A stretch of 34,934 nucleotides of DNA, from IMG/VR virus record IMGVR_UViG_3300047317_000797, positions 1 to 34,934 of that record. The stretch is one strand, 5' to 3'. This stretch comes from a virus. Every line of letters starts with the position of its first letter. Positions within the stretch are counted from its first letter, which is position 1. Of the stretch, positions 1 through 34,934 are shown piece after piece. Both the position numbers and the translations under genes were made by a program. The notes beneath the pieces were generated by a model. It was not told where the DNA came from. It did not search any database and saw only the letters and a program-made list of their open reading frames with translations.

Positions 1-71
1 CACGCCACCGCTCCCACCACGAGCCCCCAGACTAGGGTGACGACCGCTATGAGGTGGTAGTTCGTCTTCAT
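1..71 (-). CDS. partial membrane or secreted protein, N-terminus only
   Basis: An ATG at 71 on the minus strand opens a reading frame that runs off the left edge without a stop. The 23 visible residues begin MKTNYH and continue as a hydrophobic stretch rich in Val, Leu and Ala, as in a transmembrane anchor or signal peptide. It would be transcribed divergently from the gene at 90. No Shine-Dalgarno site or clear -10 is visible, and the fragment is short, so it could be a chance frame. Confidence 0.35.
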   Translation of the reverse strand, partial: MKTNYHLIAVVTLVWGLVVGAVA

Positions 72-76
72 GGGGG

Positions 77-89
77 TATAGTGGTAGAC
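77..89 (+). promoter_or_regulatory. leaderless-type -10 element (TATAGT)
   Basis: TATAGT at 77-82 is followed by 7 nt and then the ATG at 90. A transcript from this -10 would begin at or next to the start codon, so the gene would be translated without a leader. No good -35 hexamer is visible. The same spacing recurs at other starts in the window. Confidence 0.5.
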
Positions 90-578
90 ATGCCAACAAG
101 AACTCGCACTCTTCGGCGGAAGCCGTCGATCCCCGACATGATCGGGGTGGTGCGGGAGTACCTGCTCAACCGCAGCATGCGGGAACGGGCCCAGTACCAC
201 GAGGGCCAGTTGAAGGGCGGCCTGATGGCCTTCCTGGAGCAGGCAGGGGAGGAGGACCCGGCGACGGGCCACCGCACCCTGGTGTTGGACACCCCTCTCC
301 CGTTCACGTCCTACCGGGGCGAACTGGCCGTGGAGAAGCACGTCTCTGGCATCCAACGACAGCGCCGGAAGGGCACCCTGGTCCTCAACGAGGAGCGGGC
401 GATGACCTTCCTGCGGCGTCGGCGGAAGCTGTGGGAGGAGTGCACGACCACCATCACGGTGATCAACGAGGATGCCCTCCTCGCTGCCAACTTCGAGAAG
501 CGGATCAGCGACGACGACCTCAACGCCCTGTACGACGAGGGTGATCCCACCTTCGCCTTTCAACTCCTGGAGGATTGA
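90..578 (+). CDS. conserved-looking phage protein of unknown function
   Basis: The product has 162 residues and no recognised domain. It is charged, with a basic N-terminus (MPTRTRTLRRK) and a basic segment around residues 100-115 (FLRRRRKLWEE); the C-terminus is acidic. An upstream in-frame GTG at 54 was passed over because ATG 90 sits 7 nt after a TATAGT -10 element and no Shine-Dalgarno site serves the earlier codon. It opens the plus-strand DNA-metabolism block and is followed 6 nt later by a ribbon-helix-helix gene, so a role in nucleic-acid handling is plausible, but that is only context. Confidence 0.75.
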   Translation: MPTRTRTLRRKPSIPDMIGVVREYLLNRSMRERAQYHEGQLKGGLMAFLEQAGEEDPATGHRTLVLDTPLPFTSYRGELAVEKHVSGIQRQRRKGTLVLNEERAMTFLRRRRKLWEECTTTITVINEDALLAANFEKRISDDDLNALYDEGDPTFAFQLLED

Positions 579-584
579 ACCACC

Positions 585-869
585 ATGCCCACTGCTACCA
601 AGAAGGCCCCTACCAAGGCCAGCGCCGTCAAGAAGACGGTGGCCCGACCGTCCACCAAGAAGGCGGTCACGCCGGCCCGAGCCAAGGTCGGCGGCCGCCC
701 CCGCGCCTACGACGAAGAGCGTCGTCAGATCCAGATCCGCCTGCCCGAGGATCTGCGCACCCGAGTCGATGAGGAGTCGGCTCGCCGTCGGGTGAGCAAG
801 AACTTCCTCATCGAGAAGATGATCGCGGACATGCTCCCCGTGTACGAGGGCCAGGATCTGAACCTCTGA
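585..869 (+). CDS. ribbon-helix-helix DNA-binding protein with histone-like basic tail
   Basis: The 94-residue product has two parts. Residues 1-45 are a low-complexity Lys/Ala/Pro tail with repeated TKKA-type units, like histone H1-like nucleoid proteins. Residues 47-85 look like a ribbon-helix-helix (Arc/CopG) fold: a short strand (QIQIRLPEDL) followed by two helices. Such proteins bind operators as dimers; the tail probably adds nonspecific DNA affinity. GGAGG lies 11 nt before the ATG. It sits in the early DNA-metabolism block, so an autoregulator or nucleoid-type protein is likely. The target is unknown. Confidence 0.8.
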   Translation: MPTATKKAPTKASAVKKTVARPSTKKAVTPARAKVGGRPRAYDEERRQIQIRLPEDLRTRVDEESARRRVSKNFLIEKMIADMLPVYEGQDLNL

Positions 870-896
870 GGTTGGTTTCCCGGTGGTTGTTCCTAG

Positions 897-910
897 TAAC
901 ATCCGCCGGG
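897..910 (+). promoter_or_regulatory. leaderless-type -10 element (TAACAT)
   Basis: TAACAT at 897-902 stands 8 nt before ATG 911. A TTGGTT at 872-877 could act as a -35 at a long 19-nt spacing. The following gene has no convincing Shine-Dalgarno site. Confidence 0.4.
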
Positions 911-1258
911 ATGACCGACCTCACAACTCCGCAGTGGGACAGGACCCAGTACACCCGCTGCAACACCTACGGACACTCGTGGTTCGACTACGACAACTCC
1001 GACTGGACGCCCCTGTTCGGTACCCCGCTCGTGCTGCGGTGCGAGCGGTGCGGGACGGAACGGCGGGACGTCATCGGATCCCAGGGTCAGGTCATCCAGC
1101 GCAACTACAGCTACCCCGAGGGCTACCGCTACGGCAAGGGTGAGCGTCCCGATCGAGCTCAGTTCCGCCTGATGCTGCTGGAGCAGCGCATCCGGGAGGC
1201 CCGCGCCGCTCGTGGTGAGGCGGTGCCGGCGGCCCGGAGGCGAGGACGGAGCGCATGA
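911..1258 (+). CDS. small zinc-ribbon-like protein
   Basis: The 115-residue product has Cys17, a His in TYGHSW and a CERCG pair at Cys44 and Cys47, which together could form one zinc site. The C-terminus is a basic tail ending in RRRGRS. A frame-compatible TTG at 872 was rejected in favour of ATG 911, which follows a TAACAT -10 element. The last four bases overlap the start of the next gene (ATGA). Small one-zinc proteins of this kind are common in actinophage early regions; function is unknown, and nucleic-acid binding is inferred from the fold and charge. Confidence 0.75.
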   Translation: MTDLTTPQWDRTQYTRCNTYGHSWFDYDNSDWTPLFGTPLVLRCERCGTERRDVIGSQGQVIQRNYSYPEGYRYGKGERPDRAQFRLMLLEQRIREARAARGEAVPAARRRGRSA

Positions 1259-1683
1259 GCGACGACAGCCCGGGGCTGGTGATGCCGCCGTCTCTGGACG
1301 AGCAGCACCCACCGCACCCACTGTCTGGTCTGACGCCGCCCGAGTACGCCTGTCCCGAGTGTGGCCGCCCCTTCACCACCAAGCAGGGCCTCGGACGTCA
1401 CCGCCTGTCGGCCCACGGGGTGAAGGGCAAGGCCACCCGGACCTTGCAGCGGCGCCAGGCCACGGCCTCGAAGGCCACCGCCTCGAAGGGGCGGGAGCAC
1501 CTGCGTCAGCTACTGTCCACCCCCTCGGTGCTGGAAGAGGACCCCCTGCACGCCGACGACGTGATGTTCGCGGTCATCAACATGCTGTACCCCCACGGTG
1601 TGATACCAACGAAGCATGTGCTGTCCCTCCTACGCTGGAGGGAGGCGACCGAACGCATGCTGAACGAGGTGATGGATGAGTGA
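1255..1683 (+). CDS. C2H2 zinc-finger protein
   Basis: The 142-residue product has a classical C2H2 finger at residues 33-54 with spacing C-x2-C-x12-H-x4-H (CPECG, then RHRLSAH), followed by a basic Thr/Ala/Lys linker and a helical C-terminal half. Single C2H2 fingers in bacteria and phages usually bind DNA, sometimes as partners of nucleases. The start overlaps the upstream stop by four bases and the end overlaps the next gene by eight, so it belongs to one translationally coupled operon. One copy of the GGTATCAC motif lies inside it at 1600-1607. Confidence 0.8.
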   Translation: MSDDSPGLVMPPSLDEQHPPHPLSGLTPPEYACPECGRPFTTKQGLGRHRLSAHGVKGKATRTLQRRQATASKATASKGREHLRQLLSTPSVLEEDPLHADDVMFAVINMLYPHGVIPTKHVLSLLRWREATERMLNEVMDE

Positions 1684-2107
1684 CCTACTCAAGGGGTTCG
1701 ATGACCTGGACTACCCCGGCCGGCGCAAGCCGGTCAACCGGGACGGTCCACGAGCGTCGATGGAAACCGAGGTATGGGATGCCAAACCCACCTTCTACCT
1801 CGTGCGCGGCGAGCGCCGCGAGTTCTTCTTCATCAGCGCGCTGGCCAAGGCCCTCGGCTACAGCGTGCAGTCGATCCGCTCCTGGGAGGACCAGGGCCTG
1901 CTGCCGAACTCCGGCTACCGCTCCCCCCGCACCAACGGGCGAGTGGCCGGGGGACGTTCGGACAAGGGCCGCCGGCTGTGGACTCGGGCGCAGATCGATG
2001 GGATACTCGCCCTTGCGAAGCGGCACCGGGTCATCCTCAACAAGAAGCCCCCGACGCCGGCCTTCGCAGCAGACGTAGCCCGTCTCTTCAACGAACTGCA
2101 CGGGTGA
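1676..2107 (+). CDS. MerR-like winged-helix DNA-binding protein
   Basis: The product has 143 residues. Residues 50-80 contain a helix-turn-helix followed by the MerR-type signature (SIRSWEDQGLLP), then a basic wing, and a second helix begins near RLWTRAQIDGI. MerR-like domains bind DNA through this HTH plus wing. There is no obvious ligand-binding or dimerisation region, so it may act as a small regulator or excisionase-like architectural factor rather than a classical MerR sensor. It overlaps the C2H2 gene by 8 bp and precedes the ssDNA-binding protein, which suggests early expression. Confidence 0.8.
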   Translation: MSDLLKGFDDLDYPGRRKPVNRDGPRASMETEVWDAKPTFYLVRGERREFFFISALAKALGYSVQSIRSWEDQGLLPNSGYRSPRTNGRVAGGRSDKGRRLWTRAQIDGILALAKRHRVILNKKPPTPAFAADVARLFNELHG

Positions 2108-2146
2108 CCACACCAACACACCCACCACCAGAAAGCACCGCCCAAC

Positions 2147-2935
2147 ATGCCGCCCACCAAGCGCATTGCGCGCACCCCCGCGCCCACCAAGCGCGTCTCC
2201 CGCCCCACCACTCCCGCTGCTCAGGCCGAGCCTGACGAAGACGACTTCCCGCAGGCCCCCGACACCGACGACGACGCCCCCCTCGAACAGCCCGCCGCCC
2301 GCAACGGCAACGGCGCCAAGCCCCGCTTGAAGCGAGGCTGGACCGGCGGCCAGCAGGTGATGGAGTCGACGTCGGACTACGCCCAGGCGTTCCGGCCCGA
2401 CGAGACGTCCCAGGTCGTCAAGTTCCTCGAAGACAGCCCCTACGCCAGCTTCCGCCGGCACTGGATCGAGGGCACCAACGACTCCGGCCAGCGCACCGTA
2501 CGGGCCTACACGTGCCCGCTGAGCTTCAACGAGGCCTGTCCGCTGTGCGAGGCCGGTGACCGCCCCCAGGCCGTCTCCTGCTTCAACGTGGCCCTGGTGT
2601 CCGAAGACGGCCAGGTGATCCTCAAGTCCTGGGAGGTCGGAGCTCGGCTCTTCAACGTGTTGAAGGGCTACGCCAACGACCCCAAGATCTCCCCGCTGTC
2701 CCGGCACTTCTTCCTGGTGTCGAAGACCGGCAAGAAGTCCAACACCCAGTACAACGTCAGCCCGGTGCGCAAGACCTCGCTCTCCGAGGACTACGACGTG
2801 ACGCCGCCCGAGGACGACGATCTCGCTCGGCTCACGCTCTACACCGAGGACATCGTCAAGGTCGAGCCGATCCGCCGGCTCCGGGAGTTGGCGCAGGAGC
2901 TCGTCGCGGATGACGGTGGCGGTTACGAGGGCTGA
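2147..2935 (+). CDS. gp32-like single-stranded DNA-binding protein
   Basis: The product has 262 residues. A disordered Lys/Pro then Asp/Glu-rich N-terminus (about 1-55) precedes a core resembling T4 gp32-like proteins found in actinophages. A probable zinc site is formed by Cys123, Cys131, Cys134 (CPLC) and Cys145. The following strands (ILKSWEVGARLFNVLKGY) are typical of the OB fold. The C-terminus is fairly acidic, as in SSBs that recruit partners. It would coat ssDNA during replication and recombination. It lies immediately before the polymerase gene, with a 5-bp gap, which supports this role. Confidence 0.8.
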   Translation: MPPTKRIARTPAPTKRVSRPTTPAAQAEPDEDDFPQAPDTDDDAPLEQPAARNGNGAKPRLKRGWTGGQQVMESTSDYAQAFRPDETSQVVKFLEDSPYASFRRHWIEGTNDSGQRTVRAYTCPLSFNEACPLCEAGDRPQAVSCFNVALVSEDGQVILKSWEVGARLFNVLKGYANDPKISPLSRHFFLVSKTGKKSNTQYNVSPVRKTSLSEDYDVTPPEDDDLARLTLYTEDIVKVEPIRRLRELAQELVADDGGGYEG

Positions 2936-2940
2936 TCGCC

Positions 2941-5016
2941 GTGCGCTTGCCGCACGTCATCACCGACATCGCTGAGGTTCACGACGCCGTCGAGCGCTTG
3001 TCTCGGTCCGATGTCGTGTGCATCGACGTCGAGACGAGGGAGAAGGTCAAGGACAACCCCAACCCTCGTACCAATGAGGTGACCTGGCTCGGTATCGGGG
3101 GCCCGGGCCAGGTCTACCTCATTCCACTCAGTCATCCCAAGGGTGTCACGCTGGTTCGGGAGCACAGGGACAAGACGCCCGCCTGCATGCTCTACGGCGC
3201 CGACGACCCTCGAAGCAAGACCAAGACCGGCAAGATCTCCATGCGTTTGGTCGACCACACCGTGCCGGCCACCTTTGCGACACCGCCGGTTCAACTGAGC
3301 CCCGCCGCCGTGTTCGAGGCCGTCCGCCCCCTGCTGTTCAGCGATCGGGCCAAGTTGGGGCACAACGTCAAGTTCGATCTCCAGACGGTCGCCAAGTACT
3401 ACGACGGTGAGATCCCACCGGGCCCGTACCACGACACGATCCTGATCCGCCACGTCCTGACGGAGAACCTGCCCGACTACACCCTCAAGACGCTGACGAT
3501 GGACTGGCTGGGCATCCCCCTGCACCGGCGCAAGCGCTTCTACCCCAACCTCGGCAAGGCCGGCGTCGACTTCTTCGGCCTCGATGAGGTGGCCCGCTAT
3601 CTGGCCAAGGACATCCGCTACTGCTGGTTGCAGTTCCAGTTCTTCTACCCACGGCTGATCGCTCGCGGGCTGCAACCGATCTACGACTTCGAGATGTCGG
3701 TGTACCCGGTGCTGATGGACATCGAGCAGGCCGGGTTCTGCGTGGACGGATCAAACCTGGGTCAGGTCAAAGCCAACCTGGAGCAGCGCCTCCGTGAGCT
3801 CGAAGAGCAGTGCTGGATCGCCGCCGGCGGCCAGTTCCCGCTGTCCAACACCGACGCCAAGCGCTGGGTCATGTTCGGGCACGGCAAGCCGGCGCCGACC
3901 TGGGACCTGGACAAGGAGCGCAAGATCCCGGGCACCAAGCTGCGCAGCCAGAACTTGCGAGCGCTCAGCCTCACCGAGGAGACGAAGGTCCCCCAGGTCA
4001 CCCAGGCCGTGCTCAAGTACTACGCCGACCGGGGCAACCACATGGCCGAGTGGTTCCTGGAGTGGTCGCTGCTGGAGAAGTTGCGGGGCACGTTCGTGGA
4101 GGGGCTGAGCAAGATGCTGACGCCCCACGAACGCGGCCTACCGACGATCCACACCTCATTCAAGCAACACGGCACCGTGACGGGCCGTCTCTCAAGTGCC
4201 AGCCCTAACCTCCAGCAGCTTCCTCGGGGCTCGCGGATCCGGGACCTGTTCGTGGCCGGGCCCGGCCACGTGCTGATCGTGGCCGACTACGACCAGATCG
4301 AGCTCCGCTGCGTGGCTCACCAGAGCGGCGACCCGGTGATGACCCAGGTCTTCAAACAGGGGTCTGACATCCACGCCCAGGCCACGGCGGCCGCGTTGCG
4401 GATCCCCGTCGGGGACGTGACGCCGGACTTGCGCCAGGTTGGCAAGACGCTCAACTTCGCCACCCTCTACGGCGCCACCAAGGGCAAGATCGCCTCGGTG
4501 GCCGGCGGTTCCGAAGCCCGCGGCCAGCAGTTCCTCGACCGCTACTACGCCCAGTTCGCCGCCCTCAAGCCGTGGAAGGCCCGCATGTTGCGGGAAGCCC
4601 GAGCTCGTGGTGACCGTGCCAACTTCATCTCCCAACCGCCAGCGGTGCTGATCCCCCCGATCGGGCGCCTGCGGAGGCTTCCGGACCTCTACAACCCCGA
4701 GGACTGGAAGCGTTGGCGGGCGGAGCGTCAGGCGATCAACGCCATCATCCAGGGCTTCGCCTCCAACATCACGAAGATGGCCATGTTGGGCCTGCACTCC
4801 AACCTGGCTGAGTTGCCAGCGTGGATGGTGGTCCAGGTGCACGACGAGATCGTTGTCTGTTGCCAGGAGGACTGGGTGGATGAGGTTCTTCCCATCGTCG
4901 TCTCTACGATGGGAGACATCAGAGACAGCGATGGCGGCCCCATCCTGGGGGACGAGATCCCGTTGCTGGCCTCGGCAGGAGTTGGTTACTCGTGGTCGCA
5001 GGCGAAGGGCAAATGA
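2941..5016 (+). CDS. polA: family A DNA polymerase with 3'-5' exonuclease domain
   Basis: The product has 691 residues and starts with GTG. The proofreading domain shows Exo I (Asp29 and Glu31 in CIDVET), Exo II (HNVKFD, Asp146) and Exo III (YLAKD, Asp224). The polymerase domain shows motif A (DYDQIELR, Asp449), motif B with Arg498, Lys502, Phe506 and Tyr510 in the O-helix, and motif C (HDE, residues 634-636). There is no 5' nuclease domain, as usual for phage Pol I types. All catalytic residues are present. Phe506 corresponds to the Phe that favours dNTPs over ddNTPs in E. coli Pol I. It would be the replicative polymerase. Confidence 0.97.
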   Translation: MRLPHVITDIAEVHDAVERLSRSDVVCIDVETREKVKDNPNPRTNEVTWLGIGGPGQVYLIPLSHPKGVTLVREHRDKTPACMLYGADDPRSKTKTGKISMRLVDHTVPATFATPPVQLSPAAVFEAVRPLLFSDRAKLGHNVKFDLQTVAKYYDGEIPPGPYHDTILIRHVLTENLPDYTLKTLTMDWLGIPLHRRKRFYPNLGKAGVDFFGLDEVARYLAKDIRYCWLQFQFFYPRLIARGLQPIYDFEMSVYPVLMDIEQAGFCVDGSNLGQVKANLEQRLRELEEQCWIAAGGQFPLSNTDAKRWVMFGHGKPAPTWDLDKERKIPGTKLRSQNLRALSLTEETKVPQVTQAVLKYYADRGNHMAEWFLEWSLLEKLRGTFVEGLSKMLTPHERGLPTIHTSFKQHGTVTGRLSSASPNLQQLPRGSRIRDLFVAGPGHVLIVADYDQIELRCVAHQSGDPVMTQVFKQGSDIHAQATAAALRIPVGDVTPDLRQVGKTLNFATLYGATKGKIASVAGGSEARGQQFLDRYYAQFAALKPWKARMLREARARGDRANFISQPPAVLIPPIGRLRRLPDLYNPEDWKRWRAERQAINAIIQGFASNITKMAMLGLHSNLAELPAWMVVQVHDEIVVCCQEDWVDEVLPIVVSTMGDIRDSDGGPILGDEIPLLASAGVGYSWSQAKGK

Positions 5017-5270
5017 CGAGCTCGTGTCAGCACGATGGTCAGACCTGCCCGTTCTGCGAGTCCTGTGTTACTTTGATGCTCATGGCCCTCGGTGTCCTGG
5101 ACCGTGCGACCATCGTGGAAGTGACCTCGCTGGCTGACGCTTACGCCGAGGGAGTTGCTAGCTCCCTGGCTGACGTCGAATCGCCCGAGGCGCTCCTCGA
5201 AGGCCTGTCCGGTGCCTTCATCTCGTTTCTCGTTGAAGCGTCGCGGTTGGTCCATACTCTCCAGTCGTGA
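5013..5270 (+). CDS. small Cys-rich protein of unknown function
   Basis: The 85-residue product starts at ATG 5013, overlapping the polymerase stop (ATGA). The N-terminus holds four Cys within 14 residues (C-x6-C-x2-C-x2-C) and a His, which could bind zinc; the rest is a predicted helical segment of alternating Ala, Leu and Glu. Upstream in-frame GTG 4992 lies inside the polymerase gene and was not used. Coupling to the polymerase suggests a replication-associated accessory protein, but no family was recognised. Confidence 0.65.
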   Translation: MTSSCQHDGQTCPFCESCVTLMLMALGVLDRATIVEVTSLADAYAEGVASSLADVESPEALLEGLSGAFISFLVEASRLVHTLQS

Positions 5271-5713
5271 CTGACAACTCAGCGTGGTACCAACGAGCGC
5301 TGGCCCGAGCACGCGGCCAAGAGGCCCCTCGACCGCAACCCCAGCCGGTGCAGCAGTCGTGGAACGGCGTGGTCACGTACCCCACCAGCACGAATGGCAA
5401 CACCTACTACACCTACGCCCCACAAACTCAAACCCCGGTTAGGCAGGAACCGCCACCACCTCCCCCCACCGGGCAGAAGCAGGAGTCGGTGTCGACCACG
5501 CAACTCCTCCAGATGCAGGAGGCCACCGGTCGGGCCACCCCGGGTGAGGGTGCCCGGCTCAACCCGGATCCGTGCCCCAACTGCGGGGCAGCGCTGTTCT
5601 TCGAGGATCTGTCGGGGAAGAAGCGACGGGGCCCGCCACCAGCACCGCACTGCTTCACATGTGGATACAACGGTCTGTTCGAGCAAGGGCAGGCGAGCTC
5701 CTGGGGGGCGTAG
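5267..5713 (+). CDS. Pro/Gln-rich protein with C-terminal zinc ribbon
   Basis: The 148-residue product begins with GTG overlapping the upstream stop (GTGA). Residues 20-75 are a disordered linker rich in Pro, Gln and Thr, including a run of six Pro. The C-terminus has two CxxC pairs (CPNCG and CFTCG) about 26 residues apart, a zinc ribbon. Proteins of this design often dock onto nucleic acids or polymerases through the ribbon. A TACTCT element 6 nt before the GTG could allow separate leaderless expression. Confidence 0.7.
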   Translation: MTDNSAWYQRALARARGQEAPRPQPQPVQQSWNGVVTYPTSTNGNTYYTYAPQTQTPVRQEPPPPPPTGQKQESVSTTQLLQMQEATGRATPGEGARLNPDPCPNCGAALFFEDLSGKKRRGPPPAPHCFTCGYNGLFEQGQASSWGA

Positions 5714-5722
5714 CATCCCGGC
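5711..5722 (+). promoter_or_regulatory. leaderless-type -10 element (TAGCAT) before recA-like gene
   Basis: TAGCAT at 5711-5716 ends 6 nt before GTG 5723, and no Shine-Dalgarno site is present in the 9-bp gap. The hexamer overlaps the upstream TAG stop codon, which weakens the case for it being a promoter by itself; the repeated pattern elsewhere in the window is the main support. Confidence 0.4.
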
Positions 5723-6784
5723 GTGCCCGCCCAAGCCGCCCCCGCCCGCCCCGACATCGATGAGATCATCGGCCGGATCAACAAGCGTCTCAAGTCAGAG
5801 ACGCTGCGCTACGCCAACACCGTCCAGACCTTCACCCGCACCTCCACCGGCTCCCTGGCCTTCGACCTGGCCCTGGGCGGCGGTTGGCCCCTCAACGTGT
5901 GGAACGAGATCATCGGCCTGGAGTCCCACGGCAAGACCGTGATGGCCATCAAGACGGTGGCCGCGGCTCAGGTCGAGCCCGACCACCGCACCCTGTGGAT
6001 CGCCAGCGAGGACTTCAACGTCCCGTGGGCCGAGGCCCTGGGCGCCGACACCAGCCGCATCGTCCTGGCCGAGACGAACATCATGGAGGACGCCTACGGG
6101 ATCATGATCGAGGGCCTGGACTCCAAGGCCTTCGACGCCATCGTGCTGGACTCCGACCCGGCGCTGGTGCCCCGGGCCGAGGAGGAGGCCACGATGGACG
6201 ACTGGGTGGTCGGCCTGGGAGCTCGCCTGACCAACAAGCTGATGCGCAAGTCCACCCCCTCGCAGCGGCGCCTGGTGGGCGAGCGCGACTGCCTGTGCCT
6301 GATCATCAACCAGTGGCGGGACTCGATCACGTCGTTCGGGGATCCCCGCACCACGCCGGGCGGCAAGGGCAAGAACTTCTCGTACTTCACCCGCGTCGAG
6401 GTGGCCCGGGACGGCTTCATCGACGGCCCCAACAAGGTCAAGGTGGGCCAGACGATCAAGATGCGCACGATGAAGAACAAGACGGCCCCGCCGCACCGGG
6501 TGGCCGTCACCGACTTCTACTTCGATGACCACTTCCCGTTCGTCGCCGGCCAGTACGACTCGGTGGCCGAGGTCTGGAACATCGCCACCACCTACGGCAT
6601 CATCGAGCGCCGGGGCAGCCGCTACTACTACCAGGACCAGGAGTGGGTGGGGAAGGATCCCGTTCTTGCCAGTTTGCGTGAGGATCTGGGGTTCCAACGG
6701 GAGATCGACGCCCACGTCCGTCACCACGTCCTCGGTACCCCGTTGCCGGCGAAGGCCAAGAAGCGCCTGGTCCGGGTCAAGTGA
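5723..6784 (+). CDS. RecA-like recombinase/ATPase
   Basis: The 353-residue product has the RecA core: Walker A at 65-72 (GLESHGKT), Walker B at 137-143 (FDAIVLD), and the L1/L2-type region INQWR (195-199) followed by a TTPGGKG segment that matches the ETTTGGNAL region of RecA in position. Length matches bacterial RecA. It would form ATP-dependent filaments on ssDNA for strand exchange. The chain is divergent from host RecA and lacks the standard acidic C-terminal tail, as phage UvsX/RecA-like proteins do. It overlaps the next nuclease gene by four bases, forming a recombination cassette. Confidence 0.9.
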   Translation: MPAQAAPARPDIDEIIGRINKRLKSETLRYANTVQTFTRTSTGSLAFDLALGGGWPLNVWNEIIGLESHGKTVMAIKTVAAAQVEPDHRTLWIASEDFNVPWAEALGADTSRIVLAETNIMEDAYGIMIEGLDSKAFDAIVLDSDPALVPRAEEEATMDDWVVGLGARLTNKLMRKSTPSQRRLVGERDCLCLIINQWRDSITSFGDPRTTPGGKGKNFSYFTRVEVARDGFIDGPNKVKVGQTIKMRTMKNKTAPPHRVAVTDFYFDDHFPFVAGQYDSVAEVWNIATTYGIIERRGSRYYYQDQEWVGKDPVLASLREDLGFQREIDAHVRHHVLGTPLPAKAKKRLVRVK

Positions 6785-7080
6785 AGCCGTGGGAGAAGCA
6801 GGAGAAGGATCTCGCCCGGCGACGGGCCGGTGCTCGTACGCGAGGTTCCGGCAGCGGCTGGCGACAGCGCAACGACGTACGCGAGGGGCGCCGGATCCTC
6901 TGGGAGTGCAAGCAGACGGCCGGTATCAGCATCTCCGTGAGCCTGGCGGTGTGGAACTCATTGCGGAAGAACGCCATGATGGAGGGCGCGATGCCGGCCC
7001 TGGCGATCCGGATCGGTGACACCGATCTCGTTGTGATAACACAGGACGACTTCGATGAGATGAGGCCTCCTGATGCGTGA
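6781..7080 (+). CDS. PD-(D/E)xK nuclease, Hjc-like Holliday junction resolvase candidate
   Basis: The 99-residue product starts at GTG 6781, overlapping the recA-like stop. The order of motifs fits small PD-(D/E)xK enzymes: an N-terminal Glu (Glu8), a Gly/Ser-rich loop with basic residues (RGSGSGW), Asp32 in NDV, and E-x-K at Glu42 and Lys44 (WECK). Small phage proteins with this layout are often annotated as Holliday junction resolvases. The position between a RecA-like and a Cas4-like gene supports recombination. The exact substrate is not shown by the sequence. A near-palindrome, TGTGATAACACA, lies inside it at 7032-7043. Confidence 0.75.
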   Translation: MKPWEKQEKDLARRRAGARTRGSGSGWRQRNDVREGRRILWECKQTAGISISVSLAVWNSLRKNAMMEGAMPALAIRIGDTDLVVITQDDFDEMRPPDA

Positions 7081-7318
7081 CGACTACCCCACCCGCAACG
7101 GCGCTCCCCGCCACGTCTGGGAGATCCAGGCCTCCGAGCAGGTCACCGACAACGACCACAAGCGCACGTACTGGGCCAACGTCCACACCGCCGTGATCAC
7201 GTCGTCGCTGGAGCGAGCCATCGACCTGTTCCGCACCAAGCACCCTGACGCCGTGCTGCACCGCGTCGAGCGCCGGAACTACATGGGTCGGGACACCATC
7301 ATCGTGGACCAGGAGTAG
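7073..7318 (+). CDS. small protein of unknown function
   Basis: The 81-residue product starts at ATG 7073, overlapping the previous gene by eight bases. It is mixed alpha/beta in character, with a strand-like centre (YWANVHTAVITSSLERAIDL) and a C-terminus ending in DTIIVDQE. No family was recognised. Its place between two nuclease genes suggests it travels with the recombination module. Confidence 0.7.
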   Translation: MRDDYPTRNGAPRHVWEIQASEQVTDNDHKRTYWANVHTAVITSSLERAIDLFRTKHPDAVLHRVERRNYMGRDTIIVDQE

Positions 7319-7321
7319 CCC

Positions 7322-8320
7322 ATGACCAGGCTGATCCGCCCATCAGCCCTCAAGCGCCTCAAAGACACCTATCGCAGCGACGAGGGGGTCCTGCTGCCGC
7401 ACCTGGAGCGCCACGTGATGCGCTCGGGGTTCGAGGCCCGCCCTGACGACCACTCGATGCACCACATGCACCCCTCCGACCTGGCCAAGCACGACTGGTG
7501 CGGTCGGCACGACTACTACCGCATCACCGACGCCCCCGTTGACCGCACGAGCCAGGCCAACCCCAGCTTCCGGATGGCCAACGCCTTCGCTGAGGGCCAC
7601 ACGATCCACGGCAAGTATCAGACGTGGCTGTGGGAGATGGGGGTGTTGTGGGGGGACTGGCAGTGCCTGGAGTGCGGCCACCGGTGGGGCGCTCTCTCGC
7701 CCAAGGTGTGCCAGTTCTGTCTGAGCCCCCGCCTCGTGTACCGAGAACTCCCGATGCGCCACAAGAACTACCTCGTGGAGGGCCACGCTGACGCTGCCGT
7801 CCACCTGGAGGACTGGCGGGGCCTGGTCGAGATCAAGTCGATCGGCATCCAGACCCTGCGGTTCGAGGCCCCCCGCCTCTACCAGCAGTACCAGGATGGT
7901 ACGTCGGCCGAGGAGATCTGGTTCAACATCAAGCGTCCCCTGCCCAGCCACATGCGCCAGGGCCAGTACTACCTCTGGATGTCGTTCCCCCGCTACGAGC
8001 AGATCTGCTTCATCTACGAGTCGAAGTTCACCCAGCAGACCAAGGAGTTCGTGGTCGGCTACAACAAGGACTACATCGCTGCCCGCCTGGACGATGTCCG
8101 CGAGGTGGCGCAGGGAGTCCGCACTGGTATCACACCGGAACGTCCGTCATGGGCCGAGGATGCGCAGGTCAAGATCTGTCGCTCCTGTGAGTACCGCCGA
8201 ACGTGCTGGAACATCGGAGCACCCAATGGAAACGCCGCCCAAGAAGAAGTACATCCGCCAACGGTCGTCGTCCAACGCACCAACGCCGCCAAGCGGAGGA
8301 GGACCCTTCGCCCGTCCTGA
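7322..8320 (+). CDS. Cas4/RecB-like PD-(D/E)xK exonuclease with iron-sulphur cysteines
   Basis: The 332-residue product has a RecB/Cas4-type nuclease core: Asp157 in EGHADA and the E-x-K motif at Glu170 and Lys172 (LVEIKS). One N-terminal Cys (Cys60, DWCGR) and three C-terminal Cys (286, 289 and 295, in CRSCEYRRTC) match the 4Fe-4S layout of Cas4 and AddB. A second zinc ribbon (Cys115, 118, 130 and 133) is inserted between the N-terminal Cys and the nuclease core. It probably processes DNA ends for the RecA-like protein. No CRISPR genes are nearby, so this is the phage-recombination kind of Cas4. GGAG lies close before the ATG. Confidence 0.88.
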   Translation: MTRLIRPSALKRLKDTYRSDEGVLLPHLERHVMRSGFEARPDDHSMHHMHPSDLAKHDWCGRHDYYRITDAPVDRTSQANPSFRMANAFAEGHTIHGKYQTWLWEMGVLWGDWQCLECGHRWGALSPKVCQFCLSPRLVYRELPMRHKNYLVEGHADAAVHLEDWRGLVEIKSIGIQTLRFEAPRLYQQYQDGTSAEEIWFNIKRPLPSHMRQGQYYLWMSFPRYEQICFIYESKFTQQTKEFVVGYNKDYIAARLDDVREVAQGVRTGITPERPSWAEDAQVKICRSCEYRRTCWNIGAPNGNAAQEEVHPPTVVVQRTNAAKRRRTLRPS

Positions 8321-8726
8321 GTTCGAGATCCCCGATCTCCCTCGTGATATCACCATACTGTCGGACGAGCGACTGATGCAGATCTTCACCGAGTACGTGG
8401 CCTGGCAGAACTACGCCGCCACCGAGCTCGCCACCGCTGAGGTGGTGGAGGAACGTGCCGAGGTGCGGCTCAAGTTCCTTGAGGCCGAGGGCCTGGTCAA
8501 GAGTTGGGCTCCGAAGGACACGGTGACCCAGATCAAAGCCCGGTTAGCCGGCGAGCCGGCCATCGACGCTGCGGCGCAAGAGCGCCTCAACGCCTACGCT
8601 GCCCGCAAGATGACCCAGGTGATCCGGGACAACTGTGAGCGCTGTGCGGCGCTGGTGTCGCGGGAGTTGACACGACGGACGGCAAACACCCCTTTGGACC
8701 GTCGCCAGATGCGCTGGGCACCGTGA
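8226..8726 (+). CDS. helical protein of unknown function overlapping the Cas4-like gene
   Basis: The 166-residue product starts at ATG 8226, inside the last 95 bp of the Cas4-like gene in another frame. The first 35 residues are basic and Pro/Ser-rich; the middle is a long helix rich in Ala and Glu, likely a coiled coil (about 60-95); a Cys pair (CERC) lies near the C-terminus. The out-of-frame overlap is unusually long compared with the 4- to 14-bp overlaps elsewhere, so the two C- and N-terminal tails are probably disordered. Role unknown; position suggests recombination or repair. Confidence 0.7.
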   Translation: METPPKKKYIRQRSSSNAPTPPSGGGPFARPEFEIPDLPRDITILSDERLMQIFTEYVAWQNYAATELATAEVVEERAEVRLKFLEAEGLVKSWAPKDTVTQIKARLAGEPAIDAAAQERLNAYAARKMTQVIRDNCERCAALVSRELTRRTANTPLDRRQMRWAP

Positions 8727-8748
8727 GGACGTGAGGAGGTGGGGCGAC

Positions 8749-9336
8749 ATGGGGCAGGAGCAGAACGACGAGCTCGCCCCCAAGGTGCTGGGCATCGACC
8801 CTGGTCAGACCGGCGCGCTGGCCTGGGTGACGCCGACCGGCCGGCTCCACGAGGTGGAGGACATGCCCGTCGTCAACGGCGAGGTCAACGCCCACTTCCT
8901 GGCCCAGTTGATCCTGGCCAGTGGTCGCTTAGAGGCATGCGTGGTGGAGAAGGTCCACTCGATGCCCAAGCAGGGGGTGGCGTCCAGCTTCAAGTTCGGC
9001 ACCTCGTACGGCATCGTCATCGGGGTCGTCGCCGCTCTTGAGATACCACTCTTCTTCGCTCCACCCCAGGAGTGGAAGGGTGTCATGCACCTGATCGGCA
9101 AGGACAAGGAGGCGGCCCGGAAGCTGGCCATCGAGCGCTGGCCCACCCACTCTGACCTGTTCCGGCTCAAGAAACATTCCGACCGGGCCGAGGCCGCGCT
9201 GATCGCGCTGTCCTGGTTGTACACCTCTACCAGGGCCGAACGTCAGATCAAGCTCACCGGACCGAGCTCCCGACCAAACTCCAAGCGCAGACTCATACGC
9301 ATCTATCCGGAGGGGGCGCCGGCTACTGTGTCGTGA
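8749..9336 (+). CDS. RuvC-like Holliday junction resolvase
   Basis: The 195-residue product has an RNase H-fold nuclease signature: Asp17 in GIDPG, Glu67 in VVEKV, and Asp145 in HSDRAEA, in the order and spacing of RuvC. The segment SMPKQGVASSFKFG matches the RuvC helix after the second acidic residue. A strong Shine-Dalgarno site (AGGAGGT at 8733-8739) fixes the start at ATG 8749. A basic C-terminal extension of about 35 residues exceeds the usual RuvC length. It would cut branched recombination intermediates or resolve DNA before packaging. A second, unrelated resolvase candidate lies at 6781. Confidence 0.85.
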   Translation: MGQEQNDELAPKVLGIDPGQTGALAWVTPTGRLHEVEDMPVVNGEVNAHFLAQLILASGRLEACVVEKVHSMPKQGVASSFKFGTSYGIVIGVVAALEIPLFFAPPQEWKGVMHLIGKDKEAARKLAIERWPTHSDLFRLKKHSDRAEAALIALSWLYTSTRAERQIKLTGPSSRPNSKRRLIRIYPEGAPATVS

Positions 9337-9363
9337 ACACCGTGGCACTAAGAGGAGCACCCG

Positions 9364-9648
9364 ATGGTGATGGTCACCGACAATCTGATGAGGGTGTCCG
9401 GCTCCTCACAACCACAAGCTGTTGCCGGCTCGATCCGAGCGTTCATCTTCGAGAGCAACCAGATGCCCGTCATCCGGGCCGTCGGGGCCGGCGCCGTCGC
9501 CCAAGCGTGCAAGGCCATCGCCATCGCCCGGGGCTACGTGGCCACACGGGGCTTCGATCTCGGCGTGGCCATCGGCTTCGAGACGATCCCCGGTGACGAG
9601 GGGCAGGGCGACATCTCCGCCCAGGTCTTCCATCTGTTCATGAGGTAG
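9364..9648 (+). CDS. SpoVS-family protein (Alba-like fold)
   Basis: The 94-residue product aligns by eye along its whole length with stage V sporulation protein S: an opening VSGSSQP segment, then AVAGSIRAF, and the hallmark AVGAGAVAQACKAIAIARGY at about 39-58, ending in a beta-strand. SpoVS belongs to the Alba superfamily of small dimeric nucleic-acid-binding proteins and affects sporulation in Bacillus. GAGGAG 7 nt before ATG 9364 sets the start. It sits at the boundary between recombination and tail genes. Whether it acts on phage DNA, RNA or host development is unknown. Confidence 0.85.
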   Translation: MVMVTDNLMRVSGSSQPQAVAGSIRAFIFESNQMPVIRAVGAGAVAQACKAIAIARGYVATRGFDLGVAIGFETIPGDEGQGDISAQVFHLFMR

Positions 9649-9651
9649 CTC

Positions 9652-10584
9652 GTGGCCCTCTTCCCCGCCGTCTACCGCGGCCAAGCCATCGCCGTCAACG
9701 GGAGCACGATCAAGGCCTACGTGCCCCAGGTGTTCGGTGACACCCCTATCACGGTGCGTGCCTTCCTCGGGGCGATGCCTACGACCCGCACCGACGGCTG
9801 GATCTTCTTCCAGGGTGGCAATCCGAGCTACCCGGTGTGGGCAGGCGGTGACTCCGCGGGCGGGGGCGGTGAGCAAGGTCCGCCCGGTCCGCCTGGTCCG
9901 CCCGGTCCTCCCGGCGCGGCGGTGGCGCAACGCCCCTTCGTCTACGACAACCGCATCACTGCCGTCGACCCTGGCAACGGGAAGCTGCGGACCAACAGCA
10001 ACGACGAGTCCCTGGTCACCCAGATCTACGTCTCGCTGTACGACGCCAACGGTGTCGTGGTACCTGGCGTCGACAACTTGGTGGTGAACGACCAGTTCTA
10101 CCTCTACGAGGCCAACAACTACGGGATGGTATCTCTCTATCTCGTCACCGGCACGCCAGTGGTCACCGCCAACTCATGGGTGACGGTCCCGGTGACGGTC
10201 GATGTCTATGGTGGCTTCTCTCCGAGCAACAACCAGGCCATCGTCGCCTACTACACGGCGCCCAACCAGGGTGGTGGTGGCACGGGCACCGACGAGGTAT
10301 GGATCGGGACGGACGACCCGATCGCTTCCCACCCCACCATCGAGTTGTGGTTCGACACCGACGCCATCCCGGCGACACCAGCCGTGGGCAACGTCGCCTA
10401 CCGCTATGTCCAGGGCAGCCCGTCCGCCACATGGGTGATCGTCCACAACCTCGGGTGGTATCCCAACATCGTCGTTGAGGACAGCGGCGGGTCCACGTGC
10501 GAAGGAGAGACCACCTGGGACAACGCGAACCAAGTCACGTTGACGTTCAGCGCCGCCTTCGCCGGTATCGCCTACCTGTCGTGA
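9652..10584 (+). CDS. tail fibre/tip protein with collagen-like segment
   Basis: The 310-residue product starts at GTG 9652. Residues 1-65 resemble a small beta-barrel attachment domain. A collagen-like run of Gly-Pro-Pro repeats follows at about 75-88, typical of phage fibres that trimerise. Then come a beta-rich domain, the module TDEVWIGTDDPI...IELW (about 213-233) shared with two neighbouring genes, and a C-terminal domain with the WVIVHNLGWYP signature seen in many tail-fibre tips. It is the first of five fibre genes in a row and would be part of the host-recognition apparatus. Confidence 0.8.
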   Translation: MALFPAVYRGQAIAVNGSTIKAYVPQVFGDTPITVRAFLGAMPTTRTDGWIFFQGGNPSYPVWAGGDSAGGGGEQGPPGPPGPPGPPGAAVAQRPFVYDNRITAVDPGNGKLRTNSNDESLVTQIYVSLYDANGVVVPGVDNLVVNDQFYLYEANNYGMVSLYLVTGTPVVTANSWVTVPVTVDVYGGFSPSNNQAIVAYYTAPNQGGGGTGTDEVWIGTDDPIASHPTIELWFDTDAIPATPAVGNVAYRYVQGSPSATWVIVHNLGWYPNIVVEDSGGSTCEGETTWDNANQVTLTFSAAFAGIAYLS

Positions 10585-10593
10585 GGTAACACC

Positions 10594-11727
10594 ATGGCCC
10601 GCAAGTACCTCACCGCTCTCGACCTGACCAAGAACGAGCTACAGAACGCCGCCGTTCAGAGCTTGGCCTCGGCGCCTTCCTCGCCGGTCAAGTTCCAGTT
10701 GTACGGCAACAGTGGTGACAACACCCTCTACTGGTGGAACGGCACGTCATGGGTGTCAGCAGCGGGAGGTGGCACCGGTTTCCCCGGCTACGGCTCGGTG
10801 CCCACCGAGACAGCGTTCGGCCAGGCCAAGAGCGACGGTGCTGCCATCACCGTGGCCCGCAGCGATCACACCCACGGCACGCCGACGCACCTGGCCGCCG
10901 ACCACACCACGATCCCGCTGTCCACGTTCTCGGTGCCCACCACCGACATCAACATGGGCCTGTTCAAGATCACCAACATGGCGATCTGCACGGCCGCCAC
11001 CGACGCCGCCACCAAGCAGTACGTCGACAACATCTCGACGGGGATGTCGTGGAAGAACCCGGCTCGCGTCGGCACCACGGCCAACATCACGCTGTCGGGC
11101 CTCCAGTCGATCGACGGAACCAGCCTCGGGGCGGGGGACCGCTGTCTGGTCAAGAACCAGACCGACGCCACCACCAACGGCATCTACGTCGTCGCCTCCG
11201 GGGCGTGGACCCGGGCCACCGACAACGACTCGGGCACCGAGATGCTGTCGGCGTCGGTGTACATCATGGAGGGCAGCACCCAGGCCGACACCGGGTGGGT
11301 GCAGACCACCAACGCCCCGATCGGGATGGGCACCTCGCCGCTGGTGTGGGTGCAGTTCTCGGGCAGCGGGTCGGTCGGTGCTGGTGCTGGTCTGACGTCG
11401 TCGGGCACCACGCTCAACGTCGTCGCCGGCGACAGCACGCTGACCGTCGCCGCTGACTCGATCGTCGTCAACACCACCACGCTCGACGCCCGCTACGCCG
11501 CCGTCGCCAACGGCATCAAGCGCTTCGCCGCCGCCTGCGCTGCGGCCACCTCGACCGTCGTCAACCACGCCTTCAACACCCGCGACGTGTTGGTCGACGT
11601 GTACCGCACGGTGTCGCCGTGGGACTCGGTGGAGTGTGACGTCGAGCGCACCGACGTCAACAACGTGACCGTCCGCTTCACCACGGCGCCTGCCGCTGGT
11701 GACTACCGGATCGTGGTGCTGGCATGA
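10594..11727 (+). CDS. tail fibre protein
   Basis: The 377-residue product has an N-terminal part of short beta segments (TLYWWNGTSW), a HTHG motif, the fibre repeat-type segment GLFKITNMA followed by ATKQYVDN, and then a domain rich in Gly and Thr (GDRCLVKNQTD, TRATDNDSG) that recurs in actinophage minor tail proteins. GAGGT lies before the ATG. A 24-bp DNA stretch coding for ATKQYVDN is repeated exactly in the next gene. The C-terminal 70 residues look like a beta-sandwich. It is probably a receptor-binding or fibre-shaft subunit. Confidence 0.8.
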   Translation: MARKYLTALDLTKNELQNAAVQSLASAPSSPVKFQLYGNSGDNTLYWWNGTSWVSAAGGGTGFPGYGSVPTETAFGQAKSDGAAITVARSDHTHGTPTHLAADHTTIPLSTFSVPTTDINMGLFKITNMAICTAATDAATKQYVDNISTGMSWKNPARVGTTANITLSGLQSIDGTSLGAGDRCLVKNQTDATTNGIYVVASGAWTRATDNDSGTEMLSASVYIMEGSTQADTGWVQTTNAPIGMGTSPLVWVQFSGSGSVGAGAGLTSSGTTLNVVAGDSTLTVAADSIVVNTTTLDARYAAVANGIKRFAAACAAATSTVVNHAFNTRDVLVDVYRTVSPWDSVECDVERTDVNNVTVRFTTAPAAGDYRIVVLA

Positions 11728-12017
11728 CCAAGCGCATGTACACCACGCTGTCGATCGAGCAGGGCGGGCTCGTGGTGCAGGGCGAGGTCGACATCATCAC
11801 CGACCTGTACCAGGGCCAGGCTGGGAACTGTCAGGTCGGGGTGCTCTACGTGCAGGGCACGGCCACCCTCAGCCGGGACCCGACCACGGCCTTCCAAGCA
11901 GCCACCAAGCAGTACGTCGACAACGCCGTGGTGGCCCCGACGACGCAGGAAGTGGTGATCAGTGCGACCGATCCCATCAGCACGTACCCCAACGCCGAAC
12001 TCTGGTATCAGCCCTAA
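11724..12017 (+). CDS. short tail-fibre-like protein
   Basis: The 97-residue product starts at ATG 11724, overlapping the previous fibre gene by four bases. It looks like a cut-down fibre: a beta-rich N-terminal half, then FQAATKQYVDN identical at DNA level to part of the upstream gene, and a C-terminal copy of the SATDPIS...AELWY module found in the fibre genes at 9652 and 12030. It may be an assembly or connector piece, or the remnant of a module shuffle between its two larger neighbours. Confidence 0.7.
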   Translation: MTKRMYTTLSIEQGGLVVQGEVDIITDLYQGQAGNCQVGVLYVQGTATLSRDPTTAFQAATKQYVDNAVVAPTTQEVVISATDPISTYPNAELWYQP

Positions 12018-12029
12018 GGGGGGTATGGC

Positions 12030-13415
12030 GTGGGAGTCCTGAGAGCACGAGTCAACGGCGCCTGGGTCGACGTCGTCGGCGGCTCGGCTGGTGGCGGCAC
12101 CGACGAGGTCTACGTCGGGACCGACGACCCCATCGGCACCACGCCCTCGATCGAGCTCTGGTATGACAGCGACGACGATCCCGCCGCCACCGACCGGGCC
12201 AACTTCTGGAACTCGTCGTGGGGCCAGGTGGCCCGGTCGACGTGGACGTCAGCGCAAACCGGCATCACCACGGCGGTGGCGCTGACCGGTTCGAGCGTCA
12301 CGGCCTACACCCGGACCGGGCGGCGCTATCGGATCACCGCCGCCATCGCCCCGTACGCCACCGCGACCGGCAACGCTGCGGTCGTCGTCATCCGCCGGGA
12401 TGGCACGAGCATCCAGAGCCGTTCGTGGAGCGGCTTCGCTCTGGCTAACGCCAGTCAGACCCAGCACGTGGTCGCCTTCTACGACGAGACAGCCGATGGC
12501 AACCACACCTTCGACGTGACGATGGGCATGCAGTCGGGCAGCGGGTCGGTGGCTAACTACGCCGACGCCAGCGTCATCAACTACGTGACCGTCGAAGACA
12601 TCGGCCCGGTCACCCCGGCCGCCGTCAACCCACCAGCGGGGCAGCCCACCATCGCCACCGCTGGCAACGCCCTCGGGATCGTGGCGGTCGGTACATTCCT
12701 GGTGGGCAACCCGATCCCGCTGACCGGCAACACCGCCACCGCCGTCACCAACAACCTGCCCGTCACCCTCCTGACCGGACGTCGCTACCGCATCACGTTC
12801 GAGGTCCGAGCCGTGGCCATGCAGAGTGCTGGTGCAGCGGCCGTCGCCTTCTGGTTGAAGGACAGCGGCTCCGACTTCATCGCCAACTACTCCAGCGGCC
12901 CCCTGGCCTACACCCAACCGTCTCCGGGCTACAACTTCCTCTCGTACCACCTGCTGTACAACGGTGACGGCACGACACGAAACCTCGTGGCGTGGATGCA
13001 GGCCAACTCGTCGATCGGCCTGAACGTCTACCCGGACAACGGCTTCTTCTACGTCGAGGACGTCGGCCCCAACCAGTCACCCGCTCTGCCGATCCCCGAC
13101 ACGCCACCGGGGTGGACCCTCGTGTCGACCTTCGCCAATAGCTGGGTGCCCTACGGAGCGGGGATGCAGGCCCCTCGGTATCGCAAGATCGGAGACATCG
13201 TGTATCTCGAAGGTGGCATGAAGGGCGGCACGCTTGCCGCCACCGCCTTCACGCTCCCGGTGGGGTTCCGGCCAGCGTTCGTCCGTCAGTTCGCCCAGAC
13301 CTCCTGGGCCACCACCTGCGGCATCCAGATCGATACCGGCGGCGTCATCACCACGGTCGACGGCGGCGACAACCGCTACGTCGGCACCGAAGCGATCTTC
13401 TCGGTGACTCCCTGA
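12030..13415 (+). CDS. tail fibre protein with two repeated beta-domains
   Basis: The 461-residue product starts at GTG 12030 after a purine-rich AAGGGGGG. Order: N-terminal motif (RARVNGAWVDV), the TDEVYVGTDDPI...IELWYD module, two related beta-sandwich repeats (about 60-195 and 205-350), each with GRRYRIT near its start and VEDIGP or VEDVGP at its end, then a C-terminal domain with YRKIGD and LPVGFRPA. The next gene has the same plan, so the two are paralogues made by duplication. It is likely a host-recognition fibre or spike. Confidence 0.78.
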   Translation: MGVLRARVNGAWVDVVGGSAGGGTDEVYVGTDDPIGTTPSIELWYDSDDDPAATDRANFWNSSWGQVARSTWTSAQTGITTAVALTGSSVTAYTRTGRRYRITAAIAPYATATGNAAVVVIRRDGTSIQSRSWSGFALANASQTQHVVAFYDETADGNHTFDVTMGMQSGSGSVANYADASVINYVTVEDIGPVTPAAVNPPAGQPTIATAGNALGIVAVGTFLVGNPIPLTGNTATAVTNNLPVTLLTGRRYRITFEVRAVAMQSAGAAAVAFWLKDSGSDFIANYSSGPLAYTQPSPGYNFLSYHLLYNGDGTTRNLVAWMQANSSIGLNVYPDNGFFYVEDVGPNQSPALPIPDTPPGWTLVSTFANSWVPYGAGMQAPRYRKIGDIVYLEGGMKGGTLAATAFTLPVGFRPAFVRQFAQTSWATTCGIQIDTGGVITTVDGGDNRYVGTEAIFSVTP

Positions 13416-13416
13416 C

Positions 13417-14736
13417 ATGGGCACGCTCAAGGCACGGGTCAGCGGGGCGTGGGTCCCGGTCCTCGGCTCCGGCTTCGACGCCGCCAACACCGCTCGCTGG
13501 AACTCGGCCTGGGGTGTGGTCGGTACGGCCGTCGTCACGGCCAACCAAGGCGGCATCGTCGGGACCACCGTCGCCGTCACCGGGGCCGTTGTGACCGTCA
13601 CGACCGTGGCCGGGCGTCGCTACATCATCAGCTTCGAGGCGTTGCCCAGTGCCGACGTCGCTGATACGACGGCGCAGTTCAACCTGTTGCGCGACGGGTC
13701 GCAGATCAACTCGGGCGTCGTGACGATGCGGACGGCCAACATCGGCTCCACCAGCTTCCAGAAGTTCGTGGACCCTCCGGCCGCTGGTTCGCACACCTAC
13801 ACCGTCAACGCCGTGCGGGCTGCGGGCACGGGCACGATCACCTTGGGTGCGAACGCCACCATCCCGATGGTCCTGACCGTGGAGGATGCTGGCCCCACCG
13901 TCCCGGCCTCGATCGCTCCGCCCACCGCCGGGCCTCGGGTGGTGGCCGAGGGCAACGCTCTGGGCATCGTGGCGATGGGTTCGCTGAACACCTCGCTCGC
14001 TTCCATCCCGATCAGCACTTCGGCCGACGCCACGAACGCCTTGACGGTCACCACTCAGGTTGGGCGTCGGTACTGCATCCACTTCGCGATGCGGGCCATG
14101 TCGGCCACCGCTGTCGTCTTCGCCCAGGCCCAGTTGTGGATGGACGGTGTCAACCAGTACGCCGCCGTCGGTGATCGCTATCAGATGGTCAACGCCACTG
14201 GATTCCAGCAGTTCGACTGCCGCTGGGAGTTCGACGGTGACGGTGCCCAGCACAGCTACGTCGTCAAGATCGTGGCGGGGGCAGCGGCGGCGGTGGCCAC
14301 GTACACGACGCCCGGTGGGCACTACTACATCGAGGACGTCGGGCCGAACACGTACCCAGCCCTGCCGATTCCGGCCACGCCGCCAGCGTGGACACCGTTG
14401 TCGGGCTACCAGAGCACCTGGGTGGCGTATCCCGGGGCGGGTTTCGGTGTCCCGTCCTACCGCAAGATCGGGGACGAGGTGATGATGCGCGGCCTGGTGC
14501 AGTCGGGTGCAATCACTGCTGGTAACTCAGTCATGGCATCTCTTCCAGCCGGGTTCCAGCCGGCAGTCAACCAGGTGCTCCCGGTGGAGGTCGGGGTCAA
14601 CCCGCCCGGCACTGCCCCAACCACCATGCGTCTGGATGTCTTGTCGGGCAACGGCAACCTTCGTCTCTTCGGAGCGGTGGCCGGTGGCTACGACTACGTC
14701 TCCCTCAACTCCGTCCGCTTCTCCACCACTGCCTAG
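13417..14736 (+). CDS. tail fibre protein, paralogue of the preceding gene
   Basis: The 439-residue product starts at ATG 13417, one base after the previous stop. It repeats the plan of its neighbour: N-terminal KARVSGAWVPV, two beta-domain copies each starting with GRRY and ending with VEDAGP or IEDVGP, the PALPIPATPP hinge, and a C-terminal domain with YRKIGDE and LPAGFQPA. It lacks the TDEV module near the N-terminus. A duplication followed by divergence would let the phage present two receptor-binding variants; that is inference. Confidence 0.78.
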   Translation: MGTLKARVSGAWVPVLGSGFDAANTARWNSAWGVVGTAVVTANQGGIVGTTVAVTGAVVTVTTVAGRRYIISFEALPSADVADTTAQFNLLRDGSQINSGVVTMRTANIGSTSFQKFVDPPAAGSHTYTVNAVRAAGTGTITLGANATIPMVLTVEDAGPTVPASIAPPTAGPRVVAEGNALGIVAMGSLNTSLASIPISTSADATNALTVTTQVGRRYCIHFAMRAMSATAVVFAQAQLWMDGVNQYAAVGDRYQMVNATGFQQFDCRWEFDGDGAQHSYVVKIVAGAAAAVATYTTPGGHYYIEDVGPNTYPALPIPATPPAWTPLSGYQSTWVAYPGAGFGVPSYRKIGDEVMMRGLVQSGAITAGNSVMASLPAGFQPAVNQVLPVEVGVNPPGTAPTTMRLDVLSGNGNLRLFGAVAGGYDYVSLNSVRFSTTA

Positions 14737-14743
14737 GAACACG

Positions 14744-14950
14744 ATGACGGGACCTGAATCAGACACGGGTATCACCATTGCTGATCTCCAGAAGGTGATC
14801 GCCCGTGATCGATTCATCAAGAACACCATGGCCGAGCGCATCGCCGCTCTTCTCTTAGAGAACATGGAGCTCTTGGCCATCGTTCAGGAACTCCAGGGCG
14901 ACGTGAAGGCGCTCACCCAACCCCCCTTAGAGGCACCCCCTTTGGACTAA
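14744..14950 (+). CDS. small coiled-coil protein
   Basis: The 68-residue product starts at ATG 14744, 8 nt after the fibre gene stop. Residues 15-58 form one long predicted helix with heptad-like Leu/Ile spacing (IAALLLENMELLAIVQEL), a probable coiled coil; the C-terminus is Pro-rich. One copy of GGTATCAC lies near its start at 14768-14775. It might trimerise or chaperone fibres given its position, but no family was recognised. Confidence 0.6.
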   Translation: MTGPESDTGITIADLQKVIARDRFIKNTMAERIAALLLENMELLAIVQELQGDVKALTQPPLEAPPLD

Positions 14951-14960
14951 CGTCACGTCC
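14948..14960 (+). promoter_or_regulatory. leaderless-type -10 element (TAACGT)
   Basis: TAACGT at 14948-14953 ends 7 nt before GTG 14961. The first three bases are also the stop codon of the upstream gene. No Shine-Dalgarno site precedes the GTG. Confidence 0.4.
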
Positions 14961-15515
14961 GTGGCGTCGTTCAACAACTGGTACTCGAACAACGCATACC
15001 CAGGTTCCACCGCGCCCTTCCGCGTGGCGGAGACGTTCGGGCCAGCCCCCCGTGGCCACGACTACCTCGACAACCTGCGGATGTACTGGCGGCGGACGCC
15101 CGAGGCGCAGTACCCCGACGGCTACCTGGGCACGATCCCCTCCCGTCGTGGTGACCGGCTCATGGACGGGCTCAAGGCCCGCACCACGAACAAGCCCTAC
15201 ACCAGGGGTGTCCACAAGGGCGAGCGCATCGACCAGGACGACTATTTCTGGCCCGAGGAGTTCAACCTGTGGACCGGCCTGGAGTACGAGGCCGAGGGGA
15301 TCCGCTTCTTCCCGCCCGGGATCCTCAACGAGTTGGAGGACGAGCGCTACCCCACCGACCGCCGGGTCGGACCCCGCGGTGTGCCCATCGGTCAGCGCTA
15401 CGTCAACAACATCCCCAGGACGCCGCCGAGCCGGGCCAAGGTGTTGGCCTCGCAGGCCCCACCGTGGGAGGTGCGGGGTAACCCAGGTATGAGCATCGGC
15501 TACCCAGGGAGGTAA
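14961..15515 (+). CDS. probable virion-associated protein of unknown function
   Basis: The 184-residue product starts at GTG 14961. It is rich in Arg, Tyr, Pro and Trp and has few hydrophobic helices, with segments such as FNNWYSNNAYPG, LRMYWRRTPEAQYP and FWPEEFNLW. Such aromatic, extended proteins are common among minor structural proteins, but no family was recognised. It starts a run of seven small genes between the fibres and the endolysin. Its stop overlaps the Shine-Dalgarno site of the next gene. Confidence 0.65.
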   Translation: MASFNNWYSNNAYPGSTAPFRVAETFGPAPRGHDYLDNLRMYWRRTPEAQYPDGYLGTIPSRRGDRLMDGLKARTTNKPYTRGVHKGERIDQDDYFWPEEFNLWTGLEYEAEGIRFFPPGILNELEDERYPTDRRVGPRGVPIGQRYVNNIPRTPPSRAKVLASQAPPWEVRGNPGMSIGYPGR

Positions 15516-15518
15516 CAC

Positions 15519-15827
15519 ATGACAGAGCGCTCGGGCGCCTCGTATCGCATCAAGCAGACCAACTGGAAGCCCACGCCGGCTGGCACCAGCGTCAGCTACC
15601 CCGGCGGCAACGTCACCGCCTCGGCCACCAGCGGGAGCTACCTGTTGGAGTCGGTCCACTCCCGCTACGCGCCCGGTGCCCACACGGCACGGGTCGAGGG
15701 CGGCGACGACGTGTACGAGGCCGGCCCCTTCCGCACCCAGCACCGCAGCCAGGTCGCCGCCGCCTCGCTGGCCAACCGGGCCGAGGCCGGGACGGCGTCC
15801 AAGTACCACACGAAGACGTACCGCTGA
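15519..15827 (+). CDS. small protein of unknown function
   Basis: The 102-residue product starts at ATG 15519 behind a strong AGGGAGGT five bases upstream. It is rich in Ser, Thr, Gly and Tyr in the first half (SYPGGNVTASATSGSYL) and more helical and Ala-rich in the second. No domain was recognised. Surrounding genes suggest a late or virion-related role. Confidence 0.65.
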   Translation: MTERSGASYRIKQTNWKPTPAGTSVSYPGGNVTASATSGSYLLESVHSRYAPGAHTARVEGGDDVYEAGPFRTQHRSQVAAASLANRAEAGTASKYHTKTYR

Positions 15828-16021
15828 TGCCCGGCGGCAAGGACCTCGGGCCGTCCATCAAGAAGCCCGACGAGTACGAGGCCCTCAAGAAGGAGGGCTA
15901 CTCGAAGTCCAAGGCGGCAGCGATCTCCAACCAGGCGGCGAAGGGCCCGGCGGCCCGCTCCGCGATGGCCAAGAAGGCCGCTCGCTCACGAGAGAAGGGC
16001 ACCAGCCGTGGCAAGAGGTGA
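15827..16021 (+). CDS. small basic protein of the KDLGPSIK...KAAAIS type
   Basis: The 64-residue product starts at ATG 15827 in a TGATG overlap. It opens with GGKDLGPSIKKPDEYEALKK, then a SKSKAAAISNQAA helix and a strongly basic tail (KKAARSREKG). Short proteins with this opening and a K-x-A-A-x-I-S/A helix occur in many actinobacteria and phages and are uncharacterised; the charge suggests nucleic-acid binding. Confidence in the gene is good because of coupling on both sides, with no assigned function. Confidence 0.7.
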   Translation: MPGGKDLGPSIKKPDEYEALKKEGYSKSKAAAISNQAAKGPAARSAMAKKAARSREKGTSRGKR

Positions 16022-16202
16022 GGACACCGCCAACCACCCGCGCCGCAAGGTCGGCCGGGAAGAGATGGGCACCTACAACCAGGAACTCGCAAGTTGGCGA
16101 GCCGCCGACGCCACCGAGCAGACGGCCAAGTCCAGCCCTGGTGACTACGCCGCCTACATGCGCTCGATCGGCATGGGCCACAAGGTCCCGAAGGAGAAGT
16201 GA
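16008..16202 (+). CDS. small protein, paralogue of the next gene at its N-terminus
   Basis: The 64-residue product starts at GTG 16008, overlapping the upstream gene by 14 bases, with GAAGGG 8 nt upstream. The first 18 residues (RGEDTANHPRRKVGR) match the start of the next gene (RGIDTSGHPNRQVGR). The C-terminus differs and is basic. No known family. Confidence 0.6.
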   Translation: MARGEDTANHPRRKVGREEMGTYNQELASWRAADATEQTAKSSPGDYAAYMRSIGMGHKVPKEK

Positions 16203-16426
16203 TGCCCCGAGGTATCGACACCAGCGGCCACCCCAACCGTCAGGTCGGCCGACAACGCTGGGAGGTGCAGCCGGTCAGCCAAACCGGGGTCAGCCCCGAC
16301 CGCGTGAGCTACGCCCTGGTCGGCCACGGTCCCAACCTGCCGGCCGAGCACGGCGCCCAGCGCTTCGGCACCAACGCCGAGGCCCTCGGCTACATGGCCA
16401 AGCACGGCCTAGAGCACCAGCGATGA
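16202..16426 (+). CDS. small protein with the R-G-x-D-T-x2-H-P-x-R-x-V-G-R motif
   Basis: The 74-residue product starts at ATG 16202 in a TGATG overlap, preceded by AAGGAG five bases upstream. It shares its N-terminal motif with the gene before it. The C-terminal half (RFGTNAEALGYMAKHGLEH) looks helical. Function is unknown. An in-frame GTG at 16199 directly before the ATG was not preferred. Confidence 0.6.
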   Translation: MPRGIDTSGHPNRQVGRQRWEVQPVSQTGVSPDRVSYALVGHGPNLPAEHGAQRFGTNAEALGYMAKHGLEHQR

Positions 16427-16752
16427 CCTTCGGCGGTCACGGTTGGCGTTCGGGCGCGGCGTCAGACATCGCCGGTGTTGCTGCGACGGCCACCGTCAGC
16501 GGCCTGATCCCCTCGGCTGGTGCCCGTCGCCAGACGATGCAGTTGACGGTGCAGGGGTCAGGCTTTGTGTCCGGGGCCGTGGTCTACGCCAACTACTCAC
16601 CAATCGCCACCACGTTCTCCAGCAACACGCAGTTGATCTGTCCTTCCTTCAACACGACACCCGACAGTGGCAGCGCCGGGCCGATTCCGATCGGTGTTCG
16701 CAACAGGCCCACCGAGGCCCTGTCGAACACCGTCAACTTCAACGCCACCTGA
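16423..16752 (+). CDS. IPT/TIG-type Ig-like domain protein
   Basis: The 109-residue product starts at ATG 16423, overlapping the upstream stop (ATGA). After about 25 residues it consists of a single Ig-like domain of the IPT/TIG kind: an opening LIPSAGARRQTMQLTVQGSGF, a GAVVYANYSP strand, and a closing GPIPIGVRN and LSNTVNF. These domains decorate phage tails and capsids and often bind surface sugars. It is probably a virion decoration protein. A much longer reading frame starting at 15676 is not used, because it runs through several coupled genes. Confidence 0.72.
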   Translation: MTFGGHGWRSGAASDIAGVAATATVSGLIPSAGARRQTMQLTVQGSGFVSGAVVYANYSPIATTFSSNTQLICPSFNTTPDSGSAGPIPIGVRNRPTEALSNTVNFNAT

Positions 16753-16764
16753 TGGAGGTACCGC

Positions 16765-17019
16765 GTGAGTGACGTCGAGTACGACGACCCAGACACCTTC
16801 GGAGACAACGATCCCGAAGACGCCTGGGATGACAACGATCCGCCGGAGGCGAAGGAGGCAATCCTGGAGCGGATCGCCACCCGGCTGGAGAGCATGAACC
16901 CCCTCAACTACCAGCGCCGGGACGATGCGCTCCGGCTCCTGGACAAGATGGGCTCGCACGCCCGGCGGCGCACCGACAACCGACTCGACCAGATCCGCGA
17001 GCGACTGGAGGCCTTGTAA
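16765..17019 (+). CDS. small acidic protein of unknown function
   Basis: The 84-residue product starts at GTG 16765 behind GGAGGT. Residues 3-27 are dominated by Asp, Glu and Asn; the rest is an amphipathic helical segment with many Arg and Glu (RIATRLESMNPL, RLDQIRERLEAL). Its stop overlaps the endolysin start by one base (TAATG), so it may be co-translated with the lysis genes. No family recognised. Confidence 0.65.
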   Translation: MSDVEYDDPDTFGDNDPEDAWDDNDPPEAKEAILERIATRLESMNPLNYQRRDDALRLLDKMGSHARRRTDNRLDQIRERLEAL

Positions 17020-18122
17020 TGGGAAGTCGCTACCTCAGTGATCTGGCCGACGTCTGTCGGCGCTCCGGGTACCCGGTGATCGAGGTCGATGGTTGGCAGA
17101 ACCGTGCTCGTGGCTCCGGGGGATACGACTCCGGTCGTCCCAACCACGTGATGGCTCACCACACCGCCAGCGGCGCCTCCATGGACGGTTGGGGTGATGT
17201 CAACTACATGACCTTCAACCACCAGGATGCCCCACTGTGCAACCTTTACCTGTCACGGGACGGCACCATCTACGTGTGTGCTGGCGGAGCCACCAATACC
17301 AACGGCTCCGGACACGACCCGTGCGGTATCACATCAGACGACAGCATGAACTCCAGCGCAATCGGTATCGAGGCCGGGAACAATGGGGTTGGTGAGCAGT
17401 GGCCCGACGCGCAGCAGGACAGCTACGTCCTCATGTGTAAGGCACTGTGTGACGGGTACGGGATCGCGTATACCCGAATCCACGCCCACTTTGAGTGGGC
17501 CCCCTCAAGGAAGATCGACCCCGCTGGCAACTCACGCTACGCAAGTGGCGGCAACATGTGGAACATGGACCAGTTCCGCACCGACGTGAGCGTCGGCGCT
17601 GGTGGTGGTCCCGGGCCAGGCCCCAGCCCGGAACCCACGCCGCCACCGTCCGGAACATGGCCGGCCAGCCTCACCAACTCGCTGCCCACCATCAAGAAGG
17701 GCGACAGCGGTATCCAGGTCAAGAAGATGCAGCACCTGCTGGCCGCCCACGGCTACCTCAACGAGGGCAACACGGCGAACTACGACGGTGCCTGGGGGAA
17801 CGGCACGGACAGTGCCAAAGCCCGGTTTGACTCGGACCACGGGTTGGCGAGTGGTGATACCGACTGCGGTCCCAAGTCCTGGGCTGCGCTGTGCGGCCCG
17901 ATGCCCAACCTCAAGAAGGGTGACAGTGGGGCTGAGGTGAAGAAGATGCAGCACCTCTTGGCCGCCTGCGGGTTCATGAACGAGGGCAACGTCTCCAACT
18001 ACGACGGACAGTGGGGCAACGGCACGGACAGCGCCAAGGTCAAGTTCGACAACGCCTCGGGCCTTACCCCATCTCCCCCCACCGACTGCGGTCAGGGTTC
18101 TTGGACCGCCCTGCTCACTTAG
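17019..18122 (+). CDS. endolysin: N-acetylmuramoyl-L-alanine amidase with two peptidoglycan-binding repeats
   Basis: The 367-residue product has an Amidase_2-type catalytic domain at about 15-180, with probable zinc ligands His47 (HHTAS), His157 (HAHFEW) and Asp167 (KIDPAG), spaced as in AmpD and T7 lysozyme. A Pro/Gly linker follows (about 192-212), then two copies of a peptidoglycan-binding domain starting near IKKGDSG (225) and LKKGDSG (298). It would cleave the bond between MurNAc and L-Ala at lysis. No signal peptide is visible, so release depends on the holins downstream. GGAGG lies just upstream. Two copies of GGTATCAC lie inside (17325 and 17854). Confidence 0.93.
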   Translation: MGSRYLSDLADVCRRSGYPVIEVDGWQNRARGSGGYDSGRPNHVMAHHTASGASMDGWGDVNYMTFNHQDAPLCNLYLSRDGTIYVCAGGATNTNGSGHDPCGITSDDSMNSSAIGIEAGNNGVGEQWPDAQQDSYVLMCKALCDGYGIAYTRIHAHFEWAPSRKIDPAGNSRYASGGNMWNMDQFRTDVSVGAGGGPGPGPSPEPTPPPSGTWPASLTNSLPTIKKGDSGIQVKKMQHLLAAHGYLNEGNTANYDGAWGNGTDSAKARFDSDHGLASGDTDCGPKSWAALCGPMPNLKKGDSGAEVKKMQHLLAACGFMNEGNVSNYDGQWGNGTDSAKVKFDNASGLTPSPPTDCGQGSWTALLT

Positions 18123-18137
18123 AAGTTGACATGACAC

Positions 18138-18416
18138 ATGAGGCGGCGAGGGGTGCGTTGGGAACCAGTCGATTTTGTGGCGCTCGTGCTTGCTCTCTCG
18201 TTGGGCGGCGCGGTGCTCATGATCCTCGTCGCCACCACCGTGCAGATCCTCAACCACTCCTTCCCCGAGGTCAGCCTGTCGGAGAACGCCACCCAAGTGC
18301 TCATCGCTGGTGTGGGTGGGCTCACCGGACTCCTGGGTGCCTACATCGGCGTTCGTTCTCGGTCGCCACCGGGCAACTTCGAGACACCTATCACATCAGA
18401 TGAGGAGCAACCATGA
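18138..18416 (+). CDS. small membrane protein, holin candidate
   Basis: The 92-residue product has a basic N-terminus (MRRRG) and two membrane segments, about 12-37 and 52-71, with a short acidic loop between and a charged acidic C-terminus. This layout and the position directly after the endolysin fit a class II holin. The start at ATG 18138 has no clear Shine-Dalgarno site, so expression may be weak or coupled. Its stop overlaps the next gene, which encodes a second two-helix membrane protein. Confidence 0.72.
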   Translation: MRRRGVRWEPVDFVALVLALSLGGAVLMILVATTVQILNHSFPEVSLSENATQVLIAGVGGLTGLLGAYIGVRSRSPPGNFETPITSDEEQP

Positions 18417-18625
18417 TGATCCTGGCTGACATAGCCCAAGGGAAGACGGCAGGAGGGGACGTCTGTTTCCTCATCGCCTTGATCCTGTTCGCCATCGCCG
18501 CCATCCTGTCGCTGGTGCCGGGTCCGGCTGCCGACCCGGCTCGCACGGCATGGTGGCCGGGCCTTCGCCTGCTGTTCATCTCAGCGGGCCTAGCGTTCAC
18601 GGCCTTCGGCCTACTGCTGCAATAA
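18413..18625 (+). CDS. small membrane protein, second holin candidate
   Basis: The 70-residue product has two hydrophobic segments, about 17-36 and 50-69, separated by a Pro/Arg loop, and almost no C-terminal tail. It starts at ATG 18413 with GAGGAG upstream and overlaps the previous stop. Paired two-helix proteins after an endolysin usually serve as holin and antiholin or as two lysis proteins; which is which cannot be told from sequence alone. Confidence 0.7.
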   Translation: MMILADIAQGKTAGGDVCFLIALILFAIAAILSLVPGPAADPARTAWWPGLRLLFISAGLAFTAFGLLLQ

Positions 18626-18638
18626 CAAGGAGATACCA

Positions 18639-18902
18639 ATGAGCAACGAAGTCGTTGATGAGCGGACTGACCCGGCGACGGGTGAGAACGTCGATGTCGA
18701 GGAGCAGACCCCTCGTCAGACCGTTCGCCGCATGGCGGCCGACAACGAGGTCGAAGTCGGACCCTTCTTCCCCTCCGGGATGAACGCCGTCGAGGCGGCA
18801 TGGGCCGGCGCCACCGGCGACATGTCCGAAGAGGACGTCGCCCGCCTGCACGGCGAGGTTCCGGCCACGGCTGACCCGGACACGGTCGAAGCCGAATCGT
18901 GA
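18639..18902 (+). CDS. small acidic protein of unknown function
   Basis: The 87-residue product starts at ATG 18639 with AAGGAG close upstream. It is rich in Glu, Asp and Val throughout (NVDVEEQTP, ADNEVEVGPFFP) with one predicted helix around MNAVEAAWAGA. No family was recognised. It overlaps the following 53-residue acidic gene by four bases. Confidence 0.65.
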   Translation: MSNEVVDERTDPATGENVDVEEQTPRQTVRRMAADNEVEVGPFFPSGMNAVEAAWAGATGDMSEEDVARLHGEVPATADPDTVEAES

Positions 18903-19060
18903 GCGGGGAAGACGAAGGGGTTGACGAGCCCATCGAGGAAGACGACGACGAGGATGTCCTCGACGTCGAGGAGGTGGCCCGCCAACTCCACGAGGAGGGG
19001 CGGTTCGAGGGAGATCCCAACGAGTATCCGGACCCGGACAACCCCACTCGTAGTCCGTAG
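18899..19060 (+). CDS. very small acidic protein (53 residues)
   Basis: A GTG at 18899 overlaps the stop of the previous gene (GTGA) and opens a 53-codon frame ending at TAG 19058-19060. The product is very acidic (EEDDDEDVLDVEE near residues 13-25) and ends in Pro- and Asn-rich residues. The coupling and the lack of any other frame here support it as a real gene. Function unknown. Confidence 0.6.
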   Translation: MSGEDEGVDEPIEEDDDEDVLDVEEVARQLHEEGRFEGDPNEYPDPDNPTRSP

Positions 19061-19067
19061 CACGCTC

Positions 19068-19079
19068 TAAGCTCCTGAC
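19068..19079 (+). promoter_or_regulatory. leaderless-type -10 element (TAAGCT)
   Basis: TAAGCT at 19068-19073 ends 6 nt before ATG 19080 in a 19-bp gap that has no Shine-Dalgarno site. It is one of the clearest cases because it does not overlap a stop codon. Confidence 0.5.
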
Positions 19080-19487
19080 ATGGCCATTCGGGTTGACCGT
19101 TCGACGTTCGACCCGGTGGCTGTGTCATCTACGGCTGGCAGTGTGCAGATCGAAGAGGACGGTTACCGGGACAACCCCTGGCAACCCCGCCCCTTCACCA
19201 CCAAGAACGAGTACGTAGTGTCCGAAGCACTGCGGCTGATGAGCGTGCCGGCTGACATCATCCGTCAGCAGCGACCACCGTTCATCTCGATCCCGTTCCC
19301 CCCGATGTTCGGCTACGACGACACGCCGCTGACCATCGAGGAAGTACTCCAGACCGACCGCTGGACGCCACAGATCCGTTCGTGGGTGTCGGGCACCCCA
19401 CGTCAGCCGCGCAACGTGGACGCCCAGGAAGACATGTGGTCCGGAACATTGCGGGGCTTCAACGCTTCGCCCAACATGGCGGGATAG
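19080..19487 (+). CDS. protein of unknown function, probable late gene
   Basis: The 135-residue product starts at ATG 19080, 6 nt after a TAAGCT element. It has Pro/Phe-rich central segments (PPFISIPFPPMFGYD) and a helix-like LTIEEVLQTDRW. No domain was recognised. It neighbours other small late genes, so a virion role is possible. Confidence 0.65.
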   Translation: MAIRVDRSTFDPVAVSSTAGSVQIEEDGYRDNPWQPRPFTTKNEYVVSEALRLMSVPADIIRQQRPPFISIPFPPMFGYDDTPLTIEEVLQTDRWTPQIRSWVSGTPRQPRNVDAQEDMWSGTLRGFNASPNMAG

Positions 19488-19496
19488 GAGGGCCTG

Positions 19497-19739
19497 ATGG
19501 CCGTCAACGCTTCGAGGTCGATGGACCTGGAGTTCAACCAGGGCTCGATCGACAACACCTACATCCAGTTGACGCCGAACCGGGGCGTCGTGGAGAACGC
19601 TCCCGTCGAGCGCTACTCGTGGCCCCGCTACGAGCACGTGGACGAGTGGCCCGAGAGCCCGTTCCTGGAGTCGCACGTCCGTCGCTCCGGCCTGCCTCGG
19701 GAGCTCAAGACGACGGGCGATGGTGATACCCGTTTTTAG
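19497..19739 (+). CDS. small protein of unknown function
   Basis: The 80-residue product starts at ATG 19497 with TAGGAGGG upstream. It is polar with several Trp, Tyr and Arg residues (ERYSWPRYEHVDEWPE). Its last codons contain the GTGATACC form of the repeated motif (19723-19730) just before the HNH gene. No family recognised. Confidence 0.62.
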   Translation: MAVNASRSMDLEFNQGSIDNTYIQLTPNRGVVENAPVERYSWPRYEHVDEWPESPFLESHVRRSGLPRELKTTGDGDTRF

Positions 19740-19742
19740 AAC

Positions 19743-20210
19743 ATGAGTTCGACCCGTGACCCCGAGCTAGAGATGGCCTGTGCCCTCATGGCCGAACGCC
19801 GAGGGCAGATGCGCGTCCACAAGACCAGTTCCTGCCACCTCTGGTTGGGCAGCACGGGTGGCACCGGCTACGGCAAGTTGATGGTGTGCAAGATGTGGTG
19901 GCAACCCCACCGCTTCGCCTGGATCCTCGCCAACGGTGAACCCATCCCTGTTGGGATGGATGTGATGCACAGTTGTGATACTCCGGCGTGCTGTAACCCT
20001 GCGCACCTTTCCGTCGGAACGAGGAGTCAGAACATGAAGGACGCTGTCGCCAAAGGTCGATGGCACAGCTACGGGGCTGGCCTCAACCGCACGCACTGTC
20101 GCAACGGCCACGCCTACGACGAGGAGAACACCAGGGTCACGGCGAAGGGCGTGCGGATCTGCCGTGTCTGCGCTGCTGAGTCCTCTCGGCGCTACCGAGA
20201 GAAGGTCTGA
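19743..20210 (+). CDS. HNH endonuclease with two zinc sites
   Basis: The 155-residue product carries an HNH_3-type motif: HRFAW, then VMHSCDTPACCNPAHLSVGT with His76, Cys78, Asp79, Asn85 and His88. A second zinc site is likely from Cys119, His123, Cys140 and Cys143 (CRNGH, CRVC), resembling DNA-binding zinc motifs attached to phage HNH enzymes. Such freestanding HNH genes often behave as homing endonucleases. It starts 3 nt after the preceding gene, behind a T-rich stretch unusual for the region, a hint of insertion. It is linked by TGATG overlap to the next gene. Confidence 0.87.
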   Translation: MSSTRDPELEMACALMAERRGQMRVHKTSSCHLWLGSTGGTGYGKLMVCKMWWQPHRFAWILANGEPIPVGMDVMHSCDTPACCNPAHLSVGTRSQNMKDAVAKGRWHSYGAGLNRTHCRNGHAYDEENTRVTAKGVRICRVCAAESSRRYREKV

Positions 20211-20419
20211 TGCCCGGCACACGTCGGCTCGATGCGTTCGCGGCAGGGCAGGGACAAGAGCCGGTCCAGCACGTCTGCTCTGAGTGCGGGTACACGCACA
20301 CCAACCGCAAGAACTTCAAGCGCTCCGACGACGGCGAGGGCTACACCTGCTCGACCGGCCACTACGAGCGCAACGGCGAGCTCAAGCGGGCCAAGAACAC
20401 GTACGCGAGGCCACGGTGA
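20210..20419 (+). CDS. small protein with zinc-finger-like residues
   Basis: The 69-residue product starts at ATG 20210 in a TGATG overlap. It has a CSECG pair and a later Cys/His pair (CSTGHYERNG), giving a possible zinc site, flanked by basic residues. It follows the HNH endonuclease directly and may be its partner or an independent nucleic-acid-binding protein. Function unknown. Confidence 0.62.
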   Translation: MPGTRRLDAFAAGQGQEPVQHVCSECGYTHTNRKNFKRSDDGEGYTCSTGHYERNGELKRAKNTYARPR

Positions 20420-21225
20420 CGTCGTTCTCCGAAGCCCAGTTCGGCAAGCACATGGTCACCCGAGAGAAGTTCAACTTCGCCGGTGACAGCTACGACCCCA
20501 AGGTGGACACCAGCTACACCCGCTACCAGGCCTACGCCCAGCCGAAGGACCCGATGAGCGGCGCCCGCCACGTCGGCATGCTGGAGGTGGCCCATCACCC
20601 GGCAACGAGCCACAACCTCTACGCCGGGCCGATCGGTGAGCACACGCAGTCGAGCGCCATGGCCCAGGGGTGGAACAGCAAGTGGGCCGGGAAGTACTCG
20701 GTCGGGAGCTCGTGGAACCCCCGCAACGAGCACATCAACACCCACGACATCCCTGGGCAGATCCCCCTGTTCCTCAACCGCAGCAGCCACGCCCGTGACA
20801 CCGTCGATCTGATGTCGATGGCCCACGAGGGCAGGCACATGGCGTCGACCTTGCTCGGCGTGGCCGGGGACGAGTCGATCGCCCAGGGTCGTCACCTCCA
20901 GGCCCCGACCAACCTGAGCGTGCACTCCGAGCGCATGATCGGCAAGCTCAAGAGCACCGGTGCCGTGCCCGAGAGCCATACCAAGAGCGTCACCAACAGC
21001 TTGGACTTTGTTCCGGCCCACGAGCACGCCGTCAGCGGTGGCCTGGAGGGTCTGCACTCATCGCTGACCCATGAGGCCAAGAGTTACCCCGCCACGGCCG
21101 GTGACACGGCTGAGGAGCCGATCGCCGCCAGCGTGGCCCGCAAGGGTCAGCGCGGGGTGCGCAACGTCCTGCGGGCCGGCAAGCCCCGCCAGATCCGTGA
21201 GTCCCAACAGTTGAGGTTGTTCTGA
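20416..21225 (+). CDS. unknown protein with an HExxH-like motif
   Basis: The 269-residue product starts at GTG 20416 (GTGA overlap); an earlier in-frame codon at 20284 lies inside the previous gene and was not used. The only recognisable signature is His137-Glu-Gly-Arg-His141 in MSMAHEGRHMAS, which fits the zincin HExxH pattern and is preceded by a helix. The rest (HHPATSHNLYAG, HINTHDIPGQIPLF) is unfamiliar. It may be a metallopeptidase, but EGRH segments also occur in unrelated proteins, so this is tentative. Position suggests a late or virion protein. Confidence 0.65.
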   Translation: MTSFSEAQFGKHMVTREKFNFAGDSYDPKVDTSYTRYQAYAQPKDPMSGARHVGMLEVAHHPATSHNLYAGPIGEHTQSSAMAQGWNSKWAGKYSVGSSWNPRNEHINTHDIPGQIPLFLNRSSHARDTVDLMSMAHEGRHMASTLLGVAGDESIAQGRHLQAPTNLSVHSERMIGKLKSTGAVPESHTKSVTNSLDFVPAHEHAVSGGLEGLHSSLTHEAKSYPATAGDTAEEPIAASVARKGQRGVRNVLRAGKPRQIRESQQLRLF

Positions 21226-21392
21226 TGCCAGCCCCCGACCACCTGGGTGGTCAGTTCACGAGGAGCTCGCCCGGGGTGCGCCCCGGGGATATCACCACCT
21301 CGTGGGAATCAAACACGGGTATGACCTCCGAGGCGGTCGACGGCGCCGCGGAGCGTGACCCCTCTCAGAACGACGGAGGCGACGATGCCTAG
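21225..21392 (+). CDS. very small protein (55 residues)
   Basis: ATG 21225 in a TGATG overlap opens a 55-codon frame ending at TAG 21390-21392. The product is polar, rich in Gly, Asp, Ser and Thr, with no hydrophobic stretch. It contains GATATCAC, a near match to the repeated motif, at 21288-21295. It is linked by overlap to genes on both sides, the main evidence that it is expressed. Function unknown. Confidence 0.55.
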   Translation: MPAPDHLGGQFTRSSPGVRPGDITTSWESNTGMTSEAVDGAAERDPSQNDGGDDA

Positions 21393-22020
21393 GTTGGTGG
21401 CGTGCAGTTTCTGTCGGATCCTCCAGCGGATCCCTGACGTTGCCCCAGGAACCCCCATGATCCCCGCCGTGCTGCACTACGACAGCGGGGAGCACATCCC
21501 GCTCCTCGATGCCGAGGGCCACGCCAAGATGGTGCCGGCGGTGGATCCCATCCTGGAGGACTTCGTCGGCAAGCACGAGCACGGGATGAACGACGACGCC
21601 ACCACCCACGGCGGCATGATCCGCACCTGGGGCTGCGACCAGCGCACGTGGGACGCCATGGACATCGTGCAGCAGATCAAGCAGGAGCTCCAGGACCAGA
21701 CCGGGCACTTCTACGAGGAGCGCGACGAGTACCGCACCTCCGCCACCCAGTGCTACAACGACCACGGCAACCCCGACATCCAGTCCGGCTGCCGGGACTA
21801 CATGGACGACTCCAAGCGGATCGGCCCGGCCTCCTACAAGGACGACGAGGGCCACGTCTTCGAGGTGCCCCCCAAATACCGGCAGTATTTGTGCTACCTG
21901 TGCCCGTACCAGCAGGCCTACATCCAAGTTGAGCTCCGGCGGCGCAAGGGGATGTACTCCGACGCCCTGACGCCACGCCAGAAGCGCTACCAGAAGATGC
22001 GAAAGCAGCAGGGTCGGTGA
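21385..22020 (+). CDS. Cys-rich protein of unknown function
   Basis: The 211-residue product starts at ATG 21385 with GGAGG upstream, overlapping the previous gene by eight bases; an in-frame GTG 21355 was passed over. It has a CSFC pair at the N-terminus, two single Cys in the middle (GCRDYM) and CYLCPY near the C-terminus, so one or two metal sites are possible. The central part is helical (WDAMDIVQQIKQELQDQ). No family was recognised. Confidence 0.68.
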   Translation: MPRLVACSFCRILQRIPDVAPGTPMIPAVLHYDSGEHIPLLDAEGHAKMVPAVDPILEDFVGKHEHGMNDDATTHGGMIRTWGCDQRTWDAMDIVQQIKQELQDQTGHFYEERDEYRTSATQCYNDHGNPDIQSGCRDYMDDSKRIGPASYKDDEGHVFEVPPKYRQYLCYLCPYQQAYIQVELRRRKGMYSDALTPRQKRYQKMRKQQGR

Positions 22021-23849
22021 GTGACAGCCAGACGTTCAACACCACGTCGCCGTCAGGGCCAGCGCCGCAGCCGCAGGCCCTGACGACGTCCCAGGACGCC
22101 TTCATCCACGCCCTCATCGGGGCCCAGTTCGGGGACCTGGAGTTCGACGTCGGCAAGAGCGTGCGCTGGACGCAGTGGTTCAGCGACGACCTCTTCATCA
22201 CCGACATCAACACCGGTGACCAGCGCTACTGGGTCGTCAACTGGGACAAGACGTTCCCCTTCGCCAGCCACACCACCACCGACATCAACTTCTTCGTGGT
22301 GCCGGCGCAGTTCCGGGCCGCCCAGTTCGCGGCCGCCCTCAAGGACCCGGTGATCCTGCTGGAGGACAACGACTGGGTGCTGTTCGTGGACGCCCACGAA
22401 GGCATGTCCTGCGACACCCGCAGCCTGCCCAACGACGTCGGTACCGAGCCGTTCCGCTCCTACGTGTTCCGGGAGATCACCCGAGCCCAGGGCGCCGGCA
22501 AGGACCACGTCGTGTTCCCGTTCTTGGCCTTCCTGCGCCACGACGACATCGGCAACGTGGAGTACCTGACGCCCGCGCTTCAGGGCATGCCCAAGGGCTT
22601 CAGCACGGTGCAGCAGTCGATCGGGATCCCCTACTACCAGGCAAACCAGGGTCTGGCTCGGCTGTGGCTGGTGAGCTCGCTCAAGGCGCCGGGCTTCGAC
22701 TGGACCCAACTCGACACCTTCCAGGCCGTATCTGACCCCAACGTCAAGTTGCAGTTGGTCAGCTACGCCTACGCCCACTGGAACGAGCAGGACATCGTGC
22801 CCCCGGCCACCGAGGTGCCACCGCTCGACGCCACCAACGACGACGGCTGGCGCCAGCGCCAACTCATCTCTCGGGTGCGTCCGGTCCCAGGACTCCCCTC
22901 TACCGACCCCTGGAAGGCGCCCAACGCCGACGTAGTGGGCGCTCCGGGCCCGTGGGCCGGTGACCAGACCGGCACGCCCGACGTGGGCACCTGGCACGAC
23001 GGCACGCTCGACAACACCGTGGGCACGGCCACCGGCCTGTACCAGCCCGACTACCCCGGCAACACCTCCCAGTTCAACATCAACGCCTTGGAACCGTGGC
23101 GCACGGTGATGAAGCTGGCGGTGACCAACACCACCGCCAGCGGGCTGATCGTGGGGGTGGGTAGTGCCCCCGACTTCGCCTGGTCCCTCGGGTTCGAGGC
23201 CGGCAGCCTGACGATGCAGTTCAGCACCGACGGCACCGCGTTGACCACGGCCACGCTGGCCACGGCGGCCCAACTCCACATGACCGACGGCGCCACCGAC
23301 TACATCGGCGTGGAGATGCGCACCAACCCCCAGACGGCCCAGATGACCATCCAGGCCCTGCGCTCCGATGACGGGGAAACCTGGGTTGCCGTGGGCACGA
23401 CCTACTCGGTGCCGTGGGTGCTGTTCTGGCAGTCCCAGTCGGATCTCCAGGTGTCTCCGGATCCGGTGCTTCCTGCTAAAGTCTGCACCATTCTCTCCCA
23501 GAATCCAGACAACGGGACGGGCTACTTCCGCTTCGACGCCGACGACAAGCCAGCCAACCAGGCCACCTGGGTGGGCCTCTACGGCAACCCTTGGAGTGTG
23601 GACGATGCCAGTGCCATCAGCCCGGGGTATGTGACACCGCTGACCCCACCGGCCCCCACGACGGCCACCGCTGGGGTTCTCACGCCGCTCTACGACCTGG
23701 TGTTCCGGATCAACCTGCGTGACGGCGTCTGGTACGACGCCGGGCAACTCGGGAACGTGCCGCTGATCTGGAACGACGCCACCCAGACGTGGGATCCGGT
23801 GGTCGAGCCAGCGGATTGGGTCAACAAGGCCTACGTTCAACAACCGTGA
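22017..23849 (+). CDS. large structural or sugar-active protein
   Basis: The 610-residue product starts at GTG 22017 (GTGA overlap). The N-terminal third contains LEDNDWVLFVDAHEG, close to the D-W-V-L-F-x-D-A-D/H-E signature of GT-A glycosyltransferases, followed by a His/Asp-rich segment (FLRHDDIG). The middle to C-terminal part is beta-rich with a laminin-G or lectin-like region (APDFAWSLGFEAGSLTMQF, then LRSDDGETWVAVG). The C-terminus has WNDATQTWDPV, common in phage fibres. It may be a minor tail protein that binds or modifies sugars. The enzymatic reading is tentative. Confidence 0.7.
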   Translation: MSDSQTFNTTSPSGPAPQPQALTTSQDAFIHALIGAQFGDLEFDVGKSVRWTQWFSDDLFITDINTGDQRYWVVNWDKTFPFASHTTTDINFFVVPAQFRAAQFAAALKDPVILLEDNDWVLFVDAHEGMSCDTRSLPNDVGTEPFRSYVFREITRAQGAGKDHVVFPFLAFLRHDDIGNVEYLTPALQGMPKGFSTVQQSIGIPYYQANQGLARLWLVSSLKAPGFDWTQLDTFQAVSDPNVKLQLVSYAYAHWNEQDIVPPATEVPPLDATNDDGWRQRQLISRVRPVPGLPSTDPWKAPNADVVGAPGPWAGDQTGTPDVGTWHDGTLDNTVGTATGLYQPDYPGNTSQFNINALEPWRTVMKLAVTNTTASGLIVGVGSAPDFAWSLGFEAGSLTMQFSTDGTALTTATLATAAQLHMTDGATDYIGVEMRTNPQTAQMTIQALRSDDGETWVAVGTTYSVPWVLFWQSQSDLQVSPDPVLPAKVCTILSQNPDNGTGYFRFDADDKPANQATWVGLYGNPWSVDDASAISPGYVTPLTPPAPTTATAGVLTPLYDLVFRINLRDGVWYDAGQLGNVPLIWNDATQTWDPVVEPADWVNKAYVQQP

Positions 23850-24310
23850 TCGTCGTCGTCTCCATCGAGAACACCTTTGCCCAGGGACCGGACCTGCGGA
23901 CGGCGGCGGCCTACCGCTCGGCTCGTCCGTTGTACGAAGTGCTCAAAGGCGGGTATCAACTCATCGGGCTCACCACCGCCCCGCCCGACATCGCCCGCTG
24001 GTGGCTCAAGCGGGAGCACATGGCCGAGTGGTCGAACCTGCGCTTCTACGATCCGCGCACGACGCCGCTCGAATACCTCGACTGGAAGGTCGATGAGCTC
24101 CGGGAGTTCTTGGCCTCGGGGTGGGAGATCGCCTTCTACATCGACAGCGACTGGACGCCGCTGATGAAGGCCATCGCCCTTGGTGTCTCAACACTGCGCA
24201 TCGAGCACGCCCAACGGGTACCGGGATTCCGGGATCCCGAGGAGATGACACCTCGGGCCTGGTCGGACGTGGCGAGTACGCTGGGAGTAACCGTCTCCGA
24301 AGGGGATTGA
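23846..24310 (+). CDS. HAD-like protein with degenerate catalytic motif
   Basis: The 154-residue product starts at GTG 23846 (GTGA overlap). The order of motifs fits the HAD phosphatase fold: motif I position SIENT at 6-10, where the usual DxDxT has Ser for the nucleophile and Glu for the general acid; motif II Thr43/Thr44 (GLTTAPPD); motif III Lys81 (LDWKVDEL); motif IV Asp100 and Asp102 (FYIDSD). Loss of the nucleophile argues against normal phosphatase activity, so it may be a binding or scaffold protein. It was assigned from motif order only. Confidence 0.6.
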   Translation: MIVVVSIENTFAQGPDLRTAAAYRSARPLYEVLKGGYQLIGLTTAPPDIARWWLKREHMAEWSNLRFYDPRTTPLEYLDWKVDELREFLASGWEIAFYIDSDWTPLMKAIALGVSTLRIEHAQRVPGFRDPEEMTPRAWSDVASTLGVTVSEGD

Positions 24311-24311
24311 C

Positions 24312-25598
24312 ATGAGCATCGGTGACTTCGTCACGGGCGCGTTGCACGACGCTGGGAAGGTGGTCACCGGGTCAGTCGGTGCCGTCGAAAACCTCCAGAA
24401 GTCGACGACGAAGGTCGGCGGTTTCGCCCTCGATCCGCACCACTGGGACGACATCGCCAAAGGTGCGTATCACGCTGAGCAGTTTGTGCAGCACCACCCC
24501 AGCGAGACGTTCCAGATCGCCAAGGCCGTGGGCACCCACATGGCCAAGGACTTCGTCAAGCCCCAGAACCTCCTGCTGACCGCGGGGCTCGTGGCGGCCA
24601 CGGTGGCCACCGGGGGGATCGCTGGTGGTGCCGCGTTGGCCGCTGAGGGCTCTGAGGTGGCCGCTGGCGTCGCCGGGGCCACTGAGGGCATCAGCGCCGC
24701 CGTCAAGAGCGCTGATGCCGTCTCAGAGGGCGCTGAGGCCGTCTCAGAGGGTGTCAACACGGCCCAGAAGCTGGGCCGCTGGGGGAACTTCGTCCAGGAC
24801 GTCTCCAAGACGAGCCAGGGCATCCGCGAGGCCCAGGGGATGCAGAAGTTGGACGCCGGGCTCAACGCCGTCACCGAGTACAAGGGCGCCGCTCGTGAGG
24901 CCCTGGGCCTGACCCGCTACGGGCTGGTCAACACCGCACGGGCGTGGGCCGGTCGCCAAATCCTCGGAGAGGCCGGGGCCGAGGGTGCCGGTGCGATCAG
25001 CCGCACGGTGGCGAACACCGTCGCCGGTGGCGTCGGGAACTCGGCCTGGGAGATGCCCGGCGAGGCCAACGCAGTGCGCAACGTGGCCCAGATGAAGTAC
25101 CGCTGGGGCCAGGTCCAGACGGCCATCCACGCCCCCCAGATATACGCCGCCAAGCTGCACACCGTGGCTACGGGTGTGGAGTTCGCCGCCGACCCCGAGG
25201 GCACGGCGATCAAGATGGGCGAGCAGTTCGCCACCAAGAACCCGGCCAAGGTGCAGTCGTGGGCCTCGAAGGCGCTGGGCTCCAACCTGACCGGCCTGGC
25301 ACCAAACAACGGTCTGACCCCGGAGAAGCAGTTGGCCACGCCGCAGGCCTCCGCGGTCAGCCGGGTGTCGCCGTCGTCGACGTGGACGCCGGGCAACTAC
25401 ACCCCGACCAGCATGCGCTCGTCGAGCCGTAGTGCCCCCACGGGGACCACCACGACGGTGAGTAGTGGATTCGAGATGCCCCAGGTCGGCCCGTCGAACT
25501 GGTACGGCCCGCAGAACGGCTACAGCGCCGGACGGGGCTTCGCCCCACAGGACAGCGGCAGCGATCTCCAGTCGTCCTACGCCAAGGCAGGGTTCTGA
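24312..25598 (+). CDS. internal virion protein candidate with hydrophobic segments
   Basis: The 428-residue product starts at ATG 24312 with AAGGGG upstream. Residues 85-125 are hydrophobic and Ala/Gly-rich (LLLTAGLVAATVATGGIAGG), able to cross a membrane; a Ser/Glu/Ala helical region follows, and the last 100 residues are Ser/Thr/Pro/Gly-rich and disordered. Large Ala-rich proteins with amphipathic helices and disordered tails often travel inside phage virions and are ejected with DNA. No family match can be claimed. Confidence 0.62.
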   Translation: MSIGDFVTGALHDAGKVVTGSVGAVENLQKSTTKVGGFALDPHHWDDIAKGAYHAEQFVQHHPSETFQIAKAVGTHMAKDFVKPQNLLLTAGLVAATVATGGIAGGAALAAEGSEVAAGVAGATEGISAAVKSADAVSEGAEAVSEGVNTAQKLGRWGNFVQDVSKTSQGIREAQGMQKLDAGLNAVTEYKGAAREALGLTRYGLVNTARAWAGRQILGEAGAEGAGAISRTVANTVAGGVGNSAWEMPGEANAVRNVAQMKYRWGQVQTAIHAPQIYAAKLHTVATGVEFAADPEGTAIKMGEQFATKNPAKVQSWASKALGSNLTGLAPNNGLTPEKQLATPQASAVSRVSPSSTWTPGNYTPTSMRSSSRSAPTGTTTTVSSGFEMPQVGPSNWYGPQNGYSAGRGFAPQDSGSDLQSSYAKAGF

Positions 25599-26236
25599 TG
25601 GGCGCCTACAACTACGACACCGGTGACTTCGGCGCTGACTACGGCGAGGTGACCCAGCACGGCTACATCTCGGGTCGCGGCTTCTCGGGTTCGGGGGCCA
25701 GCTTCGGCCAGACCTTCGCTTCGGCCAACCTGCGCTACGGCAACGTCGGTCTGCGTCGGTTCTGGCGCGGCCGTCCCAGCCTGACCGGTATCGACTCCTC
25801 GTTCTCTCGCAGCACGCCGACCGGCCCCGGGATCATCGAGGGCGAAGGTCCGCTCAAGTTCCCCCACCTGCGGAGGGGATCGTCCGAGAAACCCCCGGCC
25901 AAGGACTACGGCCCGCCCCAGGAACAGGACATCAGCGGCCTCGCCAGCGTTCCCCGTCCCTATCCGGGCGGCGGCTCAGCCCGTCCGGGCACCCAGTTCG
26001 AGAAGGTCGAGAAGGTGGGCATCGGCCCCCGCAGCGGTTACGACCTCACGAACGTGCAGAATCGACCAATCCCTGGCATGAGCACCCAGGCGTGGGAGGG
26101 TGGCGCCCCGAGCTCGGGCACCGGTTACAGCAGGGGCTTCAACGACCCCGCCATCGGGTCCCAGCCGGCCATCGGACCGGGCACGCCGGCGATCGGCCCG
26201 TACCGCAACGCCATCGACACGACATCCTCTGATTGA
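25598..26236 (+). CDS. Gly/Pro/Ser-rich protein of unknown function
   Basis: The 212-residue product starts at ATG 25598 in a TGATG overlap. It is low complexity, rich in Gly, Pro, Ser and Tyr with no hydrophobic segment; the last 30 residues repeat short PAIG units (NDPAIGSQPAIGPGTPAIGP). Such proteins may be flexible parts of the virion. It is co-transcribed with the preceding hydrophobic protein. Function unknown. Confidence 0.62.
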   Translation: MGAYNYDTGDFGADYGEVTQHGYISGRGFSGSGASFGQTFASANLRYGNVGLRRFWRGRPSLTGIDSSFSRSTPTGPGIIEGEGPLKFPHLRRGSSEKPPAKDYGPPQEQDISGLASVPRPYPGGGSARPGTQFEKVEKVGIGPRSGYDLTNVQNRPIPGMSTQAWEGGAPSSGTGYSRGFNDPAIGSQPAIGPGTPAIGPYRNAIDTTSSD

Positions 26237-27618
26237 TGCAGCTTTACCTCACCGGAGCGGAGGTATCGAGCCACCTCGCCCTCCTCCAGGAATGCGGTGT
26301 GGAGCGGGTTGCCGTCTCCGCCCACAACCTCGCTCGCAACGCCAAGGGCCCGGGACTGGCCACGTGGGCCTCCCAACAGCGTCTCGGCGGCCTGGAATGG
26401 GTCCTCTACGCCGACTCCGTCCATACGCCGGTTTCGATCGTGGCCCAGGTGCTCAGCGCCGCAGAAGTGCAGCCCGAGGCCGTCACCGGGCCCATCGAGT
26501 GGTACGAGACGTCCTGGCTCAAGGACAGCGACCTGCTGTTCCTCCCCACGTGGGATGGGACCGACCCGGCAACCCTGCGGGAGTACACCGAGGACTTCGA
26601 CGGCGTGATGCTGCCTGACAGCGTTGTCGACAACCCTGTGACCGTCCGCGCCGCCAAAGCATCGCTGCCCAGGATGGGGATGTTGGGCGCCCTCACCGGA
26701 CGCTCGAAGGGGTTGGAGCGCTTCGACATGCTGGTGTCGAGCTCGTGGTGGGCCGTGCAGAAACATGGGGAAACCCAGGTTTGGACCGGCGACCGCCTCG
26801 TGCGCCTCAACAACGAGGACAAGGAGCTCAAGCGCAAGAAGTACGCCGACGCCATGGAGGCGTTGGGGTGTGACGCCGCGCTGATCCTGGCCGATGACCC
26901 CAATGAGTGCGTTCGTCTGGCCATCAAATCCTGGTTGCGCTTGGAGGCCCACATCGCCGCCGGGGGCACCACGACGTCTCCCAGCGTCTCCCCGGTAGTT
27001 ACTAATCCGGCTCCTGGCGGCCCACCCAACGTTGTCCCCATCGCGACGCCTGTTGCTAGGCCGGCCCTCCAGACCGGGCACCTGACGCTGCCGGTGATGG
27101 GCCTCCACCGCTCCTCGGTCACCGTCACCAACCCCGACGGCTCCGAGAGCCAGGTTGAGTCGAGCGCGCTCACGATCAGCCCCAAGAGCCTGCGGATCTG
27201 CAACACGTGCTCGCTGTCGGTGGGGTGCCCGAGCTTCACGCCCCACGCCGCGTGCAGCTACGAGATCCCCGTCACCATCCGCACCAAGGCCGAGCTCGAC
27301 GGCGTGATGTCCAGCTTCGCCGTGATGCAGGCCCAGCGGGTCCTCCAGGGCCGCTTCACCGAGGAGGTCAACGGCACCCTCGACGTGCTCCTGGGCAAGG
27401 AGATCGACCGGTTCATGAGCCTGGTCAAGACGTGGCGGGAGATCGAGGACAACCGCGACAGCCTCAAGATCACCGTCGACTCCAAGGGTGACGCCGGGGC
27501 CCAGATGGGCGTGCTCAGCCGGCTGTTCGGCGCCAAGGCCGGTCAGAACGCGATGGCCCTGGACGACCCGATCGACGCCGACGACCTCCTGGAACAGATG
27601 GACGACGACGGCCCCTGA
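26236..27618 (+). CDS. two-part protein with C-terminal Cys cluster
   Basis: The 460-residue product starts at ATG 26236 (TGATG overlap). Residues 1-240 form an alpha/beta domain opening with a beta strand (MQLYLTGAEV) and a HLALLQECGVERVAVS helix; a Pro/Thr linker (about 245-280) follows. The C-terminal 130 residues have a C-x2-C-x5-C-x7-C cluster in ICNTCSLSVGCPSF..AACSYEIP, and then a helical region (MQAQRVLQGRFTEEVNGTLD, REIEDNRDSLKITV) resembling conserved actinophage proteins found near DNA-packaging genes. Metal or Fe-S binding is likely; an exact role, possibly packaging-related, is not established. It closes the plus-strand block. Confidence 0.7.
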   Translation: MQLYLTGAEVSSHLALLQECGVERVAVSAHNLARNAKGPGLATWASQQRLGGLEWVLYADSVHTPVSIVAQVLSAAEVQPEAVTGPIEWYETSWLKDSDLLFLPTWDGTDPATLREYTEDFDGVMLPDSVVDNPVTVRAAKASLPRMGMLGALTGRSKGLERFDMLVSSSWWAVQKHGETQVWTGDRLVRLNNEDKELKRKKYADAMEALGCDAALILADDPNECVRLAIKSWLRLEAHIAAGGTTTSPSVSPVVTNPAPGGPPNVVPIATPVARPALQTGHLTLPVMGLHRSSVTVTNPDGSESQVESSALTISPKSLRICNTCSLSVGCPSFTPHAACSYEIPVTIRTKAELDGVMSSFAVMQAQRVLQGRFTEEVNGTLDVLLGKEIDRFMSLVKTWREIEDNRDSLKITVDSKGDAGAQMGVLSRLFGAKAGQNAMALDDPIDADDLLEQMDDDGP

Positions 27619-27666
27619 TACGCATCTGTGACGAATGTCACTGTCAGAAGGGCTTTCGTTTCCGGA

Positions 27667-27710
27667 CACCGGGACGACATGCGACGTTGGGGCCCCAACC
27701 GGGCCCGGTG
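27667..27710. repeat. nested inverted repeats between convergent genes
   Basis: The perfect 14-bp palindrome GTTGGGGCCCCAAC (27686-27699) lies inside a second inverted repeat, CACCGGG at 27667-27673 and CCCGGTG at 27704-27710. It lies in the gap between the plus-strand gene ending at 27618 and the minus-strand gene ending at 27743. It may act as a bidirectional terminator, though no T-run follows, or as a protein-binding site. The rest of 27619-27742 shows no gene. Confidence 0.4.
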
Positions 27711-27742
27711 CGCGATCAAACCCCGGTATGGCCGAATAGTTA

Positions 27743-27880
27743 CTAGTCGCCTCCACCCGCGGTGGGGTGGGCCTCCGGTTCCTCGACGCGGACCGAGCCA
27801 CCTCTGCGCCCCTCCCAGATGGCGTAGAGGTAGAACAGCCCCAAGAACGCTACGAACCCGAAGATGACCCACCAAACCAC
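27743..27880 (-). CDS. very small single-pass membrane protein
   Basis: A minus-strand GTG at 27880 opens a 45-codon frame ending at TAG 27743-27745. The first 22 residues (VWWVIFGFVAFLGLFYLYAI) form one membrane helix; the rest is polar and ends in Pro/Gly/Glu residues. A TACGGT element 6 nt before the GTG gives the same leaderless spacing seen elsewhere. It follows the gene at 27912-28376. The size is small and no family was recognised, so confidence is moderate. Confidence 0.5.
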   Translation of the reverse strand: MVWWVIFGFVAFLGLFYLYAIWEGRRGGSVRVEEPEAHPTAGGGD

Positions 27881-27911
27881 CGGCGGACCGTAGCCCGTCA
27901 GTGGTGACGAG

Positions 27912-28376
27912 TCACACGGTCGCCAGGCGCTTCGAGGGGATCTTGGACGCCACCTTCTTGACCGGCGGGCCGTTGCGCACCTCGGGCTTGGGGCGGGTCT
28001 TGGCCTTCGACACCTCGGCCGCCTTGGCGCCCTTGGCCTTCGTCTTGCCGTTGGCGGCCCGTGTGGCGGCCCGCTTCTCGCTGGTAGCGCGGCGCTTGGC
28101 CGACTCCGGTCCCTCGACGTCCGTGCGCTGGAGCACGATCGAACCCCAGGGGTCGCCGTTGACCGGGATGTGCCGCAGCGTGACGTGGGCGTTCTTGCCC
28201 GTGGCTCGGGTGCGGATGATGCGCTCCATCATCAGGGGATGACCGTCGAAGTCGGTGCCCTGGTCGATCTGCCAGATGTCGCCGTCGAACCAGTCGTCCC
28301 ACGGGTACGTGGCCTTGTCGGATGTGGTGAGCCGGCTCACGTTCGTGAAGTCGAAGCTCTTGAGTTTGGTAGCCAT
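27912..28376 (-). CDS. basic protein with histone-like C-terminal tail
   Basis: The product, from ATG 28376, has 154 residues. The first 85 form a compact domain with several Trp (YPWDDWFDGDIWQI) and strands (HVTLRHIPV); the last 70 are a Lys/Ala/Pro-rich tail (KRRATSEKRAATRAANGKT) of histone H1 type. Similar small Trp-rich phage proteins exist without known function. A TTG at 28391 preceded directly by AAAGGA is an alternative start. It probably binds DNA. It is the last gene of the minus-strand run except for the tiny membrane gene. Confidence 0.75.
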   Translation of the reverse strand: MATKLKSFDFTNVSRLTTSDKATYPWDDWFDGDIWQIDQGTDFDGHPLMMERIIRTRATGKNAHVTLRHIPVNGDPWGSIVLQRTDVEGPESAKRRATSEKRAATRAANGKTKAKGAKAAEVSKAKTRPKPEVRNGPPVKKVASKIPSKRLATV

Positions 28377-28463
28377 GGGAGGGTCTGCCAATCCTTTCTC
28401 GCTGTCATACCAGCCTAACGAAGGTTTGGTGTCTCGCAGCCCTTGGCAATCGCCTCGTCACAC

Positions 28464-28844
28464 TTAGCTACTAACTCCATGCTCCGGGGCTTCGGGGTGC
28501 AGCATCCGATGGAACTCGGCCACCTTGGCGACCAGGGCCTCGGCCGACTCCATCGGCACGCAGGTGGCCTGCATGGTCACCCCCGGCACCCGGCCGTTCA
28601 GCCAGCGCCCACCCTGGTGGGGGGCCATGGGGACGACGAACAGCGTCGAGGCGTTCGGCGGCATCGGGTCCCAGCCGCAGATGAGCAGCATCAAGCTGGC
28701 GTTCCAGTCACGGTCGCGGATGTCGCCCAGCATCGACACGTTGGTGACGACGTCTCGGGCGTGGCGAGTGATGTCCTCGTCGCTCATGGGCTCCAGGGGG
28801 TCGCCCAGCAGTGGCTCGGTCAGATGGTCGTCATCCGTGGGCAC
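28464..28844 (-). CDS. unknown protein in minus-strand operon
   Basis: The product has 126 residues from GTG 28844, which has AGAGGT 7 nt upstream and overlaps the previous gene by 14 bases; a GTG at 28853 is an alternative. It has a short acidic N-terminus, a Met/Leu-rich segment (SMLGDIRDRDWNASLMLLICG) and a helical end. No family was recognised. The 87-bp gap downstream (28377-28463) holds no gene; TG-G-TATGAC on the minus strand there is a weak extended -10 candidate. Confidence 0.65.
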   Translation of the reverse strand: MPTDDDHLTEPLLGDPLEPMSDEDITRHARDVVTNVSMLGDIRDRDWNASLMLLICGWDPMPPNASTLFVVPMAPHQGGRWLNGRVPGVTMQATCVPMESAEALVAKVAEFHRMLHPEAPEHGVSS

Positions 28845-29529
28845 TGAACACACCTCTCACTCGCACGGCCTCGGGGGCCACGATCACCTCGGACTCGCCT
28901 CGGCCCATCAGGTAGGCCAGGACGGCGCCCTTGTTGACCTCACCCACCAGCACCGAGGGGCAGTCGTCCTCCTGGGCGAACCGGCGGGCGAACCACGCCG
29001 CCTTGCGCCGGTCGGTGGTCCACGACCATCCCTCTTCGTTGAGATCCTGCTCGAAGCCCCGGTAGACGGTGATCACGTCATCCATGTCGGCCAGCGCCGC
29101 CCGCTCCTCGTCGTCCATCATCGCCTCACGACCGGGACGGGGGTATCTCAACAACTCGTCCCACTCGTCAAAGTTCTCGTGGATGTTCTCGGAGTCCGAC
29201 CACACGTCGCCAACCAGACCCCAGTATGTGGTGTCGTCCACCAACTCTGTGAGCTCCAGCAGCGCCTCCAGGCGCCACGGCCGCTCGTGCAGGAAGATGA
29301 ACGTGTGCCACTGCTTGTCGGCCAGCGCCTCGGCGGTGTGTTGGCGCTTCCAGCACAGCACCGTGTTGTAGCGGGCGTTCATCTGCGGCATGTACATCGG
29401 CTCGTTGACGAACTTGTGCTTCAACATGGCGCCGAAGGGCCCGTCGTCGTACACGCACGCCGCCAACTCGGGGTCGAGCTCGCACGGCGTCGTCCACTCC
29501 TTCATCAGGACGTCAGGATCACTCGTCAC
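28831..29529 (-). CDS. probable ADP-ribosyltransferase-fold protein
   Basis: The 232-residue product starts at GTG 29529 (GTGA overlap). The C-terminal 85 residues show the R-S-E order of the arginine-type ADP-ribosyltransferase fold: Arg157 in VYRG, Ser169-Trp-Thr in GWSWTTDR, then strands (SVLVGEVNKGAVLAYL) and Glu212-Ser-Glu214 (ESEVIV). If active it would transfer ADP-ribose from NAD+ to a host protein, as T4 Alt and ModA do. The N-terminal 145 residues are unfamiliar. The assignment rests on motif order, not on a search. Confidence 0.68.
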   Translation of the reverse strand: MTSDPDVLMKEWTTPCELDPELAACVYDDGPFGAMLKHKFVNEPMYMPQMNARYNTVLCWKRQHTAEALADKQWHTFIFLHERPWRLEALLELTELVDDTTYWGLVGDVWSDSENIHENFDEWDELLRYPRPGREAMMDDEERAALADMDDVITVYRGFEQDLNEEGWSWTTDRRKAAWFARRFAQEDDCPSVLVGEVNKGAVLAYLMGRGESEVIVAPEAVRVRGVFSAHG

Positions 29530-29699
29530 TGCCGCTCCAACTCGATGTGCTGGACGCACATGTCTCTGATCTGCACCGGCACGCCGGCCCAACGGAGATG
29601 CATCATCAGCACGTCCCAGTCGGCCTTGCGCATCACCACGAACTCGGTGGTGCCGGGGAACGCCTCGGCTAGGGCATCAGCGGTGGGATCGCGCCTCAT
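29526..29699 (-). CDS. small protein of unknown function (57 residues)
   Basis: ATG 29699 overlaps the upstream stop (ATGA) and opens a 57-residue product that overlaps the next gene by four bases. It has a helix near residues 25-42 (DWDVLMMHLRWAG) and a C-terminal Cys/His pair. A longer frame extending up to 29825 was rejected because it runs back through the gene upstream. Confidence 0.6.
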   Translation of the reverse strand: MRRDPTADALAEAFPGTTEFVVMRKADWDVLMMHLRWAGVPVQIRDMCVQHIELERQ

Positions 29700-29884
29700 C
29701 GCCAGATCTCCCCGATGCAGTGGGGGTCGGGGCTGAGTTGACTGTCGACCACGACGAGGGTGTAGTCGGCGTGCTCGGGGCAGAGGTGCCTCTTGGGCCC
29801 GTCGGGACGCAGTTCCTTGTTGCACACGGCGCAGTACTTCGAGTGCCCCGCCATCAGGCGGTGCTTGGAGATGCCGATGTTCAC
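29696..29884 (-). CDS. small zinc-finger-like protein
   Basis: The 62-residue product starts at GTG 29884 (GTGA overlap). It has CAVC near residue 18 and CPEH near residue 35, giving a C-x2-C...C-x2-H zinc site, with a Lys/Arg-rich loop between. A DNA or RNA-binding role is plausible; no family was recognised. Confidence 0.62.
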   Translation of the reverse strand: MNIGISKHRLMAGHSKYCAVCNKELRPDGPKRHLCPEHADYTLVVVDSQLSPDPHCIGEIWR

Positions 29885-30369
29885 GCGCTCAACTCCTCGA
29901 TCAGGGCGGTGCCCTCGTCAATCTGGAGGGCCCAGTCACCGAACGGCGGGTTGATGCTGTAGTCCCAGTTGCTCATCTCGACCGAGACTCGGCGCAGGTT
30001 CTTGAGGATCCGCTCCCGGCGCAGCTTGGCGCCCTGGGCCTTGGCCACGACCAGCAACTCGTTGGCCAGAGCGTCTCTCTCTTCGATGGTGAGGTCGTAG
30101 ACCATCAGTGCCTCGACCATGCCGCGGCGCAAGAGGTCGTCGATGTTGGGCCTGCCGACACCGGCTGTGTAGCTGCCCGGATCCTCGTCGCTCGTTGGGT
30201 GGCCCATGTTGTTCTTCCTCACTTCGCTGTAGATGGTGTCGAGATGCTCGGTGATGCGCCCGAGGCGTGTACGCATCACATCAAGTCGCCCGTTGACCGA
30301 GTCGATCCGCTCGTTGAGCGTGTCGATCCGTTGATCGAGACGGGTCCAATAGCTCTCGTTCACGATCAC
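29881..30369 (-). CDS. coiled-coil protein of unknown function
   Basis: The 162-residue product starts at GTG 30369, overlapping the upstream stop; a longer frame reaching 30624 was rejected because it runs through the gene before it. Residues 5-50 form a heptad coiled coil (LDQRIDTLNERIDSVNGRLD). A helical C-terminal domain follows (LTIEERDALANELL, then SNWDYSINPPFGDW). It is probably oligomeric. No family recognised. Confidence 0.65.
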   Translation of the reverse strand: MIVNESYWTRLDQRIDTLNERIDSVNGRLDVMRTRLGRITEHLDTIYSEVRKNNMGHPTSDEDPGSYTAGVGRPNIDDLLRRGMVEALMVYDLTIEERDALANELLVVAKAQGAKLRRERILKNLRRVSVEMSNWDYSINPPFGDWALQIDEGTALIEELSA

Positions 30370-30599
30370 GACGCCACCGCCTGGGCCAGGAGGCCGATCA
30401 GGTCGGTGGCCTGGCGCTTGGTCAGACGCATGCGCTCGGGGACCTCGTAGCCGACCCAGCCCTCGATGAGGATCGGGTGCGTCTCGCCCTCGACGGTGTA
30501 CACGAGCACCTGCTCGATGCGGTGGGTGTCCTTGTCGCAGGTCTGGACCGCCAGCCCGGTGGTGTTGCCGACCGGGGTCAGGCCGTCGCGCTCGCTCAT
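30366..30599 (-). CDS. small protein of unknown function (77 residues)
   Basis: ATG 30599 lies in a TGATG overlap. The product has a beta-like first half (LAVQTCDKDTHRIEQVLVYT) and a helical C-terminus (RLTKRQATDLIGLLAQAV). No domain recognised. Overlaps on both sides place it firmly in the minus-strand operon. Confidence 0.62.
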   Translation of the reverse strand: MSERDGLTPVGNTTGLAVQTCDKDTHRIEQVLVYTVEGETHPILIEGWVGYEVPERMRLTKRQATDLIGLLAQAVAS

Positions 30600-31054
30600 C
30601 AGTGGAACCCCACGTCTTCGCCACGCTCGTGGGCCAACAGCAAGCCCTTGACGAACTGCTCGGTCCACTCGCGCCAGTCGTCCTGCTCCTGGGCGATCTC
30701 GGTCAGGCGCCGGGCCAGGGGGCAGGTGAAGCGATGGGGGATGGTGCCCTCGCAGTCGCTGTGCATCATCAGGACGTCGATGACGTCGGCGGGATCCTGG
30801 TCCCAGTAGCCCAGCCACACCTTGTTGGCGTAGGCCTCGCTCCAGCGGATGGTGTACGTCTCGCCGTCGGTGGTGACCGTCTCGTCGGGCAGCGGACCCT
30901 GCTCGGGGATGCGACCCTCGGGGATGGCGTAGGTGTCGCCGCCGTAGCTCGTCTTCTCAGAGCCCCAGCCGAGCACTCGGGCAATGTCCATGCGCCAGGC
31001 GCCGAACGTGCTGTAGCTGGCGTGCCAGCAATCGTGGGTGGTGTCGAGTCCCAT
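30599..31054 (-). CDS. conserved-type unknown protein (MGLDTTHDCWH family)
   Basis: The 151-residue product starts at ATG 31054 in a TGATG overlap. It opens with MGLDTTHDCWHASYSTF and has a later MMHSDCEGTIP motif, both rich in His, Cys and Asp, so metal binding is likely. Proteins with this opening recur in actinobacteria and their phages without known role. The C-terminal part is helical (ARRLTEIAQEQDDWREW). It is coupled to the genes on both sides. Confidence 0.7.
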   Translation of the reverse strand: MGLDTTHDCWHASYSTFGAWRMDIARVLGWGSEKTSYGGDTYAIPEGRIPEQGPLPDETVTTDGETYTIRWSEAYANKVWLGYWDQDPADVIDVLMMHSDCEGTIPHRFTCPLARRLTEIAQEQDDWREWTEQFVKGLLLAHERGEDVGFH

Positions 31055-31542
31055 CAGGCGAACACCCGCCGCATCGCCTCGATCATCCGCCCGCTGTAGC
31101 CCGACTTCTCCTCGATCGGCTCCAACCACTCGATGGCGCCCTCGTGGCGCACGTAGGGCAGGATCCGCACCGACGTGGAGGTGACGGTGACGATGTTGAT
31201 CACCAGCGCCTCGTGCACCAGCGGCTCACCGGCCTCGAAGGCCTGAGCCAGGCTGTTGTCGTAGGCGGCGCGGATCCGATCGGCCTGGGCCTCGGCGTCG
31301 TCGCCCTGGCTGTGGAAGTAATAGCTGTCGGAGGTGAACGCCACCCTGGTCGGCTTCGAGTCGGCCACGATCGGCAGCACGGTGATCAGGCGCTCGTAGG
31401 GGTGAGCGTCACCGGCCAGGACGAAGACCTGGATGCCGTCGGGGCTGTCGGTCACGAGGGTCGGGAACACGTCGCGCTCCTCGATCGACCGCTTGCCCGC
31501 TTGGAGCAGGTACTCGTAGAACTCGTCATCAGGGGTGGGCAT
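31054..31542 (-). CDS. first gene of the minus-strand operon, unknown function
   Basis: The 162-residue product is assigned to ATG 31542, because a promoter (TTGTGA, 17 nt, TATCAT) ends 7 nt upstream; ATG 31548 would lie before the expected transcript start. It begins MPTPDDEFYEYL, has strands around VFVLAGDAHPYERLITVLPI and LVINIVTVTSTSVRIL, and ends in a helix (GYSGRMIEAMRRVF). No family recognised. It is the promoter-proximal gene of a run of nine overlapping or closely packed genes. Confidence 0.68.
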   Translation of the reverse strand: MPTPDDEFYEYLLQAGKRSIEERDVFPTLVTDSPDGIQVFVLAGDAHPYERLITVLPIVADSKPTRVAFTSDSYYFHSQGDDAEAQADRIRAAYDNSLAQAFEAGEPLVHEALVINIVTVTSTSVRILPYVRHEGAIEWLEPIEEKSGYSGRMIEAMRRVFA

Positions 31543-31549
31543 GTCCATG

Positions 31550-31578
31550 ATGATATCTGGTGAGGAGTGGTATCACAA
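31550..31578 (-). promoter_or_regulatory. promoter of the minus-strand operon, overlapping a GGTATCAC motif
   Basis: On the minus strand TTGTGA (31578-31573), a 17-nt spacer and TATCAT (31555-31550) match a sigma-70-type promoter, with the ATG 7 nt after the -10. The -35 hexamer overlaps a GTGATACC motif (31569-31576). The motif could be an operator, or an extended -35 element. No Shine-Dalgarno site is visible, fitting a leaderless transcript. Confidence 0.6.
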
Positions 31579-31613
31579 CATAGCCCAGCCCAGGCGACCT
31601 TACGGCGCGGGTG

Positions 31614-31626
31614 TAAGGTTCTTTCG
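31614..31626 (+). promoter_or_regulatory. leaderless-type -10 element (TAAGGT)
   Basis: TAAGGT at 31614-31619 ends 7 nt before ATG 31627. It faces away from the promoter of the minus-strand operon, making this 78-bp gap a divergent control region. No good -35 is visible. Confidence 0.45.
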
Positions 31627-31893
31627 ATGCCCAAACCGCCGCCCGATCGAGCCAAGGACTCCCACCGCCAGCCTGGCCAGCCGCTCAACATGGTTCGAGG
31701 GGGCGCTGTTTGTGACCCCGGTCAGAAGGGCGGTCACATCTTGAAGGGCTCCAACCAGCCGGCCGTCTGCATGCCCACCGTGGGCACCGACACCAGACCC
31801 CGGTATCGGGAAGCGGGCAAGCCGCAGTCGCCGCCCAGCCGTCACAGCGTGCAGTGGGCGCAGCACCGCAAAGGCGGTCGGAGCCTCATCTGA
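31627..31893 (+). CDS. small Pro/Arg/Gly-rich protein of unknown function
   Basis: The product has 88 residues from ATG 31627, 7 nt after a TAAGGT element; an in-frame GTG at 31567 was passed over. It is basic, with PKPPPDRAKDSHRQPGQP at the start and a His/Lys/Arg-rich end. It has only two Cys and no obvious fold. It is followed by two tiny membrane ORFs and transcribed toward the tRNA genes. Confidence 0.55.
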   Translation: MPKPPPDRAKDSHRQPGQPLNMVRGGAVCDPGQKGGHILKGSNQPAVCMPTVGTDTRPRYREAGKPQSPPSRHSVQWAQHRKGGRSLI

Positions 31894-31979
31894 CCTGGCT
31901 CTACGTGTTCGCCGGGGTGATCATCGCCCTGGTGCTGGTGCTCCTCGTGGTTCTGATCCTGAGTCACGGGGAAGGGTGA
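31890..31979 (+). CDS. possible tiny membrane protein (29 residues, CTG start)
   Basis: A frame with no stop between about 31854 and 31979 codes for one strongly hydrophobic helix (VFAGVIIALVLVLLVVLI) followed by SHGEG. The best start is CTG 31890, overlapping the previous stop with GGAG 6 nt upstream; GTG at 31854, 31905 or 31917 are alternatives. The uncommon start codon keeps confidence low. Confidence 0.35.
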   Translation: MTWLYVFAGVIIALVLVLLVVLILSHGEG

Positions 31980-31983
31980 CACC

Positions 31984-32064
31984 ATGTACATCGGAGTCGG
32001 CGCCGTCGTCCTGATCCTGGTCATCGTGCTGATCGTCATCCTGGTCAGCCGAGGTCGGGTCTGA
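31984..32064 (+). CDS. tiny membrane protein (26 residues)
   Basis: ATG 31984 is preceded by a GGGGAAGGG Shine-Dalgarno-like stretch and opens a 26-codon frame that is nearly all one helix (IGVGAVVLILVIVLIVILV) with a short basic C-terminus. It resembles the preceding tiny ORF in design, so the two may be a pair of small membrane proteins. The stop falls two bases before the first tRNA gene. Confidence 0.5.
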   Translation: MYIGVGAVVLILVIVLIVILVSRGRV

Positions 32065-32066
32065 GT

Positions 32067-32137
32067 AGGGCCGGGGGGACTCGAACCCCCGCTCCCCGGG
32101 GTGTGATCCCGGTGCTCTGCCGCTGAGCTACGGCCCT
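32067..32137 (-). tRNA. tRNA-Val (anticodon CAC)
   Basis: The minus-strand sequence folds as a 71-nt tRNA: 7-bp acceptor (AGGGCCG with CGGCCCT), D-arm GCTC/GAGC, anticodon stem CCGGG/CCCGG with loop ATCACAC, and T-arm GGGGG/CCCCC with loop TTCGAGT. U33 is present and the anticodon CAC reads the Val codon GTG. No encoded CCA. Confidence 0.93.
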
Positions 32138-32142
32138 GTGGA

Positions 32143-32212
32143 GCGGACGGCGGGACTCGAACCCGCGTTGCCACCTCGGCAAGGTGGAGCTCTACCACTG
32201 AGCTACGTCCGC
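32143..32212 (-). tRNA. tRNA-Gly (anticodon GCC)
   Basis: A 70-nt minus-strand tRNA: acceptor GCGGACG/CGTCCGC, D-arm GCTC/GAGC, anticodon stem CCACC/GGTGG with loop TTGCCGA, T-arm GCGGG/CCCGC with loop TTCGAGT. All stems pair fully. It reads GGC, a frequent codon here. Confidence 0.95.
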
Positions 32213-32217
32213 GTGGT

Positions 32218-32288
32218 GACCCGAGGGGGACTCGAACCCCCGTCTCCGGCTTGAGGGGCCGGGATCTTTGCCGCTGGACGATCGGGCC
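32218..32288 (-). tRNA. tRNA-Glu (anticodon CTC), unusual C33
   Basis: A 71-nt minus-strand tRNA: acceptor GGCCCGA/TCGGGTC with one G-U pair, a weak D-stem (GTC/GAT), anticodon stem CCGGC/GCCGG with loop CCCTCAA, T-arm GGGGG/CCCCC with TTCGAGT. Overall form matches bacterial tRNA-Glu. Position 33 is C where U is near-universal, so its function may be reduced or changed. Confidence 0.82.
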
Positions 32289-32292
32289 GTGT

Positions 32293-32352
32293 GGAGGAAG
32301 GGCACACCACAGTGTCGTTTGAGCCGCGGTATCCCCGACGGCCCCTTCCTCC
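32293..32352. repeat. 10-bp inverted repeat between tRNA genes
   Basis: GGAGGAAGGG at 32293-32302 pairs fully with CCCTTCCTCC at 32343-32352, enclosing 40 nt that includes a small ACAC/GTGT hairpin. It occupies the 66-bp gap between the Glu and Val-GAC tRNA genes. It lacks a T-arm, so it is not a normal tRNA; it may be a processing signal, a terminator or a decayed tRNA. Confidence 0.55.
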
Positions 32353-32354
32353 GT

Positions 32355-32426
32355 GGACACGGAGGGTGTCGAACCCCCGACCTCCTGCGTGTCATGCAGA
32401 CGCTCTTCCGGCTGAGCTACGTGTCC
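32355..32426 (-). tRNA. tRNA-Val (anticodon GAC)
   Basis: A 72-nt minus-strand tRNA: acceptor GGACACG/CGTGTCC, D-arm GCTC/GAGC, anticodon stem TCTGC/GCAGG (one G-U) with loop ATGACAC, and T-arm GGGGG/CCCTC with one G-U and loop TTCGACA. U33 and anticodon GAC give Val (GTC). A CAT anticodon reading was rejected because it breaks U33. Confidence 0.88.
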
Positions 32427-32489
32427 AGGTACTCCCGGCCAAGAAGGGGGACCCCGACTTGGCCAGGAGCGAGCTCACCATACCACCAC

Positions 32490-32549
32490 TTGCATTGTGA
32501 TACCCATGTTTGGGTACAGTCAGGCCTCCATGACCAGGGAGGAGACTAG
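32490..32549 (+). promoter_or_regulatory. promoter region and leader of the LPXTG gene
   Basis: TTGCAT (32490-32495) and TACAGT (32515-32520) could be -35 and -10 at a long 19-nt spacing. Between them lie GTGATACC (32497-32504) and the inverted repeat TACCCA/TGGGTA, a possible operator. Downstream, CCTCC (32525-32529) can pair with the Shine-Dalgarno GGAGG, and a seven-codon frame (ATG 32530 to TGA 32553) overlaps the main ATG 32550. Confidence 0.5.
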
Positions 32550-33263
32550 ATGAGAGCCCCAATCAGACAGATTGTGGGGGGAGTTGCTGTCGTTGCAGCG
32601 TTTGCGCTGCCGATGACGGCGCACGCCGGTGGAGGTGGTGGAGGTGGGTATCCCCCAGGAACCACCACCACGACCGTCTACGAGCACCATCCGACGACGA
32701 CGGAGAAGCCGCCTCACGAGACGACCACCACGTACGTGCACTCCACGACGACGATGAAGCCGCCTCATGAGACGACCACGACGATGAAGCCGCCGCACGA
32801 GACGATGAAGCCGCCGCACGAGACGACGACCACGGTCAAGGAGCATCCGACGACCACGACGGTCAAGGAACACCCGACGACGACCACCGTCAAGGCCACG
32901 ACCACCACGGTCAAGGCCACGACGACCACCACGGTGCCCCACGTGACCACGACGACGGTGAAGGCCACGACAACCACCGCCAAGGCCACCACGACGACCG
33001 TTAAGGCCATCACGACCACGGTGAAGGCGACCACCACGACGACACCGGTCGTTACGGCTGCGCCAACCACCGCTCATGTGACAACAGTGGCTCCCGTACC
33101 TGGTCAGGCGGCACCTCCGCCACCACCAGCAGGGCAGCAGTCGGCCAGCGCGCCGCTGCCCAAGACGGGTGCAGTGACCGAGCCGATCGTTTGGATCGCG
33201 GCGATCGTGCTTGGAACCGGTGGGTTCTTCCTGCTGGTTTCCCGCAAGCCACGCCGGGGTTAA
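32550..33263 (+). CDS. Thr-rich cell-wall-anchored protein with LPXTG sorting signal
   Basis: The 237-residue product starts at ATG 32550 with GGGAGGAG upstream. A signal peptide (basic MRAPIRQ, hydrophobic core, AHA cleavage near residue 26) is followed by a Gly run and a long Thr-rich repeat region (about 37-175) made of TTTTVK, KPPHETTTT and EHPTTTT units. The C-terminus is a sortase signal: LPKTG at 203-207, a hydrophobic helix, and a basic tail (RKPRRG). It would be exported and linked to the host wall by host sortase; none is encoded here. A strong terminator follows. It could alter host surface properties or receptor access. Confidence 0.88.
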   Translation: MRAPIRQIVGGVAVVAAFALPMTAHAGGGGGGGYPPGTTTTTVYEHHPTTTEKPPHETTTTYVHSTTTMKPPHETTTTMKPPHETMKPPHETTTTVKEHPTTTTVKEHPTTTTVKATTTTVKATTTTTVPHVTTTTVKATTTTAKATTTTVKAITTTVKATTTTTPVVTAAPTTAHVTTVAPVPGQAAPPPPPAGQQSASAPLPKTGAVTEPIVWIAAIVLGTGGFFLLVSRKPRRG

Positions 33264-33287
33264 CTTCGGTCTGGTGAAGGGGCGCAG

Positions 33288-33320
33288 GGGCCCGGGTCCT
33301 TTTGGGGGGGACTCGGGCCC
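33288..33320 (+). terminator. hairpin terminator after the LPXTG gene
   Basis: GGGCCCGGGTCC (33288-33299) pairs with GGACTCGGGCCC (33309-33320): 12 pairs with one G-U and a 9-nt loop of TTTTGGGGG. The following TTGCCTT is only weakly T-rich, but the stem is very stable and it lies 24 bp after the stop codon. Confidence 0.75.
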
Positions 33321-33330
33321 TTGCCTTACC

Positions 33331-33345
33331 CCGCTATGACAGCGG
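33331..33345. repeat. small inverted repeat CCGCT/AGCGG
   Basis: CCGCT (33331-33335) and AGCGG (33341-33345) flank ATGAC, upstream of the Pro-rich repeat gene. It could be an operator within an unclear promoter region (33321-33401) where no convincing -35 and -10 pair was found. Confidence 0.25.
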
Positions 33346-33401
33346 CCGGTGTTAGGGTGCGCACCGTCTCATCCGCCCAGATGAAAGGTCAGGAGACACC
33401 T

Positions 33402-33932
33402 GTGCCGCTCAAGAAGCAGAACGTCATCGTCGAGGCGATGGTCCCCGTCCCCGCCGACGAGGGAGCCCATCCCGAGCACCCGATCTACATCCCGGTCACG
33501 CCCCCGCCCGACAGCGGCCTGAGCCCGGAACACCCGATCTACATCCCGGTGCCGCCGCCCGTGGTCGACAACTCGCTGCCGCCGTACCCGGACAACTCCC
33601 TTCCCGGCGACCAGCCGCGACCGGACAACACGCTGCCGGGTGATCAGCCCCGGCCGGACAACACGCTGCCCGGATCGCAGCCGTCGCCCGAGCACCCCAT
33701 CTACCTGCCGATCACGCCGCCGCCGGACTCGGGCCTCAGCCCCGAGCACCCCATCTACATCCCGGTGTACCCGGACAACTCGCTGCCGCCCTACCCGGAT
33801 CACCCGATCCAGCTTCCGCCGCCGGACCTCACCGAGGACCAGAAGCAGAAGATCAAGGAGTTCCTGTTCGGGAACCTCCCGCCGTACGAGAGCGTCCAGC
33901 CGGTGCAGAGCCAGCGGTCCGGACGCCGCTGA
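33402..33932 (+). CDS. Pro-rich repeat protein
   Basis: The 176-residue product starts at GTG 33402, with AGGAG 7 nt upstream; ATG 33381 and earlier codons lack such a site. It contains four copies of PEHPIY(I/L)P, two near-copies of a TPPPDSGLSPEHPIYIP unit, and PDN(S/T)LPGDQPRP repeats, so almost the whole chain is Pro-rich and extended. No signal peptide or membrane segment is visible. The C-terminus is a helix (LTEDQKQKIKEFLFG). Similar Pro-rich repeat proteins occur in actinophages with unknown role. It is flanked by terminators, so it is a single-gene transcription unit. Confidence 0.78.
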   Translation: MPLKKQNVIVEAMVPVPADEGAHPEHPIYIPVTPPPDSGLSPEHPIYIPVPPPVVDNSLPPYPDNSLPGDQPRPDNTLPGDQPRPDNTLPGSQPSPEHPIYLPITPPPDSGLSPEHPIYIPVYPDNSLPPYPDHPIQLPPPDLTEDQKQKIKEFLFGNLPPYESVQPVQSQRSGRR

Positions 33933-33945
33933 TCGCCATCGGCTA

Positions 33946-33972
33946 AAGTGCCAGCCAACGGTTGAGGCACTT
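33946..33972 (+). repeat. hairpin AAGTGCC/GGCACTT
   Basis: AAGTGCC (33946-33952) and GGCACTT (33966-33972) form a 7-bp stem around a loop that itself contains CAAC/GTTG. It stands just before the terminator hairpin and may help RNA 3' end formation. Confidence 0.4.
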
Positions 33973-33975
33973 CGT

Positions 33976-34011
33976 AGAAGCCCCTCGGTTCTTCGGAGCC
34001 GAGGGGCTTCT
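33976..34011 (+). terminator. hairpin terminator
   Basis: AGAAGCCCCTCGG (33976-33988) pairs perfectly over 13 bp with CCGAGGGGCTTCT (33999-34011), with a 10-nt loop and a short T-rich tail (TTCGTGTG). It separates the Pro-rich gene from the lipoprotein gene and is the strongest terminator candidate in the window. Confidence 0.85.
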
Positions 34012-34033
34012 TCGTGTGTAGGCTCCCGACACG

Positions 34034-34585
34034 ATGCGGGCACAGCGGGCACTTCCAGCGGTAGCTGTTGTCACAACACTGCTTGCTGCATGTAGCAGCC
34101 AGGGTGGCCACGAGCTCTTGCCGTTGCGACCCACGAGCACCACCGTCGACACCAGCCAGATCGTGTCGCCGTCGTTCACCACGACGAGCTCGACGGGGCC
34201 GACCACCACCGAGGTGAAGGTGCCGACTACCCCCGACTGGCGGGTCAGTCCCCCGACGGTGGTCGTCTACGTCGCTCCGCCCGCACCAACCTCCACCGCA
34301 TCACCACCGCGACGGCGACCGAGATCAACAGTGCCACCCAAGCGATCCAGTCCCCCGCCGACCCAGCCTCCTGCACCACCACCGGAGACTACAGCCGCAC
34401 CCCCTCCTCCCCCCACGGAGCCACCGGCTCCACCATCAACGACCACTCCTCCCCAGGAAGAAGCTCAAACCACGGTCACCGCAGACGGGCTAACAGTGGT
34501 ATCGCCCATCGCCACTGACCTGGGCACCTTCGGCAACGGTCCAGGGCCTGGACGAGGCCGTGGTCACCGTCCTGGGCGCCCCTGA
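34034..34585 (+). CDS. Pro/Thr-rich lipoprotein
   Basis: The 183-residue product from ATG 34034 has a lipoprotein signal: short basic N-terminus, hydrophobic core and the lipobox LAAC with Cys20. After the Cys, the chain is Ser/Thr/Pro-rich and disordered, with repeated TTTxPP and PPAPPP patterns. No folded domain is visible. It would be lipid-anchored on the outer face of the host membrane. Small phage lipoproteins often block superinfection, a role compatible with this one but not shown. A TAGGCT element 9 nt before the ATG hints at a leaderless start; there is no Shine-Dalgarno site. Confidence 0.75.
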   Translation: MRAQRALPAVAVVTTLLAACSSQGGHELLPLRPTSTTVDTSQIVSPSFTTTSSTGPTTTEVKVPTTPDWRVSPPTVVVYVAPPAPTSTASPPRRRPRSTVPPKRSSPPPTQPPAPPPETTAAPPPPPTEPPAPPSTTTPPQEEAQTTVTADGLTVVSPIATDLGTFGNGPGPGRGRGHRPGRP

Positions 34586-34640
34586 CCAGGGCGGATGGCG
34601 TGGTATCTCAATTTCTTGTGACAACAGACCCTCAGAGCTA

Positions 34641-34716
34641 GCAAGGGGCTTGCGTCACGTGCTATACATCTCGCTCGGCGGGCGGCGGGCTGTTCCGGCG
34701 CCCTCGGAACAAGGAG
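34641..34716 (+). promoter_or_regulatory. promoter and 5' leader hairpin of the last gene
   Basis: TGCTATACAT at 34660-34669 matches an extended -10 (TG-N-TATACA). Just upstream, GCAAG (34641-34645) and CTTGC (34649-34653) form an inverted repeat that may be an operator. The leader then holds a GTTCCG/CGGAAC hairpin (34692-34697 and 34705-34710) immediately before AAGGAG (34711-34716). The rest of 34586-34640 shows no gene, only a GGTATC-type half motif. Confidence 0.55.
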
Positions 34717-34725
34717 AGAAACCCC

Positions 34726-34908
34726 ATGGATGAGCTTGAGATCTTCGCTGGCGAAGAGGCCGTGCTGCTTCCGGAGCGGGAGGCCCTGAGCCTCTTCAAC
34801 TTCGGCTCGCTCACGGCGATCAACGCGGCCGTGTCCTCGCAGACGCTGACGAACCGCTCGATCAGCGTCGCCAGCGCCGGCCAGAACGTCGTCTTCGTCC
34901 AGCGCTGA
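34726..34908 (+). CDS. small acidic/hydrophobic protein of unknown function
   Basis: The 60-residue product starts at ATG 34726 with AAGGAG 9 nt upstream and its own promoter and leader hairpin. The N-terminal half is acidic with an LLPEREALS segment; the C-terminal half is rich in Ser, Asn, Ala and Val (INAAVSSQTLTN, SVASAGQNVVFV). No signal peptide or membrane helix is visible. I recognise a resemblance to short actinobacterial proteins with an LPxREAL motif but cannot name a function. The organised leader suggests strong or regulated expression. Confidence 0.7.
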   Translation: MDELEIFAGEEAVLLPEREALSLFNFGSLTAINAAVSSQTLTNRSISVASAGQNVVFVQR

Positions 34909-34934
34909 TCGGCTGAGGCCTGGGGGGGGCGCCG

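Follow-up and report, generated by a model that had tools for sequence, protein, structure and literature searches.

SpoVS is, to our knowledge, a widespread protein family whose molecular activity is poorly known. Phage copies of spoVS are already on record: they appear in PHROG 35646 and in BFVD (A0A6J5QJM8, 49% identical to the protein described below), in both cases without a functional claim, in the annotation of the Streptomyces phage BRock, and among the "sporulation" AMGs of soil and marine viromes. A soil and a marine virome study both read such genes as sporulation genes (PMC6172770, PMC8940887), and Trubl et al. reported spoVS together with whiB as sporulation genes of soil viruses (PMC6172770). 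Virome studies have built ecology on the gene, for example the idea that viruses control the dormancy of their hosts where water is low in oxygen. The accessible text of these two papers makes no mention of resolvase linkage or of a core status of spoVS (PMC6172770, PMC8940887). In archaea, Alba (Sso10b) has the fold and the likely dimerization surface in common with SpoVS, and its key DNA-contact residues are Lys16, Arg44, and Arg83 (PMC3325275). In this study, we describe a phage-type SpoVS that is a core gene of its phage lineage and is linked to a Holliday-junction resolvase; both properties appear to be new, as neither was found in the open-access literature.

The window, that is, the whole stretch of DNA analyzed here, is an entire linear virus record of IMG/VR (34,934 bases) and may be an incomplete genome. 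Its spoVS open reading frame is a genuine full-length SpoVS with the SpoVS fold, as the initial annotation had proposed. The Pfam profile PF04232 matched it at 66.5 bits (cut-off 24, E = 1.8e-18, profile positions 2–72 of 83), PHROG 35646 ("sporulation protein") at E = 2.6e-17, and the Thermus SpoVS structures 2eh1 and 2ek0 at E = 7e-11; the NCBIfam search gave no SpoVS match. An AlphaFold2 model, computed from 50 natural relatives, has a mean pLDDT of 91 and a beta-alpha-beta-alpha-beta-beta order. With this model as the Foldseek query, the best matches were all SpoVS (TM 0.83–0.92), followed by archaeal Alba, which bears out the Alba fold suggested at the outset; 2eh1 and 2ek0 aligned with TM values of 0.83–0.88 and a Z of 15. 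Bacterial SpoVS, including that of Bacillus subtilis and Thermus, is 38–40% identical to the window protein and resembles it in the full-length match, the fold, and the core GAGAVxQAxKAIAIARGY. The start codon is ATG, with AGAGGAG six bases ahead; no promoter-like sites were found near spoVS in the window. The dN/dS across relatives is 0.24–0.41 (a simple Nei-Gojobori estimate, with synonymous sites far diverged in distant pairs), and the near-identical contig L002 encodes a SpoVS without any amino-acid change. Therefore, the reading frame is not a chance one.

The fold raises the possibility of a role like that of archaeal Alba, in which SpoVS would coat or condense the DNA of the phage or of its host for packaging or protection, and the archaeal Alba matches reach a Z of 10–12 by Foldseek and VIA-align. 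However, the net charge of the window protein is 0, and its loops 12–16, 40–43, and 77–82, whose equivalence to the Alba loops is approximate and based on secondary structure, contain no Lys or Arg to match Lys16, Arg44, and Arg83 of Alba (PMC3325275). The basic residues at these positions and the basic surface of an Alba-type DNA-coating protein are thus both absent. Although the folds match, the profile gave no significant hit when compared directly with a single Sulfolobus Alba sequence. The zero charge and the loops free of basic residues weaken the earlier suggestion that the protein coats nucleic acid, and we regard such a role as improbable.

To place the protein within its family, we built a maximum-likelihood tree from 93 phage and bacterial sequences. 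A branch with a support of 100/100 separates the 33 phage-type SpoVS from all 60 bacterial and host-like phage sequences; the alignment has only 87 columns, the bootstrap is not fully settled, and BRock sits on a long branch. The window protein falls outside the bacterial (host-type) subfamily and within the phage-type clade, which forms a distinct SpoVS subfamily. Arg38, Arg62, Ile/Val84, and Ser85 are present in 33 of 33 phage-type sequences (R38, R62, I84, and S85 in the window), whereas the other 60 mostly carry Gln, Asn/Ser, and Arg-Thr at sites 38, 62, and 84–85. Similarly, position 29 is Tyr/Phe in the phage clade and mostly Arg/Lys in bacterial SpoVS, and the basic residues of the bacterial protein at 29, 84, and 88 are all lost. 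Judged from the alignment, this pattern suggests that the surface of the phage-clade protein has been rewired, and the clade-specific Arg38, Arg62, and Ser85 mark it as apparently specialized.

The coordinates of spoVS and its neighbors are collected in Table 1. The gene order PolA, C10, RecA, Hjc-like, Cas4-like, C9, resolvase, SpoVS, C6, and C8 is common to the window and to freshwater phages, and BRock has the same order with insertions. The tail-fiber genes look like a lineage-specific insertion that separates SpoVS from the conserved C6 and C8 genes. The RuvC profile matches solved RuvC/MOC1, and the first catalytic-type Asp is invariant. The C9 homolog in the phage Alone3 carries an SSB annotation. 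Besides the RuvC-like gene, the window module holds a second putative Holliday-junction resolvase, the Hjc-like one. Between the window and the freshwater phages, SpoVS is 54% identical, RecA 45%, C6 40%, and the rest about 30% (Cas4 and Hjc about 32%, PolA 28%); SpoVS is therefore the best kept of all the module proteins that we compared.

Table 1. Location of spoVS and neighboring features in the window
Feature	Position	Strand	Basis
Single-strand DNA-binding protein-like	2147–2935	+	PHROG 14578, E = 2.6e-6
DNA polymerase I family with 3'-5' exonuclease domain	2941–5016	+	Pfam E = 1.2e-77; best phage matches in BRock group
C10-family zinc-ribbon-like module protein	5267–5713	+	Match to the C10 profile (window E = 7e-6; stronger for the relatives)
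RecA-like recombinase	5723–6784	+	Pfam E = 4.7e-40; best phage matches in BRock group
Hjc-like Holliday-junction resolvase, PHROG 2002	6781–7080	+	PHROG E = 9.6e-23; Pfam Hjc under cut-off
Cas4/PD-(D/E)XK-like exonuclease	7322–8320	+	Weak Pfam/NCBIfam matches; INPHARED matches only in BRock-group Streptomyces phages
C9-family protein, between Cas4-like gene and resolvase	8226–8726	+	C9 profile E = 8e-37
RuvC-like Holliday-junction resolvase, PHROG 1770	8731–9336	+	PHROG E = 1.1e-27; stop 27 nt ahead of spoVS
Shine-Dalgarno-like AGAGGAG 5' of spoVS	9351–9357	+	Direct reading
Phage-type SpoVS, 94 aa, Alba fold	9364–9648	+	Pfam PF04232, PHROG 35646, predicted model and fold search, clade with resolvase-linked phage SpoVS
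Tail-fiber-like protein with collagen-like Gly-Pro-Pro repeat, directly 3' of spoVS	9652–10584	+	Direct reading; C-terminal PHROG matches of unknown function; homologs in relatives
Head-decoration/tail-fiber-like protein	10594–11727	+	PHROG 2647, E = 1.8e-60
C6-family protein, kept 3' of spoVS in freshwater phages and BRock	14961–15515	+	Same cluster as BRock gp48; 39–40% identity to freshwater homologs

With the RecA-like protein of the window as the query, ten IMG/VR loci were retrieved. Eight of these window-lineage loci have DNA that extends to the site, and in every one SpoVS is flanked by the RuvC-like gene and the tail-fiber-like gene; identical copies aside, the SpoVS identities are about 60–77%. 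It is a core gene of the window lineage, found at the same site in every relative with DNA covering it; the sporadic occurrence at variable sites that characterizes an auxiliary or moron gene was not observed. The position between resolvase and tail-fiber genes, which the initial annotation had reported and called odd, is real, but it is the standard arrangement in this phage group.

Among cultured phages, tblastn with the window SpoVS found no matches in INPHARED and PLSDB. With the B. subtilis protein as the query, 12 INPHARED records were found, six of which are Streptomyces phage records; host-like SpoVS occurs in Bacillota phages. In BRock, gp52 is the RuvC-like resolvase and gp51 is SpoVS, annotated as a sporulation protein; gp175 and gp176 are their counterparts in Alone3. 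Both SpoVS proteins belong to the same clade as that of the window and are encoded directly 3' of the RuvC-like gene in a PolA-RecA-Hjc-WhiB-Cas4 module. They differ from the window in that SpoVS is 42% identical, the resolvase belongs to PHROG 159 rather than 1770, the module is spread over more genes, and no tail-fiber gene directly follows SpoVS. BRock-group Streptomyces phages are the best matches of RecA and PolA of the window and the sole INPHARED matches of its Cas4-like nuclease. From these relatives, together with the WhiB of the freshwater ones (Pfam E = 2.4e-16), we infer that the host is an actinobacterium.

This setting bears on the view that spoVS is an auxiliary gene altering host sporulation or dormancy. 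The family name agrees with it, viral spoVS was interpreted in this way by Trubl et al. (2018) and in the OMZ study (PMC6172770, PMC8940887), some hosts (Streptomyces) sporulate, and the host-like SpoVS of Bacillota phages may act so. However, the phage clade stands apart from bacterial SpoVS, appears rewired, and sits in a recombination module; BRock is described as virulent, and no lysogeny genes were predicted in it (PMC7453282). Moreover, Corynebacterium glutamicum, the one actinobacterial control genome, gave a WhiB match and no SpoVS match; one Collinsella plasmid record does carry a SpoVS. A sporulation role is therefore disfavored and seems very improbable for the phage clade, though not for the host-like SpoVS of Bacillota phages, and the earlier proposal that the protein steers host development loses most of its force. 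The soil-virus cases of Trubl et al. may belong to the same phage group because spoVS and whiB are both members of the module. The "sporulation" label is probably wrong for a large actinophage-type group, in which spoVS is a core part of the recombination module.

To assess the resolvase linkage more broadly, we took two IMG/VR samples of SpoVS loci, each the best 80 of more than 500, the second led by the B. subtilis query; the first was enlarged with additional SpoVS loci to 93. A RuvC-like ORF lies upstream on the same strand in 92 of the 93 loci of the first sample, within 150 bp in 86. In the second, RuvC occurs within 2 kb upstream in all 59 phage-type loci, and the other 19 are host-like SpoVS. 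Several loci share contigs, so the counts are not independent; collapsing at 90% identity left 33 phage-type sequences, 32 of which have RuvC. The remaining one, from the freshwater-type phage contig L075, has a RusA-like resolvase (PHROG 244, L075:5008–5355) in the RuvC slot after the C9 gene, so that the third resolvase family is based on a single contig. A Holliday-junction resolvase within 2 kb upstream on the same strand, which we propose as a criterion for the clade, is present in the window at 27 nt, and some freshwater phages have other genes between resolvase and SpoVS. With the phage profile and Escherichia coli RuvC as probes, RuvC was found within about 6 kb in none of 80 bacterial spoVS loci, and Firmicutes-type phages with host-like SpoVS showed no RuvC linkage. 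In the reciprocal scan, SpoVS was located within 2 kb downstream in 75 of 75 BRock-type RuvC loci with enough DNA. For PHROG 1770-type RuvC, it was nearby in 7 of 80 loci, all from the window lineage; an obligate need of this enzyme for SpoVS is rejected by the other 73, 3 of which are too short to judge.

The resolvases themselves differ. The window lineage has PHROG 1770 and the freshwater and BRock lineages have PHROG 159, with a mutual identity of 14–20%, yet C9 upstream and SpoVS downstream are kept on either side of both types. The resolvase has been exchanged for other families (PHROG 159, 1770, and 244) while SpoVS was retained. Since the RuvC type varies while C9 and SpoVS stay constant, SpoVS is a part of the module, in which the resolvase can be replaced. 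A single module family supplies all of the linkage evidence, and the neighborhood could be inherited ancestral gene order only, with SpoVS performing an unrelated core task. The PolA-to-SpoVS module is syntenic in all lineages, and in distance matrices of 16 phages SpoVS and RuvC co-vary no more specially than other pairs from the module do (partial r 0.23), as this explanation would have it. In contrast, several kb of other genes separate C9 from RuvC in BRock and Alone3 but none separate RuvC from SpoVS, and on at least two occasions one resolvase type gave way to another, with SpoVS still following the new enzyme. We consider descent alone unlikely.

Bacterial spoVS has different neighbors from the resolvase and RecA genes of the phage clade: in 31 of 80 loci, it adjoins rny-ymdB-like genes (RNase Y and phosphoesterase, assigned from their sequences by eye). 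RNA binding is frequent among Alba-fold proteins, a model of B. subtilis YunD-SpoVS exists (entry 9a7h), and a C15 metallophosphoesterase lies 3' of SpoVS in nine freshwater-type representatives (e.g., L232:7004–8026). SpoVS could thus be a phage regulator or an RNA-level factor whose gene stands where replication genes give way to structural ones; it might have a phosphoesterase partner, as may bacterial SpoVS, and its link to the resolvase would be positional only. However, the C15 profile had no match in the window or BRock, we saw no RNase gene among the module genes, and SpoVS is linked to the resolvase more consistently than to any phosphoesterase; as C15 is present in only part of the phages, it was rejected as the SpoVS partner. 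We judge a role at the RNA level to be fairly unlikely.

Our preferred reading, to which we give a little less than an even chance, is that the window SpoVS is a core member of the replication/recombination module and, with its Alba fold, assists the phage in recombination and in resolving DNA branches. In its favor are the near-constant linkage seen in both directions, the retention of SpoVS when the resolvase changed, the lack of RuvC at bacterial loci, the separate clade with its diagnostic residues, the high conservation of SpoVS, and the gene pair in BRock and Alone3. Phage SpoVS probably helps to process phage DNA rather than to control host sporulation. In such a scheme, spoVS would be translated together with the resolvase; the protein, probably dimeric, would bind branched or otherwise structured nucleic acid or bridge RecA, the Hjc-like nuclease, the Cas4-like exonuclease, and C9; and its action would allow recombination branches to be resolved ahead of packaging. 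Because the resolvase is interchangeable, SpoVS more likely recognizes the DNA substrate or common machinery than one particular resolvase. The resolvase of the archaeal virus SIRV2 pulled down Alba proteins, a weak precedent (PMC3157427). Several points speak against a recombination role: the lineages share one ancestral module, so common descent, and no direct tie in function, may account for the linkage; PHROG 1770-type RuvC does not need SpoVS, because most phages with that type lack a nearby copy; and the same holds for the genes between resolvase and SpoVS in some freshwater phages, the single contig behind the third resolvase type, the zero net charge, the Alba contact sites devoid of basic residues, and the lack of excess co-variation with RuvC. 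A broader version, in which phage-type SpoVS serves Holliday-junction resolution as a general cofactor, preparing or holding branched phage DNA for any of several unrelated resolvases, as a counterpart in role of RuvA/RuvB, is possible but rather doubtful. The phage module gives a testable context for SpoVS biochemistry, in cultured phages that grow on laboratory Streptomyces.

Elsewhere in the window, four tightly packed tRNA genes (Val-CAC, Gly-GCC, Glu-CTC, and Val-GAC) lie on the minus strand at 32065–32426; they may be cargo of the phage or mark where a host chromosome begins. The ORF at 32550–33263 encodes a secreted Thr-rich repeat protein with an LPKTG end and a membrane anchor, without a match among nine relatives; it looks like a host cell-surface gene, perhaps from a chromosomal flank or carried as cargo. 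A lipoprotein-like ORF is located at 34034–34585. The C-terminal part of the product of 26233–27618 matches PHROG 887, labeled queuine tRNA-ribosyltransferase (E = 3e-23), and 19743–20210 is an HNH endonuclease gene (PHROG 826, Pfam HNH_3).

Follow-up and report, generated by a model that had tools for sequence, protein, structure and literature searches.

A virulent-looking phage and its relatives encode threonine-rich exported proteins with predicted sortase sorting signals

The gene at 32550-33263 of the window (the whole stretch of DNA analysed, a linear virus record of 34,934 bases that is surely an incomplete genome) encodes a threonine-rich protein with an export signal at its N-terminus and a sorting signal at its C-terminus. 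Sequence comparison supports a phage origin, selection at the protein level, both signals and a family of such proteins in related phages; actual anchoring, glycosylation and shielding are steps that we infer. It is suggested, with confidence that is evenly balanced, that a virulent phage uses the protein to build a threonine-rich coat, anchored by the host's sortase, which would shield the infected cell. The gene and its parts are:

32550..33263, plus strand: gene for the threonine-rich, putatively wall-anchored LPKTG protein (ORF, 237 aa)
32550..32627, plus strand: Sec-type signal peptide MRAPIRQIVGGVAVVAAFALPMTAHA, 26 aa, from inspection of the translation
32661..33065, plus strand: Thr/Lys/Pro/His stalk of KPPHETTTT units followed by TTTTVK[AE] units
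33159..33260, plus strand: sorting signal of LPKTG, hydrophobic segment and SRKPRRG (TIGR01167 match)

The ORF begins with ATG and has a GGAGG ribosome site (ccagggaggagactagATG). By inspection only, the n, h and c regions of the signal peptide are recognisable and cleavage is predicted between AHA and G, that is, between MRAPIRQIVGGVAVVAAFALPMTAHA and GGG. Threonine accounts for 70/237 residues, the stalk covers ~135 residues (about 38-172) and the protein ends in LPKTGAVTEPIVWIAAIVLGTGGFFLLVSRKPRRG. Comparison of the VK/AK units (n=8) with one another, over 28 pairs, gave 0, 26 and 96 differences at codon positions 1, 2 and 3 respectively, and given this pattern the protein is translated and under purifying selection, and the repeats are old; the synonymous divergence between units argues against a recent expansion of the repeats. 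The antisense ORFs on the minus strand, 32520-33077 and 32765-33070, are by-products of the ACC/ACG repeats. No near-identical copy of this stretch of the window was found in IMG/VR, and the near-identical contigs L062-L064 do not extend over the gene region.

A preliminary description of this DNA had called the protein a textbook sortase substrate and proposed a profile search for the Gram-positive anchor. The first claim is borne out by the predicted export signal and the full LPKTG, hydrophobic and RKPRRG tail, and the search placed the protein above the cut-off of TIGR01167, the curated LPXTG model (17.3 bits against 15.9; 21.3 bits, E 2e-5, in a search of the whole record), which is short and leaky and also rings in many control genomes. 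Pfam listed no anchor family for the protein at E up to 1, which for so short a model is weak evidence, and such a match is not a defining requirement. For an independent background, thousands of six-frame ORFs from the fetched loci were screened with a motif-plus-hydropathy rule: outside two described exported families only one short ORF matched in the first set, and a broader set (2,490 ORFs) added one further short ORF, in two near-identical phages. The sorting signal of the window protein exceeds chance, and its anchoring by a host sortase is well supported by the sequence. The enzyme would have to come from the host, since a profile search of the phage records found no sortase above cut-off; a lone 13-bit match in G007 was rejected as a phage-encoded sortase, the ORF there matching nothing in Pfam but a lipoprotein site.

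Larger relatives, which combine threonine stalks with one or two domains predicted to fold as beta-sandwiches, are encoded in ten further viral contigs. The window stalk is related at both protein and DNA level to the threonine-rich proteins of L056 (a 100 kb record), L057 and L058, with a tblastn match of the KPPHETTTT stalk at 4e-6 to L002 (the L058 record) and a blastn match of 84% over 89 bp to L056. The C-terminal domain of the relatives, A2, used as a probe, identified nine viral contigs and a tenth member was then found in L088; A2 is present in all nine relatives searched and absent from the window protein. Judged on these comparisons, the window protein is related to the beta-sandwich family through its stalk and its anchor without being a full member, a minimal form consisting of these two parts without a domain. 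Given that a scan of 84,980 cellular genomes (pattern-based, so that absence is not absolute) did not detect A2, this looks like a phage family rather than a recent host passenger. A search of 50,697 phage records with the L056 protein gave no match, and a literature search of limited coverage found no report of the family. The homologues do not consistently lack the signal or the tail, in keeping with the preliminary description: an export-type signal is present at the N-terminus of 10/10, 5/10 have a full tail and 5/10 end at LPxT. By inspection only, the L056-L059 proteins also have an N-terminal lipobox (LAGC, LTAC, LAAC), and with the LPxTG tail they could be tethered at both ends. In L056 and L058 a Ro60/TROVE-like RNA-binding gene lies directly upstream of the threonine-rich gene, near tRNA-Thr (L056:8271-9881, L058:5167-6786).

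In the proposed mechanism, a virulent phage would make the stalk protein from its own transcription unit, host Sec would export it and the C-terminal hydrophobic segment would retain it in the membrane, where the host sortase would cut LPKTG between T and G and join the protein to peptidoglycan. Long, extended and probably O-glycosylated stalks would then form a coat around the infected cell. The benefit is most likely twofold: that cell's receptors would be shielded from further phages, and fewer progeny would be lost by adsorbing again to infected cells and debris. A glycosylated coat that affects phage adsorption is plausible, given that actinobacteria are known to O-mannosylate exported proteins and that phiC31 infection of Streptomyces requires the enzymes concerned, the phiC31 receptor appearing to be a glycoprotein (PMC5882110). 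The preliminary description had raised superinfection exclusion, adhesion and O-glycosylation, and each could apply to the window protein. Against the coat stand the lack of the relatives' beta-sandwich domains in the window protein, so that no domain is visible that could account for binding, the five relatives that have no membrane segment, so that not every member of the family needs anchoring, and the missing Pfam anchor domain.

The main rival to the coat retains the same anchored protein and assigns it to adhesion or aggregation, whereby infected cells would stick to neighbours or particles and progeny would meet hosts. This would suit the beta-sandwich domains on the relatives' stalks (pLDDT mostly 70-88 where they are folded), for which the weak, FnIII/Ig-like fold matches are led by tandem FnIII domains and a biofilm-associated protein, and the prophage LPXTG protein SasX has been described as a virulence factor (PMC8655729). 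However, no such domain is present in the window protein and none of the fold matches has an E below 0.001, and adhesion is considered a serious but somewhat unlikely explanation.

Two kinds of C-terminus occur in the family. The window protein and those of L056, L057, L058, L059 and L076 have the full LPxTG, membrane segment and positive tail; in five tail-less relatives, which have no membrane segment, the frame stops one residue after LPxT (L060 LPPTR, L077 LPPTA, L080 LPPTR, L081 LPITE and L088 LPPTR; L081 and L061 are one record). Rescue of the tail-less homologues by frameshift or readthrough was rejected, there being no hydrophobic tail downstream in any frame of the four examined. Three of these phages (L060, L088 and L077) have the same LPxT-x ending in exported proteins that are unrelated: in L060 and L088 a 'GTGNAD' repeat protein ends in LPLTC, and in L077 a transglycosylase-like protein (Pfam PF06737) ends in LPVTR. 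GTGNAD proteins with full tails are present in L056 (LAVSG), L058 (LAFTG) and L061 (LPATG). The ORFs are:

L056:18223-20379(-), L058:16491-18221(-), L061:4430-6580(+): sorting-signal members of the GTGNADA/NSG-repeat exported family
L060:3376-5391, L060:8117-10156, L061:7147-8229, L077:6660-8432: LPxT-x-stop ORFs
L077:8595-8972, L080:2912-5374, L088:2849-4882, L088:7866-9896: LPxT-x-stop ORFs, continued

LPxT-x ends occur in 7/75 signal-like ORFs of the clade against 0.04 expected from composition, a count that uses a simple hydropathy signal rule, includes homologous ends that are not independent and concerns a motif noticed before counting. LPxT-x-stop ends in three unrelated exported families are far above chance. 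On the A2 domain tree, which has few well-supported branches, the full-tail and tail-less states are intermixed, and a single origin of the tail-less state is not supported.

These findings raise a broader proposal, speculative and rather unlikely as a whole, that a clade of virulent phages systematically rebuilds the infected-cell surface with its own exported threonine-rich proteins, and that in part of the clade the tail-less LPxT-x end of unrelated exported proteins serves as a new signal, which would either attach them without a membrane anchor or engage and block the host sortase. Mainly on account of the tail-less relatives, a sortase decoy is also suggested, in which LPxT peptides would flood or block the host sortase and disturb the display of host wall proteins; the excess of these ends in three unrelated exported families, the lack of frameshift rescue in those examined and the failure of the ends to form one clade on the domain tree would all fit. 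Nevertheless, the window protein has a full tail and large stalks would be an expensive inhibitor, and a decoy is regarded as improbable. It is similarly doubtful, and to be thought distinctly improbable, that the tail serves only as a membrane anchor, or that the protein is released, the host sortase refusing LPKTG: the class E sortases of many actinobacteria prefer LAXTG, the sorting sequence predicted for S. coelicolor is LAXTG (PMC5882110) and some sister phage proteins use LAVSG/LAFTG, but six family members share LP-x-TG with canonical spacing and a charged tail.

The threonine-rich gene appears to stand alone, with divergent tRNA genes upstream and a hairpin downstream. Its neighbours are:

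32065..32426, minus strand: four tRNA genes (Val-CAC, Gly-GCC, Glu-CTC, Val-GAC), divergent from the threonine-rich gene
33287..33320, plus strand: 15-bp GC-rich hairpin just 3' of the threonine-rich gene, possibly a terminator (z -2.9)
33402..33932, plus strand: PEHPIYIP-repeat phage gene adjoining the threonine-rich gene (52 viral-contig relatives)
34034..34585, plus strand: second exported Thr/Pro-rich protein, with lipobox LLAAC and without a sorting signal, by inspection

The hairpin is absent from the list of a T-run pattern terminator scan. The 33402-33932 product has proline-rich PEHPIYIP/PDNTLPG repeats, and its homologues in L004/L005 sit among structural and packaging genes; that of 34034-34585 had no convincing family match. 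On the left-hand side of the tRNAs, the protein encoded at 30599-31129 shares 66% identity with one from viral contig L086 and has twenty weaker homologues in viral contigs, and a stretch with the tRNA-Gly/Val genes of phage L057 is 81% identical to the window. A PADLOC defence search gave no match.

Elsewhere in the window, PHROGs identified a DNA polymerase, head decoration, tail genes, an endolysin and a queuine-type TGT; homology to Streptomyces phage GiJojo revealed RecA-like and Cas4-like genes. L056 and L058 are whole-phage relatives whose proteins, mostly 42-64% identical, lie in the same order at the window's left end. By these comparisons the contig is phage, and the gene's assignment to a phage, already made in the preliminary description, agrees with the replication, structural and lysis genes and with the viral-contig homologues on both flanks. 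The host is probably actinobacterial, to judge from GC and from replication genes that resemble those of Streptomyces phages; cellular genome scans for a host found no relative. That the contig runs at its end into the host chromosome, at a tRNA attachment site, or is chimeric there, as the adjoining tRNA cluster and the nearby contig end might hint, is very improbable and was rejected for the tRNA side, given phage homologues for genes on both sides of the tRNAs, no integrase, even GC and no cellular relative found. The product of 26233-27618 is a queuine/DpdA-like tRNA-guanine transglycosylase homologue (GiJojo 181 is annotated dpdA-like), which suggests 7-deazaguanine DNA modification. The product of 28831-29592 (minus strand), containing VITVYRGFEQDLNEEGWSWTTDRRKAAWFARRF, resembles ADP-ribosyltransferase-type motifs and matched no family up to an E of 1.

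A search of the window and nine relatives, of which five are 94-118 kb long, gave no tyrosine integrase and no serine recombinase or resolvase (PF00589, PF00239), although the relatives' records may be incomplete. Because neither was found in these ten records, the window phage and its relatives look virulent, and the effect on a lysogenised cell that the preliminary description had envisaged is not supported, with the same proviso.

That phages can carry LPXTG genes is already known from SasX/SesI, the LPXTG surface protein of staphylococcal phiSPbeta-like prophages (PMC8655729, PMC6048232), which like the present case is a phage-borne gene for a surface protein with a sortase-recognised LPXTG motif. 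SasX/SesI, however, belongs to a temperate prophage of a Firmicute host and is a virulence factor of the lysogen, whereas the gene described here differs by description in its phages without integrase, its threonine-rich stalk and its association with tRNA genes. New are the virulent-looking background, the apparently phage-specific stalk/beta-sandwich family and the alternative LPxT-x ends. Known prophage LPXTG proteins change a lysogen, but in virulent-looking phages any benefit must fall within one infection cycle; since the LPXTG family occurs in such phages, the coating of hosts by virulent phages becomes a testable idea, and the recurrent LPxT-x-stop ends could point to a new role for the sortase motif. 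GiJojo (115 kb) has colinear MerR-like, SSB, DNA polymerase (32%), RecA-like, Cas4-like and DpdA-like TGT genes and a Ro-like gene within its tRNA array, but no sorting-signal protein by the motif-plus-hydropathy rule. The closest likeness is to the proteins of L056-L059 and L076, which share with the window protein the export signal, the threonine-rich stalk (with KPPHE/HETTTT units common to the window and L056-L058) and the LPxTG, membrane segment and Arg/Lys tail, and differ in being larger (436-516 aa), in having one or two predicted beta-sandwich domains and, in four of them, in the lipobox.
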